Part shown: positions 1 through 64,000 of the stretch, piece by piece
Numbering within the stretch: position 1 is the stretch's first letter
How the letters are laid out: every line of letters starts with the position of its first letter
Notes under the pieces: generated by a model
Told to the model about the DNA's origin: nothing
The model's input: the letters and a program-made list of their open reading frames with translations, nothing else
Databases searched by the model: none
Translations under genes and position numbers: made by a program
Assembly: GCA_918026815.1 (NCBI GenBank)
Contig: CAKJVC010000115.1
Location: forward strand, 1-64,000
DNA length: 64,000 nt
Direction of reading: 5' to 3'
Source of the DNA: Chalara sp. BL73
Lineage: Eukaryota; Ascomycota; Leotiomycetes; Helotiales

Positions 1-790
1 TTGGTCTTCTGTCCAGTGATCGATATTAACTGCCCGGGTTTTCAGGTCGTTACATAATAGAACTGGAGGCAAGAAGAAATAACCTCCATGGCTGCGTGGT
101 GAAATTTTAGGCTGATCCTCCAAAGATAGAATTCGTACAAGCAAGTTTGGAAGCCGTACGTGGAGGGTAGGTTATGCGAAGAAACGGCGATTTCGGTCTG
201 GCTCCATTTTTCGATTTTGTTATAGTATTAAGTGGAAGATAGTTTTGAAGTCAAGTCCCAACGAGAATGTTTTGGTGAACAAAAGGTCAGGAGAAGGAGC
301 ACGACAACTTCTTACTGAAACTTTGTCCAAGTTTCAGCTTGATCAACAACTCAAGCTCAATTGCGTGTATGGGTATATAGATATTCACAATGCAGCATAT
401 GCAGCCACCGGAACTCAGAAGATTTTTATACCCCATTGGTATCTTAGTCACGTGGATGGCTTCTATTGATGGGTCATCAAGGCACATAATATACAGATAG
501 CTCGAATATGTAATTTTGCACTACTACTCGTCTTACCATCTGCACAGGGGAGAATTTACGGCCCGGAGGAGTGGAGCTATCAAGGCCCGGAAATCCACCA
601 CTGGTAAGCTGACTAAGTATCCACTGACTTGCCCGACACAAAACATGTTGGGCTACCGGAGGAACTGTGTGGCCAGATGTGAGGAATCTATGAAAGGTAG
701 TGCCCTAGTATCATTGCATTAGTTTAGAACCAGAACAAAATAAAATCTCAGAGCTAGAAATTATTTCTGTTATAAGAACGTGATTTGAAG
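1..790. other. Intergenic, no supported gene
   Basis: Only short ORFs under 75 codons are present, none with family-like composition. I see no repeat, tRNA or splice-consistent gene here. The stretch lies downstream of the NTF2-like gene that reads leftwards. Confidence 0.5.
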
Positions 791-1264
791 CTAGTCATTT
801 CTCGTGTTATTTGTATCGCCACTCTTCGCCTTATCCCTTCCTTCTTGCCTTTTCAGCCACCTCTCATATATACCTTTCTGAAGAGCCGAGTCCGTATACT
901 CAAATAGCTCTGCTAATTTTCCGGTCTCATCAAAGTGATACCTCATCATGTAATCCATCTGATACCGTTCTCCATCTACCAGGACACCTTCCTCAGAACA
1001 CCAGGCGATGGCAGATCTTTTCTGCTCATCTTCCCAATACTGCTGGATGGTCGCTTTCCATTGCACATAGTTCTGCCCGACAAACCCGGTCGTGAGATCC
1101 TCGTGCCATTGTTCTCTTGTCTGTGGTTGCACCTCCATGGACTGTGGGTACAGGTGTTTGACAAAGTTGGCGGCGAAGTCCGCGGGTGAGAGAAAAGTTT
1201 CAAAATCCCAATTGTTTAAAGCAGCTAGAGAAACTATTTTAGCGTGCTCATCTGAATATCTCAT
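791..1264 (-). CDS. NTF2/SnoaL-like small protein
   Basis: A single-exon ORF of 157 residues. The pattern of an aromatic-rich N-terminal helix (NNWDFETFLSP near residues 17-27), a central Trp/Tyr region, a middle strand ending in IAWCSEEG, then YQMDYMMRYHFDETGKLAEL and a final EYTDS is what one sees in the NTF2-like/SnoaL fold. That fold serves as cyclase, dehydratase or epimerase domains, or non-enzymatic binding modules, in fungal metabolite clusters. This assignment rests on recognition of the pattern, not on a search. The gene is convergent with nothing close by and about 300 bp from the UstYa-like gene on the same strand, so it could be a tailoring enzyme of the same cluster. No signal peptide or membrane segment is visible, so a cytosolic location is expected. 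An upstream exon cannot be excluded. Confidence 0.65.
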   Translation of the reverse strand: MRYSDEHAKIVSLAALNNWDFETFLSPADFAANFVKHLYPQSMEVQPQTREQWHEDLTTGFVGQNYVQWKATIQQYWEDEQKRSAIAWCSEEGVLVDGERYQMDYMMRYHFDETGKLAELFEYTDSALQKGIYERWLKRQEGRDKAKSGDTNNTRND

Positions 1265-1559
1265 AGACCCAAGGGACGATGCGTACCGAAACTTTTCTCG
1301 ATAAAATCTTTATATTTGTAGCTTGTTTTGGCTTGAGAGTCTGCCATACTTTGAGATTGAGTTCTAGAAGTGGGAATAGAATTGATATTCTTAGCGAAGG
1401 TATGTTGCCAGATCATGTCTTTAAATACCTAATTTCTTGTCAGCCAGAGTAAGCTAGCCAGGGCAATCCAAATCCTTTATCACATGACCCAAGCACCGGG
1501 CTTGGTTACATGTGTATGCATATATACACGGACTGATGTAAACAGTGTTTTGCTCTTAT

Positions 1560-2539
1560 TCATTTATTCTGAAGAAACGCAGTGGAGCGCCCGTGTTTAA
1601 AGACAGTCGAATATGAATCACGTGTATATGTTTTCAATTTCAATCCTCGAGTTACATTGTGCAATGGCATGGAATAAACTACATTGAGACAGGATCTTTT
1701 TCTCAAAACTTTCTGCATCGCCTCTTGCAAGTTCCTCTTCCGGTGTTGGCAATAGAATTGCCCCAGGGGCGGCGTCATTGTGTTCAACAGATGCGACTCA
1801 ACCCATGCGTTCTTATCCTGCCACTCCAAAATGGCATCGTGATTCACACACTTCCTTTGTACCCTGAAGTCCGCCCATGGGCGGTGATTCTCCTCTACCC
1901 AGGCGTCGGTAAAAATACCTATGCTAGGCTGGCAGGTCAAGGCTTGGAGCAGCGCTTGAAAACAGTGGCTAAGGTGAGATTGCTCGAGAAATGGCATATT
2001 AAGCGTGCTGATGTTGGCCCCAAGGAAAGGAGCGTAGTAGTGGGGAAAATAGGTAAATTTACGGATAGTGTTCAGACAGTGCAGGTGATGTTGGCTTTCA
2101 AGTCGAGCAAGATAAGCCTCACTACCATGCCCCCATTCTTTTGGTGCTCGCACAGCCTCCAAAGGATCTCTTCCCAGCCGTTCAACATCTTGTTTAGAAA
2201 TCGTGAAGGTTTTCATTTTCGCTACGTGCTCCCATGCTTCATCTACGGCATGAGATGGTAGGTCGCGGAATATCGAACTGGGATTATTGAACACCGGCGT
2301 ATCTGTCACCATATATCTGAAGGGAAGCTCTAGTCGCTCCAGGAGGGGTGCTTAGCATGTTACGTTAGCGAAAAATGTCATAGAATAAATCGTTTGTTTA
2401 TAGACTTACAGAAAGTGTTGACTTCCTTCAGTGCTTCGTTTGCTGATGGTGTCTTTGCTCTGTTAAGATAGGCGCTTCCGACGGAGAATGAAACTAAGAA
2501 GAGAATGATATTCAGCAGTATGCTGATTCGCAGCCACAT
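1560..2539 (-). CDS. UstYa-family (DUF3328) oxidase-like protein, apparently intact
   Basis: Two exons, 2411-2539 and 1560-2350, with a 59-nt intron (GTAAGT..CTAAG) joining TTC T to CA in frame; the product is about 306 residues. The first exon gives a short N-terminus and one membrane helix (ISILLNIILFLVSFSVG). The second carries both diagnostic HxxHC motifs: HHLHC, followed by LNTIRK and an aromatic stretch, and HLSHC about 55 residues later. These His/Cys motifs define UstYa-type proteins, which catalyse oxidative cyclisation of ribosomal peptides (ustiloxin, asperipin-2a, phomopsin) and some other oxidations in the secretory pathway. The gene lies 1.3 kb from a Kex2-repeat precursor on the opposite strand, a typical pairing. 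Only one Met opens the first exon, but in-frame codons continue upstream to a TAG, so a small 5' exon is possible. The last 60 residues beyond the WQDKN segment are unusual and could hide a missed 3' intron. Confidence 0.85.
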
Positions 2540-3806
2540 TGACCTCCTGCTTTGCTTTATTCTAAATGCTTCTTGTGCCTACATCCCATTAATTGTCACC
2601 TCTTGAAAAGTTTAGAGTCATTTTACCATGGCTCCTTCCCTCCCTCCGTCATCTGATTGTTTAAGCTCCCCATACCTTCTTGGTTCCGTGAAACGTTTCC
2701 ACAGCCTTTCCATCTTTTACTAAAATCGGTTGGAAATCCAAGAGTCGAATTATGAAACTATTGAAGAGCTCTTCGCAAACTTTGAAATCCACAGATTACT
2801 TAAGGAGAGTTACTGATAGTTGACATTAGCAATCATGTAATGGGAGATGGTGAGAATGACTGGGATTCTGAATGTTCCAGGGGCCACGCACACTTAACCT
2901 TGTAGCGGTGAACCGGAACAAACTTTGTTCAGCCACTAAAAATAAGAATTCTGAGATTAATCATTAGTGATTCGTGGTTTTGTCTTCTGCCTTGAATAGG
3001 TTCGGGAACTTGGCATTAGCTCTGAACCCCTGTGGTGGCCGTAAATCATCTGTCCACCTTATTCGTTTGGTTGACTTCCTATTTAGGCTCTGGGCTTCAA
3101 TGCAGAGATTTGCAGCTGATCTGATCGGATGCTAAAGGTCAGCTGGATAATATTTTTGGCGTATATCTAAACTGAACAGGGACCCAAGTACATGTTGTTG
3201 TTTTTTTTTTTTTGGATATACAGTTTGTGATGGCTCGTAAGACGCATTGCAGAGTCTAGCGCGTTCCTCCTGTTACTCTAGCCAATTAAATTAGTCACTT
3301 AAGTGGTGTGTATTTATTAATGATGACCTGAGTGAGAGATCCATGTCTGTTTGAACATAAACAAGGATTATAGTTATGTAACCTGCGAGTTCCGAGCTTG
3401 TCATAGCTTCCATGATGCACTGTAGACTTTAATGCGCCCTTCTTGGGCCGAGAACTTTTGTACAGCTCAGGTAATAATGTGTGAATACTACACAGCTATG
3501 GATTTGGCGAATTAGAGCTCATTTGATTCAGAAGGGATATGCATGCCTACCGGAATGGGGCAAGAAACCACGAACGGCAGGAATATTTACCCCAAACGAA
3601 GCATTCAATACTAACTGGGAAAAAAATTACGTGCAATGGGTACACGTGTCTGGGAAATGATGAGTGGTTCTTTTACATGTGACTCTCTAGGATCTCATAT
3701 TATATATAGCTGCAACCTGCTGCTTGAGAACGTAGCCACGGTTTCAAACCTAACACATTCAATTATCTTCACATTTTCCACACATTCAAAACTTTGACTT
3801 TATATC
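2540..3806. other. Divergent intergenic region between UstYa-like gene and precursor
   Basis: About 1.27 kb with no credible ORF. It holds a run of about 15 T near 3200 and is likely to contain the promoters of both flanking genes, which are transcribed away from each other. A CACGTG E-box-like core lies near 3643. Confidence 0.6.
3701..3709 (+). promoter_or_regulatory. Probable TATA box of the peptide precursor
   Basis: TATATATAG lies about 100 nt upstream of the precursor ATG, followed by a pyrimidine/CA-rich leader (ACACATTC, CACATTTTCC). The spacing is normal for a strongly expressed fungal secreted-peptide gene. Function is inferred from position only. Confidence 0.5.
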
Positions 3807-4193
3807 ATGCATTTCTCCAAGATTACCACAATCGTCTCCTTCCTCGCGGCTACAGCTCTTGCTGCTCCTCTAACCCGTAGGTTCATAGCTGTACTCCTAC
3901 ATTTGATGTATTTTTCTAATTATCCCAAAGCAAATGGCAACATGGCACAGAGAGATGAATTGGTTGTGGAGCCTGCTGCTTCTTGGGCTGCTGCAAAGCG
4001 GGAGGAGGTAGCTGCTGAACCTGCTGCTTCTTGGGCTGCGGCAAAGCGGGAGGAGGTCGCTGTTGAACCTGCTGCTTCTTGGGCGGCAGCAAAGCGGGAG
4101 GAGGTCGCTGCTGAACCTGCTGCTTCTTGGGCTGCGGCAAAGCGGGAGGAGGTCGCTGCTGAGCCTGCCGCTGCCTGGGGCGTGGCCAAGTGA
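3807..4193 (+). CDS. Secreted Kex2-repeat peptide precursor (candidate RiPP/dikaritin precursor)
   Basis: Two exons are proposed, 3807-3876 and 3931-4193, giving 110 residues. The 54-nt intron (GTAGGT..TTCTAAT..AAAG) is a multiple of three, so the unspliced frame is also open (128 residues). The N-terminus MHFSKITTIVSFLAATALAA is a clear signal peptide. The mature part is five tandem units of 16 residues of the type EEVAAEPAASWAAAKR. Each is separated by Lys-Arg, the cleavage site of Golgi kexin; the last unit is diverged and ends in a single Lys and stop. Glu-Pro and Trp are invariant, and A/V and S/A vary. This architecture (signal peptide, repeats, KR sites) is that of UstA, PhomA and AprA precursors and of other kexin-processed repeat proteins. 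UstYa-like genes flank it on both sides. The likely core is the Trp-containing end of each unit, by analogy with the aromatic residues cross-linked in known members. The alternative is a non-modified secreted repeat peptide. It is not an alpha-pheromone, since no Cys-containing pheromone core is present. Confidence 0.82.
   Translation: MHFSKITTIVSFLAATALAAPLTRRFIAVLLHLMYFSNYPKANGNMAQRDELVVEPAASWAAAKREEVAAEPAASWAAAKREEVAVEPAASWAAAKREEVAAEPAASWAAAKREEVAAEPAAAWGVAK
3954..4193 (+). repeat. Five tandem 48-bp units encoding the putative core peptides
   Basis: Units begin at 3954, 4002, 4050, 4098 and 4146. The central units differ mostly at third positions (for example GCT/GCG/GCA Ala codons) and at one Ala/Val codon, so the protein repeat is held more strictly than the DNA. 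The first unit starts with Asp-Glu-Leu-Val-Val, and the last ends AAAWGVAK before the stop. Confidence 0.95.
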
Positions 4194-6018
4194 TCTTCAG
4201 AACTGGAGGCTTTCAGATGTAATTGCTCTAGAATCTGTCAAACATGTCATGGAATTTAAATAGCGGGCAATGGCCATCTGAGGGGGTGTGCATAGAGAGG
4301 TGGCAAACAGTTATCTGGTGGATAATGACCATGACGTTAGATGACAAGAGATTACGTTCATTGCAACTGATATCCACTCTATTACACTGCAATTCCACCT
4401 TTCGAAAATTTTCAAACCTGGTAGCATATGTAAGATCAAAACGGAAGGTTAACAGAAACACTTAAGACTAACACGTTTGCTGAATCAAGCGTTCTGTTCA
4501 ACATGACCACAAATATAGGGGTTACCATCTGCTACAAAGTAGAGAATAACGGATTTAGTTGATGATACTGCATGGCCAAGTGTAATAATTTCCCATGGTT
4601 GTTTGTGTGGCAGACACCCACTCATTTTAGGAGGGATTGTAGCATTTCACATTTCACATCTACTCCATCTTTGCGGAATTGGGCGGAATCAACGTGGGCT
4701 TTTCACACGTCAGAAATTAGACCAAAAACATGCCGGAAGGCGTGGAGCACCCTAGCCTTGCTTCACATATCTAGTATCATGCGTGGTAATAAAGATATCT
4801 ATGCCCGAACGTTCGTCATACCGGCTCATTACAAGGTTTATTATGTATGCGAACAATTGTTTGGTGCAAAACTTAGGCGGTGTAAGAAAATTAGGCGATA
4901 CTAAGTCTAGCTAAGTAAGGTAAATGTAGTCATAATAGTTGGTAATAGCCAAGCCCAGTCATCAGTGCTATACAGACCAGCCTACAAATTATAGGTTCTA
5001 TTTACTCACTGAAAAGATATCTACTACGATATTTACAGCTGCCCCTGGTCCACTTTATTTGATTGCGGATCTTTTGTCAAGAACGTTTTGTGAAAATGTA
5101 CCGTGCATCGGACGAATTCCTTATCCTGTTCAAAATGGAGCTTAAAACTGTAGAGTTGTCTTCTCTAGATTGCATTTTATGAGCTAGTGATGTGTGTAAG
5201 AAAGCCTCCTTTCTTTAGACAAGAGAAGGGAAAGTTAGTGTCACTTCAAACATCATTTAGGTTCACCCTGTTGTAACCTGCCGGATTGGGGCCGAATGCT
5301 TGTCTCGTAAGCGAACTGCACTCCTGAATCAAGAGAGAGCACGGGCCAACTCTTGGGTGTGCTCCACAATGCGAACACCTGCGGCCACCGCTGTTGAGCG
5401 CAACGGAGAATTGCTTGACAAGGGGATCTGTAATGCTTGTTAATCCCTGCACTAGAGCTGCGGTTCTCGATAAGTAGGCCGTATTATGTACTACACATCA
5501 CAATGGTCAGCACCAGGCTCCTGGCTTCAAAAGCAAAATGCCTTCCTGCTTACGGCTATTATCGATCTTACGTCAGAACGCCGCCGCCACAAGGGTCGCG
5601 GCTCGCCTCTGCGATTTTTAAGTCCATTTTTGTTGCTGGGGGCTTGAATATCGCACAATCCTGCACGATGCTTAGTTTGCAAAGAATTCCAACTCAGGTG
5701 TCGGAATTAAGTCAAGAGTGCATTAGGAGAAGAAAGCAAAAAGTAAAGTCAAAATAAAGATTAGCTTTGAGGCTGTTTATCTAGCATCTTATATCCCTTT
5801 GAATTACAGCCATGGTTCTTATACAGTCAACTAGACAACACAAAAGATTAAGCATTTCAGATATTGCAGTGGAGGTATAATTTGGCGAAGCCTGTAAATT
5901 CATTTCCTAACGAATAATCCGTTTTCCTACTAGGTTGTCATCCACCTTCCAACTCATCTATGCTATTTCTCCCTTTGTATCTTGATGTCTAGGTTTGTCC
6001 CTACGCTTTCGAATACCA
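4194..6018. other. Intergenic, AT-rich, no supported gene
   Basis: About 1.8 kb. ORFs of 66-110 codons occur (for example 4572-4904 on +), but their composition is unlike protein and they have no splice-consistent extensions. A GC-richer patch at about 5270-5430 stands out from its surroundings and could be a gene remnant, but I cannot assign it. Confidence 0.5.
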
Positions 6019-7689
6019 TTACAATCCAATCTCCGTAAACAGTAATTGCAAGTTCCTTGCACATTCAACACCAAATAGTTTGCGGATGATGTCCACCCAT
6101 TCCATTTTTGTTTCCGAAGAAGGGCAAGTAGAGACATTATCACCTAATCCTGGACGCGCAACCGACATCACTGGAAGTTCAGGGGTTGGGTCATGGAGAT
6201 ACAAATTGGAGCCGGTCTGGTTCTTGTTGATGAAAACTGACCGAGACATGTACATTTCAATCAATGTTGGATCTGAAAAGCTAAATGGAGCCTGCCGAAT
6301 TTTCTTCAACAATTTCTGGGCTCTTGAGTAGATGCGGCGCTCTGCGCCGTCGTCGATACTGATCAGCAAACGGCGAGGCCTTGGGTGGCTGCCGAGATTG
6401 CCTAAAAGTGCTGGCCTAATAACCTGGAAAACATAGAAAAGATAGCCAAGTTCTCTGAAGTTCTGTGGCTGCTCCTTGGGGAGTAGAAGATTGTAGAAAT
6501 CTTGCCAAGCTCTATCTCCTTGATCTAAAAGATTTTGCAGAACCTGCCCTAGTGAAGGACGTCTTCCATCAAGTAGTGCTTCGCGGATGGAAGAGGAAAC
6601 CAAGCTATCTCGTGGTGACACCTGAATTTTATAGAATGAATTGTATAGACCTGCAATCCCGCGTCGGTCAAGTTCATAGGAGATGGCTTTCTCAAAAACC
6701 CAAGATATTTGTGTAGAGCGAAGCTCAACAGCCTCCATCCATCGTAGAGCTTGGTCCGTATTACACAATCCCCGTTCGAGCTGTTCATCCACTGAGTGAA
6801 AATAGTGGAAGCTTGGAACATCCAAGCTGATCCGCATGGGAGGGATGCATTCTAACCTTCGTCTATTCTGAAAACCTCCTATTTTTGAAATGATGGTAGA
6901 TGCTATATCAGCGATAGCAGAGGAGGAGCGGGCAATATATTCTGCTTCATATAGGGTCGGCTTTAAGTAAAGGAGCTTTTTTATGCTTGTTTCATGGCTT
7001 CCGCGCAGACTATCGCGTAGTATCTTTGCAGAGAAAAGGCATACACCAGAAAGTATTTCCACCTGCTCGAACGTGGACTTGTCATTCTCTAGGAAAAGAG
7101 TGTCCTCAATTTTCAGACTTGGGCAGGAAAAATGCAGGTGCTGCGTCGACTTGAATTGTGCCTTCCTTCCAAGAATCGATGGAACTGGAAATTGAAAGTC
7201 GATGTCCTGGTAAGAGCTTATGCCCTCAAGATCTTTTGCGCGGCCATCACATGGTGGCCCACCAACGAGTGCTCTTTCAGTGACGCGCAAATAAGAAGTA
7301 TCTGGGCGTGCTTTCTCTATCACTTCCCTGCGAAGCGAGTCCATTTGCACCTTTCTATTGAGCAAATGTACTACTTTTGTCGCGGCTTTTTTGCCCTTCA
7401 AATATGCCTTCTTATGTATTCCATCTAGATTGTAGTGCTGATCATAAATACTACGTCGTAGTAATGCTTCAGAAATGGTATGGAAACCATATATATTATG
7501 AAGCAGATCATCATGTTCTGAGAAGTTGATGCTTTGAAAGCTGATGGATGATGGAAGGCCGTCTTGATTGTGAAGGTCCGCAACTTGCATAGGAGAACTC
7601 ATCCTAAACATAATCATCACAAGAACCAGAAACAGAAAGATTTTCACTGTAGAAGGCGATATAGAAACACCTAAGTAAAAGTCTTCCAC
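6019..7689 (-). CDS. Unrecognised 556-aa protein with N-terminal membrane anchor
   Basis: A long uninterrupted single-exon ORF, which in this AT-rich region argues strongly for a selected gene. Residues about 14-30 (TVKIFLFLVLVMIMF) form one hydrophobic helix after a short N-terminus, so a type II membrane or secreted topology is likely. The rest is soluble and mixed alpha/beta in composition, with Lys/Arg-rich segments around residues 90-130, a Leu-rich segment near 370-410 and a C-terminal WVDIIRKLFGVE stretch. I recognise no domain and no catalytic motif. It lies between the peptide precursor and the P450. With its membrane anchor, it may act in the secretory pathway on the same peptide, but that is inference from position only. 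Start chosen at the first Met, immediately before the anchor. Confidence 0.6.
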   Translation of the reverse strand: MEDFYLGVSISPSTVKIFLFLVLVMIMFRMSSPMQVADLHNQDGLPSSISFQSINFSEHDDLLHNIYGFHTISEALLRRSIYDQHYNLDGIHKKAYLKGKKAATKVVHLLNRKVQMDSLRREVIEKARPDTSYLRVTERALVGGPPCDGRAKDLEGISSYQDIDFQFPVPSILGRKAQFKSTQHLHFSCPSLKIEDTLFLENDKSTFEQVEILSGVCLFSAKILRDSLRGSHETSIKKLLYLKPTLYEAEYIARSSSAIADIASTIISKIGGFQNRRRLECIPPMRISLDVPSFHYFHSVDEQLERGLCNTDQALRWMEAVELRSTQISWVFEKAISYELDRRGIAGLYNSFYKIQVSPRDSLVSSSIREALLDGRRPSLGQVLQNLLDQGDRAWQDFYNLLLPKEQPQNFRELGYLFYVFQVIRPALLGNLGSHPRPRRLLISIDDGAERRIYSRAQKLLKKIRQAPFSFSDPTLIEMYMSRSVFINKNQTGSNLYLHDPTPELPVMSVARPGLGDNVSTCPSSETKMEWVDIIRKLFGVECARNLQLLFTEIGL

Positions 7690-9483
7690 GGTGCGGCTAC
7701 AACAGCTGGTGCACCTAAAACATAAAAGTATTAGATTAATCTAATTTATTGACTGAAATGACTGGCCATCAGTGAAGAAGCACTTTACATGGTTATACAG
7801 AAGAGTGAAATTCGTAATTTCCTAATTGCGGGGAAACATATTTTCAACTCCACAGGTTATCATGCCGCACATACGTGAAAAAAAAGTATTTGCTATTCTC
7901 AGAATGTCTAACAGGGGTGGCAACGGTAATGTATTAGGCATCACATGGGTCTTTTCCTATACAGCCCTTAAACCTTGTAGCGTGGTCACACTAAGAGTGG
8001 AGCACAGCGCCTCGACGTCGGCCACAAACGGGAGAAAATAAAGAACTCGGAAGGATGTGGAAAGAAACTGATAATAACTAACATTTTGGTTCCTTGTTGT
8101 AATGACGCATGTTTGAAAAGGATGACTCTTGTCTATGCAGAGTAGTTGTCTAAGCACAAAACCTAAACTTTGATATCCGATGCCTAATGATCCACTAAGT
8201 ATTGATTTATATCTTATTTTACGCTGTGTAACGAGCATGGTAAGCCTTCATGACCATACGCTTAAAACGCAGAAATAATTTATACAATTTTTCTTTTAAA
8301 TTAAATCAAGTTTAAATTGGCCAAATAAAGGCTCTAAAACGATATTTGTTTGGCGTTTGTTAGTGGCTAAAAGACAATACTATGGCGGATACAGGAAGGT
8401 CAGCGCCAGGAAACTTAAGTCCAGGGAGGCCAGCGCCAGAAAAATCAGCACAGAAAGCTTACCGCTAAGCAAGCCAGCAAAGAAAGTAAATGGAGAGTTG
8501 CTTTGATTTTATTTAAATGGTTTATAAGTTAGTAGCTTATTTCCGTTTGTTATCCAATAAAAATTCATCAAATGACTAATTTTGCAATTTAAGTGCATTT
8601 TTAGTTATGTCATATGGTACAAAGTGGGTAGCGAGATAAGGGTGGGAATAGAATGGGAACAGGAATAAGGCGGGAAAGCCACAGCAGCCAAGATCTCGCT
8701 TAACCTAATAATTAATTTAGAGTCGAGGTCAAACACTAAAAAGAGGCTAAAAGCTTACTGTATCTCATATGTCTAGTTTCGTTTAGGATTTTCATTTTGG
8801 AAAGGTAGTTCATCAGCATAAAAGGATTTTCCCTGTTTCTTCCTACCTTCCACTATTGGTTAATGATCCAAACCACTCCTGCTTTTCCAATAGATGGCTA
8901 CCGTAATTAGTACCTTCTAGTATTGAGTAGTTGTTGTGGGGTTGGCGTAAGCTGCTGCGGCAAGAATGCGCGGCGACCTATCATCAACTTGAGAATATGA
9001 GATGTGAGTTCGTAATGCATGGTTTCTACTACTTACAGCAAATTAAATGTCCATTCGCAAGGCTTGGAAACCCCTAGCGTGGGCGATACAGCCTACCGTC
9101 ATCCAGAATATCCGTATAATTAGTTTCACGCAGGGGCAGTTTTAACTTCAATCTGCTGCGACAGCGACTTTCGGAGACCACTCTGAAAACTGTTAATATG
9201 TCCGGAGCGGTTTGGGAGCCACTCTCGCGTTGACTGGGTCTTATGCAGAAAAAGCATCACTAAACATTAGCGCGAGAGAAAACGGACAATATCAGCGTTG
9301 GCGGCGTTTATCTATCGGACTTTCAAACTAACGACAGACAACACAGTAATCACTTAGTCATAGCATTAGATCCGTATCTTCTGCTCTATGGAGTCACATT
9401 ACTAGATTTTTGTGGTACTCTACTATAGTTGGAAACTCATAACTCAATTTTATCTGCTACATTTCAAAGCTGTTATTCCAATA
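7690..9483. other. Intergenic, AT-rich, between membrane protein and P450
   Basis: About 1.8 kb with no supported gene. At 8396-8470 there is a short imperfect repetition of a purine-rich motif (GTCAGCGCCAGGAAA, GGCCAGCGCCAGAAA). The 300 bp before 9484 probably hold the P450 promoter. Confidence 0.5.
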
Positions 9484-11561
9484 ATGATGCCTTTACCCGC
9501 GATATCTTCTCTAGCTGTGGCATTGCTCATGCTGGTTGCTACTCTTGTAGTTTATCGTCTACTTGTAATAATCTATAGACTATACCTGCATCCTTTGAGC
9601 AGATTTCCTGGCCCAAAAAGAGCTGCCGCTACAACACTTTATCGTGCATACTATCAGGTATATTGGGATGGAGGTCACGTGGAACAGTTCACAAAATTAC
9701 ACGCGCGATATGGTGATTCACCTTTGGCTAGGCTCATTATATAAGAATGACTTTTTTTAACAAGTCTTAAAGGACCGGTAGTGCGAGTCTCACCAAACAA
9801 GGTAGGAACCTCTCCCGTGAAATCTCTGCTAAAAGACGTCTTTAACCTTCTACAAGTTACATTTTCGCAGGCCGAAAGCTTTCGAAGATATATTCAAGTT
9901 CAACACAAAGTTTATCAAGGATCCAGATTTCTATGATCACCTCGGCCAGTCTGAGGCGCTCTTCGGAATGGTGGATGAAAATGAGCACAAGGAGCGATTC
10001 AAACTGGTCTCAGATCTATTTTCTAAAAGAAAATCCCAAGAGTTTGAACAAGTTATACTCCGCAACGTATGTTGGCTCCTATTCTTCGAGTTTATTCCTC
10101 AGATTTTCCCTAGAGATCTCACTGACTGCTATAGACGAACCTATTATGCGGCCTTCTTCTGAAGTCTACCAATCAAGGTTTGCCAATTAATATTGCACAG
10201 GGACTTCGGGCTGTGGTACTTGATATAGCCCAAGATTTCGTCTTTGACAATGTCCCTGACCACTTACGCGGCTTATATGATGAAAGGTTTGATACTTTGT
10301 TCGTACATACTACATTCGATGTAATGGACTGGACAGCTTGGTGCTTCAGGAACTTCCCGCTTACTCTCGCATTTTCAAATCAGCTGCCACAATGGTTGCG
10401 GCGAATAATCTTTCCAGGCGAAGCTGCCAATATAGAATCTTTTGAGGTTTGTTATATTTCTCTTACAGTTCTTAACTAGATCTTGAGCATTATATAGAAA
10501 CATACTAAGGCTGTTGGTGTAGACTATACAGCAACTGGTTAAGGGTAATGTTTCCAAGGGACCCAATTGGAGTCGCGACAGTCTTTTGAGTCGAATGGCT
10601 AATAAAGTTTCGACTCCTCAACTGACTGCAGAATGCATGGGGACAATGTTTGGTGCAGTCATAAATTTGGCCAACATGCTGCCCTATGGAGTATTCTATG
10701 TCTGTGAAACTGAATTCTTGCAGGAGAGAGTATATAACGAGCTCATGTCAATTTGGGAAAAGCCAGACGACGAAATACCGAGCTACTCTCTTCTAGTGAG
10801 GTTGCCTCTGTTGGTAAGTTGAGTGTATGAGATAAAATTTGTGCATTTTTTTTACCATAAACAAGGTCGTTTGTTAATGTAAAACAGAATGGTATAGTTA
10901 AAGAAAGCCTCCGTCTCATGCACGGGATTATTATTGGACCACCTCGTGTCACACCTCCAGAAGGAGCTACCATTGATGGCTACTATGTACCCCCCAATGT
11001 TAGTTATTTAGAAATACACCTGCTTATTATGTTAAATAATACTAAATTTCTTCAACAGACTGTTGTTACAACCTCCTCTTATTACTCTCACATGAATCCT
11101 GATGTCTTTCCGGAACCTGAAAGGTTCAATCCTGAACGCTGGCAAAGCTCCACACTGGAAATGGAAAGGTCATTGGTTCCATTCTCAAAAGGGAAAAGAA
11201 TGTGTCCTGGAAAAGAGTTTGTTCTTCGCCCTTTATGATCTAGTTCGGTTTGTATTGTATTTACTAATAATAAATGTCGTTTCTTTAGAATTTCGCTCAT
11301 GGAGCTATTTATCATCTTCGCGGCTCTCTTTAGAAGGTTCAATATACAGGTATTTAATACTACGTGAGTAGCAGTTCCTGCATTAAAAATAGAGAACTGT
11401 TTTTCTGATATATGTATAGTGAAAGAGATTTTGAATGGAAGGTTTATATATCATTGCATTTCAAAGGGAAGTTACTCCATGCTCATATGAAGCCGCGGCC
11501 GGAGTTCTCAGGCACTAGTAGTCGATTCTCTGGACTTCAAAAGATGGTATCTCAATTTTGA
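9484..11561 (+). CDS. Cytochrome P450 monooxygenase
   Basis: Nine exons restore one continuous frame of 518 residues: 9484-9712, 9773-9801, 9857-10066, 10135-10446, 10523-10813, 10888-10998, 11059-11216, 11289-11363, 11420-11561. All introns have GT..AG ends and phases agree. Residues 1-35 are a membrane anchor, followed by the proline-rich hinge HPLSRFPGPK. ESLR at about 363-366 is the K-helix ExxR, FPEPERFNPERW is the PERF region, and FSKGKRMCPG is the heme loop with ligand Cys about 443. The N-terminal block (YGPVVRVSPNK, then LHFRRPKAFEDIFKF) resembles trichodiene-oxygenase-type fungal P450s. The I-helix (about 300-313, GTMFGAVINLANML) lacks the usual acid-Thr pair, which may mean unusual chemistry. 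It is an ER-membrane enzyme and probably a tailoring step of the neighbouring cluster. Several ORF fragments look broken unless these introns are removed; after splicing I see no lesion. Confidence 0.88.
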
Positions 11562-12048
11562 GAATATTTTAATTGCTTAATTGGAAAATTGGTTGCTCTA
11601 ACAATATGTGTTGTCAAATTAAAGACGTAGAAAATAAAGCTACCAGCCTTTTAAAAAACTATTATTTTTTCACATAATGCTCAAATTTAAGCCTTGGAGA
11701 ATTTCCTTACACTCAGAAATTGATTGTGATAGGTACAATATGGTGCCTTTAACACTTAATGTTTCAAGCTTATGGGTGCGATTCCAAAGATTGTCATTGA
11801 ACACTATTTTAAAACCATTGTTTTGCTTGACTGAGTTAAGTAACTCTTCTTTTATGAAGCAAATTACGTGGTCTACATGGAGTTACTAGTCACAGAGCGA
11901 GATTTTCGAGGATTTTGCACCAAAACATATATCTTAGAACTGATCTATTGTATATAACTAAGTCTATCTAGTCCCCATGATATATTCTGTACAATCAGTT
12001 TTGAATAAGACTTGCAGATATATTTCAGCGTTTTGATTCTCTATAATT
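11562..12048. other. Intergenic, AT-rich
   Basis: About 490 bp between the convergent P450 and the UstYa-like pseudogene. It probably holds both 3' ends. No ORF worth calling. Confidence 0.5.
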
Positions 12049-12901
12049 CTAATCCTTGATTGAAATATGGGTCATATTGCGTGGAGGATTGTGGTTCTTT
12101 TGAGCCCAGTCCAACACGGCATTTGGATCTTTGCACTGATGAGGAATATGGCATCCATCAACTTGCACCCGAGCCCTATCACCCTCAGCCACTGCCCATT
12201 CGACTGTCAGGTCTGCGTTGCGCTATATGGCTTAGATTAAATACAAAATACAGTAGTGAGGGTGATAGTTTTCGATTTGCCTCATAACAAGTTCTTGTCG
12301 AGCCTTTTCGTCGACCTGGTTACGGATCGCATTGACGAGCGTCCGATAATTCTTTCTCAAAACCGCGTTTCTAGTGTTAATTTCTTGGATATATGTATGT
12401 CTCAAACTAATCACAACGCAATGTAACTGGTGATACATTGAAAGCAAAAAACCATCATTACCAGTGGGAGTATTAATGCCCGGGAGGAGATTGTAATCTT
12501 CTGGCTTCTCTGTTCGCACAAAACCCTCTCCAACTGTTATTATTATTAGTAAAGTTACAAAATTAAAGCTATGCCAATACTTTCCTGGGGCTCGAGAATC
12601 CCAATAATCTTGATTTTGTTCCGTTGGCGGATCGAAGAGTGGCTTGATCTCTTCAAAAACTACTGGGTTTAGTGGCACTAACAGGCAGTATCAGTACCTC
12701 TTCATTAGCCAAGTCATAATAATAGGAATTACTTAGGGGTGGAAATTGTTTAAATTTGGAGGTCGTAGATATTAGCCTAGCTTGAAAAGCCCAATTACAG
12801 ATAGCAGCCAGACATGCCCACAATGCCAAACAGTAGATATACAAAGTTGGTACAACGGCCGTTCCTCTGGTTCTTCTGTTTGCGTATGTACTCTCTTCCA
12901 T
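12049..12901 (-). pseudogene. UstYa-family gene broken by nonsense changes
   Basis: A second DUF3328 homologue. The first coding block starts at 12901 with a Lys/Arg/Thr-rich N-terminus, a membrane helix (LYIYCLALWACLAAICNWAF) and a linker. The second runs down from about 12660 with the ENQDYWDS-type segment, the first motif HQLHC and a second-motif region reading HPHYC, where His at position four is Tyr. Directly after it two in-frame stops (TAA, TAG) interrupt the conserved helix. Downstream the same frame resumes family-like sequence (NADLTVEW, then HQCKDPNAVLDWAQK) to a TAG at 12049. His-to-Tyr (CAC to TAC) and Gln-to-stop (CAA to TAA, CAG to TAG) are all explained by C-to-T at CpA, the RIP signature. 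An intron covering the stops would be only 29 nt, too short. The intron after WDSRAPG would be 47 nt and shift the frame, a further possible lesion. Probably non-functional. Confidence 0.75.
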
Positions 12902-13782
12902 ATCATTCGAATGTCATTCGAACTCCGCGGACTTAGAATATCTGTCAATCAGGGAAGCAGGTTACAGCTGTTTTTGGACAATGTAAAATGCCAGTCAATT
13001 ATCATGCAAGATGACTGTAAGATTTAAGCGCCATCTCCTAGTATTTTTGCATATGGAGTTATACCATCTTCGGTAAGTGTTCCCGACCAAAGTATTCCCC
13101 TAGCTTACATGTGGGTATCCTCCATATCTCGGTGAAAGCACAAGCACTAAAATATGGGGCCGGCCCGCCACCCCGCAGTCCTGCAATTAATAAGTTGTCC
13201 ACTTTAAAGATAAACGTTCGCAATCCTTGTAACTGTGTGGGAACATATGAGACTAGTGGATCTATACACCAGCCTCGTGTCTTACTTAGGTAGGAGACTT
13301 TGTGAAAGGTGAAACCAGGAAAGCTAGAATGAAAAGGGCAATACTTTCTGTCTAAGGATACGGTAAATGATCACCATATTTGGGCCGTTGATGATTTGAT
13401 ATAGTAGTTTTGCATGACGCTAAATATCAATCACTGCTAATTCCGAGAACGTATTCTGGCAAATGTCGAGGCCACCTTTAGTGGAAAGTGTATATTCATT
13501 ACACAAACGAGGTGGCAAATTGCCGTTATAGAATGCTGTCGCTTGTGCAAGGCAACTTTTATCAGATGACGTGTATCAAAATAACACTAAATTATACCGA
13601 TATCAACTTGATTTTGAGCCCTTTCATGAAATACTGTAAACACGGTTGATCCGTAAATTTTCATGCAATATCAATTTTGTAATAGACTGTATCTCTACAG
13701 CTACAAGCGTAATCAGAAAGAACGTGAAGTTGACCCTTCTCCTCCCCTTCGTTCCATTTTCCCATGTAAAAATGTGCAACGC
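12902..13782. other. Intergenic, AT-rich
   Basis: About 880 bp. Short ORFs on the + strand at 12782-13293 are not convincing. The region contains the 5' flank of the UstYa-like pseudogene and the 3' flank of the MFS gene. Confidence 0.5.
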
Positions 13783-15608
13783 TTAAAGTTTGGTTCTTAG
13801 CAAAGCAGGTTTACCACCAAGCCATAAGAACGAAGCTGCTGCTGAAAGGCTTGCCAGAAGGGCAAGTATGGTGTTCATATTTCCGTATCCGAGTCTGTTG
13901 TAAATTAGTATGCAGAAGTCATTGTCCGAGCTCGATATATCATTTCAGTCTCAAACTTACTTGTCTCTAAGATGACCAGCGATAAGTGGTCCAAATGTCA
14001 TTCCCAAATTGAATACCATGAGGTTCATTCCAGAGATTGATGCAAAGGGACCGTTTTCCCCAAAGAGATCCGGATTATGCTCATGGTACTCCTTAATAAC
14101 CATCCTTGCCTCTACAAAACTAGGTGTACCGACCATCGCCATGCCTATACCAGAGAGCGCGAGCAATATACAGTATAAAGCAATGTTAATATCCCGTGGC
14201 TCCGGCTTGATTACACGAAAGAATGCCAAGACGAAGGATAGGAACATGTATCCACCTGTGGCTACAACCTTTATACCAAAACGGTCCACAGCCCATCCTC
14301 CCAGCGGAGCAAGGGCGAGTCTAAAGCATCCTAAGGGGACAAAGAGGAGGCCAGTTTTGACTGGATTGAAATCGAACAATTCTCGCGCCTCGAGAGAGAC
14401 CGTAGCGTCAAAGGAACTTAAGATCGCCGACTGAATTCCACAGGTGACAAGCGCTGCCACTAGTGACGAGTTGCGAAGGCATAAGAGAACAGGTAAATGA
14501 TTTAGGATGGAGGATTCTCGATGCGTGATATGGTAATCATTTGGCTCATCCCCGCAATTGAAGATAGGTAAACTTCCCACCTGTGATTCTATATCTCCAA
14601 GCTCGATTTCTTCATTGTGGTGAAGCATCGGGCTGACTTCATCTTGTGTCGCCTCATCCCACAACTCCGAACTGTCATCTTCTACCACCTCCGCACCCTG
14701 ACTATGCTCTTTCTTTCCGCTTGTCAGTAGAGATGAGCTATCACTAGATGTCTCTGGATTCATTTGGTCTGCCAAGGCAAAACCATCCGAAATATAACGG
14801 GCAGCTACCTTTTTCTCAATAAGCAGCAACCGCATAATTAGATCAAAGGCCAGAAGTCCCATTGCAATTGTAGCAACAGCGGGTAGACCGGCAAGGCTAT
14901 ATACGGTCCCACCGAGCGGCGGGGAGAATAGGGCTCCCAGGTTGACGAAACCAAGAACCTGCATCATTTTTAGTTTATAGTCCTTCTATGTATGACAGAG
15001 CATTTGAATCTAAAGAAAATTAATAGATTTGCTGTTCTTTGGCCTTACCATTCCCAGAGTTTTTCCAGTGTTTTCTGATCCTACTGTATCAAAGCATAAG
15101 GCAAATCCGGCTGTCCAAATGAACGCACAGCTTGCCCCTTGAGCACACCTCGCGATTACCAGAGCAGTCATTGATTGACCCAAGAAAAAAAGAACGGTGG
15201 ACTGTTGATATCAGTATAGACGCCAGGTGTCATCATTGTTCTAAACCTTACAATAATCAATATCACCAATCCGGCAATGAATAGCAGCTTTCTCGAAGCG
15301 AGTTTGTCTCCCAGCGCGCCTGTGATGGGACAGAAAATGACAGAAGAACCAGCATAGGCTGCGAGAAGTATTGAGGAATGGCTCTGAAGTTCATCCTGAG
15401 AAATCCCTATGCGATCTTGCAAAATAAATGGCAGGACAGGAATAACGATTCCGTAGAGAAATGTCTCACTAAAGAGGCCGACAATCACAGTGCTCACAAT
15501 GAACAAAGTGTGAGAACGCCAGCGGATACCTTGAGGTTCTACTACGTAGTGGCTTTCCTCGTTCACGTCTGATCTCAAATTTCGTGGAAGTGATTTCAGA
15601 TTCTTCAT
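13783..15608 (-). CDS. MFS transporter, DHA1/vesicular-amine-like family
   Basis: Four exons, 15252-15608, 15049-15201, 13961-14958 and 13783-13894, keep one frame of 539 residues. The N-terminal half has the first helix TLFIVSTVIVGLFSETFLYG, the DHA motif-A loop GALGDKLASRK (about residues 97-107), the arginine helix LVIARCAQG and motif C (GFVNLGALFSPPLGG). A long acidic cytoplasmic loop of about 95 residues (Ser/Asp/Glu-rich) joins it to the second half of six helices, which ends GYGNMNTILALLASLSAA. This is the 12-helix drug:H+ antiporter layout related to vesicular amine transporters, used in fungi for metabolite or drug export. The start at 15608 is the Met nearest the first helix; an in-frame Met at 15641 is possible. 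It shares a 529-bp upstream region with the dioxygenase, which suggests coregulation. Likely job: export of the cluster product. Confidence 0.88.
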
Positions 15609-16137
15609 TTTTGCGGCAAATATGGCTGCCCAGATACACAAAGGAAACAGAGTTGCTTCAGAAATTTCCTGTCCGTTGATAACGCTGAATGAGGTAAACT
15701 ATACCTTGTCAAAATTCTTGCCGCTTCTTAAGTACCGAATTGGGAATATTTAGGAAAACAAGGATTTGTCAACTATCGACAAATTACAGCTAGCATCTTG
15801 AATAAATGCTTGCATTTTTAAGCGAGGCTCTAGAATTTCCCGCTCTTCGCCGCTAGGTTAAACGCTAGTGATCGCAGATGCATAAGCTTACTCATCCTAA
15901 CTCCCTGCATGTAGGGCCATATATGGACAATGTGATATTGATTCCTAAATTCTCTAGCTATAAAAGACGCATATTTAGTGTGTCAGTGCAGCTCCACTTC
16001 ACTAGATACACGCTTTCGATTAATTTGCGCATCTTGAGGCTTGGGTATATATGTAACGTTTTATAGAGGTATAGAAATGATCACAACCGTTCGTTATTAC
16101 ACAATTACCTACGCTATCTGTTTACATTCAATCTATT
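15609..16137. promoter_or_regulatory. Bidirectional promoter region, MFS transporter / dioxygenase
   Basis: 529 bp separates two divergently transcribed starts, so it must carry both promoters. Near the dioxygenase start there is a TATATGTAA-like element at about 16047 and a CAAT/pyrimidine-rich leader. No regulator site can be named with confidence. Confidence 0.55.
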
Positions 16138-17279
16138 ATGCCATCTGCAGTTCGGTCAACGAATGCGCCTGCGCCTTACGAGGAACCAGCCGACATCCCT
16201 GTAATTGATTTCAGCTTGCTCCATGGTACACCTGAGCAACGTCAGGCTGCTTTGAAGCTACTGGACGAGAGTTTCCAATCTCATGGGTTTATCTACCTTT
16301 CAAACCACACTATTGATCAGAAGATAGTCGATCAAGCCTTCGAATGGGTAATTAGGGATTATGAATGTGATATTGTTTATCATAGTATGGACTGACCTGT
16401 ATACAGTCTAAACGATTTTTCAGGCTTCCTCATCATGTGAAGCAAATGATTGCACATCCTCCAAGTGGCGAAGTTGGTGACCATCGAGGATTTGCGGAGG
16501 TTGGCCTTGCATTAGTTAGTCAATTGGTTTTTGATCGAAATGAAGTAGAAGAGCTACGCAAAACGGCACCGGAGACCAAGGAAACACTTGAATGGGGCAA
16601 CCCTTTAGATGACACAGCTCCAAACCGTTGGCTATCCGAAGATGTCTTCCCTGGGTTCCGTGATTTTATGGAATTATGGTGGAGCGAATGTGTTCGCCTC
16701 GAGCATGCCTTGTTACGTTGCCTTTCTTTGGCCTTGGACCTTTCCGATCCCGATTATCTCTCCAAGAATCAGACTCGCGATATATGCCATATGAGCTTGG
16801 CATATTATCCTTCAATGCCTGTTATACCTTTGAAAAACCGCCAGCTACGCCGTCTAAACGCGCACACCGACTTTGGTCAATTAACACTGCTCTTTCAGGA
16901 CATGGTAGGCGGTCTTGAGGTACATGATGGTCACGTCTTCCGACCTGTGATACCAAAACCAGGGACAGTTGTCATCAACGTGGGGGATATGTTAGAGAGA
17001 CAGACGAATGGGAGATGGAAAAGTGCGTTGCATCAAGTTGCAGCTCCAAGAGAATTTATGCAGAGGCCAGATGCCGAAATACATGAAGATGGAAATGGTG
17101 ATAGAGTTGTAGATAGATTCTCTATTATCTTCTTTGGCACACCTGACCCAGACTCTTTGGTAGACACTCTTCCAGGCTGCGAAAAAAGGGGAAATTGGAA
17201 GCCAAACATGATTGGAGAATGGGGTGAGAAATTGACCGCAGGCGATTGGATTCAGAAGAGACTTGCTGCAGAGTACTAG
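16138..17279 (+). CDS. 2-oxoglutarate/Fe(II)-dependent dioxygenase (isopenicillin N synthase-like)
   Basis: Two exons (16138-16347, 16407-17279) joined at FEW/SKRFF in phase give 360 residues. The N-terminal DIOX_N-type block is IPVIDFSLL..LDESFQSHGFIYLSNHTI. The C-terminal double-stranded beta-helix carries the iron ligands HTD (His about 223, Asp about 225) and His about 279 (ALHQVAAP), followed by the 2-oxoglutarate-binding RFS (Arg about 307, Ser about 309). All required residues are present, so it should be active, in the cytosol. Fungal members hydroxylate, desaturate or epoxidise secondary metabolites. It is divergent from the transporter and near the P450, which makes a tailoring function plausible. 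The substrate cannot be told from sequence. Confidence 0.92.
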
Positions 17280-17461
17280 AAGTATAATTTAGAATTATAT
17301 TTACTGGTCTTTGGTTCACTTGATCCAATATGATCTAGGTACTTGCACAAAAAAGTCTGAGTATTTCAAAGCAAGTTAAGCTTAGGGATAGATATGATAA
17401 TAAATATATAACACCATGTCAACATAATACGACATGAAAAAAAGGTTTATCAGAGGAGCAG

Positions 17462-17842
17462 TTAAACTAAATGTGTGGTTTTATGGCCTAAAAATACCGA
17501 ATACACTATTAGGCAATAAAATCCACTTTGAGTAATAGTTATTGTGTTAGGAAATTTATCCCTCTCTCTAGTTGAGATGGTGATGTGGCAGGATGGCTGA
17601 CGGAATGCGGCGTCGAAAGCGAGAACCGTGGTGTTAAAGCCAGAGAAAATATTTGCCACATTTACAGACGGGACTTGGTGGTCATGGACAATTATAGCCT
17701 CTGTTGTGAGCTCAATGAACGTATCGAACAAGTCGAGACGTGAGCGAGTGGTAGTAAATAGGCAGCCCCAGAACTCAAATGGGATGTCAGATGAATTGTA
17801 ACAGAGGCTAACTTTTGTTGATGCGAAGGTGGCCATTGGCAC
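17462..17842 (-). CDS. Doubtful ORF, 126 aa
   Basis: An open frame without recognisable domain, signal peptide or homologous pattern. Its length is a little more than expected by chance in this AT-rich DNA. It could be a remnant or a small orphan gene. I keep it only as a possibility. The flanking 17280-17461 and 17843-18117 show nothing else. Confidence 0.2.
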   Translation of the reverse strand: MPMATFASTKVSLCYNSSDIPFEFWGCLFTTTRSRLDLFDTFIELTTEAIIVHDHQVPSVNVANIFSGFNTTVLAFDAAFRQPSCHITISTRERDKFPNTITITQSGFYCLIVYSVFLGHKTTHLV

Positions 17843-18117
17843 TAAAGTACTATTGAGTTCTTGAATAGTAGCTGGTTAAGCATGGAACCTGTCTACTCTT
17901 GTGGAAATTTTGTCAACTGTGAAAGTTGCTCTCGAGAGACTACTCAATCATTCCACCAGATGTTTGGAAAGGGATGAGATATCATGAACTCGTGAGTTTG
18001 CAGCATGGTCCTTCCTAGGAATGTACTGAAGGATTATGATGTCATGCTGATATTCACAGCTAAAGGGCCTAAGCCATTAATTAAGAACATACAAAACCGA
18101 TTCCAGCCTTCAGCCTT

Positions 18118-18612
18118 TCACTCCTGAATCATTTCACCGGGCAAATTATCAGTAACTCCTTTAACGGCATTTGCACACCAACGGTGACTTTTTGATGCAC
18201 AAAGCTCTGATCCGACCTGGCTTGTAAGGATTTCCTCATCCACGGTCCCAAGCAGAATCTCCGTCTCATTCCCATCCTTGAAACCCCAAGTCAAACTGCT
18301 CCCACAAGTTTTACAGAACCCTCTATAAGCTTCCTTCGAGCTTGAATACTGGACAAAATCTGGGTAGCTGCTCAGTGGGGGCTCGATTGCGCTGTTGGGG
18401 AACGTGCAGCCAATCTGCATAAGTCCCCCGCCATGCTTCCGACACATTGTGCACTGACAGGTGCCATTCTAGGATTTATTAGTTCTGCTTGCCACAACAG
18501 CATAGAGGAGGCTGACGCGTGTCGGGGGCCATGGTATTTCTGGAGTTATGTTGATTGTGTAGCGGATAGCTCCACATAAGCATCCACCTGTGATTTTGTC
18601 AGGCCGCGGCAT
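18118..18612 (-). CDS. GFA/CENP-V family zinc protein
   Basis: Two exons (18517-18612, 18118-18468) with a 48-nt intron containing a CTAAT branch give 148 residues. Cysteine motifs are in the order of the glutathione-dependent formaldehyde-activating (GFA)/CENP-V fold: GGCLCGAIRY (Cys about 11, 13), CQCTMCRK (Cys about 36, 38, 41) and FCKTCGSSL (Cys about 84, 87). Together they bind two zinc ions. Members act as glutathione-adduct carbon-sulfur lyases or are uncharacterised. The length is typical. In this setting it may detoxify or modify a small molecule, but a link with the cluster is only positional. Confidence 0.85.
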
Positions 18613-19613
18613 GGCTTTTGTCTGGTAATTTACTCTCTCCGGCGACTGTATCTTTGGAAATAATGTAACGAACTCAAGAATGCTGGTGCCTTATATCATG
18701 AATTTGTGACCCCTCTTTGTCGAGAATAGGGCGCGCGCCAAGAACCGACGTCATAGAAATATATTCCCTAGTGATGGCCCTCGGGGGGTATGTTTGCCCG
18801 GCCCATTGTGGTCGAAGGGAGGGTATTTTAACTTTGGCTAATTCAGCAGTGACAGACTGATGAGTCATAGCAAGCTAGCAATCCTAGTGAGAGCAGGCAG
18901 GCGAGTAGAGAGTTGGTACAGAAAGCTAATAATTGGCGCCGAAGATTGCGGACTTGACGTTGCTGGTCATGGCGCATCAGAGTGGGAACCCTGGGTAATC
19001 GTGATATGTACTCTCGGTTTGACTCCGAAAAGCCATAAACAGAGAGTAGGGGAAGGTGTTTGGGTTTGAGAAATGTAGATAGGCGACGTGGACTGTAACA
19101 CTGTAAAATCCAGGATATGAACCCTCAAAGAGAAAATGAACCAACAAAATGCTATCTTGTAATGCCTATCTATATTTCCATATTTGTTTTGATAATCCTC
19201 CAAAAAGTTGAGTGTTTTCCGATGTTGTTTTTTCGAAGTAATTTTTATTTAAGCGCTACATAACAGGCTCAACCGAATAGGCATGTGGCATTCAGGAATA
19301 TAACAATGAGAGACTCGTTTTACAATCTCATATAGTGTCCGGCCAACAAAAGAGGCAATGATCCATTTGCAGAAATCTTTTTAGTGACAAAACAGAAAAT
19401 TTTATGACAGCTGAGTAAAGTTCTGAGATTGGCTAAAACAAGTCTGCTTTAGTTTAAACCGACAGTACAATCAATGTTACTTATAAAGTTTCCGCTCACT
19501 TTTCAGAAGCTTTTAAGATGGCCACATCCCTCCCGTCATTTCCAATGATCGGATTAGCAATAGAAAAAGGTAGACGTTGCCATTTCCATCGCCTGCCAAC
19601 TTCATAACTATGC
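18613..19613. other. Intergenic, no supported gene
   Basis: About 1 kb. Overlapping small ORFs on both strands at 18674-19203 have no family features. The right half is AT-rich and probably the 3' flank of the next gene. Confidence 0.5.
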
Positions 19614-20522
19614 TTACCATGACCCTCCAAACGGGTTAACACCCTTTCTAATCGCACATTCCCATGGCTCTTTGACACCCAAGGTGATAGGCTCACAGGC
19701 CGGATCTAGGGACCACATCGATACTGTCTCAGCGTCTACAAATGTATTCCCTACAATTGCGGGATATTGTGGACCCCAAAACTGTGTGAAATAGTTGCCA
19801 GGGTATGTGATAATAGCCGAATTTAGAGCTTCGAAGGACCCATAGTGGTCAAGGTGGACAAGAAGCAAGTATGTGCCGTCGTTTTGGGGTTGGAGATGCA
19901 TAGATTCAGCAAAGTATCCAACTGCTCGGGCTCGTTCAGCGAGGCCGGGAAAGTAGCCGCCTGTTCGCAATTCCTGAGTAAGATTACGCATCTTTCCGGC
20001 CTTTTCGGCAGCAAGGCCGAAAGCAAATGAAGTCTTATTAATTTTTTGGCTGCCGGAGTTCACTTTCCTTTCCGTATCAACCCAGAAAAAGAGGCGCTCT
20101 AGTGTTGGTGATGGAGTATCGAGAGTGCTTCCAGAAGCCACACTATAGAAATGCGAGATTTGCGCGGATATACAATCGATGACCCTTTGCTCGGTAGAGC
20201 CCCAGTTGGGGTCATAGTAGTCGATATGCACTATAAGCAATTGGGTGCCATTGTGAGAGCTTTGATCAGGCATGGCTTGGACGCTGATGCTCTCCGTGAA
20301 TCGAGTGTTGGGACTGGCGACCCGTGGCAGGCATGCTGTTTGCAATTTCAAAGAAACGTACGGGGCAAGATAAAAGATGTCAACTGCTTCTCGTATAGAC
20401 AGAGGAAATCCGAATGTCGTTAACCCATAAGGCTGTCCAACATCCGTGAAGTTGCTTGAAGTCCCTACACAGGTTTCCCAGAATATGGCGCCTATCGCTA
20501 AACCAGTACGGAAGTAATACAT
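19614..20522 (-). CDS. Unrecognised secreted or membrane-anchored protein, 302 aa
   Basis: A single uninterrupted exon. The start MYYFRTGLAIGAIFWETCVG gives a short hydrophobic signal or anchor. Several Asn-X-Ser/Thr sites follow (SNFT, NKTS, NLT), fitting secretion. Two similar phrases, LLIVHIDYYDPNWGS and LLLVHLDHYGSFEAL, lie about 120 residues apart, suggesting an internal duplication of a strand-plus-Asp/His element. Four or more Cys could form disulfides. I do not recognise the family. Frame, length and composition argue for a real gene. Confidence 0.6.
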   Translation of the reverse strand: MYYFRTGLAIGAIFWETCVGTSSNFTDVGQPYGLTTFGFPLSIREAVDIFYLAPYVSLKLQTACLPRVASPNTRFTESISVQAMPDQSSHNGTQLLIVHIDYYDPNWGSTEQRVIDCISAQISHFYSVASGSTLDTPSPTLERLFFWVDTERKVNSGSQKINKTSFAFGLAAEKAGKMRNLTQELRTGGYFPGLAERARAVGYFAESMHLQPQNDGTYLLLVHLDHYGSFEALNSAIITYPGNYFTQFWGPQYPAIVGNTFVDAETVSMWSLDPACEPITLGVKEPWECAIRKGVNPFGGSW

Positions 20523-22733
20523 GGCTAAGTAGCTAGGAATGAGGATGTGCGGAGAAAGCGGTTGTATACAGATGTCGTGTAGAGGAGAGACCGGACTCAG
20601 TGAGAGAGTGGGTGAGTGCTTGTGAGAGGTAATACGACGAATATATGCTTACAGCAAGAAGAAAATCGCAGGTGGCGTTGTATAAGAGTATATCTTATTT
20701 TCGCTAGTAAAGTTCAATGGGTTACCATGTTTACAATGGATCCGCAAATATCGAGTTTTGATACCGAAACACTGCCTAGCTGCTATTGTCGTGTTAGGGT
20801 TAGCCATGCACTATTTTGCGTCTAGTTGCCTGACATTAGTTCACCGTGGTAGTCGGAAATTCAAGATTGGCAGTTTTGGCTCACGGCCAGCCCTGACAGG
20901 GTCCATTCAACGATCAATAAGGGGGTGAATTGCGTAAGCCTAACCTAATTCAAATCAGTCAGAGAGATTTCTGGCTAGGGAGGGGTTCGGAGTTACGGAA
21001 GATGCCACGTCCGATCATTCCCATCGTGGGCCAGTAATTGGATAATGTAGCATACCTTGGGTCGGTACTTAGGAATCCAGGTCTTCTTTAATCTCACCGT
21101 TTCTGAGATCAATCTCAGATATTGGAATTGAGATATGTAATTTCCGACGGCCCAATTGACGGAATTTCCCTCTAGTGATTTTCCTAATTTATTCTACCCA
21201 ATGAACTCAGCATGTTAGACGGGTAATACGGCCTATTGAATAGGTGAAATAGAATTTGAATAGAGCATGCTAATTTTAGTGTAGAATCATTTATAAAGTC
21301 TATTTAAAGAATAATGAATAGTAGTCAAAACGCTAAAGCTTGCGAAGCTGAAATAGGCTAACAGGCTTAGCCGTTCCACAGAGCACTTCTAGCAGATTCG
21401 CAAGGGATATAGGCAGCGGTGTGATTTTATTCCTTGTTACCAGGTTTGTATAAGGATTAGAGGAATCGCTGTTAGTGGAGAGTTATTGAGAGCCCCGCAA
21501 GAATGCGCCTCCGGTTAACTGATGCTGCATATCTTCCACTGTACCTTGAAATACAAGGTAAAGGCTACTTCCAGGAGTCTTTTCCAGGCTGTCGGTTCTC
21601 ATAATGGATCCTTTCTGACACAGACTTTGGTAGTAGACTTATTTTCTCTAACTATCTTTAGTATCATCGGTATTGATGCTTCCTGAGAGTCCTCAGGGAA
21701 AGCTTACGCCAACACAAGTGACGTAGTGTACTGGTGCCGTTTAGGCTGAGGTAATGCGTTCTCTCTCAGCTGGTTAAATAGCGACCTCCAGAGTCGTTCA
21801 TTGATGCTACTGATCACCTAAGGCGATAAGCAGGCCCCTAAGTGGAATGCATAATCTGGGCTGGTCACTGACACCACCACTTGTTATGTTGGAATCTGTC
21901 TTGCTCTAGTATTAAATAGATATAGTTAAAGAGTTATATGAAAAGGCTTCCAATTTTCGATATTCAGGTCCAAAAACAGCCCCCGGCTAAATGTAAGAAG
22001 ATGCCAACATGTATGTAGTCTTAGCCAGACGTCGTCATACTTACTCCAAATCCGTACTCAAAGCCTATTTAGAAAAGTCTCTAGATAAAGATTTACGCGG
22101 GATGATATACGATAATGAATTTCTCTAATCTCTGATCAATCTATTTTGGATCTTGAGACGGACTCTGTAGTCGTAGCTAGGTATGGTATACGGCTTAGCT
22201 ACTTAGGGATTACACAGAAAGGAAACAACACTTACAAGATGAATCTGCTTCGTCACCACCACTTGCGTAGAACCAGAGAATATGATATCTGTATCACTCT
22301 CAATTGAACCCGTAGCTATCACTGTGATACCCTCGCAGATCCTCCGCTTGATCCTCTATATAATACCTCCTATTCTTAACAAATAATCAACAGTGGTAAG
22401 ATACACGTGATTAGAACCTATCAGGCATGTGATTGTTTTTTTAAAAAAAAAAAAGCAGATGGCTCGGATTTAAAAGAAAGCTACACTTTCAATGAATTTC
22501 TCGTGAATATAAAATCATCCCGACATTGATATAAATTCAAGTTGTTTGTTCAAGGGGCAAAATAGGTAATGCGTCTACCTCAGTTTGCGTCCTAAACAAC
22601 CCCTGTTATTATAGTGGCTCCACGCATTAATGCCTAGCCATATAAAACGGCGCAAGGTCTATTTTAACAACCACTACCAACTTTCCTTCAGAGATGCTTC
22701 TCTCAGATCAGATACATGTAACACAAATACAAC
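20523..22733. other. Long intergenic region with degenerate, repeat-like DNA
   Basis: 2.2 kb without a protein-coding ORF over 70 codons. The left 300 bp are the upstream region of the secreted-protein gene. From about 20.9 to 22.4 kb the DNA is rich in TA steps and stop codons on both strands, as expected of decayed transposon sequence. An imperfect palindrome (ACCTTG..CAAGGT) lies at about 21543-21560. A run of 12 A follows T at about 22437-22455. Confidence 0.5.
21887..22381 (-). mobile_element. Possible decayed solo LTR
   Basis: Read on the minus strand, the segment starts TGTTAAGAAT and has a TATATAGAGG element about 25 nt in; on the plus strand it starts TGTTGGAATC. These could be diverged TG..CA-type LTR ends. 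No target-site duplication is visible (TGTTA versus AATAA), so the call is weak. Confidence 0.25.
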
Positions 22734-24307
22734 ATGGAGAGCGCACTATCGTCATTTCCAATCGTCCAACATGAACCAGGATCTGGTCATCGCAGCAAAC
22801 AGAATACCTTCGTTAGAGCACATGTGATGGAGAGATATCATCGACGGGGACGAGCCAGCCTATGTACGGCTGTGGGTCGTGCTCTTGGGGGCCACAACTA
22901 TGGCGAGTCAATTGAGGTGAGGTCATCGAAGAGTCTCACGTCGGAACTTTCAACATTCCAAGTCCCTACAGCTTTCATCGAGTATAAAGGACCGCACACT
23001 CGTAAGCCCAGAGGACGGAGAAAAGCACACAAGAGAGAAGCGGATGCAGGAGGCAGTATTGTTCCATCGGGACTCCCAATCGCAACCCCCAATGTCAACA
23101 CTTTTCAACTGAAAGACCCAAGGGTACAACAGTCGTTCATGTTTATGGAAGTATATAAAGCATGTCCGTATATTTGTTCACAGTATCTCATTCTTCTCCT
23201 TAGATGCTAAGTAGAAATATCTGATGCTCCATAGATTTTGAAATTCTAGAAACCCGCCAGACTGGTCTTGATATACTGAGCAAAACGTGGCTCCCAACAG
23301 CCTCCTCAGATCTCGCTCTGTTTCACGCTATATTGTTCAATTTCTCACAGAATCTTTACGCTCTCTGCTCTATAGACCACGAGAATCCTGCATTTTTGAT
23401 GCACAAAGTGTATGCTATCCGCCAAATCTCAAGTAGAATGGAAAGCAAGGCTCAAGGATGTTCAGATGCTGTAATTGCGTCAATCTTGTGCTTGGTTGGC
23501 CATGAGGTGTGTTCCACTGAGTCCCTTGTGTTTTGAAACTAACACCGGTAGCTGTTGAACAAAGACACCTCTGCACTCCAGGCTCATATGAGTGGATTGA
23601 GACAAATTATTGACATCAGAGGCGGCGTCGATATGCTTGGAATTGACGGTACTTTGAAAACAGTGTATCTGAAGTAAATCTAATCGTTTCTTGTTATAAA
23701 TTATTGTCGACTAACGAGTTCCAGTTACGAACTTCTGCTTGCGACAGTATTTGTTGGTTGGGAAACGAATCTTTCGCCCTCACCGCTCGTCGTACGTCCA
23801 ACTGGATGTGCTACACCACCTCCAACGAAGGCTGCAACTCCTATCGAAGGCTCGCTGAGCTTCGGCGCTTATAAGCTTCACGACAAGTCAATTAGGGAAT
23901 TGAACAAGCTAGAGAGTCTGTTTTCACAGCTAGGTGTCTTCTTAGTCCAGCCGATAGCTCCCACGCCCTTAGATAAATCTAATGCGGAAGGAACTGATCA
24001 TGTCCACGAAGCTCTCGGTTTTGCCGTTAAATTGAGGCTTTTCTCCACAAATCAGGCTTCCGATGCAGACTTGGTTGAAATGCTCAAATTCCATCTCGAC
24101 AAAACATTACTTCCGCCTCACTGGCGCTCGACTCCTGGTGCATTGCTGTTCTGCTTAGTTATCGGCATGAACGCTTCTGAAGCGACCTCGCACCGCCCCT
24201 GGTTCCTGGCGAATTTTATCCGCTTGACTACTGGAATGGCTTTTGAGAATTGGGAAGGGCTGAAGGAGTGCTTGTGGTACTTTAATCAGCTAGGCATTGT
24301 GAATTGA
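22734..24307 (+). CDS. Fungal-specific transcription-factor-like protein without zinc cluster
   Basis: Four exons (22734-23163, 23235-23506, 23552-23673, 23725-24307) give 468 residues in one frame. The N-terminus has the phrase TFVRAHVMERYHRRGR, characteristic of a large group of Pezizomycotina Zn2Cys6-related regulators, then a basic linker (HTRKPRGRRKAHKRE) that could be a nuclear signal. The remainder (ILSKTWLPTASSDLALFHAILF, LQAHMSGLRQIIDIRGG, LLLATVFVGWE, and the closing FENWEGLKECLWYF) is the Fungal_trans_2-type helical regulatory domain. No CX2CX6C cluster is present in the ORF or just upstream, so it may bind DNA indirectly or not at all. The first intron uses a non-consensus donor (GTCCGT) to keep frame, which is the least certain join. 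Confidence 0.72.
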
Positions 24308-24379
24308 GTAGAATACCTTACACTTATTTAATTATGACATATCTTCGCAATTTATCCATCTTCTATCCATTTGTATTAC

Positions 24380-24614
24380 TGTTGCAGCCCTGGTGACAGC
24401 CCCGGTGGGGCATTGAAGGAAAGAGAAGTGTTGAGGTAATATGAGAGGTATTGAAGTGATTTTTCTATGAAAGAGTGTCTCAACCTCTACTTATATAGAC
24501 TATTAGTTCCTTGATACCGATTCCTCCCAGTGGTAGCCTATATTGCTGCCTATAACAATAAGGGCATCCTTTATCAGATATCACCGTGCCAGAAAGCGAT
24601 AGAGTGTAGCAACA
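24380..24614 (+). mobile_element. Candidate solo LTR (235 bp)
   Basis: The segment begins TGTTGCAGCCC and ends GTGTAGCAACA, so its ends are perfect 6-bp inverted TGTTGC/GCAACA. A TTATATAG promoter-like box lies in the middle. This is the layout of a retrotransposon LTR. The flanking 5-mers (ATTAC, GAATT) do not match, so the target-site duplication is absent or decayed. Confidence 0.4.
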
Positions 24615-24729
24615 GAATTAACAGAAATGAGGGTAAGTTATGTGGCTAGTACCCTCCCAACAATTACTAACGCTAATTAGTTGTACAATAGTGTGTAGGA
24701 ATCTCCAAAATTACAAATATCCCGCCATA

Positions 24730-25992
24730 TCACTTCTCCTTCGCCCACTGCTTCCCGCTCCAGAGCCCACCGGTAGTCCACAACCAGTAGTCCCTTCCCT
24801 TTACTAACCACACCAGCCAACTTGGCACCACATAGCCCTTCATGGCACCGACACCTTTACTCTGCCCAATAGGTACCAATTGCGATTCGCTGAGATCCTC
24901 TTTGAACACTCTATCCTCTATAACATGTTTCTCGTCACCTCTCGCAGCAAGTAGAAGATCTTTCTTAATATTCGCGCATAACACGGGGATAGCTTCAAGT
25001 ATCAAGTGCGCAGCGGGGCGGGAGTAGGATGCGCAGTCACCGACAGCATAGATCCGAGGCCCAGCCTTGTCGACGCGAAGGGTTAGCGGGTTGGTGTCGA
25101 TGCGAGAATCAGCTGCCAGCAGGCTCTTATCGAGGAAGTTAGTATTTGGCAGTGTGCCGGTGGCGGGGATATATAAATCTGCATCCATAGTCTTGCCACC
25201 CTGGAGCGTTACCGTTGCCTTGCCCGCTACGCTTTGCGTCCCAACACCCAGTGGTGTTACCCCTAGTACTCTCGTATTCTTAACAACACTCACGCCCACT
25301 TTCGCAAGATATCCTTCTGCTTTTACAGCGATTGCTGGGCGCAAATCAGGCAATATTTGAGAGTGGGAAGTTATAAGTGTGATGTTAACTTTCGGGTGCG
25401 GATGTTGAGAAGTGAACCAGCTGGCGCGGCCATTGAGGTATTCGCCTAGTTCGCCAACGGTTTCGACACCTGCAGGTCCGCCACCCGAGATGATAATTGA
25501 TTTAGCGGATTGCAGGCCGTTTCTGAATTCCGCCCAGCTGGCTCGGAGGGAATTTGAGTCGTGGTTAAGACTAAGGAGTGGGGAGGGTGTTGATGCTCCT
25601 GTAGCGGCGATGAGAGCGTGGAAGTCAAGTTGTTCTTTCTCACCTCCTGGCAATTCGTAAATAATTACTCGATTGGTATGGTCAATCTGTCTGGCTGTGC
25701 CTTGGATGAAGTGGAAATTATTTTTGGGGTAGTGTTCGAATTGTTTTGGGATATTAACGAATAGCTTTTCCTGAGGGAGCAAGCCATCTGATATCATGGC
25801 TCGAGGGCATGCCTGCCGACATAGAGCTTGCGAGGAAGTGCTAATGAGGATTGCTCGGTAGCACTGAGGCTCAGGGAGCTGCGGAATGGCGTGTTTGAGC
25901 AGGTAGTGTGCTGTCGAGATGCCGCCGTAAGAACCCCCCAGAATGACGATGTTCTTTTGGGCCGGTGAGTTGTTGAGCAGCGTCATGTTCAT
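24730..25992 (-). CDS. AIF/AMID-like FAD-dependent NAD(P)H oxidoreductase
   Basis: A single exon of 420 residues. The N-terminal dinucleotide fold reads KNIVILGGSYGGISTAHYLL (about 13-32). The second NAD(P)H-binding fold is IIISGGGPAGVETVGELGEYL (about 165-185), and the C-terminal FAD motif is RIYAVGDCASY. The ATG signature (ALIAATGAS) lies between. This order matches the pyridine nucleotide-disulphide oxidoreductase superfamily, subgroup AMID/AIFM2/FSP1-like quinone reductases, which lack a redox disulfide. No mitochondrial presequence is seen. The C-terminal VPSWLVWLVKGRDYWLW could associate with membranes. A role in general redox metabolism is most likely; nothing links it to the cluster. 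Confidence 0.88.
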   Translation of the reverse strand: MNMTLLNNSPAQKNIVILGGSYGGISTAHYLLKHAIPQLPEPQCYRAILISTSSQALCRQACPRAMISDGLLPQEKLFVNIPKQFEHYPKNNFHFIQGTARQIDHTNRVIIYELPGGEKEQLDFHALIAATGASTPSPLLSLNHDSNSLRASWAEFRNGLQSAKSIIISGGGPAGVETVGELGEYLNGRASWFTSQHPHPKVNITLITSHSQILPDLRPAIAVKAEGYLAKVGVSVVKNTRVLGVTPLGVGTQSVAGKATVTLQGGKTMDADLYIPATGTLPNTNFLDKSLLAADSRIDTNPLTLRVDKAGPRIYAVGDCASYSRPAAHLILEAIPVLCANIKKDLLLAARGDEKHVIEDRVFKEDLSESQLVPIGQSKGVGAMKGYVVPSWLVWLVKGRDYWLWTTGGLWSGKQWAKEK

Positions 25993-28290
25993 GCTTGTAC
26001 CTGGTCACAGTTATACCATAGACTAATAAGAACAGAGACGAACGAGTAAATACCTGAAGGCGCTGACAGTTTGTTTTTGGCGGGAAAGGCGTTAGGTATT
26101 TGAAGCAGGAGAGAGTAGAATCTTGGAAAGAACGCTTGAAGCTGATGAAATACTTCCGATTAGATTCATTAATACTCTCAGTAGTTTCAGCCTCATATCT
26201 AATATCTAGGAACGGAAGTGCGTTGCGCGTTGCGCACGCGAGGTTTGGTGTCTCCACAACACCTACAGCTACGTCTATTGTCCAGTGTTTTGAGAAGGGG
26301 CATTCTATGCCGAGATTGGAGGTGCAGTGTCTAGAACAGGGCTAGACATCTTGGTGCGGCCCATGTAAGGTCTGAGATCTTCAACCTGGCGTGGATGCAG
26401 CTGCCGTGTTGGTACAATCTCATTGATTACCCAATTAGGAAGTGCGTTATCCTAAAGCGGAAATCTCTTATTACTGCCGAGCGCCGTCTGGCAATTTCAG
26501 ATCTTTGTCCGTGCCCCCTATATCAAATGATTTTCTCCACCTATATCCCACTACCTGCATGATACGCTTGGATGCTCTTGTACCAGCTCACCAGTGGGTT
26601 AAAGCGATATGTGAGGAACATGGGTTTGTCGAAAAGATAGTTGTCTACCACAGAGCCGATAAGCTGGAAGACGTTTTGGAAACAGGTCGTGGCATAGTCG
26701 TAGATTATGAACAGGGATGACAAGCCAGCTCGCCAAGGGTTGAGCCGCTACACACTATCAACCTTGCTCTTGTGAATGACATTTTAACATGCCATACATT
26801 GATTTTCCTTCAATTGTACATATATTAATTTGCCTTCATAAGGCTTCTACAGAATGCCGATCGGACTGAGACGGGTTAGTTATCATGAAGAGATAAACAT
26901 GATAGTTTCTTAGCACATCGAGAGCCTGGGACAACAGAGCAGTCATCAAAGGTGCCGGCTGGTTGGTCACAACCGTAGTCCCTGGCGATGCCAGACACGC
27001 CGCCATACGACAGACGCAAATCTGAGATTATCGCGGCTTTGCTGTACATCAGTTGCTTATGATCTACTTTCACCGCAAACTTTACAACCAAACTGCTATA
27101 TACAATACAGAGATTGTACTAAATGTCACATAAGATTCCCCAGAAGGCGCAGCGGGATCTAATTATCCTCCTTCGCTAATAGATGCACAACCTAAATTCC
27201 AACACCGAAGTCCGAAGCAGCCAACAACCCAGACTCATGAAAACAAATAAAGAAAATGAGAATTGTGAAACACTCCCCTTACGACCCAAGTGTCCGATGC
27301 ATCATGCACGGCTTCCCTCTCAGAAGATAGGTCTGTAGGAATCCGACAGACGGGACGAGGGCCTCTAATATGTTACGTCGGCCCTTCGCAACTCCGAAGT
27401 CCGCGCACATCCATTTTATTCATTAAACTTTATTATGTAAAGTTATTTATCCGTAAGTAAACATTCACAAATAAAAATTAAATAGTAATATAACATTATG
27501 GTGAAAACGATTTAAATTAATCACGAAGCGACAATATTTATTAACCATTTAAATTCGAAATATATTATTAGGAAAGCAATTTATATTTCGAAATATAATC
27601 AACTTTTGACTTTTGATATCTGGTGCTGGGGTGATAAGCTTTGCCACTGCACCAAAAAGGTACTAGTTCGGCACCTGACATTTAATTGCGAAGGTTTAAA
27701 TTCAAAACCAAAAAATTTCAACAAACGATTGCTTTTGTACTTACGATTAATTAAGTGATACTGCGTAAGCACTGCCCAGCTGCTCCTCTCTCAAACATCG
27801 TACCCAAAAAAGACAACCAAAAAGACACAAAACTAAAGACTTACTAGCAATGTCAAGAGAAAGTCCAACAAGCCAAGAAACTTACAGCGGCCATCTAGTA
27901 GATAGGCCGTAAAACGTGGATTGTAGACCTCGTAATTCGTTTCCTCCCGTAACCTCTAGGCTTTGCCCAGAATGAAGAGCAACTTTGAACGATTATCCCC
28001 CTTAACTACAATTTCGGTTACAGTTTGACCTCCAACAATCCCAGGGTGAAAATTGCAAAGCTGTTGGACGGGGACGCCTATTATCACTCCCCTGCGCGTA
28101 GTTAGCTTCTAAATCAATACCGACTTAAGGGCCATTTATAAACCTACGATTATTGTCTTAAAATACTTCTTGTCTGTTGCATCCGTCGAGCCCTTGGAGA
28201 TAGTCTATACTTTGTCCGCAATCTTGCATTTCCCATGTTTCGCCTGAAGCCCATCCAAAGCCAATTTCTCGCCTCCGTGTTGCCAACTTT
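25993..28290. other. Intergenic with a very AT-rich block
   Basis: About 2.3 kb with no supported gene. The first 300 bp form the 5' flank of the flavoprotein gene. 27400-27720 is extremely AT-rich, with repeated TTTAAAT/AATATATT words and no ORF, which looks like RIP-altered repeat DNA. The small ORF 26442-26720 on + is open but not recognisable. Confidence 0.5.
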
Positions 28291-28292
28291 TC

Positions 28293-28815
28293 TCATATAG
28301 ATCCAATTTGGCTTGCTTTTGTCTGTGCTGCTCCCTGGGCCATGAGTTCCGCTGTCGGGAGTTGATCATCCTTCTTGTTCGCACCAACGTCCTTAAGCAT
28401 CGACTCCACCAGGATACCCTCCTCGCTGTAGCACTCCTTAAACACCGATTTATCGACCGGTTCATTGTGCTTTTTCTTGGATTCGAGCGAAAGCGTAGTG
28501 AACTTTTGGGAGAAAGTGACGCTGGTTGGGCATTCAAAAGCCTTGACAACCACGTCACCGCTTTGGGGTCAAGTTTGTACGTCTCATTGTCGTCTGAACG
28601 TGGCTTGTAGTTATCTTTCCACGAAGCTTGTAGCTTTGACGAGGTGGACTTCTCCTTGGAGGGGATTGAGAAGGTTCTGACCGAATTTCTGGGCTTCTGG
28701 TTGGGTGAATACCTTTCCACCTGCGGAACCCGTGGCTGGTCCTAGTGTTGATGGACCTAGAACTGGTTTTGGAGCCGGGGCTGGCCTGGGGTCTGGATTT
28801 GGGCAGAATATGCAA
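28293..28815 (-). pseudogene. Frameshifted remnant of an unrecognised protein gene
   Basis: Reading leftwards, one frame gives a Pro/Ala-rich N-terminus (PDPRPAPAPKPVLGPSTLG) continuing into KVFTQPEAQKFGQNLLNPLQ and then hits stops at about 28615. An adjacent frame carries DNYKPRSDDNETYKLDPKA. A third frame continues VKAFECPTSVTFSQKFTTL to a stop at 28293. The three pieces read smoothly into each other as protein, which suggests two frameshifts in a once-coding gene. I do not recognise the family. Confidence 0.45.
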
Positions 28816-30563
28816 TTTCCTCGAGTCTCGAGCTGCTCAGAACGGATTATTACTTCATCAGCTCTAATTCTCTTCTGTACTCACTATATCAAATGCAACC
28901 GACACAATGACTTACCGGGAAGCTCATCTGAAACAGGAACTGGTAATTTGTTCAAGAGAAATGGAGGTAAATAGGACTTTCTGCAAGGAAAATCTCATAT
29001 TAAAATCCGTCGACGCCAACCAGAAAATTCTTTAAATTTTGAATCTTTGCTTATAGAGAGGCTGGATTCAAGACTAGGTTTGTGTGTATTTTGTCCCTTC
29101 AAGGAAGCTATATGAAAAAGTAACCACGAGACGTCCAAGTAAAAAAAAATTATCTAGCTAAATGAGATAACCAGAACTGATGGGTAGAGAAATACCTTCC
29201 ATCTTATGGAACTCACTATCGCTACTTGTACACGATATCTATCGCATCAACTCCATCTGTATTCGGTTCCGTCTTAGAAAAACAAAATCCTAAAAATTCC
29301 TGTTAGATAAATAAGGCTAAGGAAGTTGTTAAAAAATTCCTCCATATGTTCCTTCGCAAATCTTAAAATCTCTTCCTTCATTTCCGCTGAACGCCGATCT
29401 AATGTTATCAGTTTTTTTTGCATGTGTCGTAAATTTCCCAATTGAGATTCTCCTTCGGCATCACAGCCCCACTGCTCTACCACCCCTTTCGTATTGAATC
29501 TTTCTGCTCGGCTCCCAGATTATCAAGTTGCAATTGAAAAGTGATGAAATTCGCCATTTAGCATAGCCATGAGATGCCGGAGAATATGCTTGCTAATACT
29601 TCAAGTTTTCCAAAGTTTGGCTGGCTACGTCGTGGATTGCCGTTCACCAGACTCGAAATATAGAGCTTCTACAATTACTATTATATACAGCTTCCTTCAA
29701 GCCTTAAGCCACACTCTAGTGAGCCTCGGGAGAGGATTTATAATGACTTGAAAGGTTGAATTATGCATAACGTGTAATTTACAAGCAGAATACACCTTTG
29801 TCAGATGTTCGCTTATATTTGGGGTTGCGAAGCCATGACTCCTCTACCTTGATAAAAACAGCGTTTGGATTGGAGTAAATCTGCATTCGTAGATATGTTA
29901 GGCTTTTGTAGAAGGTGCAGTCGATATGTCGTGGTATTCATACGTAATAGCGGGGTTCGTGTAACTTTTGATGTGTTGAGGCTGAATAGAGACTTCCTAC
30001 GTCGCACAGTAAGCATCATAGCAAGTGCCAGCACGGCAGTGCGGGTTTCCTCAACGAATGTTGTTGAAAAAGGAAGGATTCTTTGTGTAAATATTAATGT
30101 AAATTGAGCCAACGGCGGCAGGAATACTGATATTTTTGGACTGCCAATAAAAGTGCTTTAGAAATTCAGTAGCTCTTCCTTTCAATATTTCGGATTATTC
30201 ACCTAAATCTAAGGATGTAGGCGTTTCAAGTCACGAACTCTGTACGCCCAATAGATCATCTGTTTAAGAGTTCTGAATCCTTGAGCGAAGCTGACTCGGC
30301 GACTTCTTCACGGTACAGCAACCACAGATTATCTTTCAAGCTACCTAACGGAATACTCGAGTTTGACACCCCCCTGCTCACCTATTTTACTACATAACCA
30401 ACTATTTTCAAATTTGCGGCATAAAAGGATCTTGAGTGTTGGTCTTTCTAATTGAGTCTAGGTCGGGTTCTTTCTCAAACTGTTCTGAACATATCTGAAT
30501 CTATCTATGTGTTGATAAGTCGATTCCATATGTTAGACTTTCACTCTTATAACATCTTCTGCA
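28816..30563. other. Intergenic, no supported gene
   Basis: 1.7 kb. A 69-codon ORF on the minus strand (29274-29483) encodes a charged, coiled-coil-like stretch (LRHMQKKLITLDRRSAEMKE) and could be a gene scrap. A pair of opposite-strand ORFs at 29813-30112 is not convincing. Confidence 0.45.
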
Positions 30564-30857
30564 ATGAAGCCTCTGAAGAAGGCTATAGGCTCTATCCTGA
30601 GAGGTAAGAGGCCGGGGGAAAAATTAGAGCTCCCAATGACGAGCGCCATTGCGGCGACTACCAAATGTTGCATACAGCCAACATTTCGTATGCCTCCAGC
30701 ATGCGATATCGAAGTTTTTGCACTCCTTGACTTCCCCACCGAATTGGTCGAAGACATCATCTCTGAGATGGTGGCTGTTGTAGGTTTCTACAGAGCTGTT
30801 AGATTATGGTTTGTGAACAGTGAGCCTCATCTACAGATAGTGATAAGCCAGCGCTAA
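30564..30857 (+). pseudogene. Truncated F-box-like/ankyrin-type gene fragment
   Basis: The 97-codon ORF contains FALLDFPTELVEDIISEMVA followed by VGFYRAVRLWFVN, the F-box-like opening of a common fungal family of ankyrin-repeat proteins. The reading frame then ends at SQR and no ankyrin repeats follow. The next sequence is a HET fragment on the other strand. It is therefore the 5' stump of a longer gene cut by rearrangement, though a missed intron cannot be excluded. Confidence 0.5.
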
Positions 30858-30867
30858 CAAGATAGAA

Positions 30868-31074
30868 TTATTCGATGAAACTACAACCAACATTATGTTT
30901 TCCCAACGGATTGCCCCATGCGTAAGATATTGCTTCATATCTCAACCTGGGATCAGATAATCGCCTGCGTGTAAGATTGCAATGAATGTATGAATCGTTA
31001 TTCGTTCCGGGAGACAACTCAGTGAGTCTGATTGAGTCGTTATATCGCAATGGCAAATAGGTGTAAGTTGGCAT
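30868..31074 (-). pseudogene. HET-domain gene fragment
   Basis: From Met at 31074 the frame gives YTYLPLRYNDSIRLTELSPG, then LRYEAISYAWGNP. This is the start of a heterokaryon-incompatibility (HET) domain: the leading Y.PL.. strand and the signature YEALSYxWG. It stops some 15 residues after the signature, while a full HET protein runs to several hundred residues. The open frame also continues upstream to 31326 in sequence that does not look like HET. It is a decayed 5' fragment lying tail-to-tail with the F-box-like fragment. Confidence 0.55.
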
Positions 31075-31089
31075 GGCTATATGTCCAGT

Positions 31090-32410
31090 GAAACTTGATT
31101 GTTGCGTTGAAAAGTGGCAGCGAGGCACATTAGGATTGCTTGTAATTGAAAAGAAGCGAGAGTATGACCTTGCAGCCGAGAAAGAACAGCCGGTATCCTC
31201 ATGGACCAAGAACTCAACCGCAAGAGGATCATAGATGTGACGGGACACTTTTGGGGAAAACGCGATGCCATGAAACGATTTCAAAAGCTTTTCGCAGTGC
31301 CAAGAACACCATTTTGTGGTTGCCATTATGGTGTGTTACACTACATCTCTGTAGAGAAAAAGCAAAAGTAGCTTGCGGCTTAGTGATTAGCTTGAGCTTT
31401 AAATATATTACTTTAATTATGTCGAAGCTCATGATAAAAGCAACATAAAATGGATATTTTAGGGTGTAATATTAGGGAAATATGAGCGGCATGAAGAGTT
31501 GTTTGAGAGAAGGAATAAGAGAATATTAATAAAGAGTATTATTCTAGTACTATAGTACTATTTGTAAAAAAGATGTTAAAGCAATACCCAGAATTAACTT
31601 TCTAGCACACAAGCAAGGGTTTCCTTGTCTGCTCTTACAACTTCGAAACTAAATTATATTGGAATCAAGCTTGTAGTGTAGCCTGCAAACTCTTCTTATT
31701 TGAAAATCTATTAAGGTTATTTAAAATCCAGTGAAGAATTACATCCAAAAGAAATACCTGGAGGCTCGTTCTTTATACAAGGCTAGAAGAAGCGGTTCAG
31801 GAATCTTGGGATTTTATTACACGAGCTACGATCCAAGTCATTATTCAGGAAATTGGCGATGTATTGCAGTGATTCTAGCTGAAGAAGTTATACACAGCAC
31901 TAGGGATTCATTCAACATTGCCGAGCATTTCCAAGCCTTTAGTGACGTGACACACGGTTGTGGAGCCTAGGATATTTGGGCATGAACAAAGTAGAACCAA
32001 TGGAGAACGGTGCGCCTAGCCCGTCCCAAAGCCGAACGATCCCCCAATTCGGTCCGCCACCCATTCTGTGGCCAAATCCATAAATATCATATAGATTTAC
32101 ACCTTATAGTAAATTACCTTAACACTACAACCATTATGCAACTGACCCTCCCTCCTTACTAATGATCTTGTATTTGTCCTCTTGTGATCCCTGAGCTTTC
32201 TCCGCCCCAGTTTAACCCTGGCCCCGGCATACTGAGGGACCATCCAGGCAACCAAAAATGTACCAACAACCATAACTTTACGCCTGCTCGTTACCTTTTC
32301 TCCCAAACACCACTTACCCAGATTCCATTCCGCCTTCTTTTGCTTCTGTTTGCAGACTTGTATAACCTCAACCCCGTCGTGTTCGACCCATCCTCATTAC
32401 ATCAGCCATC
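31090..32410. other. Intergenic; possible gene scrap, then tubulin promoter
   Basis: 1.3 kb. The ORF 31731-31970 (+) has protein-like phrases (YDPSHYSGNWRCIAVILAEE) without start context or continuation and may be a remnant. The last 300 bp before 32411 are rich in CT tracts and CCAAC words, fitting a strong housekeeping promoter. Confidence 0.45.
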
Positions 32411-34263
32411 ATGCGCGAGATTGTAGGTATCACCCCATCACACTCTGAGTTCTAGCGCCCTTCAAACGACAACTATTGACATCTTGGATGCGCCCAAAGC
32501 CTATGCCCCTTACTCCTTTTCTCTACATCCCACCATCCGTTGAAGTGCTTATGGAGATATGCTTCTGTGGTGAAGTCGATCGAGCTTCCGTCACGTAACG
32601 ATCTTTCCAGATGAAAAAAATGACTGCTAACCGCGGTTTCCCCCATAATAGGTTCACCTTCAGATTGGCCAATGCGTAAGTTTCTGTTGAATCGAAAACT
32701 CACGCTACGAAATGCTGGGCTCACATGTCTCGCCAGGGAAACCAAATCGGTGGTGCCTTCTGGTGCGTACAGACACGTGTAGCCAACCAAATTTTTCGAT
32801 CTAGAAGACGACCAATCGCCAATTCAACAACGCGGACGCATCCTAGTGACCGAAATATCAAGATCCAATGCTGACGCTATTTTCTCATGTAGGCAGCAGA
32901 TATCTAGCGAGCACGGTCTCGATAACAATGGCCTGTCTGTGTTTCCCGCATCCTTCTACTCCTGTATGCATTTTTGCACTGTTATCCAAGATGGGCACGA
33001 AATTGACTCTACTCCCACAGCTACAATGGCACTTCTGAGCTCCAACTGGAGCGCATGAACGTCTACTTCAACCAGGGGTCGGCCAACAAGTACGTTCCCC
33101 GTGCCGCCCTCGTTGATCTTGAGCCTGGTACTATGGACGCCGTCCGCGCCGGTCCTTTCGGTCACCTGTTCCGCCCCGATAACTTCGTCTTCGGCCAGTC
33201 CGGTGCTGGCAACAACTGGGCCAAAGGTCACTACACTGAAGGAGCTGAGCTTATTGAGCAAGTCCTTGATGTTGTTCATCGCGAAGCTGAAAGCTGCGAT
33301 TGTTTACAAGGATTCCAGATTACTCATTCGCTCGGTGGTGGTACCGGTGCCGGCATGGGCACACTTCTGATTTCTAAAATCCGGGAAGAGTTTCCGGACC
33401 GCATGATGGCCACTTTTTCCGTTATGCCTTCACCTAAAGTCTCCGACACTGTTGTAGAGCCCTACAACGCTACTCTTTCCGTCCATCAGCTAGTCGAGAA
33501 CTCGGACGAGACATTTTGTATTGACAATGAAGCTTTGTACGATATTTGCATGCGCACCCTCAAGCTGCCCCACCCCGCCTACGGTGACCTGAACCACCTG
33601 GTTTCAGCCGTTATGTCGGGGGTTACCACTGGCTTTCGTTTCCCCGGTCAGTTAAACTCTGACCTTCGCAAATTGGCTGTTAACATGGTTCCTTTCCCTC
33701 GCCTACATTTTTTCATGGTCGGCTTTGCTCCACTGACCAGCCGGGGGGCGAACTCGTTCCGTGCTGTTACTGTTCCTGAGCTCACCCAGCAGATGTTCGA
33801 CCCTAAAAACATGATGGCTGCCTCAGATTTCCGGAACGGTCGCTACCTGACGTGCTCTGCCATTTTCCGTGGAAAGGTCTCAATGAAGGAGATCGAGGAC
33901 CAAATGCGCAACATGCAGAACAAAAACTCGTCTTACTTCGTCGAGTGGATTCCCAACAATGTGCAGACGGCTCTCTGCTCCATTGCCCCACGTGGCCTTA
34001 AGATGTCTTCGACTTTCGTAGGCAACTCGACTGCTATTCAGGAGATCTTCAAGCGTGTCAGTGAGCAGTTCGCTGCCATGTTCCGTCGCAAAGCTTTCTT
34101 GCATTGGTATACTAGTGAGGGTATGGAGGAAATGGAGTTCACTGAGGCTGAGTCTAACATGAATGATTTGGTCAGCGAGTACCAGCAGTACCAGGATGCT
34201 AGCGTCGATGAGGATGAGGGGGAGGAGTACGAGGAGGAAGCTCCCATCGAGGAAGAAATGTAA
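32411..34263 (+). CDS. Beta-tubulin, complete but divergent
   Basis: Five exons give a 448-residue protein: 32411-32422 (MREI), 32652-32675 (VHLQIGQC), 32737-32762, 32893-32934 and 33021-34263. These are the usual beta-tubulin intron places, including the split Trp codon after GGAF. MREI is the autoregulatory N-terminus, GGGTGAG (140-146) the GTP-binding loop, and the tail is acidic ([17 protein letters not shown]). Using the spliced numbering, His6, Phe167, Glu198 and Phe200 have the benzimidazole-sensitive state. Residues 239-241 read Gly-Phe-Arg where beta-tubulins normally have Cys-Leu-Arg. Other conserved sites are also altered ([26 protein letters not shown]). It assembles with alpha-tubulin into microtubules. 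Whether it is the only copy or a divergent paralogue cannot be told from one window. No stop or frameshift is present. Confidence 0.95.
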
Positions 34264-35105
34264 ACATCCAGTTCGCTTATTTTTCCAGTCATATCACACA
34301 TACAACTCCAGAATGCTCTCTCATTCTTTCTACGTCACATGAATCTTCAATACCACCCTAAGATAATGGGTCGATCAACTGTTTTGGCCTATGGAAGGCT
34401 CTTCCAAGCATTTGTTGTGGTACGATTGATAAGGGGAAATTTAGCGCCTCGCTAAAGATTCAAGCTTTACGCTAGGCTAAGTTAACATATAATCACGTGT
34501 CTATTTTGCTGTAACCTCTTATCCACTGTGCAGCCAATCAGAGCCTTAGAATACGGAGTCGGCTCCTCTTCCTAACTGCTGCACATGTGCGTGCTACAGC
34601 CAGTGTACCCGTATGTAAGTTAAATCTCATTTATAGATTCTTGCCAATACTTATTTGGCCTAGTTTTTACTTGTTAAAAGGAGTATAAGCATAACCTTGC
34701 GGGCAGTGTCGCCTCATAAGATCGTTTACTTTCGAATTTGTCCAAGTTCTATGTAATGGTACTTATATATAGGACACCAATCAATGCAGAGGACAATTCG
34801 CAAGAGCCTCTCACATTTCTCTTTATACTTAACTTCCAATGACCCTCTCACTTTCTGGAGCCGCAAAGTTATAAAGATGATCCTTTGGTAACCATAGTTT
34901 CGGCTCTTATAACAATGATAAATAGGTTCATTCAAATATGGTATCATTGATATACATGCCAGTCCCCGGCAGTAAAATATATATCCTGGTATCTCTTTTT
35001 GTATCTCCCGCCTTAAAGCGCCAAAAATGCAATGCAACGCCATCCAATGCAATAATACTATACAGTGTAGTCCCTCTAATATCCATATTTCACCCATAAA
35101 CCTTG
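34264..35105. other. Intergenic, convergent 3' flanks
   Basis: 840 bp between the 3' ends of tubulin and the C2H2 gene. A minus-strand ORF at 34726-35109 runs through A/T-rich DNA and reads as a low-complexity artefact (repeated ATGCAATGC words near 35027-35050). No other feature. Confidence 0.5.
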
Positions 35106-38100
35106 TCATCGTGACCTCCCCGTCTCCTTTTCAACCCTTCTCTTCTTGCTTGGTCTCCTTCCAACCGCATCATCTTCTTTCCCACCATCCTTCCGTCTCT
35201 CATCCTTATCCTCACCATCCCCTTCACTATTTCTACTGTTCTCCCTCGACATGCTCATGCCTATGAGCAAATGCCCTTTATCCCGCTGATGACTCTTCAG
35301 GTTATCGCTTCGCGTGAATTCACTCTTGCATCCTCGAAATCCACATCGGTATTTTTGGGTGGCATGTTGAATCCGTTTGTGCCGAGCGAGATTAGACGCT
35401 TTCCACTTTTCCTCGCCGGTGGGGATGTAGCCGCAGGGACAGCGAAGAGTTGTACTTGGTGGGGCTGGGGTAGAAGAGGAAGAATTTTTGGGATGGGAAT
35501 GACGGTCGGGAATTTGAGCTTGAGGTATCGATTGAAAGGATGAATTATTGAACTGGTGAGGTGTTGGCTGAAACGCAGGGGTTGGTTGAGTAATCATGGG
35601 CAAGTAATTATGCTGCTCAACCTGTTGGAATACAGGTGCCGAGTTCATGATATATGATTCCGAGAGCCCATTGAAATCTTCGAAATGTGGTTGTTGCATG
35701 GTCTCATGAGCATCCTGCCAGATATTGCTGACTATCGCTCGCATAGCCTCGGCGTTGTCAGAGTCGAGGGTCGAGTACCCAGAGTCTGGGATCGGGAATT
35801 GAAAATCGAATGTTAGTTCCTTGACTTGGTCCTCGCTGCCCTGGTCCTGAGTACGTGGTTGAACTTCATCTTGAGGATGCTCGTCAATATCATCCTCCAC
35901 CGGAAGTAGTTTCAAAGTTTCGGAAATAGTTTCGAGATGGTGGGCTGCCCTCGACTTGAAGTGGCTGTTAAAATATAGCGCATCGCACTGGCTTGTGACG
36001 TGCGAGAGAAATTGATCGTAGAGAGTATCTGATTGGGATGCGAGCTTTCCAGCACAGATCAATTCAAGCTCTAGTTGACGAAGCTCGATAATAAGTCCTT
36101 GGTCAAGACGTTTATTAACCATCGCTACATCTTCGATAAAGGCAACTGTCGAGTTGTTCTTAAAGAGTTCATCGATGACACGTGTCTTGCTAGTCGACAT
36201 AAATGATTGTTGGGGAAAGGTGAATTGTGGAATGGAAGCTTGAATCGCGGCCATTTTATGACGATATGCAAAGCTTTCTTGGATGTCGAGAAAGTGTTTG
36301 CAAGCTTTGACAAGCTTATTGTCGTTCAGGCGCAATGCCTCAGCCCAGGTTTGTCCCTCCGTAGACACAGTAACTCTTGGCTGCCAGATCACTCTTACGA
36401 TCTGTGTGTATGTCTGACGTTGTCTATCAGATGAGATATTGTCCACCATCGACAGCAGATCTTGGAACCATTCAGGTGTCTGAACCTTTGATTGATCGTG
36501 ATCAACAGCGATAGCTAATGCATAGGCGACATGTGTGAAGGCGAAGAGCGGCATAACCGCTGCAGGATATCGATCCTGGAGAATACCTTCCAGAACTTGA
36601 AATCCAATAGATACAATGGATGATGAAGAAAGAGACAGGAGTTCCTTGGTGGTAGAATTCGGTGCCATTTCTTCCAGGGATTTTCGAGAGTGTTGGAGGT
36701 GTGCCCCAAGCACTTTCGAGAATGACTTGACAAGACTCTTTGCATCAGTCCAGTGTGGTGATGATAGCTGTGGAGATTCAGACGATGTATATCTATTTGC
36801 AGATTGTGTAGTCATGCCAGTAAACACCACAGTATCGTTATTTGTATACATCTGAGAGAAGTTCATTGAATTCATAAACGCTGGATCACCGTTCGAGAGG
36901 CTATTCATGTTGGAAGGGAACATTTCTTTCTCTTTTCCTTTAGAGTTTTGGCGAGACGGGATGAAGTCGAAGTTAGTTTCAGATCCATTCCAAGATGACT
37001 CCATTGTTGCACTGGAGTATCCAGAGTCTGTGAATAGAGTCTTGCCTGTAGAGTCCCGAGTTAAATAAAGAACTTAAAACAAACTCAAATTACCAAATAT
37101 AGAACGCCTGAATACTGGAATACGTACCACTTGCTTGACTATCTGTTGGTGAGATGTCGATGGATGAGAATGTTCCGTACTCAAATCCGCCATTTGGACT
37201 CATTGGTGAGACAATAGTCGCAGACATTGGGTTTTCAAGCCAATCTGGTGTCGGCGTAGACTTTATGCTAGCACGGGGCAGCTCAAGGGCGGTACTAGTG
37301 TTCAATCGAGGTAAATCTGTCAGCGATGCTCGAGGACTCTCTCCTTCAGAGCTTCCCCTAAATGTCCACGGTAAGTTCGACTGTTGAGTTGGCTCTAGAA
37401 TAGAACATCGTTGGAAGTCGTTATACCGGCAAGCTTCAGAGTCGGGTAGCTCTTGCGAGTAGTCCCAGTTTCCATCCATCTCTGACACGAACACCCCCTC
37501 CATCTCGCAAATGGCTGTATTTGGCAGTTCACTCACGGCAGGAGCATCGTAATGCGATGGTCTCTTCTCGTTTTGCGTAATGCCAATGACTTCGGGATAT
37601 GATCCGTCGCGCAATGACTTGTACTCGTCTTCTGACTCTACAATCTTGGAAAGAGGAGGTACACCCTTTGAGATTGGTGATGATGGATTCCGGTCTACAC
37701 TGCGCTTTGAACCCAATACTGAGAACATTTTCTTGGCCACTGTTGTGACTGAGGCAGAATTAGTGCATGCCACAATAAGCCATGAAGTGGAAAACGTAAA
37801 CTCTGGGAAACTAAGTTCTCGGCTTTGGAAGACATTCAACACCTGGATACACTGATAAAAATTTCAGTTCTGAGATCGAAAGACTTACTGCGTTCTGTCT
37901 TAGAGTGACCATTGTGGCATCTCTTGCACTTGAAGCTGCCAACTCTTTCTGGTTTCAGGCATTCGAAGCACCAGTAAAGACCCTCCTCTAAATGTTCACA
38001 ATTCCAAACATGTCTAAGCATTGCTTCTTGATCCATGAACACTTCTCGACACCACAATAACGGACAAGTTCGCCTCTCATCCTCAGTAATTGGAAGAGCG

Positions 38101-38404
38101 GTATATTTACGAGTGTACGCCACCCATGAAAGAAATTGTAGGGAAGCAGATTTGTGTTTGGGAAAGGTCCGCAGGCTGGGTTGAGATTAGTCATGTGATA
38201 TTAACAGGAACAGACAAATTACACGCAGGACTCATCGATCGCAAAGTCGGATGCTGTCACTTGAGTGTACGAGGACTCGCCAGAATGACGCCTAATACTC
38301 TTGTCGTCTCTGCGTCGTCTTTCAATAATTGATTCATCGTCAGAACTAGCCCGACTCGAGATTGAGCACTGACTGCGACTTCGCTTGCGCAGGAACGACG
38401 ACAT
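35106..38404 (-). CDS. Large C2H2 zinc-finger regulator
   Basis: Five exons (38223-38404, 37889-38175, 37843-37851, 37128-37748, 35106-37045) keep one frame of 1012 residues. The N-terminus is Ser/Arg-rich with nuclear-signal character (MSSFLRKRSRSQ). About residues 98-150 form a Cys/His-rich module (TCPLLWCREVF..HVWNCEH, WCFECLKP, FKCKRCHNGH) that probably binds zinc. A long disordered Ser/Pro region and a helical middle follow. Two C-terminal fingers (RCPCGYIPT..LARHKRIQH and YRCGFRGC..LKSHQRDKGH, about 902-960) precede a basic Lys/Arg tail (RRPSKKRRVEK). This layout, fingers at the C-terminus with an N-terminal Cys-rich block, is common in uncharacterised Pezizomycotina regulators. The 9-nt exon is needed to join frames and is the least certain piece. 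DNA target unknown. Confidence 0.82.
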
Positions 38405-40769
38405 GGTTTGCTGGTTGTCAGGATCGCTAACACTTTACAGTCAATTAAAATGCTTCAGGACAATGAAGCAATCGCCAGTTTAGATGACATTGAAACTTCG
38501 TTGCCACCTATCGAGTATAAGTCTTCGAGGTGTGAACAGTCCCCAATTCCTACTCAATTGCAATTCCTGCTTTGGCACACTGCCTGAAGGTCACGTGGTG
38601 ATGAGGCAACTACTCTCACCGAGTCCAGGACTCCTGCATGCCCATCCATGTGCGAACCATCGAAATGACTATTCGATTGGGCGCATTTACTGGTGGATCT
38701 CGTACGCTGAGCCATTAAGGTTAGGCAAAATGAATTGATGTGGTGTAGTGGTTGGTCAGCTTGTTGGTCTGGTGGCTCGGCAGGCATTTGCAGTCAGCCT
38801 GTCAGCCTTGACATCCCCGCCCCCCTCACACCTGAACTTGCAGACACGGTTACTACGCCGCTGAAGAAGTCTCGGACACGACGTGGCAGGACTTTTGCTG
38901 TACTCATGTAATCCCTTGGGTGACATAAGACATTGAACCACTCTCGGCAAGTTTTAAGAATCGGAAGTTCGGCAATGGAGACGATTGTAATCTGATCCAA
39001 GTATGAGACCATGGTAGCTGGATATGTCGTAGTCTGAGTCGAGTCAAGTCCTACCTATATGGATGCTGCGGAGCCAACTTTTTTGGATGAACATCTTTAA
39101 TGCCCAAGTAAACCCTTGAGTATGTAGATACAATCATGTGTAGGGGGGGTATAGCGAAGTCTTCCTGTCTCTGGGCATGTATTCCGATGTCCGCCCTTGG
39201 ATCTGTCCCATACCAGTTTCCAGAGTCCTACAGCGAAAAAAAAGTGATTGCTGCATTTCGAGGTTGTGAGCTCCTGTTGGGACAACGAACAAAAGAGGCA
39301 GAAACGGGCGAAATCAAATAGATTGCAATGTGCGATTGTAGAGAATGTCCGGGCTTGAGTGCTTGCGCGATGGGTAGGTTTTGGCAACCTCCAAGTAAAA
39401 CTTATCAAATTCCAGCTTCTTGGAGGTCAGGTCAATAGATATAGCCACTTCAAATCCTCAGAATCTAAAATTAGAGGGTAAAGCCGCCGCAAATGTGTTG
39501 CAAAGCTGTTCCATAATTAGATTTTAGTAACTCGATTCCCAAATATAGAATCCGTCAAGTCAACCCCCAAGAGGCTCTACATCGGGCAGACGTGCGGGCC
39601 TGTTTTGACGATGGCAACTGCACGTGCCGCTCGCGTAACTCAACGATGGGAGAACGCAGAGGAAGTTGCGAGTAGGGTTCGGGATGGGGGAATGGATGAA
39701 GACTCGCATCATCAGCCGTCTTCCAGGACTGGAGTGGAGACAGTCGGTGAGTGAAATTGGCTAGGTGACAAGTGACAAATCGTCCTAAGGCGACGAATGA
39801 GAAGAGGAAATGAAGTAGGACTTGATCTCAATTACCAAATGACGCGTCTTGGTGACCCGATGATTCAAAGGACTCTGCATATGCAGGACTTTGCGGGACG
39901 AAACCAGCTGAAGCGGATGTAGGCAGGAGAAGTCCGATCCTGAGGCTTCCAGTATCCTTGTTGGTTCAACGTCCAAGTTCCATGAAATGCATATCGGTCG
40001 AAATCTTCTTTCCTCCTGCTGTGATAAGTAATTGAGAGATGCGAAATGGTCATATTCGGATCTTCTTGTTTTTGGTGATTCTAATACCATAATTTCATTC
40101 ACGTGACCATACACTGGTTCCACTGTTTGGCTACACTCTGCAGTATCTATCAATTTTTGGGGGATTCCATTCTCGAATTTTGGTGCTCCATTCCCACAGA
40201 GGCATTCAACTTGTTTCTTGGAAAGATATTTATACCATTTGACATAATTAGATGGCTAGACGGTGCAATGGCCTATGTCAAGGTAACAGTACAATCAAAG
40301 CAGCTATGGCCAGTGGAGAAGCTTTATATGGAATGTCAAGGCAACATCCGAGAAGAGGAATATTAAAATTTCTTCGCTATGGAAAGAACGAACCATCGGG
40401 TCATCCAAGATTGAGAAAAGTGGCCGATGAAATTTGTCTTTGACCTCTTTGGCCTTGTTTACCAGAAGTGGAAATATATTATCAAAAATTAACAATGCGA
40501 AAGAAAGAGCAGCTGAACGAGTCTGTTTATTTGTAGTGTGAGGTTAGTAAGGATAAGTATAAGATTAGATCCGAGGATCTCTGAGTAAACAACGATTGCA
40601 CTGTACACAATGTCACCTAGAAAAGACTAAGATCCACCACGACCGTCCGCAGGCAACCTCGGGAATGCGAGACCCATTATGATCTCCTGCAAAGAATCAT
40701 AAATAACGGCCGTGAAGATCTGATCCCACTTGTATGGGACAAAATGTAGGTAACCCTTGATATCTCTAA
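38405..40769. other. Long intergenic region, no supported gene
   Basis: 2.36 kb. The ORFs here (38484-38738, 38794-39012, 39097-39408, 39785-40153, 40103-40443) overlap on both strands without family features. The first 400 bp are the upstream region of the C2H2 gene. A short open stretch from ATG at 39611 (MATARAARVTQRWENAEE) is protein-like but ends after fewer than 50 codons. Confidence 0.5.
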
Positions 40770-40789
40770 TTCCTCATTCACAAAAAACA

Positions 40790-42362
40790 ATAGGCACCAA
40801 ACCTTCCAGATGCCTTCCCGCTCTTCTCGTACCTCCCCCAAGAACTGCGGAACCGGATCATCAGTACCCCCTCCCGCCCCGCGTATTCACTATCGCCACC
40901 TGGGCAAGGCGCATTGGCACTACTCCTGCGCTTCTCGGCGTATACAGACGACGGCCAGATGTTGGACATGCCTCTGAGGACTCCTCGGCAATCTTCCACA
41001 CCAACCAAGCTACCAGGAGAGAAGCGCTCCTTCAATGCCGCAACCAGTTTCAGATTCAGCCCTCTAACCCACCAAAGAATGCAAACCAGTTCGCCGAATT
41101 TCAAGAACAGCTTGACCCGAATCGTTTTCGCGTTGCTACAGATGTATGTATTATATTTCAGTGGGTCAAATGCGCTGAACCACTTCTGGTTCCATCGCGG
41201 AACAAGGCTCTAGATTGAAAACAGGAATACAGACGCGCACTGGCTTTCAATAATGGAGAATTATCGCCAGATCAGACGGCTCGCGGCAAATCCTTCGATC
41301 CGGAATTATAGCCCAAGCCCTAGACGCCTCGCCCAGACCGCCAAATGAACCTGATGCTGTACAGCTGGTGGAGTTCCTAGGAGTAGAAGAAATAATTCTT
41401 CAGGTATCGGATGAAGAGTCGTATCCAGTCCAGGTTGAGGCGGAGGCTTTTCTTAATCCGCATTTTGTGCGTAGCGTGAGGGAATTATTCGAGGAAGCAT
41501 TTCATAATAGGGTTGAGGAACTTGGAGGATTAGGTATTGAACGTGAGACAAATGCACGGAATCCGACAATAAGGTAGTTGAATAGGAGGGAGATGAGAGT
41601 GTGGACACATTCGCAGACTAGGCCAACGGCTTTGGGTGAAGATGAAAGCAATTTCATGGGTCGGCCACGGCAATGGCCTAGTAACGATGGAAGGCCATCT
41701 AGTATTTCGCGTATCACACGCAGCCATGATGATCCTGTACCTACGCCAACTGAAGATGATGAATGTGATGGCAGCTGCAACGGGACACCCACGACTATCC
41801 TTTTACCACTGAAACGTAGGAACCTTACAGCTCGCGGAGTGCAATGTAGTTCAGGCTTCAGCAACTCGTTTCAATAGGAGCGTTAAATCACCGGAACACA
41901 GAGCAGGCTCAATAGGAAGGTGAGTCGGAACTTCTTGTGCAAACACGTGCCGAGTTACAAGGCGATAAACGACGTAACGCAGCACGTCAAGGGCCGGGCG
42001 AGGAGATAGGTGAGGCGTCTAGTGCAGGACTAGATGTTCCTCAATGCAATCAAAACTCAGACTCTAGACAAACCTTGACTGTTAGGTCATCCAGGTTTAG
42101 AGATTCCTCGAACGCTGGACCGGCGTCCAACTTCGAACAATCTTCAGACCCCAGACAATTTGACAATTTCGGGCATCTTCCTAGCCGTATATCCCCACGA
42201 AATTTTTGGAATCAATCACTAAATTTAGATCTTGACGGGCTTAGCTTACCCCAGATACCAAAATCACCGCGTATATACGAGCACGGTGGGCGAAAACTGC
42301 TTAGGTCAAGCTCAATAGAGCCGCACGAAACATATTTGAAGCCAATTTTCATCAATAGATGA
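40790..42362 (+). pseudogene. Degenerate 2EXR-domain gene
   Basis: The opening FPLFSYLPQELRNRI is the 2EXR signature (FxxLPxELRxxI). The expected continuation lies in the neighbouring frame (YPLPPRVFTIATW), so a frameshift falls near 40865. In that frame the second signature follows (FHTNQATRREALLQCR, like LhvNreSR). Later 41340-41577 reads VQLVEFLGVEEIILQVSDE, as in the C-terminal half of these proteins, then an in-frame TAG at 41575. The same frame continues as a low-complexity Ser/Arg/Pro-rich tail to 41874, and another frame carries on to 42362. Introns could explain some breaks, but the signature shift and the TAG suggest a dead or dying gene. 2EXR proteins have unknown, probably protein-binding, roles. 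Confidence 0.55.
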
Positions 42363-42989
42363 GAAATAGCATCAAACGGTCGGCTTTTCATTAAAGCATG
42401 CCATAAAATAGCTGAAGTCGGAACCTCGAACAATACATATAGCTACCGGTCGGAATGATCAAGTGTACGAAGAACAGTTTGCAGTACAGCGAAATTCTCT
42501 TCACTGATCATAAAATTGGCTGCTGCTCAGCTTGCATCTCTGAAGAGTACATCCGAAAGTGGCCCACAACCAGAATGAAAGGTGTCGCACCCCGGCTAGG
42601 AGGCACACTACAAGTAGATGCTTGCATCACGGTAGTCTTTTGAGTGGGGTCACCCTGGCTCTCTTCCGAGCTCATCTGGCAGAATACTATCACTATCGGC
42701 CTCAGGATGATCTAACGAAGTTATGAGATGTGAAAACTTAAGTTCATTGGTTCTATGCTTACTGATTTCCAAGACTAAATATGCATCTCATAGCGGTATG
42801 CCACTAAACGGACTTTGTTTTGAAGGTCTAGGTGTTGACGAATAGTCTCAGGAAGTATGGGATACCGTATAGCAGGCAGAAATTGGAAGGCGAGAGTGAT
42901 ACAGAGAAGCATTATCAGAGGGAGGGATGAAGCGTGTTCACTAGTATGTGAAAGTGGAGATAATCGCCTGTGATGTGAATTCGTGCACA
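42363..42989. other. Intergenic
   Basis: About 630 bp between the 2EXR remnant and the 3' end of the F-box-like/TPR gene. Only short overlapping ORFs are present. Confidence 0.5.
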
Positions 42990-44165
42990 TCATGGCTTAT
43001 ATTGCTTCAAGGCTTCAAAGTCCTTCGCAACAGTTGTATCATGTGGCAAGTAGAGTTTCGCAACCTTCATCATCTGATATGCTCGAGGTTTATCACCTAG
43101 CTCTCTGCAGGCTACGCCGGTCCGATAGTAAATCTTGCCTATTTCTGGAGCCGCTGGGAAATCCTGTCTAGCTTCGTCTCCCTGTTGGATGCTCTCCTGG
43201 AAGATCTTGATCGTGCGCATGCCCCAGAATGCTGCCTCTTCGTAATTCTTCAGCTTGAGGTATGCCATCACAGTGTTTGAGACGAGTCGGACCCGCAGGA
43301 CGAGTCTTACAATCTGTGCAAACTGGTCCTTGAACTGCCCTTCTCGGCATTGCACATGGAAATAAGCGTCTCCCCATACAGAACGACGGCGTCCCTCGCA
43401 TATAATCATGAGATGCCTATGTGACTCCCGGTATAATCGCAAAGCATCCTCATACTGGCCTTTCCGCAACGCGTCATTGCCCTCATCCTTTAATCGTGTA
43501 GATTCCTCGAGACACTTCTCCACCGTCGGATAGGGAATGGCCATTTGCTCCCGCATTGTCTTCTCCACTGACGCATAGTGATCGCCTTGCACCACGACTT
43601 GATATAAATTCTTAACGAGCCCAAAAGGCTCGAGAAGCTTGCGCTGGATGGCTTTGGGAATTGGCTTATCCTCGAATGCCAGCTGGTAGGGATCTTGGAG
43701 TTTGAGAATCAGGCGTAGATGCTCGTTCATGCCGGGATGGGATAGATTGGAATGGTACCACATGTGAGTAAAGCTGGCGAGATCATCGATGGTGAGGATG
43801 AATCTGCGCAAGTCGCCCTCGTCCAGCGGTGCGAACTGCGGGGTGATCTGTACCCTCAGGTGCACATTATTAAAGCGTAATGCCTTTTCACCGCTGATTA
43901 CAATTGGAACATAACCTTCCATGCCAACGTAGTTCTGCGCATCTGGCCATGGGGTATCAACAGCGACAAAGATGTTGTCGCGGCGGAAAACAGCTCGGGC
44001 CTCGGAGTAGATTTGATGGCAAGTCCGGAAGACGTTCAGATCAAACCTGTACTTCTTGTACTCGTTTCCGATGTCGTATTTATTCTTGGGGGAGAAGAGG
44101 ATCTCGTGGTAGATGGCCTCACGGATCTCTCCAGGAAGCTCGAGCAGCTTGCAGGAGGTGGCCAT
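42990..44165 (-). CDS. F-box-like / TPR-domain protein
   Basis: A single exon of 391 residues. The N-terminus LLELPGEIREAIYHEILFSP with FRTCHQIYSEARAVFRRDN is the F-box-like/2EXR-type opening seen in many fungal proteins (LPxEIRxxIYxxL, then CRxxxxEA). Residues about 225-390 have helical repeats of tetratricopeptide type: STRLKDEGNDALRKGQYEDALRLY, AYLKLKNYEEAAFWG and YYRTGVACRELGDKPRAYQMM. The combination suggests a substrate-binding adaptor, possibly for an SCF ubiquitin ligase, but no Skp1 contact can be proven. Start at the first Met, with the gene preceded by a 900-bp gap. The ORF is intact and the region around it is GC-richer than the left half of the window. Confidence 0.78.
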   Translation of the reverse strand: MATSCKLLELPGEIREAIYHEILFSPKNKYDIGNEYKKYRFDLNVFRTCHQIYSEARAVFRRDNIFVAVDTPWPDAQNYVGMEGYVPIVISGEKALRFNNVHLRVQITPQFAPLDEGDLRRFILTIDDLASFTHMWYHSNLSHPGMNEHLRLILKLQDPYQLAFEDKPIPKAIQRKLLEPFGLVKNLYQVVVQGDHYASVEKTMREQMAIPYPTVEKCLEESTRLKDEGNDALRKGQYEDALRLYRESHRHLMIICEGRRRSVWGDAYFHVQCREGQFKDQFAQIVRLVLRVRLVSNTVMAYLKLKNYEEAAFWGMRTIKIFQESIQQGDEARQDFPAAPEIGKIYYRTGVACRELGDKPRAYQMMKVAKLYLPHDTTVAKDFEALKQYKP

Positions 44166-45064
44166 GTTTGGCGGATTAGTTCGTTGTGTCGATGGGAAGG
44201 GATTTGTGGGAAGAAATGGTTTGATTTATAAGGGTTTCGGCGGGATACAAATTGTATGGTGGTTGTACCGCGGTACGTCTAGACTGAAAGGAGATTAGCG
44301 TCGGAAACGTACAGCCAGCGGCGGCATCAAGGAAGAAATCTTGGCACGACTGTTGTTTGTTTGTCCTTCAGAAGCAGAAAACAGAAACTCCGATAAATAT
44401 ATCACGTGAGAATTAGTCATCCATTTGCTTAGTCAGTAAAGTGTCGGGGAGAAGACAACTTCCGGGGCCGAGATGGCGGGGGTAGAGCCGGGGCGGGGTG
44501 GGTTAACTAATACTGATGATGATGATATCTGCCAATGCGATGATGATGGTAATAATGATGAATAAAACATCACCCAAACCCTACCGCCACAGCCACAGCA
44601 ACAGCTACAGGCTACAGGTTATAGTGTAGGAGAAAGACGCGCAAGCTTCCCGCGGGGTAAATCTCAAGGCAACAGCGATGCTGGAGTTCCAGAGAAAAAG
44701 ATACCTTTACTCAGATGCATTCATGAGCAACAACTCAATAGCACTCACTCGATTCATTATTATTCCATTTCAATTCAATTACACATTACATATTAAGCAT
44801 TACGCCTTTACACCCATTCATGTCCTCGGTCTGCTTCTATCCTTCGGAGCGAATCATCGGCACCGAATCAAAAGCTTGTTTCATCACCTTGCGGCGTCAG
44901 CTCTCTTGCACAACCGTCATCATCTATTAGCTCATCTCCCTGTCTTTTGGTAAACTAAAACCTAACATATATATCGATTCTTAACAAAACAACACCCCAT
45001 CTCCTCTTCGTGAATCAGCCTCCCCTCCTCCTCCTCCTCCACCACCTCAGATACATCAACACCC
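44166..45064. other. Divergent intergenic region with GAT-rich microsatellite
   Basis: About 900 bp serving as promoter for both flanking genes. At 44513-44565 there is a GAT/AAT trinucleotide microsatellite (GATGATGATGAT with interruptions). A CT-rich leader (CCTCCTCCTCCTCCTCC at about 45024) sits just upstream of the fasciclin gene, as in strongly expressed fungal genes. Confidence 0.6.
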
Positions 45065-46566
45065 ATGAAGTTGATCAATACTTTACTGCCGCTTGCGGCC
45101 GTGGCATCTGCCTTTGTCATTCCGGACGAGCAGGTTGCAGAACAGGTCTTTCTCAAGAAAGAACCCCAATCCATCACCGGAAAGCTACAGGGAACAGTTG
45201 ACAGTGTCTGGGCTTCGGTGGAAGACAAAGTGAAGGACGCCGTAACCTTCTCCGAGAATGCTTTGGACTCGGCCATCAATGCCGCCTCCAGGGCAAAATC
45301 AATGATTGAGTGCCATTCTGCTATGATCAAATGGGATATTGAGGGGTGGCTTGACTCCGCCGCGACCACAGTTGAAGATATCGGCCTCTTTGATGGGCCG
45401 CATCATCCACCAGAGCATCCTCCGCACCAAAGACCCGGTCGTCCTCCTCACCGAAAACCCAGGCATCCCGGCCACGGCGATGGCAAGAAGCCTAACCTCA
45501 CCGTCTACGAACTTATCGCAGGCAGTAAGTACACCACCAAGCTCGCAAAGTTGATTGACGAGTTTCCGGATCTTGTTGAGGCATTGAACGGCACCAAGGC
45601 CAACTACACTGTCTTTGCACCTACAGACAAGGCATTTGAGAAGATCCCGGATCATGGGGAGAAACCACCCAAAGAACTTATCGAAAAGGTCCTCCAGTAC
45701 CATGTCTCACCAGACTTCTACCCTGCAGGTCGGATCTTTGCGTCACATACCATTCCTACTACTTTGAAGCCGCCGTCTCTTGGTGGCGAGCCGCAACGTC
45801 TGCGCGTAGGTCTTAGTCTCAAGGGTTTAGCCGTGAATTTCTACAGCAGAATCATTGCTATCAATATCGTCAGTACGCTGCTTTCCTCTATCAAGTTTCC
45901 ACTAATTAAATTTAGTTCGGCACTAATGGTGTCATCCACGGCGTCGATTCTCTCCTGCTCCCCCCCCCTCCCACTCTCAAAATCATTGAGCTTCTCCCAT
46001 CCGAATTCTCGACCTTACAATTGGCACTTTTAAAGACAGGGTTGGCCGAATCGCTTGCTGATGCACCACATACGGGTGGAACGTTTTTTGCTCCTTCCAA
46101 CCTTGCATTCCAGAAACTCGGACCCAAGATCAATGCCTTCCTCTTCAGCAAATATGGCCAAAAATATCTAAAGGCCCTGCTGGAATATCATATCGTTGCC
46201 AACCAGACTCTCTACTCTGATGCTTTTTACAAAGCCAAGAGCGCCTCTGAGTCGGACCTTGTTGATGAGGAAGTTGCGGAGGATATTCCCAAAGGGCATT
46301 TCCACATCGATCTCCCAACGTTGCTAGCCGACAAAAGCCTGAGTATTGACATTGCTCGATGGGGGGGATTCATTACAATCAAGATCAATGGCTTCAACAG
46401 CATCGCAGTCCAGGATGGACTTGCAAAGGACGGTGTTATCCATATTGTGTCGAGCCTATTAATTCCACCGAAGACACCAGGGGGTGCTGCTTATATGGGT
46501 GAAGAGATGGACCTTGAAGATTTTAAGGCACGCTTTGACATTGAGGAGAGATACGAGGAGTTGTAG
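45065..46566 (+). CDS. Secreted fasciclin (FAS1) domain protein, two domains
   Basis: Two exons (45065-45868, 45916-46566) give 484 residues. The signal peptide is MKLINTLLPLAAVASAFVIP. Residues about 25-115 are a helical charged region. Residues about 118-140 are a Pro/His/Arg-rich linker (HHPPEHPPHQRPGRPPHRKP). The first FAS1 domain starts at NLTVYELIAGSKYTTKLAKL and has NYTVFAPTDKAF and the H-box LQYHVSPDFY. The second starts LKIIELLPSEFSTLQLALLK with TFFAPSNLAFQKLG, LLEYHIVANQTLY and the closing KDGVIHIVSSLL. FAS1 modules mediate cell-surface adhesion. This domain order with an N-terminal linker is found in many ascomycetes. No GPI signal is seen, as the tail is acidic. Expected location: cell wall or secreted. 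Confidence 0.92.
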
Positions 46567-47060
46567 TCACTCGTTCTTCGTTGCAGCGTGGCAGGTTACA
46601 CTTTAACGAATATGATGCTGGGCAGAGGCCATTGGATCTCTTGTTTTCTTCGCCAGGATGGGTACGCATATGATAGGTTAGGCAACAACATGTAGTTTGT
46701 TATTTACGTGATACCGCCTTATGTGTCGTACTAGGCGATTTAGCGATGGATTGCTGTCCGACTTATTCTCGTAAAAGTTCGCATGTCTTATCCGCTGTGC
46801 TCTCTATCAGGCTTGGGTTTGAATTGGTTTAGTGAGCTACCTCCATCTGCCCCCTTAACAACTACCTGGTCATTCATTTTCTGCATCGCAACAATTCAGT
46901 GATCCTTTGCTTACCCGACCACAAACTGCTCGATTATAGATCACGTGTTTAATAACCACTTCAATCTAGCAAGCATCAGCTTCTACTTAAACTCCATATT
47001 TCCCCCAAATAAGACAATGACGTACAGATCACCCTTCCCTTCTCTGTAAAGAAACAGAAG
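46567..47060. other. Intergenic
   Basis: About 490 bp holding the fasciclin 3' end and the promoter of the next gene. A CACGTG core lies at about 46943. Nothing else seen. Confidence 0.5.
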
Positions 47061-47834
47061 ATGGCAAGTTCATCCACAGCAAACCCTCAACTCACGTTTC
47101 ACTGCTTTCCGCTCCTTCCGTTCGAACTCAAATGCGAGGTCTTCCATTGCGCAATCCTTCCTCTTTCCGCACCACGAATCATTCGAGTTCAGTCTCAAAT
47201 CGACTCTTTGGCACCATTTCATTCTCATAAGTCTGGTTCACATAGTCGCTTTTCTACACGATCACGATTCGTTCGCTTCTTTGATAATGGACCACCTCCC
47301 CCAGACGCTATCGCACTGCTGTGGGCTTGTCGAGAATCAAGGGCAATCGCTAAGGAATATTTCGACTTTACACTGACAGACATTCCTCGACCAATGTCAT
47401 CAGATGCCACTGCCAGGCAGATGACTATGAACCATTCACAGCTCAGAAATCCAGGGATTCTGTTTCAGCCGAACCGCGATGTCATCTACATGAGTCCAAG
47501 CAACTTTGCTCGGGTCCTCATCCATGCTACATCCATCGAGTTAAATATGTCGAATATTAAGATAGTGCGCATGGACCATTATCTCTTCAAGCACTACCTG
47601 ATTTCCAAGCAGCTCTTTGAGGGATGGGGCGAAGAAGAACCACCCTTCCTTGCCGGATTGAAGAAACTCATTGTCGTCGGACAACTTAATGAATTCCTTA
47701 ATGGTCAAGAACACTCTGCAAGGAAGAAGCATCCTTACATGTACAAAAATAGATGCAAAGAGATTGTTGAGGCCCGGCTGAGGGGTTACAATATCCGTAA
47801 CGTCGTGGTGGAGGTCGATATTACTACATGGTAA
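47061..47834 (+). CDS. 2EXR-domain protein
   Basis: A single exon of 257 residues. The opening LTFHCFPLLPFELKCEVFHC and, 60 residues later, ALLWACRESRAIAKEYF match the two conserved phrases of the fungal 2EXR family (FxxFPxLPxELRxxIW and LLxxCRESRxxA). Then come NPGILFQPNRDVIYMS and a segment (FLAGLKKLIVVGQLNEF) with the family's central strands. The length is typical. The role is unknown; the family is expanded in Leotiomycetes and Sordariomycetes, and this window also holds a decayed member at 40.8 kb. No signal peptide. Confidence 0.82.
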   Translation: MASSSTANPQLTFHCFPLLPFELKCEVFHCAILPLSAPRIIRVQSQIDSLAPFHSHKSGSHSRFSTRSRFVRFFDNGPPPPDAIALLWACRESRAIAKEYFDFTLTDIPRPMSSDATARQMTMNHSQLRNPGILFQPNRDVIYMSPSNFARVLIHATSIELNMSNIKIVRMDHYLFKHYLISKQLFEGWGEEEPPFLAGLKKLIVVGQLNEFLNGQEHSARKKHPYMYKNRCKEIVEARLRGYNIRNVVVEVDITTW

Positions 47835-50792
47835 GCAGAAGCAGGAGCGTGTATGTTGTAAAATTTCGAGAGTGAAAGTCCGGTAAACGTGCTTCAGGAT
47901 TTCGATTTCGACTCTATTTTGGCATTCGCTCACAACTAAAGTCTGCCTGTGCACCGCCAACCACAATAGCTTTAATTCTTTCAATAATGGGATTGGAAAT
48001 ACGCTTATATCGAAATGCTTTTATCATTACCGAACTTTTCATATATCAAACTTCTCATAAACATATATACTCCTCATCGTTCATCAAGAGTCTCACTTTC
48101 CGCTGCAATCCATGCCTCATCCCACCTTTTCAGCCACTCTAACATAGCAGACCTCTCCCTCTCCAATCCAAGTGGTACCTTCTCAAAGTTGCGCTCATTT
48201 GTGATGTATTTATGCAAGCGGTAGTCTCGCAAGCCCTGTTGCGTCAATCGAGGCACTTCAGAGTTTGAAGTTGAGAAAGCGCGATGAGCTTTACACGCTG
48301 TTGCGGGCATTATTGACGAGCTACCATAATAATACATAGGTCAGATAGATGAAGATATAAATGCGATGGCAAGTCAACTTTGGAGTGGCTGGGATAATTA
48401 CCCGGCAATTGTGCGAGAGATGCTTGGTGCTGATACTGATGCTATCTTTGATGCATCCATAGAGTTTTCTGACGTGGAAGATATCCTGCACATGCTTATC
48501 ATGGAAAGTTGAAGAAGGCTTGTATGAGGATGCTCTGAGATTTGGCCACAGCCGACAAGGCGCATCCCTCAAGCTGAGAAAGCCCACATATTTATAATAC
48601 CTGAGTCTCACGATGTGCAACTTTATGGGGTCCTACTACGTCAATCCAGCCAGTAGATCGGAATTCCACTCCGATGTACTGATTAGATGGAATTCTTTGC
48701 CTTGTTTACAAGATACTTGTCCTTATAACGGCTTTCTCGTCAAGTAGTAGTACAAACCATCTTTACAAGCTTGCTCATAACTGCGCTCTGCAGTACAACT
48801 TAGAGTTATGCGCGACCCTTTAGCGAGCCAAGTGCATTTTCGATACAAGGGACAGTCCAGAATCAACTCTTCTCCACTTCCCCAAACGATCCGAACGATC
48901 CCGGCTTTATCAACTCTCAAACTCTCATATTGCCGTAACTCTCATATTACCGTAATTGAACAGTTCAACAGTTGTCACGTCGGGAACCTGCTTTTAAGTC
49001 AAATCCTCGTGAAACTCCAGCTAGGCCAAAACCTTGGCATGAGGTGTATCGTGCCATATCATGCCTAAAAAGTTGGCCTGTCAAATTTAATATGTCTCAA
49101 ATGGATCATATCAAAGCTGCTCTAACTCATTTCCGTGTAGTGCTCTACTCATCCCGTACTATGCACATGCGTTTCTAGAGACGACGTGAACCGACAAGCC
49201 ACTTTCATCTGTTCAATCCTGCAAGAATGCACTTATAGGCCTTCATTCTGTCAGGGTCAACACTGCCTTATCGGCAGATGTGTCTAAGTATAACATGTCC
49301 ATACTTTCACTATTGAACAAATATAACACGCCTCTAGAATATTTACCAGAGCTGGCGGTCAACCACTTGCTCAAGTCCCCTGTGGATTAATATATCTATA
49401 TGAATTTTGCCAAAAGAATATAATGGAGTAAATGAAGCGGACTTTGATAAAAAGTACAGACCAAACTTTTTACACCTGGTTACCGACCAATAGCGAAGTG
49501 AAACCACACGGAAAATCGGCTTGCCTTGCATCAAGCACTGTAATGCGTCAACTACTGGAGCAACATAACACTTTCCCTTTATTCTATAATTTCTTAGCCC
49601 TTCTCTTGGATAATGGATATGCAGGCTTTTTCTGCAATTGTTCGAGTGCTCGTAGAACAAACATCTTGGTCTAGACACTTCTAAATTTCGCTAATGGGGC
49701 TCCACTATATTGTTGTTCTTTCGAAACGGATTCCGTGCTGCTCTACCATCACTTCTCAATTTTCGCACTATTCGCGCAAGTTACACGGCTCCCCTGCTGT
49801 GTTCTATCCAGTATTCGGGAATTTGGGGACGTCGCCGTTTCCATTCAACACTCAAGTCAACCATCTTCCGTTGCAGAGGGTTTTCAAGCAGGAATCCACA
49901 GCTGGGACCCAGTTAATGAAAGAGATGAGGTGTGCCACATAATTATTTGTACCCAAATAACACGTCAACAGCTACCAGTCAACTCTAAGGACTACATAAT
50001 AGCGAAGCATTACGCATAACCCCTTGCCATGACGATAATGCTAAACGCCTATTTCCTTGGACTACCATGGTCCACTTTTTTAATCCCCCGTCTCGCTAAA
50101 TTCTAGATAAGGAATAGTCAAAACGTCTCCCGGCTCGCCAAAACGCCGTGTTACGCAAGATCGCAAGAATGGAGGATCTTAGTGGCCTGTCAGTCCCACC
50201 GATGTTCAACGAACGCCCCAGAATGTCAGCTCCGCTGCCTGCAGCTGTATTTCCCCAGCGGATCTTAAGGAAAGTCGCATGTCTGTTCGAAATTTCACGA
50301 TAATTGCGTGGCTAATGGGAAAGTTACATGAAGGCTACTTCGAAGACCCCTTATACGAGAACGCACACTGTGAAACTGGCAGAAAGTTAATATGCACAGA
50401 CCTTTCTGGCATTTCCCTCTCACTATTGAATCTAAGGTTTGAATGATAATAGGGCGCGTTTTAACATAGTTTTAATCTTAATGATTGTATAAACTAGCAA
50501 GAAAATTTGTTTCGGAGCTCATGGCCACTTTTGTCGCTTAAGCCCCTGAACCCATAATTCATTTACTAGCCTAAGCCCTTCCACAACTCCAACCCGTATA
50601 TCTTCAAGGAGGAGATTTTAAAGAACATAACCTTACTCGCCAGCGGCCACATAAAAGAGAAGTTAGGGAAGCATAGTATCATTAGGCCAAGATGTTTAAA
50701 CATAACACGTGCCTTTTCATTAAAAATTCTATACTCTCGAACAAACTCATTGCCAAGACCTACAGAGCAAAGAAATGGTGCCATGAAATAGA
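47835..50792. other. Long intergenic region without a supported gene
   Basis: About 3 kb. The ORF 48074-48337 (-) has protein-like phrases (PRLTQQGLRDYRLHKYITNE) but no family and could be a fragment. At 48916-48955 a 17-bp unit (ACTCTCATATTGCCGTA / ACTCTCATATTACCGTA) occurs twice in tandem. Other ORFs overlap without character. Confidence 0.5.
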
Positions 50793-51862
50793 TCACAAAT
50801 ATCCACTCCAATCGATCTTCTGGTAGGCCTCTTCAATACCCACCCATTTCTCGCCGTCGAGCCCCAGATCATTCTTAGTCAAAACATTCTCCCCCTTCCA
50901 CGCGCCATCTCGTATTTCACCCCACCAAGCCATCATCCCGCCCATCTCCTTTCCCCAGTTAGGATACAAGGCATCAAGCTCCTCCAGGTTCTTGACCTCG
51001 ATAAAACTGGTCGCCTTCCCGGCCGCCTTCCCCCACGTCTCGAGCAGCCCGCCGACGGTGGTTTCTTCTACGCTCGCTAGCACGGTCTTCCCGTGCGTGG
51101 TCTCCGAGTGGGCCAGGATGGTGTTCGTGAAAATCCCGAGGTTGGAGGCGATGTCGCCGATGCTTAAGATCGGGGTTGACGCAGGGGAGGGCGAGAGTTG
51201 CACGTATTTCCCAGCGGGCTTGGAGAGGAACGGCGTGAATATCTCGTACGTATAGTTCGAGACGTACCAGGTTATCCAGAGGAACGTCGTTTTCGCCGCA
51301 AGCTCTGGGATGCTCTTGATGTACTTGTCAACGGCGTTCTTGGCCACAAAGTGTGGAACCGCGTGCTTCCCGTTTGAAAGCGCCGCTATGTCCGGTAGCG
51401 TCGACCAGATGTAGTGTTTCAGTGTTGGGGTTCTGGACGCTGCCCGTGCAAGGTTCTGGCCCTGGTTCTCCTCGATCTGCAGAGCGTGAGCTGGCCCACC
51501 CGCCGAGAAGGGCCGGAAGAAGTCTGTCAGCGCGAATATGGCCGCCGAGTCCTGTGATTCCAAATCAGCGGAGCTCGATTGCAATGTAGCTCTTGCTTTG
51601 ATGGCAATATTTGGAGAGACACCGAAACAGGGAATTGACTTACTTTAAACGCTTCAACCAAAGACGCTTCGTCGTCGAGGTCGGCATACACGATCTCTAC
51701 ACCCTTCTCCTTGAGAGCCTGGGCTTTGGGCATGCTCGTGGCACGATTTAACGAAAAGAGCACTGCGCGCACCTGGTAGATGCCGGACGAAAGAGCCGCC
51801 GAGAGGACCGCCGAGCCTTGCGTTCCTGTAGCGCCTACGACTGTGAAGATCGGTTTGGCCAT
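50793..51862 (-). CDS. NmrA-like NAD(P)-binding protein
   Basis: Two exons (51644-51862, 50793-51551) give 325 residues. The N-terminal Rossmann motif FTVVGATGTQGSAVLSAAL is the NmrA/HSCARG form (GxxGxxG), followed by VRAVLFSLNRATSMPKAQAL and VEIVYADLDDEASLVEAF. The C-terminal half (HYIWSTLPDIAALSNGKH, HFVAKNAVDKYIKSI, ISDIASNLG-like segment) is the substrate lobe. No Tyr-x-x-x-Lys catalytic pair of classical reductases is evident, so it may sense the NAD(P) ratio or act as an isoflavone-reductase-type enzyme. The start at 51862 is placed at MAKPIF, immediately before the fold; upstream in-frame Met at 51958 would add a non-conserved 32-residue extension. Confidence 0.88.
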
Positions 51863-52745
51863 CTCAGATTGTGGGTTCGATATCCTGAAAAACTTTTCCG
51901 AGGCTGAACTTTGAGCTTTTACCAACCAGTTATTGATAATGACGATCCTGGAACTCAAGAGACGCTCGACTTTATATATGCCCTTGCATTACATAATGGG
52001 GAGTTGATATAGTTTGATTTGTCAGCGTGCTAGACGAGGCCACGGAGAATTATATATATATACCCAGATTTCGCACCCACAAGCTAGTTTCGGCCTTGAA
52101 AGGATGTGTAAGCTGTAGGTTACCCGGCTTGCCGATTTTCTTGATTGGGACATTGGTTAAGGCAATGACGATATATGATAATGTATTCGTGGAGCTGAAT
52201 TTAGGTTTGTGTTACAAAGGAATACTTAGAGTTCGAGAGGGGTTGAGGAGGGGTTGCTCCCAGACTTCAAGGATGACCGTGTCTTGCCACGGGTTTCCAT
52301 CTCCGAAATGGAAATTTGCTAAGAACCATACATGTAAATCCTGATAATGAAATGCCGTTGCATGTATTCTGACAAGCTGCATAAGATAGAAACCAACAGA
52401 CTCTGGGCCCGAAAATGGGATATCATACACGAAAAATTTGTAACCCGTCAAACGGAAGATATTCCTGATGATCCCTGGCAACTACCGACCCAAGGTGAAA
52501 GCATTAATAATGTCAGTAATTGGCCACACTTGCGTCATGCAATTATTAATCTTGTTGCAGAGGTTAGGTGTAATCAAGTCTTCGATCCCATCAAGTCTAG
52601 GCTAGAGCCTTTCTTTCCGTTTCCACTAAGAAATCAAGACTAGTATCAAAACGCTAAGTTGCTCTCACTCTAACATCCATCTATACTATTAGTACAAAAG
52701 TATTAAAGCCATCATAACAGTTGATGTACATCTTTCCCCCTATTT
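51863..52745. other. Intergenic
   Basis: About 880 bp between the NmrA-like start and the EFR3 3' end. ORFs at 52027-52643 are not family-like. Nothing else seen. Confidence 0.5.
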
Positions 52746-55700
52746 TCAATACGGCGGTTTCACGACGCTGTCTTTCCCTTCCCCATTATCAATACCTTTT
52801 AAAAGACTCTCCAGGTCTACAACGGGTTCATCCTCCCCAAATATCGAGGCCGCAGGCTCTATCCTCTTCGTTGTCCCGGCCCGCTTCACACTTCTGCTCT
52901 TCCTTAGAGGCGTGATGCCAACACCAGCTGGGATGGGCGGCACCGGAGGGACGCCTTCCACTCCATTTGCACCGGGTGCCTCAGGGGTCGTAAGGACGGG
53001 ATGAGACGTTAGTGGTCGTGCGCGACCGTCAGGCGATGCTCTGTCTTGAGACTTGGATCTCGAGCGAGAGCGTGGCTCGCGCAGGGAAGCGGAACGCTCC
53101 ATAGGCGGAACATTCTGTTGGTGGTCCGGATTGAAGGAGACGTCTGAAGCGGTAAAATCATCATTGTAGCTGACCATGCTATCGCTGCTTGCATCGCTAT
53201 GTGCCACTCCTCCGGCCCCTGTGGTAGGGCGGCCTGGCTGTTGGCCAGAGAGTATTCGTTTCAGTGCATCTACTCTGGTGACAGACCCTCTGCTGGATTC
53301 ACTTGGCGGCGATGGCGAGTTGCCACTTTGCTTTCTGATTTTCTGTATGGCGCCCAACCCGCCCACAAGTCCATATGTAGAGTTTGCCTTACTCTTTTGG
53401 GAATGCGCTTTGTGACTATGTTGGTGGCCATGTGGCGATGCTGTCCCGCTGTTCGTGCCTCCCGTATTAAGATTTCCATTAACAGCAAGGAAGTTCCTTC
53501 CTCCTGTATTTGTGCCGGAGCGAGAGCCATTTAAAGAACCAGATTTACTGCCTTCTCGTGCTATGGCTATTGCGCTCTCGCGGGTCCACTCCGCCATCAT
53601 TTCTTCCTTGATAGCCTCGGGCATCGTATGATTTTCCCCTAAGTTCGCAGCTGCGGCGGTGAGGATAGGCTGTGCTGGTCCTCGTCCTGGAGAAGTGGGT
53701 GCGCTTGGTGGGACCATGTGGCTCTCTGCGTAAGAGAGCGAGATGAGCTTGACCATCTGGAAACGATCGTCAAATGGAAGCAGAGACTCTGTTTCAAGTT
53801 CCTCTCGTGGAAAAGATTGATGCGAGGTTGTTGAGCCTAGAGATATATCAGCAGGGCAATAAATATTTGGGGTCTAGCTTCATACCTGGGTTGCCGATGT
53901 TGGCTAATGAAATTGGAGGTTGAGTTATACGATCAACCCAAAACTGCTTCTTTCGTCGGCGATTGATCTCCGTCCCGATCGCTTGTCCAACAGGTGATGA
54001 TTCAAAGTCAAACTTCTCGCTGACTGCCCTAAAGTATCCGTGGCATAAACTTCCTAATCGAATCTTTGCCACGGGTGTTTCAGCTTCCAAAATATCCTCT
54101 TGCAAGCGGAAAACCATCGGCAGGCCGTTCTTCACAGCATTGACTCCCAGCTTTTGGATAAGACTTGTAAGTAGGAGGTGAAGCAAGACTATATCGGCTT
54201 CACTTTCGACATATTGAAGTGCATTCTCGTATACAGCAAGATGGAACAGCTTAAGGAATGTAGTTCGGCCATGTTTGTGGGCCTTGTCCTTCTGAGATGC
54301 ATTTGATACTGCACGTTTCGTAAGATTTGTTGTGGAATCGTCACGTGTTGTTCTCGTTAGACCTTTTGTTCGTCCTTTGTCTTCAAATATACGAAGATCA
54401 GACCGTGTAACTTCCCTATCTAGCCATGTCAGAAGCGCATCTGCATATGCCTTTCTGACGTTTCCGGCAGAATCTCGCAGTAGCCATTGGGTACCCTCCC
54501 ATATACGGACTGGAACTCGATTCCGGGCTAGACTCCCGCCAGCTATATGCTTCCGATGGCTTGCTACAAGTAATATGGCCTTCACGGCCAGCAGGGCGTT
54601 CACCTGTAAATAACATGGTTAGGCCATAAAATCAGAATGTATCAAAAATTTCATACCTTAGCAGTGTCAAACGAAAAGAACCCATCCGTGTTCGGATCTT
54701 CGGTCAAATCACCCACAGCGGTAACAGCAGCAGAAGCGGCAATAGGGTCCTCTATAGCTGCAGCTGTGTTTGGCACACCTGAAAGGGGTGGTGGTTTCAA
54801 CCTTGCAAGAATAGCAGAAACCATATCAGAGATTTGATCAGCATAATAAACGTGGGTTGCCAGACTTCCGATACAGTTCTGGAGTTGTGCCAACAACGCA
54901 ATCCGAATACTAGTAGGCACAGTTGCAGCCTCAGCCTGACCAGTCTCAGTATTGGTCGACAGAGATACTTCGGCGCCGTCGATTGACTAAAGTATTATTG
55001 TGTTAAGAACTTAATCCGTACAAGCAGTATAGCCAGACATTCAAAAGAGTTTAATTGGATAATGCACATACCTTGCCTGCTCCGTTGGCTTGTGGGGGAT
55101 GTGGTGCTGCTCCGTCCAGTTGAAGAAGTCTTAGAATGTGCTGTATCAGACCAAGTAATACATCCATCACGCTGAGTCCAATTAAGTTGATATCCGACTT
55201 CAACAGCGAGTCCACCATAGTGGCCAAGATGAGTTGTTGCTGCAAATTGTCATCTGCCAAGGCGCCTCGGACGAGGACTTCCATTGTTGTTACAAGTATA
55301 ACGTAGCGATCCTGAACCGGCGTCCACCGGGCGATCATTTCAAAGATCCTGGTCGCCCATTCCGCACTGTGTGGAGAATTGGTATCTGCAAGAACCTGCC
55401 AAAGGACTAGGTCAGTTTGTTTCCTGGAAAATCAACTAAGCGAGACTTGGTATAGAGTGCGACAGAGCAGGAGTGACGATTCTATTGTAATATCGTGCAG
55501 CTTCCCCCAGCACGAATCGGCCCAATCCAGAAGGGAAACTTTTCTACTCACCCGCTCCTCCTGTGCAATACGATCTGCAATGAATTGTAAGGTTGCCTGT
55601 GTGGCTCCAAAGATTTGTACTCTAGACATCGTTAGTACTTGTCAATGATCAGTTGGTTCGAAATCTTACCGATTGTTAGCAAGGAAGATATGCTTCAAGC

Positions 55701-56711
55701 ATTGAATTGCATTAACTCCAATGTCTTCTTCTGCGAGTTTGTCGGCATCGGCTGTGGTTTGGGAGAGCGCCAGAGGATTATCCGCAGTCTCCGTAGTCTT
55801 GACAGTGGCATTGCTGGTACGCCTGCGGAGTAGAGTCTCAGATTTGACTTTCTCTTCCAGATCAGCTTTATGTTGAAGGAGATCCAGAAAATCGCCATTA
55901 TCCGTCCATAAATTCTCAAGCAGGATAGGGACAATGACGTGCACTTGTCGTCCCGCCGGGGAAGCGAGCGCTTCCGAAGAGGCAACGCTCTTGATAGCTT
56001 CTAGTCCCGCACTTCTCCACCGCATTGCGACCTATAGCCGATGTTAGTTTGTCCTTTGCCTCACCAATTCCCCGAACCCGCCCCGTTCCGCATGCATATT
56101 CCTGAAGCAATTTCAACATACCGGTGCACTGATTGGAACTTTCGAAGTCGGCGCGCGCGTTGATGCAAAAGAGGCATAGATTCGAACAACCTCTTCATAC
56201 TGTCGTAGGTATTCTTGGTCCGCAGAAAGTGATGCTCCATCATGATGTACGCAAAATGCATCGAATAATGCCGTGGAGGACTCGACCATTGTAATATCAT
56301 TCGACCGAAGAATAATTGCAAGGATCTTGAGGATATATTCGGCATATAGGGGAAGATCTCGCGGCGCCTTCTCGATCAAGGCAGTAAGTATTTGCAGCGT
56401 CACCTGCACATTTCTAGTTGCACAAGTTAGCCATACGTAGCATGTTCAGCAACTGCGAATTTCCATGCAGCCAGCAGCTTGACATACCCTATCCGTGCGC
56501 GCCATACATCCCCCGCTGTTTTCTTCTCCAAGAATGCGCCGACCTTTTGAACCTTGCTCCGCCGAGTTGTCGCATAGTACAAGAGGTAACTGAGCTCGCT
56601 GGAGTTGGGTTTCACGTCAACGGCGCCCTTGGTAGTCCTCGGATAGCACTTTAATACTAGTATTTGATGCTTCGGGCGACATTTTTGCCGAGTTGCTCGT
56701 ATGGCTTGCAT
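52746..56711 (-). CDS. EFR3: EFR3 homologue, plasma-membrane scaffold for PI4-kinase
   Basis: Eight exons keep one frame of 1136 residues: 56488-56711, 56122-56413, 55670-56031, 55552-55621, 55072-55395, 54657-54986, 53886-54603, 52746-53836. The start MQAIRATRQKCRPKHQILV with KCYPRTTKGAVDVKPNSSEL and LLYYATTRRSKVQKVGAFLE is the highly conserved N-terminus of fungal EFR3. The body is a long helical-repeat rod (VTLQILTALIEKAP, FARWTPVQDRYVIL-type segment, LLGLIQHILRLL). The C-terminal 330 residues are disordered and Ser/Pro/Gly-rich with RSRSRSKS-type phosphosites. EFR3 sits at the plasma membrane through an N-terminal basic/Cys patch and, with Ypp1, recruits the Stt4 phosphatidylinositol 4-kinase. 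It is a conserved single-copy gene, useful to anchor synteny. All introns are GT..AG and phases agree. Confidence 0.93.
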
Positions 56712-57602
56712 TTTCTCTCTTCCACCTCACGTCCGCGTCCATACAACGTCCCGAAGGCAGCGAGCGAAGTGTCCACTTTGCAGTGCCACGGTTGCAAAAG
56801 CAAATGTCAGGACCTCGCTGGTGCTAAGTGGGCGGGACGGGATATATGGCTTCAGTGGAAGAGAAGGGGGACAATAAGTTGACGAAAAGGTGGTTGAGAG
56901 ACAATCATGAGATTGATGTCAGCGTCTTCTTTCGTTAGTCTTGGCCGAATTGGGCTGGTGTATAATATTATTGTGCAGTGGGCAATCTTGATCCGCATCT
57001 GACAGGGCAGGACAAGGTTTTGGGGCCACGGTGGAGATTATTTGGGTGTCCAGAACATGGTCAGCCACCAATGGCACGCGGCGCAAGGGCACGGAAAACT
57101 GGAACCAGCGCGGCACGGTGAATATTTGTTCCGGTAACAAAATATCATCATTACGTAATCTATCTCCAAAACAATGATGCCATCACGCAGCTCACGTGTC
57201 AATTCGACAGCTAGTGTGGGTTATTTTGCAGGGGTGAGTATGCAAGACCAATACTTCACATTCACCAACATGTTTCTATCTGTTTGGCTACTGTAGGCAC
57301 AAATATTTTCAAGTACTTACCAGGGTGCGTATACACACTGTGGACGGAATGTAAACTAGATCACCAGCTGAATCAAGGTTATATCCATAAGATTGTCGTG
57401 AGATTTTTAGGTAGCTTATTGATACTAACTATGAAACTGATAACTTGTACTTGGGGGCCAAATGTGAATACACAAAATCCATCGTGGTGTAGATACCTGC
57501 TGGATCATCTCTTCAATCTTGCCTCAACACAGGCTCCAGGCACTAAACACGTAGTCAGTAAACATCACTGGATATGGTTAATAATGCCAAAGGAAGAGTA
57601 AA
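56712..57602. other. Intergenic, EFR3 promoter side
   Basis: About 890 bp. The first 200 bp carry the EFR3 5' flank. The rest ends at the 3' end of the O-methyltransferase gene. The + ORF 57284-57601 is uncharacteristic. Confidence 0.5.
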
Positions 57603-59191
57603 CTAACCACCAGGTACCCTCCACACCTCCACCAATTCCAATCCAGCTCCTTTAAATAGCTGCTCAAACCCCTTCTGAGTTCTCTCCTTCCCGCCCATGG
57701 TCATGACCGCCTGATCTAGCACCGCGCTCGCGAAGTCCGCCTCCGACACCCGTTGCGGAATCACCATTTCGCATATCAGCACCCGAGAGGCAGGTGACAT
57801 GGCCGCGGCCAGGTGTGAGAGGATGGCGATACCAACGCTATCTACACAGTCATGTAAGATCATACGGAGGAAGTATGCCTTCGCACCTATTTAGCCAGTG
57901 TTAGTTAGGTTCACAAGTAGGAAGGAATTGACAAGGAGGTGAAATGGTACCTTTAATAGGCTGCTCAATGGTAAAATCATGCGGCATTAAAATCGTACTC
58001 TCCGGCAGGGCCTTGCTTGCTCGCGCCATCTCAATAACATCAGGGCGTTCCTGCAAAACACATTTCGCCGGGTTGAGTGCCGGGTACACATCGATAATCT
58101 GTCTGAGCACCACTCCATGGCCACCCCCAACATCGATAAGTTGGGTGGTGTCGTCATCACCAGCTAATGAGTTGAAATCGAAGTGTCCGGTTGGTGGGAT
58201 GGCGATGTCCAAGCCGGACATGCCAACTTGAAAGGTTTGGATCTTTTCGGGGGACTGGGCCATGATCGCCCACTGTGGATGAGATTAGAACATTCTCAAA
58301 GGATAAAATCTCTTGCTTCGGATACAAGATACATCTCATAAGAATTGTATGAGTATAACCCAACCACCGTGGACTTACGACAGGCGTACCGTCTTGCTTG
58401 TGAGTCCATGTATATGGATTACACAAAGGATCGGATGGCTCTTGAGCATGTTCGAGTTGGCCTCGATCGACAAGGTAGTCATCAAAATTATGCATATTTT
58501 TGAACCATTCATCGTACCTGGTAAAGTGTAAGCAGGATTTTGGTGCTTCGTACAGGAGCTTACATTGCTAGAAATAGCTGGCCCGGACCTGGTTGAGATG
58601 TGCGGTATGATACGGAGAACCTTGTGTGTTTATAATCGCCACCATCTGGCAAAGTCTGATCTAAGAAACCCGTGCCAACTAGATCAAGTCACCTTGATCA
58701 GTATTCTTGTTACAGGGAGAAGAGCTGATCATGAAATATTACCTAATATACGGGCCATTCGCTCTTATATGGGTCAGCTTGCATAGTTCAATGCATAGAT
58801 ATATATCAAATGACCGCACCTAATAAGGATTCGGCGGTTCCAGTCTTCTTTGACAATTCTTGAAGAGATATCGCGCCATCAAGGGGAATAGCTTCAAGAA
58901 CGTTTAGCTTAATGAATGTCCGGATGGCCAGAACTTCTGCCATCTATTAGCTAAATTAGCTGCTAGAGCTTTATAAATTTTAGAGAGAAAAAAAGATTTT
59001 TTTACATTGAGGCCATGATAGTTTGGTAATTGTTCTGGAGTAATCAATGTTTTGGCGATTTCCTTTGCTTTAGCGATAACATGCACTCTGGACATGAGAC
59101 CGTGCAGGTCAGGAGCCGTGCTGTAAGAATCAATCGCCGCTGTCAGATCTGATAATATCGAACGCAGCCCTTCCTGTGTAGGCAGCGTCAT
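57603..59191 (-). CDS. SAM-dependent O-methyltransferase (Methyltransf_2 type)
   Basis: Seven exons (59006-59191, 58820-58943, 58743-58763, 58564-58678, 58379-58517, 57951-58272, 57603-57886) give 396 residues in one frame. The second exon has the winged-helix dimerisation part (MAEVLAIRTFIKLNVLEAIP..ISLQELSKKTG). The fourth reads VGTGFLDQTLPDGGDYKHTR, as in fungal sterigmatocystin-type O-methyltransferases. SAM motif I is LIDVGGGHG (about 240-248), and RMILHD carries the catalytic His (about 314). The C-terminus ends in the usual AGLELVEVWRVPGG. All motifs are intact. It probably methylates a phenolic or similar hydroxyl of a small metabolite in the cytosol. It is divergent from a second methyltransferase 720 bp away, and no polyketide or peptide synthase is nearby. 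The 21-nt exon 3 is supported by phase. Confidence 0.9.
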
Positions 59192-59910
59192 GCTGACTGG
59201 CTGACACTTGGTGATGGACTGTTGTGAAATGTTTCACGAGTTATTTAGTTTTCTGACCTTGAGCTAAGTGACGTTTATTTGTTACCAAGCGACGGGCGGA
59301 CCCCCACAGGAGGGGTCCGCCACATTGCGTAGAACCATGGTCAAAGCATTACAGGAGCTAGCCGGAGGGTTCTCCGTTCTGAGGTAGGGAGCCAGCACGG
59401 CCTGACATTTAGGATCGTGACCTGACATGTGTAAAATGGCGAGAAATCAAGTCGACCCTCTCAGGATGAAGAAACTATCTGATCATTGTCTGTGAAGGGG
59501 CACTGGGACTTCGTCGGTGATTAGCTACCATGCCACCAAAGTTGATACATCTGCTGTTGAGCTGTAAAAAGTGACCTGTTATTGCTTATTGTTGGTAGAT
59601 GCATGGTGCGATGCTTGTCCAACCAATCCTCACCCGCAGACCGAGATTTCATTGGTCAATTCAGCCACCCTGACCTGATATTACCTGCAAGTGGAGAGCA
59701 AAGGCCTCCTTTGGAGTTCTTGATACGTGATCATTGGTGAGTTGGTGCATTAGTGAGAACTACCAATTGAACTGAAATCTGATCGCACCAATTTCCATAT
59801 TATGACCATAGGGTTCATAATACGTGGCCATTCTCTTCAACAACATTATTAAAATACTTCATCATTGTTCTCAAAAACGTAGTGTATACTATTGTAACTC
59901 AATCAGCAAG
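59192..59910. promoter_or_regulatory. Bidirectional promoter region between two methyltransferases
   Basis: About 720 bp shared by the divergent O-methyltransferase and LaeA-like genes. It contains a perfect GC-rich hairpin (listed separately). CCAAT-type words (ACCAATC at about 59619, ATTGG at 59650) could serve either gene. Confidence 0.5.
59295..59321. repeat. Perfect 10-bp inverted repeat (hairpin) with 7-nt loop
   Basis: GGCGGACCCC and GGGGTCCGCC are exact reverse complements around CACAGGA. It is GC-rich within AT-richer flanks, about 100 bp upstream of the O-methyltransferase ATG. It may be a palindromic site for a dimeric zinc-cluster regulator (CGG-containing half sites) or a transposon trace. 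Confidence 0.6.
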
Positions 59911-61188
59911 ATGTGTTCCACAGATAACGCTGAGGAACAGCTCGACCTGCATCCTGGTTCTCCAGCCAGCGCAAGTGATCGAGCTTCAGCTTCCGATCAA
60001 GCATCTCTCGGAATAGAGCCGGATAACTTTCTTGATGACGAAGGGTATGCGGAATCAATAAGCACGAGTTATGCCTCGTCCATAGCTTCAGATATACGAC
60101 GAGGCATTGAAGAGAATGGGCGTCTTTATGCAGCATATGGCCAACACAAACCATGGGTCCCTGTAGATGATAGCGAGGTCAGATATCAAGGAATATACCC
60201 GCTGGACTCTCACTAACTTCTGTAGTTGGATCGGAATGACTTTCAACATTGTAAATTTACTTTATTGATGGATAATCAGTTGCATCTCGCACCAATAAAG
60301 CCCGATCCGCATAAAATACTCGATCTGGGAACTGGAACTGGCATCTGGGCGATGGATATGGCCGAAAAGTATCCGTCCGCTTTTGTGATTGGCGCCGACA
60401 CTGCAGCCGTTCAACCCCATATCGTGCCACCAAATCTGCAATTTGAGATCGAAGACATAGAAATGGATTGGCTGTGGGGCGAAAATAGCTTCGACTTTAT
60501 GTATGTTTTTTGCCTCTCTACGGTTAAAATCTAGTCCTGTTATCAACCTGAAGTTACCTCAAGGATTGACTTTTCCCTATTAAAGAGGAGCTAACCAACC
60601 TTGACGCTGTAGACACGCGCGAGAACTTATCCTGTCGATCCGGGATTTCCCTAAACTAGTGCAACAGTCCTATGCCCACCTCAAACCGGGAGGTTATTTA
60701 CAACTTTCCGGATCCCTTCCAGTTTTTAAATCTGATGATGGCTCGCAACCGCCAGATGCGGCTTATGCTGAGTGTGGTCAAATCTACTTCGATATGGGCG
60801 ACCGCATTGGCGTATCTGGATACGAGCCATCTAGATTCAAAGAGTACCTTCAAAATGCTGGGTTTGATGACGTGCAAGAGAGGGTTCTGAAAATTCCAAT
60901 CAATCCTTGGCCGCGAGACGAGCGCATGAAGCAAATCGGTGCTTTTGAGCTGCTGCATTTTAGAGAAGGAATCGCGAATATCTTCGCCAGGGGATATACG
61001 CAGATCCTGGGAGGCGATCCGGCCTATTTCGAGGTCTTGATGGCCAGGGCTAGAAATGAGGTAGTGAACAGGAATTTCCACAGCTATCTCCATTTGTGAG
61101 TGGTCCTTGGTCCGCGGGAATACGGATTTATCCTCTAACTGACTGTAGTTACGTTGCATGGGGAAAACGACCAGATGCGCCTATATGA
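59911..61188 (+). CDS. LaeA-like class I methyltransferase
   Basis: Four exons (59911-60177, 60226-60500, 60613-61095, 61149-61188) give 354 residues. The N-terminus is acidic, Ser/Ala-rich and disordered. Then comes the family phrase DDEGYAESISTSYASSIASD..ENGRLYAAY. The SAM fold begins KILDLGTGTGIWAMDMAEKY (motif I, about 119-138), then FVIGADTAAVQP (acidic loop), FDFMYIHARELI across an intron, and LKPGGYLQLSG. The last exon YVAWGKRPDAPI matches the usual YxxxGxKP ending. This is the large fungal family that includes the global regulator LaeA and many TAM-domain methyltransferases. Most members are not true LaeA, and I cannot claim that role. The start at MCSTDN is preferred over 59824 because it follows a typical context and fits family length. 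Confidence 0.88.
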
Positions 61189-63187
61189 TTCTTAAATTAT
61201 GTTCTCTGCGCATAACAGCGATTAACATGACACATTGCTCAGTGTTCCACAACTAGTCCAGAGAGTTTTGAGGAGCATGAGAATTTGAGAAGATGGCAAG
61301 TCCAAAGAGCGGCGTGAAGAAAGCCGTGGCCGGGGCATCACGACAACTATCAAAGTGTCCGAAGCCTGCCCAAGGGTAGGGATGAGGATAGTGGTAAAAT
61401 TGTGTCACCTGCTACCGCCGCCCTTATCAGGTAACAGTGGTCTACATTATACCTATCGAGCTAAAACGCGGGAACCTGAATATTTGCGGGGATATCTTAG
61501 GTGAAAACTCGTCTATATTTGCTTCGAGAAAAAATATGTATGATAACGTTACTAACATGCAGGTCTTTGGCTAAGAGATCTGTCTGATAGTGATTAGATC
61601 TGTTCTGAGCAGTATTGTACCAAGTCCAGGAGTCGCTACTGCAAGCTGTGTTTTAAAGCACCGGATAAAGGTCAAGCAACAGCCAATGCCACAGCAAAAC
61701 CGCCCTACCCTTTGGCACCCGAGGTCTGGATTACAGCGCCATCAAGACGTTTCTCGTTCTTCATGTCCTTAAAGACCGCCCGCACGCCCGCGAGAGCTTG
61801 GTCTATTCATCAGCCGGTCTCATCTATAAATCCAATGCCTTCCCCAAGTGAGAACGTTAGCTTACTCAGTGACCTTTCCCTTCTCGCCAAGTTGTCAACA
61901 ATAGCCAGAGTTTAAATATGGCAGCATACCAAGCACCGAATTCAAGTAGGCTAAATTATTGTCTTTATCGAAACCAGTAAACACCATATCGAATAGCTCT
62001 ACCTCCCTTCGCCCATCTTCTCCAGCGTTGGCAGAGTACATCCTGATCTTATTATCAACTACACCCGCAAAGCCTGCATTGCTGATATTTGCTTGCGGCC
62101 ACTTTGGCATGTAGCTCATCAGCCTCCCATGTAATGGTCTTGCCTTGTCCGGCGGGAAGAGCTTTCGCCATCTAGATCGCAGCATCCCCCTCCCCCTTAC
62201 GAGTTCCTATCTCCGGGATCCGGTTCACGTGCTTCTTTTTTTATTAATATTTTTCTTACAGGAGGTACAGCACTTTACCTTAACTTGGAGCCGCTGTCTG
62301 ATTTAGAGTCAGCAAGGCACTGTTTCTTCCCTATTCGGAGGGAAAGTGGATCTCGGTAGCGTTCCACACGAGATAATGGGTCTGAAGAGAATATCTATAT
62401 TTGAAAAACGACCCTTTGATTCATCTAAGGATGGTGCAGCATTCACGGCAAGGGTTGGTGAAAGGGATGGGTCTGGTGGGAGGAATTTGCCGCAAATATA
62501 AGCATCTTCTTTGCTGAATTTGGTATACTGCGCATCAATTAAGAAGGGCTGCAGTGTCGTTTTAACAGGGACAGGCATAGAGTTATATCATGACTTGAAA
62601 TGGAAACGATTGGGTTGAATTGTGGAACATCAAGAGGAGTTTGACTATTTCATTCTTTGCTAGTACAAACTTTCCTTTGGTGCCTATCTATGTATAAGTA
62701 CAGTAGTATAAGTCAACTTTTCATTCTTGTGGCTCGCTTGTGCCGAGTTGAAGAGCAGACTCCAGATATCAAACCAGGCAGCCAGTGAGTCGTCTCCACG
62801 GGCATGGTTAGATAACTTGCAAGCCCATCTGCGTCCTTCCTATAGACTTCCGCGATCTGTTGTGTCGCCTTCTCACATGTATTTTGATTTTGCGCTATTC
62901 GGTAGTCGCATCCAAGTGACATCGTCTAAGATTTAAGGTTCATGAGCGTGCATAAGATGGCCCGTCGCCGAACTAGTTGCCGATCATTTCTTATCAGATG
63001 CATCAGATAATCTTCTGAGTTCCAATCCTACAATAAAATTGGTGCTGGCCAGTGGCGTTCTGTCTCAAACAACCTGGCTTTGTTGCAGAATGTCAAGACG
63101 TCAGGAGTATAAGAGGTATGCCGTGATTACAGTCCATTCAATTAATTACCCTTGAAAACTATGCATAATATGGTGCATGCTTTTCAA
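61189..63187. other. Intergenic with a possible gene remnant
   Basis: 2 kb. Apart from the minus-strand fragments at 61895-62578 (listed), small ORFs at 61590-61915 and 62713-62936 are not convincing. Confidence 0.45.
61895..62578 (-). pseudogene. Unrecognised gene remnant in two pieces
   Basis: The first piece (62309-62578) starts MPVPVKTTLQPFLIDAQYTK and ends at a stop. The second (61895-62185) reads KLFPPDKARPLHGRLMSYMP and then REVELFDMVFTGFDKDNN, which is protein-like. Between them the minus strand has stops, an A/T stretch and no clear splice pair that joins frames. The two are probably parts of one former gene. I do not recognise the family. Confidence 0.35.
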
Positions 63188-64000
63188 TCACAATCCTTCT
63201 ATCCGTTTTGTTTGATACTTCTTGGGAACCACAAAGAGTGCCTTTGCTGTGATGCACACCACTCCATCTAGCGTCTCCAAGGTACCCGTCACCCATTGCT
63301 TGGTTGCTGAAGCGCCCTCTTCCAGTGCCTTTGTTCTGATAACGTAGAACTGACCAGCAATAACTGGTTTGAGGTAATCAATCTTCAAATTAGCTGTCAC
63401 ACCTGTTTTGCCTGGGAGCCGTAGTATGGCAGCTCGTCCTAGTGACTCATCCAGAACGGTAGCAGAGGCGCCTCCATGCACAATTCCAGGCCATCCAGCA
63501 AGTGCTCTCCCCATGTGAATGATAATTATACATTCACCTGTCTTGTTGTTTAAGAAAACGCGCTGGAAGCCTCCGAACCCACCAGAGCCTCCCAGCGGAC
63601 CAGTGGTTAGTCTTTGGTCCTTATCCTTGTCTGCAAAACCGCCGTACGCGCTGTGAGACTTCCAGTCTGGGTCTTTTGATAACAAGTTGACAATTGCTAG
63701 TTTATCGGCTTTTGCATGCAAAATGCTGATCAACGCATTTTCTTTGTGTGAGCCTGGCTCGTGGGCTGTAACCGGCATTACTATACTTTGTATATATGAT
63801 CCCCACACATAGCCAAATGCGAAGAAAAGCCCGGCATATATATATGGTCGATAGGACCTTCCAGTATTTGGCTGAACCTGCGAATATGTTGGAGGAGATT
63901 GAGAGGGGTCGGGCTGGAAATATGTTTTCGGCGGGCGGGTGCTTGGAAATATGTTTTGGGCGGGTTTTGAAAATTGCCTGATAGCTGAGAATGCGCATCA
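63188..64000 (-). CDS. Thioesterase-superfamily (hotdog) protein, 5' end outside window
   Basis: The frame is open from about 63985 leftwards to the stop at 63188. The missing start lies beyond the right edge: a TGA and a CAG acceptor-like site sit at the very end, so at least one more exon is expected. The visible N-terminal part (QFSKPAQNIFPSTRPPKTYF) is basic and Pro-rich, like a mitochondrial presequence. It is followed by one membrane helix (YIYAGLFFAFGYVWGSYIQS). The hotdog domain has GWPGIVHGGASATVLDESLG, the 4HBT/PaaI hallmark with its catalytic Asp/Glu, then GVTANLKIDYLKPVIAGQFY. This layout is common in fungal membrane-anchored mitochondrial acyl-CoA thioesterase-like proteins. Substrate unknown. 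Confidence 0.82.

Follow-up and report, generated by a model that had tools for sequence, protein, structure and literature searches.

Does the left end of the window (the whole 64,000-nucleotide stretch analysed here, C107:1-64000 of a 58.66 Mb assembly in 199 contigs, with position 1 at a contig end) encode one peptide pathway or two? The sequence-only reading had taken everything from 791 to 17279 as a single UstYa-type cluster making one ribosomally encoded peptide. We find instead two adjoining gene modules, A and B (Table 1), likely acting separately (probability about 0.6). The gene families, motifs, repeats and gene order are established from the sequence. Module A is predicted to yield a copper-oxidised tryptophan peptide, and the predicted product of module B, which contains a member of the arginine-containing cyclodipeptide synthase (RCDPS) family, is an oxidised cyclo(Arg-Xaa). 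Both peptide machineries, here placed next to each other, are of known kinds, and a joint pathway across both is the less likely reading.

Table 1. Features of modules A and B, in window coordinates.
Feature	Position	Strand	Description
Module A	791-4193		small NTF2/SnoaL-like candidate, UstYa gene, Kex2-type repeat precursor
Small NTF2/SnoaL-like protein (tentative)	791-1264	-	SnoaL_2 E 0.015, 16.3 bits (cut-off 27)
UstYa (DUF3328) enzyme	1560-2539	-	exons 2410-2539 and 1560-2350; PF11807 E 8.2e-42
Kex2-type repeat precursor	3807-4193	+	probable intron at 3877-3930; spliced length 111 aa
Five 48-bp units	3954-4193	+	DELVVEPAASWAAAKR, EEVAAEPAASWAAAKR, EEVAVEPAASWAAAKR, EEVAAEPAASWAAAKR, EEVAAEPAAAWGVAK-stop
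Module B	6019-17279		RCDPS family member, P450, broken UstYa-like relic, MFS, 2OG dioxygenase
RCDPS family member	6019-7602	-	527 aa, open frame
Cytochrome P450	9484-11561	+	PF00067 E 2.2e-18 on one exon; FSKGKRMCPG and ExxR
Broken UstYa-like relic	about 12094-12690	-	in-frame stops; inside module B
MFS transporter	13783-15608	-	two exons match PF07690 (E 1e-14, 5.8e-8); ends placed by eye
2-oxoglutarate/Fe(II) dioxygenase	16138-17279	+	360 aa; intron 16348-16406; PF03171 E 1.2e-15; HTD motif

The repeat precursor and its UstYa neighbour

Kex2-processed repeat proteins are defined, in the excerpted text of PMC7329392, by a signal peptide and at least three repeats of at least eight residues between KR, KK, RK or RR sites. 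The precursor of module A has a signal-peptide-like N-terminus (judged by eye and by hydropathy) and five 16-residue units, EEVAAEPAASWAAA-KR and variants, with four KR sites between them and a last unit ending in K-stop, bearing out what the sequence-only reading had described. Its likely intron is 54 nt long with GT-AG borders, and the frame is kept whether spliced or unspliced. When the residues beyond position 24 are shuffled, at least four KR sites arise in 3 of 20,000 trials, and the repetition extends to the DNA (119 bp at 91.6% identity). Trp is invariant across the five units and is the sole aromatic residue of each, and the spliced 111-aa precursor contains neither Tyr nor Cys. Pairwise codon differences among the units comprise 30 synonymous and 30 nonsynonymous changes, against a synonymous fraction of 0.26 expected from random change in unit 2, an excess that is suggestive only, given the non-independence of the units. 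C107 and C41 carry the same intact gene, whereas the reading frame of the C42 copy is disturbed. Computed [M+H]+ values of the unmodified units are 1372.638 for EEVAAEPAASWAAA, 1400.669 for EEVAVEPAASWAAA and 1428.701 for DELVVEPAASWAAA, and that of unmodified AASWAAA is 647.315; a crosslink would change such a mass by -2.016 and a hydroxyl by +15.995.

The adjoining UstYa gene scores 144 bits against PF11807 and encodes an N-terminal hydrophobic helix followed by HHLHC at residue 131 and HLSHC at 169, the HxxHC(x)nHxxHC pattern of UstYa/DUF3328 proteins, so the intact UstYa of the sequence-only reading stands on both domain and motifs. In CctR, a DUF3328 enzyme that hydroxylates cyclochlorotine, the HxxHC motif is the copper site: each monomer binds two copper ions there, and changing the motif to alanine abolishes activity (excerpted text of PMC12435403). 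CctR and the window protein share the family, the double motif and the N-terminal membrane helix; the substrate of CctR is a non-ribosomal peptide (PMC12435403, same excerpt), whereas the neighbour of the window gene is a repeat precursor. The window and C41 copies of UstYa agree up to residue 238, and their tails differ. Besides such near-identical copies, the best paralogue in the genome lies on C172 (36% identity over 199 residues), with a further piece of 46 residues at 44% on C8. The UstYa family is expanded in this genome, with 89 exon-level matches, one of them below the cut-off, on 34 contigs (hand-counted).

The homologue search proposed for the precursor and UstYa was run on proteins, and returned no relative of either among the candidates scored. 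For the precursor these were the 7994 most-word-sharing candidates from about 5.8 billion proteins, at E 0.1, with a query that differed from the gene at the exon junction; for UstYa they were 940 candidates sharing 5-residue words, as the search required, at E 0.001. The reach of the UstYa search is evidently short, because it found nothing although the family is large.

The third gene of the module is identical on C107, C41 and C42 and found nowhere else in the genome. The NTF2-like assignment made for it is weak: its SnoaL_2 score lies below the cut-off, and its predicted model (pLDDT 52.7) is of low confidence and too poor for a fold search. Further left, window 1-204 holds, on the minus strand, the 5' end of a P-loop gene that looks like a sulfotransferase by eye and is cut by the contig end; its remainder is on C41, and Pfam gave no match.

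As a repeat-peptide/UstYa module, 791-4193 is well supported, and we regard it as a new and credible candidate for a UstYa RiPP, unusual in that its repeat has Trp only. The precursor would enter the secretory pathway, where Kex2 would cut after each KR and the released 14-mers (EEVAAEPAASWAAA and its variant forms) would be trimmed. The membrane-anchored UstYa, with copper bound in HxxHC(x)nHxxHC, would then oxidise the peptide, most likely at Trp, since this is the only aromatic residue per unit. With its Tyr-free, Trp-only repeat next to a UstYa gene that keeps both copper motifs, the locus would test whether these enzymes also use Trp or aliphatic residues.

Known repeat-peptide loci as a measure of module A

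Umemura 2020 reports DUF3328 genes near 22% of 7878 repeat precursors, DUF3328 gene counts that peak beside repeat-precursor genes, and Tyr in 65.6% and Trp in 20.5% of the DUF3328-linked precursors (excerpted text of PMC7329392). Module A shares with the repeat proteins described there the signal-like start, at least three dibasic-delimited repeats of at least eight residues and a DUF3328 neighbour, and differs in its Tyr-free repeats with Trp only and in its RCDPS neighbour (PMC7329392, same excerpt).

The dikaritins ustiloxin, phomopsin and asperipin-2a likewise combine a repeat precursor with UstYa proteins carrying two HxxHC motifs, and from these the window departs on several counts. Their UstYa crosslinks use Tyr as the ether-bond site (excerpted text of PMC7329392), and the 2015 definition of a dikaritin, as quoted in an excerpt of PMC12048977, includes a tyrosinase gene in the cluster, with clusters missing one of the dikaritin gene set reported later (same source). 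The core repeats of the window lack Tyr, as does the entire spliced precursor. The 39 tyrosinase matches listed genome-wide, from the best candidates scored, include none in C107:1-64000 or on C41, the nearest on C107 among them being at 101568. In place of multiple DUF3328 genes there is one intact gene and one with in-frame stops, on a locus whose left side ends at the contig end. The window is not a textbook dikaritin cluster, because its repeats lack Tyr and none of the tyrosinase matches listed falls in it.

A ready contrast exists in the same genome. C184:102919-117021 encodes DAEPEAAPSWYYDKKR repeats (SWYYD units) with several UstYa matches and tyrosinase at 106.5-107.2 and 116.3-117.0 kb, a layout that makes it a textbook-looking dikaritin locus. 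It resembles the window in having a repeat precursor beside UstYa genes and SW in each SWYYD unit, and differs in its Tyr repeats and tyrosinase matches, neither of which the window has. We claim no homology between the two precursors: although they match at E 3.2e-4 in the genome search, 1572 of 5000 shuffles score as high as the aligned units.

Across 1601 ORFs in 14 sources, a scan for repeat precursors found them at 4 of 7 UstYa loci (the window, C184, C86 and C60) and at 0 of 7 other sources. With the C86/C60 copies and the C62/C181 copies (the latter pair without a precursor) each counted once, this becomes 3 of 5 independent UstYa loci, a biased tally in that C184 was included because of its precursor match. 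The 14 sources did not take in the C41 and C42 copies of this region. C86:35645-36103 and C60:495-953 encode the same repeat precursor (EAVYDNPKTATLPY units), on both contigs beside a UstYa gene.

The RCDPS family member and module B

The sequence-only reading had listed an unknown membrane protein in its cluster. We assign this gene to the RCDPS family, which corrects the earlier view of the cluster: it is similar to EshA (P0053; 34% identity over 92%, E 1.7e-62), a protein named RCDPS, keeps 65 of 68 conserved columns, and has 63 relatives, all the named ones fungal. Its hydrophobic stretch (hydropathy 2.2) is upstream of 7602, where the start codon probably is; from Met7602 the maximum 19-residue hydropathy is 1.2, and we rejected a membrane protein. 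The nearest named relative is a Bisporella sp. PMI_857 protein, with 95% identity over residues 1-186 and 87% over 286-510, whose gene model is oddly spliced; this kinship makes a helotialean fungus the probable source of the window.

By homology and conserved columns the gene falls with the fungal RCDPS family (EshA, third CDPS subfamily; excerpted text of PMC13062777), from which it differs by Ser455 and by its repeat-peptide neighbour. Residue 455 is Arg in 43 of 44 relatives, and because Ser replaces it here, activity or specificity is uncertain. The Bisporella protein, which lies outside those 44 relatives, likewise has Ser at this position.

CDPS enzymes are expected to adopt a class-I aminoacyl-tRNA-synthetase-like fold. 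Foldseek matched no RCDPS at E <= 0.001 and ranked a lipase first; no solved CDPS structure was among the 50 rows listed for this comparison or for a second one, and the RCDPS profile gave a single match among solved-structure sequences, to a viral envelope protein at E 0.74. Elsewhere in the genome there is one other RCDPS match, 5'-truncated, on C41. A further candidate, C42 6340-7380 as a decayed RCDPS (74% over 479 columns), was given up: positions 6335-6917 and all from 7309 are C158/C170 sequence, which accounts for all but the short piece in between.

The enzymes and exporter that the sequence-only reading placed further right are upheld: the P450 by PF00067, ExxR and the haem loop, the MFS gene by PF07690 on two exons, and the 2OG dioxygenase by PF03171 and HTD. 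The P450 gene has canonical GT-AG introns, and its frame continues beyond the haem loop, the last exon and stop being placed by eye. Thymine dioxygenase is the best solved relative of the 2OG enzyme (E 7.3e-28), which also resembles UcsF. The broken UstYa gene proposed earlier is likewise real. Its open 152-aa piece alone reaches 14.1 bits to PF11807, against a cut-off of 25; a genome scan reading through the stops, one TAG and one TAA, reaches 47.5 bits, and the second copper motif is HPHYC.

In module B, a cytosolic RCDPS would take Arg-tRNA and a second aminoacyl-tRNA to form a diketopiperazine, which the P450 and the 2OG enzyme may oxidise and the MFS protein may export. Computed masses of candidate products are 320.172 for cyclo(Arg-Tyr), 343.188 for cyclo(Arg-Trp) and 254.161 for cyclo(Arg-Pro). 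With an RCDPS family member as its central gene, the presence of the P450, the 2OG enzyme and the exporter would be explained with no RiPP involved.

One pathway or two

Two observations suggest that the modules are separable: Bisporella has an RCDPS, yet the searches found no relative of UstYa or of the precursor there, and C41 and C42, possibly chimeric, carry the left block but not the P450-2OG genes. The Bisporella absence concerns deposited proteins and shared 5-residue words, small precursors often being unannotated. Against separation, the modules are 1.8 kb apart and the RCDPS is flanked by UstYa genes, one of them the relic within module B. In favour of separation, seven 600-bp upstream stretches share no words beyond chance: the best 7-mer occurs in 5 of 7, the best 8-mer in 4 of 7 and the best 9-mer in 3 of 7, figures equalled in 119, 91 and 142 of 200 random sets, respectively, drawn from window 20001-63900, coding or not. 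No CGG-type palindrome is shared among the seven stretches, of which that of the MFS gene was placed 3 bases off. Also in favour of separation, we found no mention of 'UstYa' and 'cyclodipeptide' together in the open-licence PMC literature searched; 'DUF3328' and 'cyclodipeptide synthase' co-occur there in one paper, in separate passages.

In a hybrid pathway, the repeat peptide and an RCDPS cyclodipeptide would be produced jointly, and one shared tailoring set would link or oxidise them. The two UstYa family genes flanking the RCDPS inside 16.5 kb favour such a hybrid, as does the fact that the genome's only other RCDPS match is the truncated one on C41. We nevertheless consider it unlikely: Bisporella has the RCDPS alone as far as relatives were found, promoter words are no commoner than in random sets, and the RCDPS is expected in the cytosol while the UstYa domain would face the secretory lumen, as the excerpted CctR paper implies (PMC12435403). 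Its fuller form, in which coupling or shared tailoring turns an mRNA-encoded repeat peptide, oxidised at Trp by the copper UstYa, and the product of a tRNA-diverting RCDPS into a single Trp/Arg metabolite, is a little less probable again; if the two halves do form one pathway, the locus would represent a mixed peptide cluster of a new kind.

UstYa might alternatively tailor the RCDPS product, leaving the repeat protein as an unmodified secreted or mating peptide. CctR offers a precedent, acting on a non-ribosomal cyclic peptide (excerpted text of PMC12435403), and no other gene was shown to fill a mating role, although the patterns used were uninformative: elsewhere in the genome, one alpha-pheromone pattern gave 0 matches and a second gave 1, against 1 in a backward control, neither yielding a convincing gene. 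Alpha-pheromone cores have the form W-C...C, and Pezizomycotina alpha-pheromones carry Cys, unlike the spliced precursor, which lacks this residue and with it the W-C...C core. Pheromone precursors also have no DUF3328 neighbour, with three exceptions, in the excerpted text of PMC7329392, and we regard this proposal as distinctly improbable. Least probable is a single dikaritin cluster with all genes tailoring the repeat peptide. UstYa does adjoin the precursor, and the part of the sequence-only reading that covers 791-4193 holds; its extension of one dikaritin pathway to 17279 is unsupported, because an RCDPS family member sits at the centre, the repeats lack Tyr, none of the tyrosinase matches listed falls in the window or on C41, and promoter words are at the random level. 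The second UstYa being broken also counts against it. We therefore prefer two modules acting side by side.

The near-identical contigs bear on that preference in a limited way. Window 1-7217 recurs on C41 and 1-6062 on C42, whereas 7500-17300 occurs once in the genome; on C41 and C42 the left block lacks the P450-2OG genes and is joined to others, among them PIG-V-like ones, all identified by eye. Over 7226 aligned columns C107 and C41 show 1 mismatch and 15 gaps, over 6063 columns C107 and C42 show 1 mismatch and 22 gaps, and over 6366 columns C41 and C42 show 0 mismatches and 26 gaps. C41 1-7625 corresponds to C13:159991-167605, and the right parts of C41 and C42 to C158 and C170, so that C41 and C42 are mosaics of several loci and may be chimeric. 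Because nearly all differences between the copies are indels, rearrangement and assembly chimera are indistinguishable, and the contig evidence for separability is weak. A repeat of about 470 bp at L012 9087-9558 matches itself inverted, has copies on C14, C119 and C9, and may be a small transposable element.
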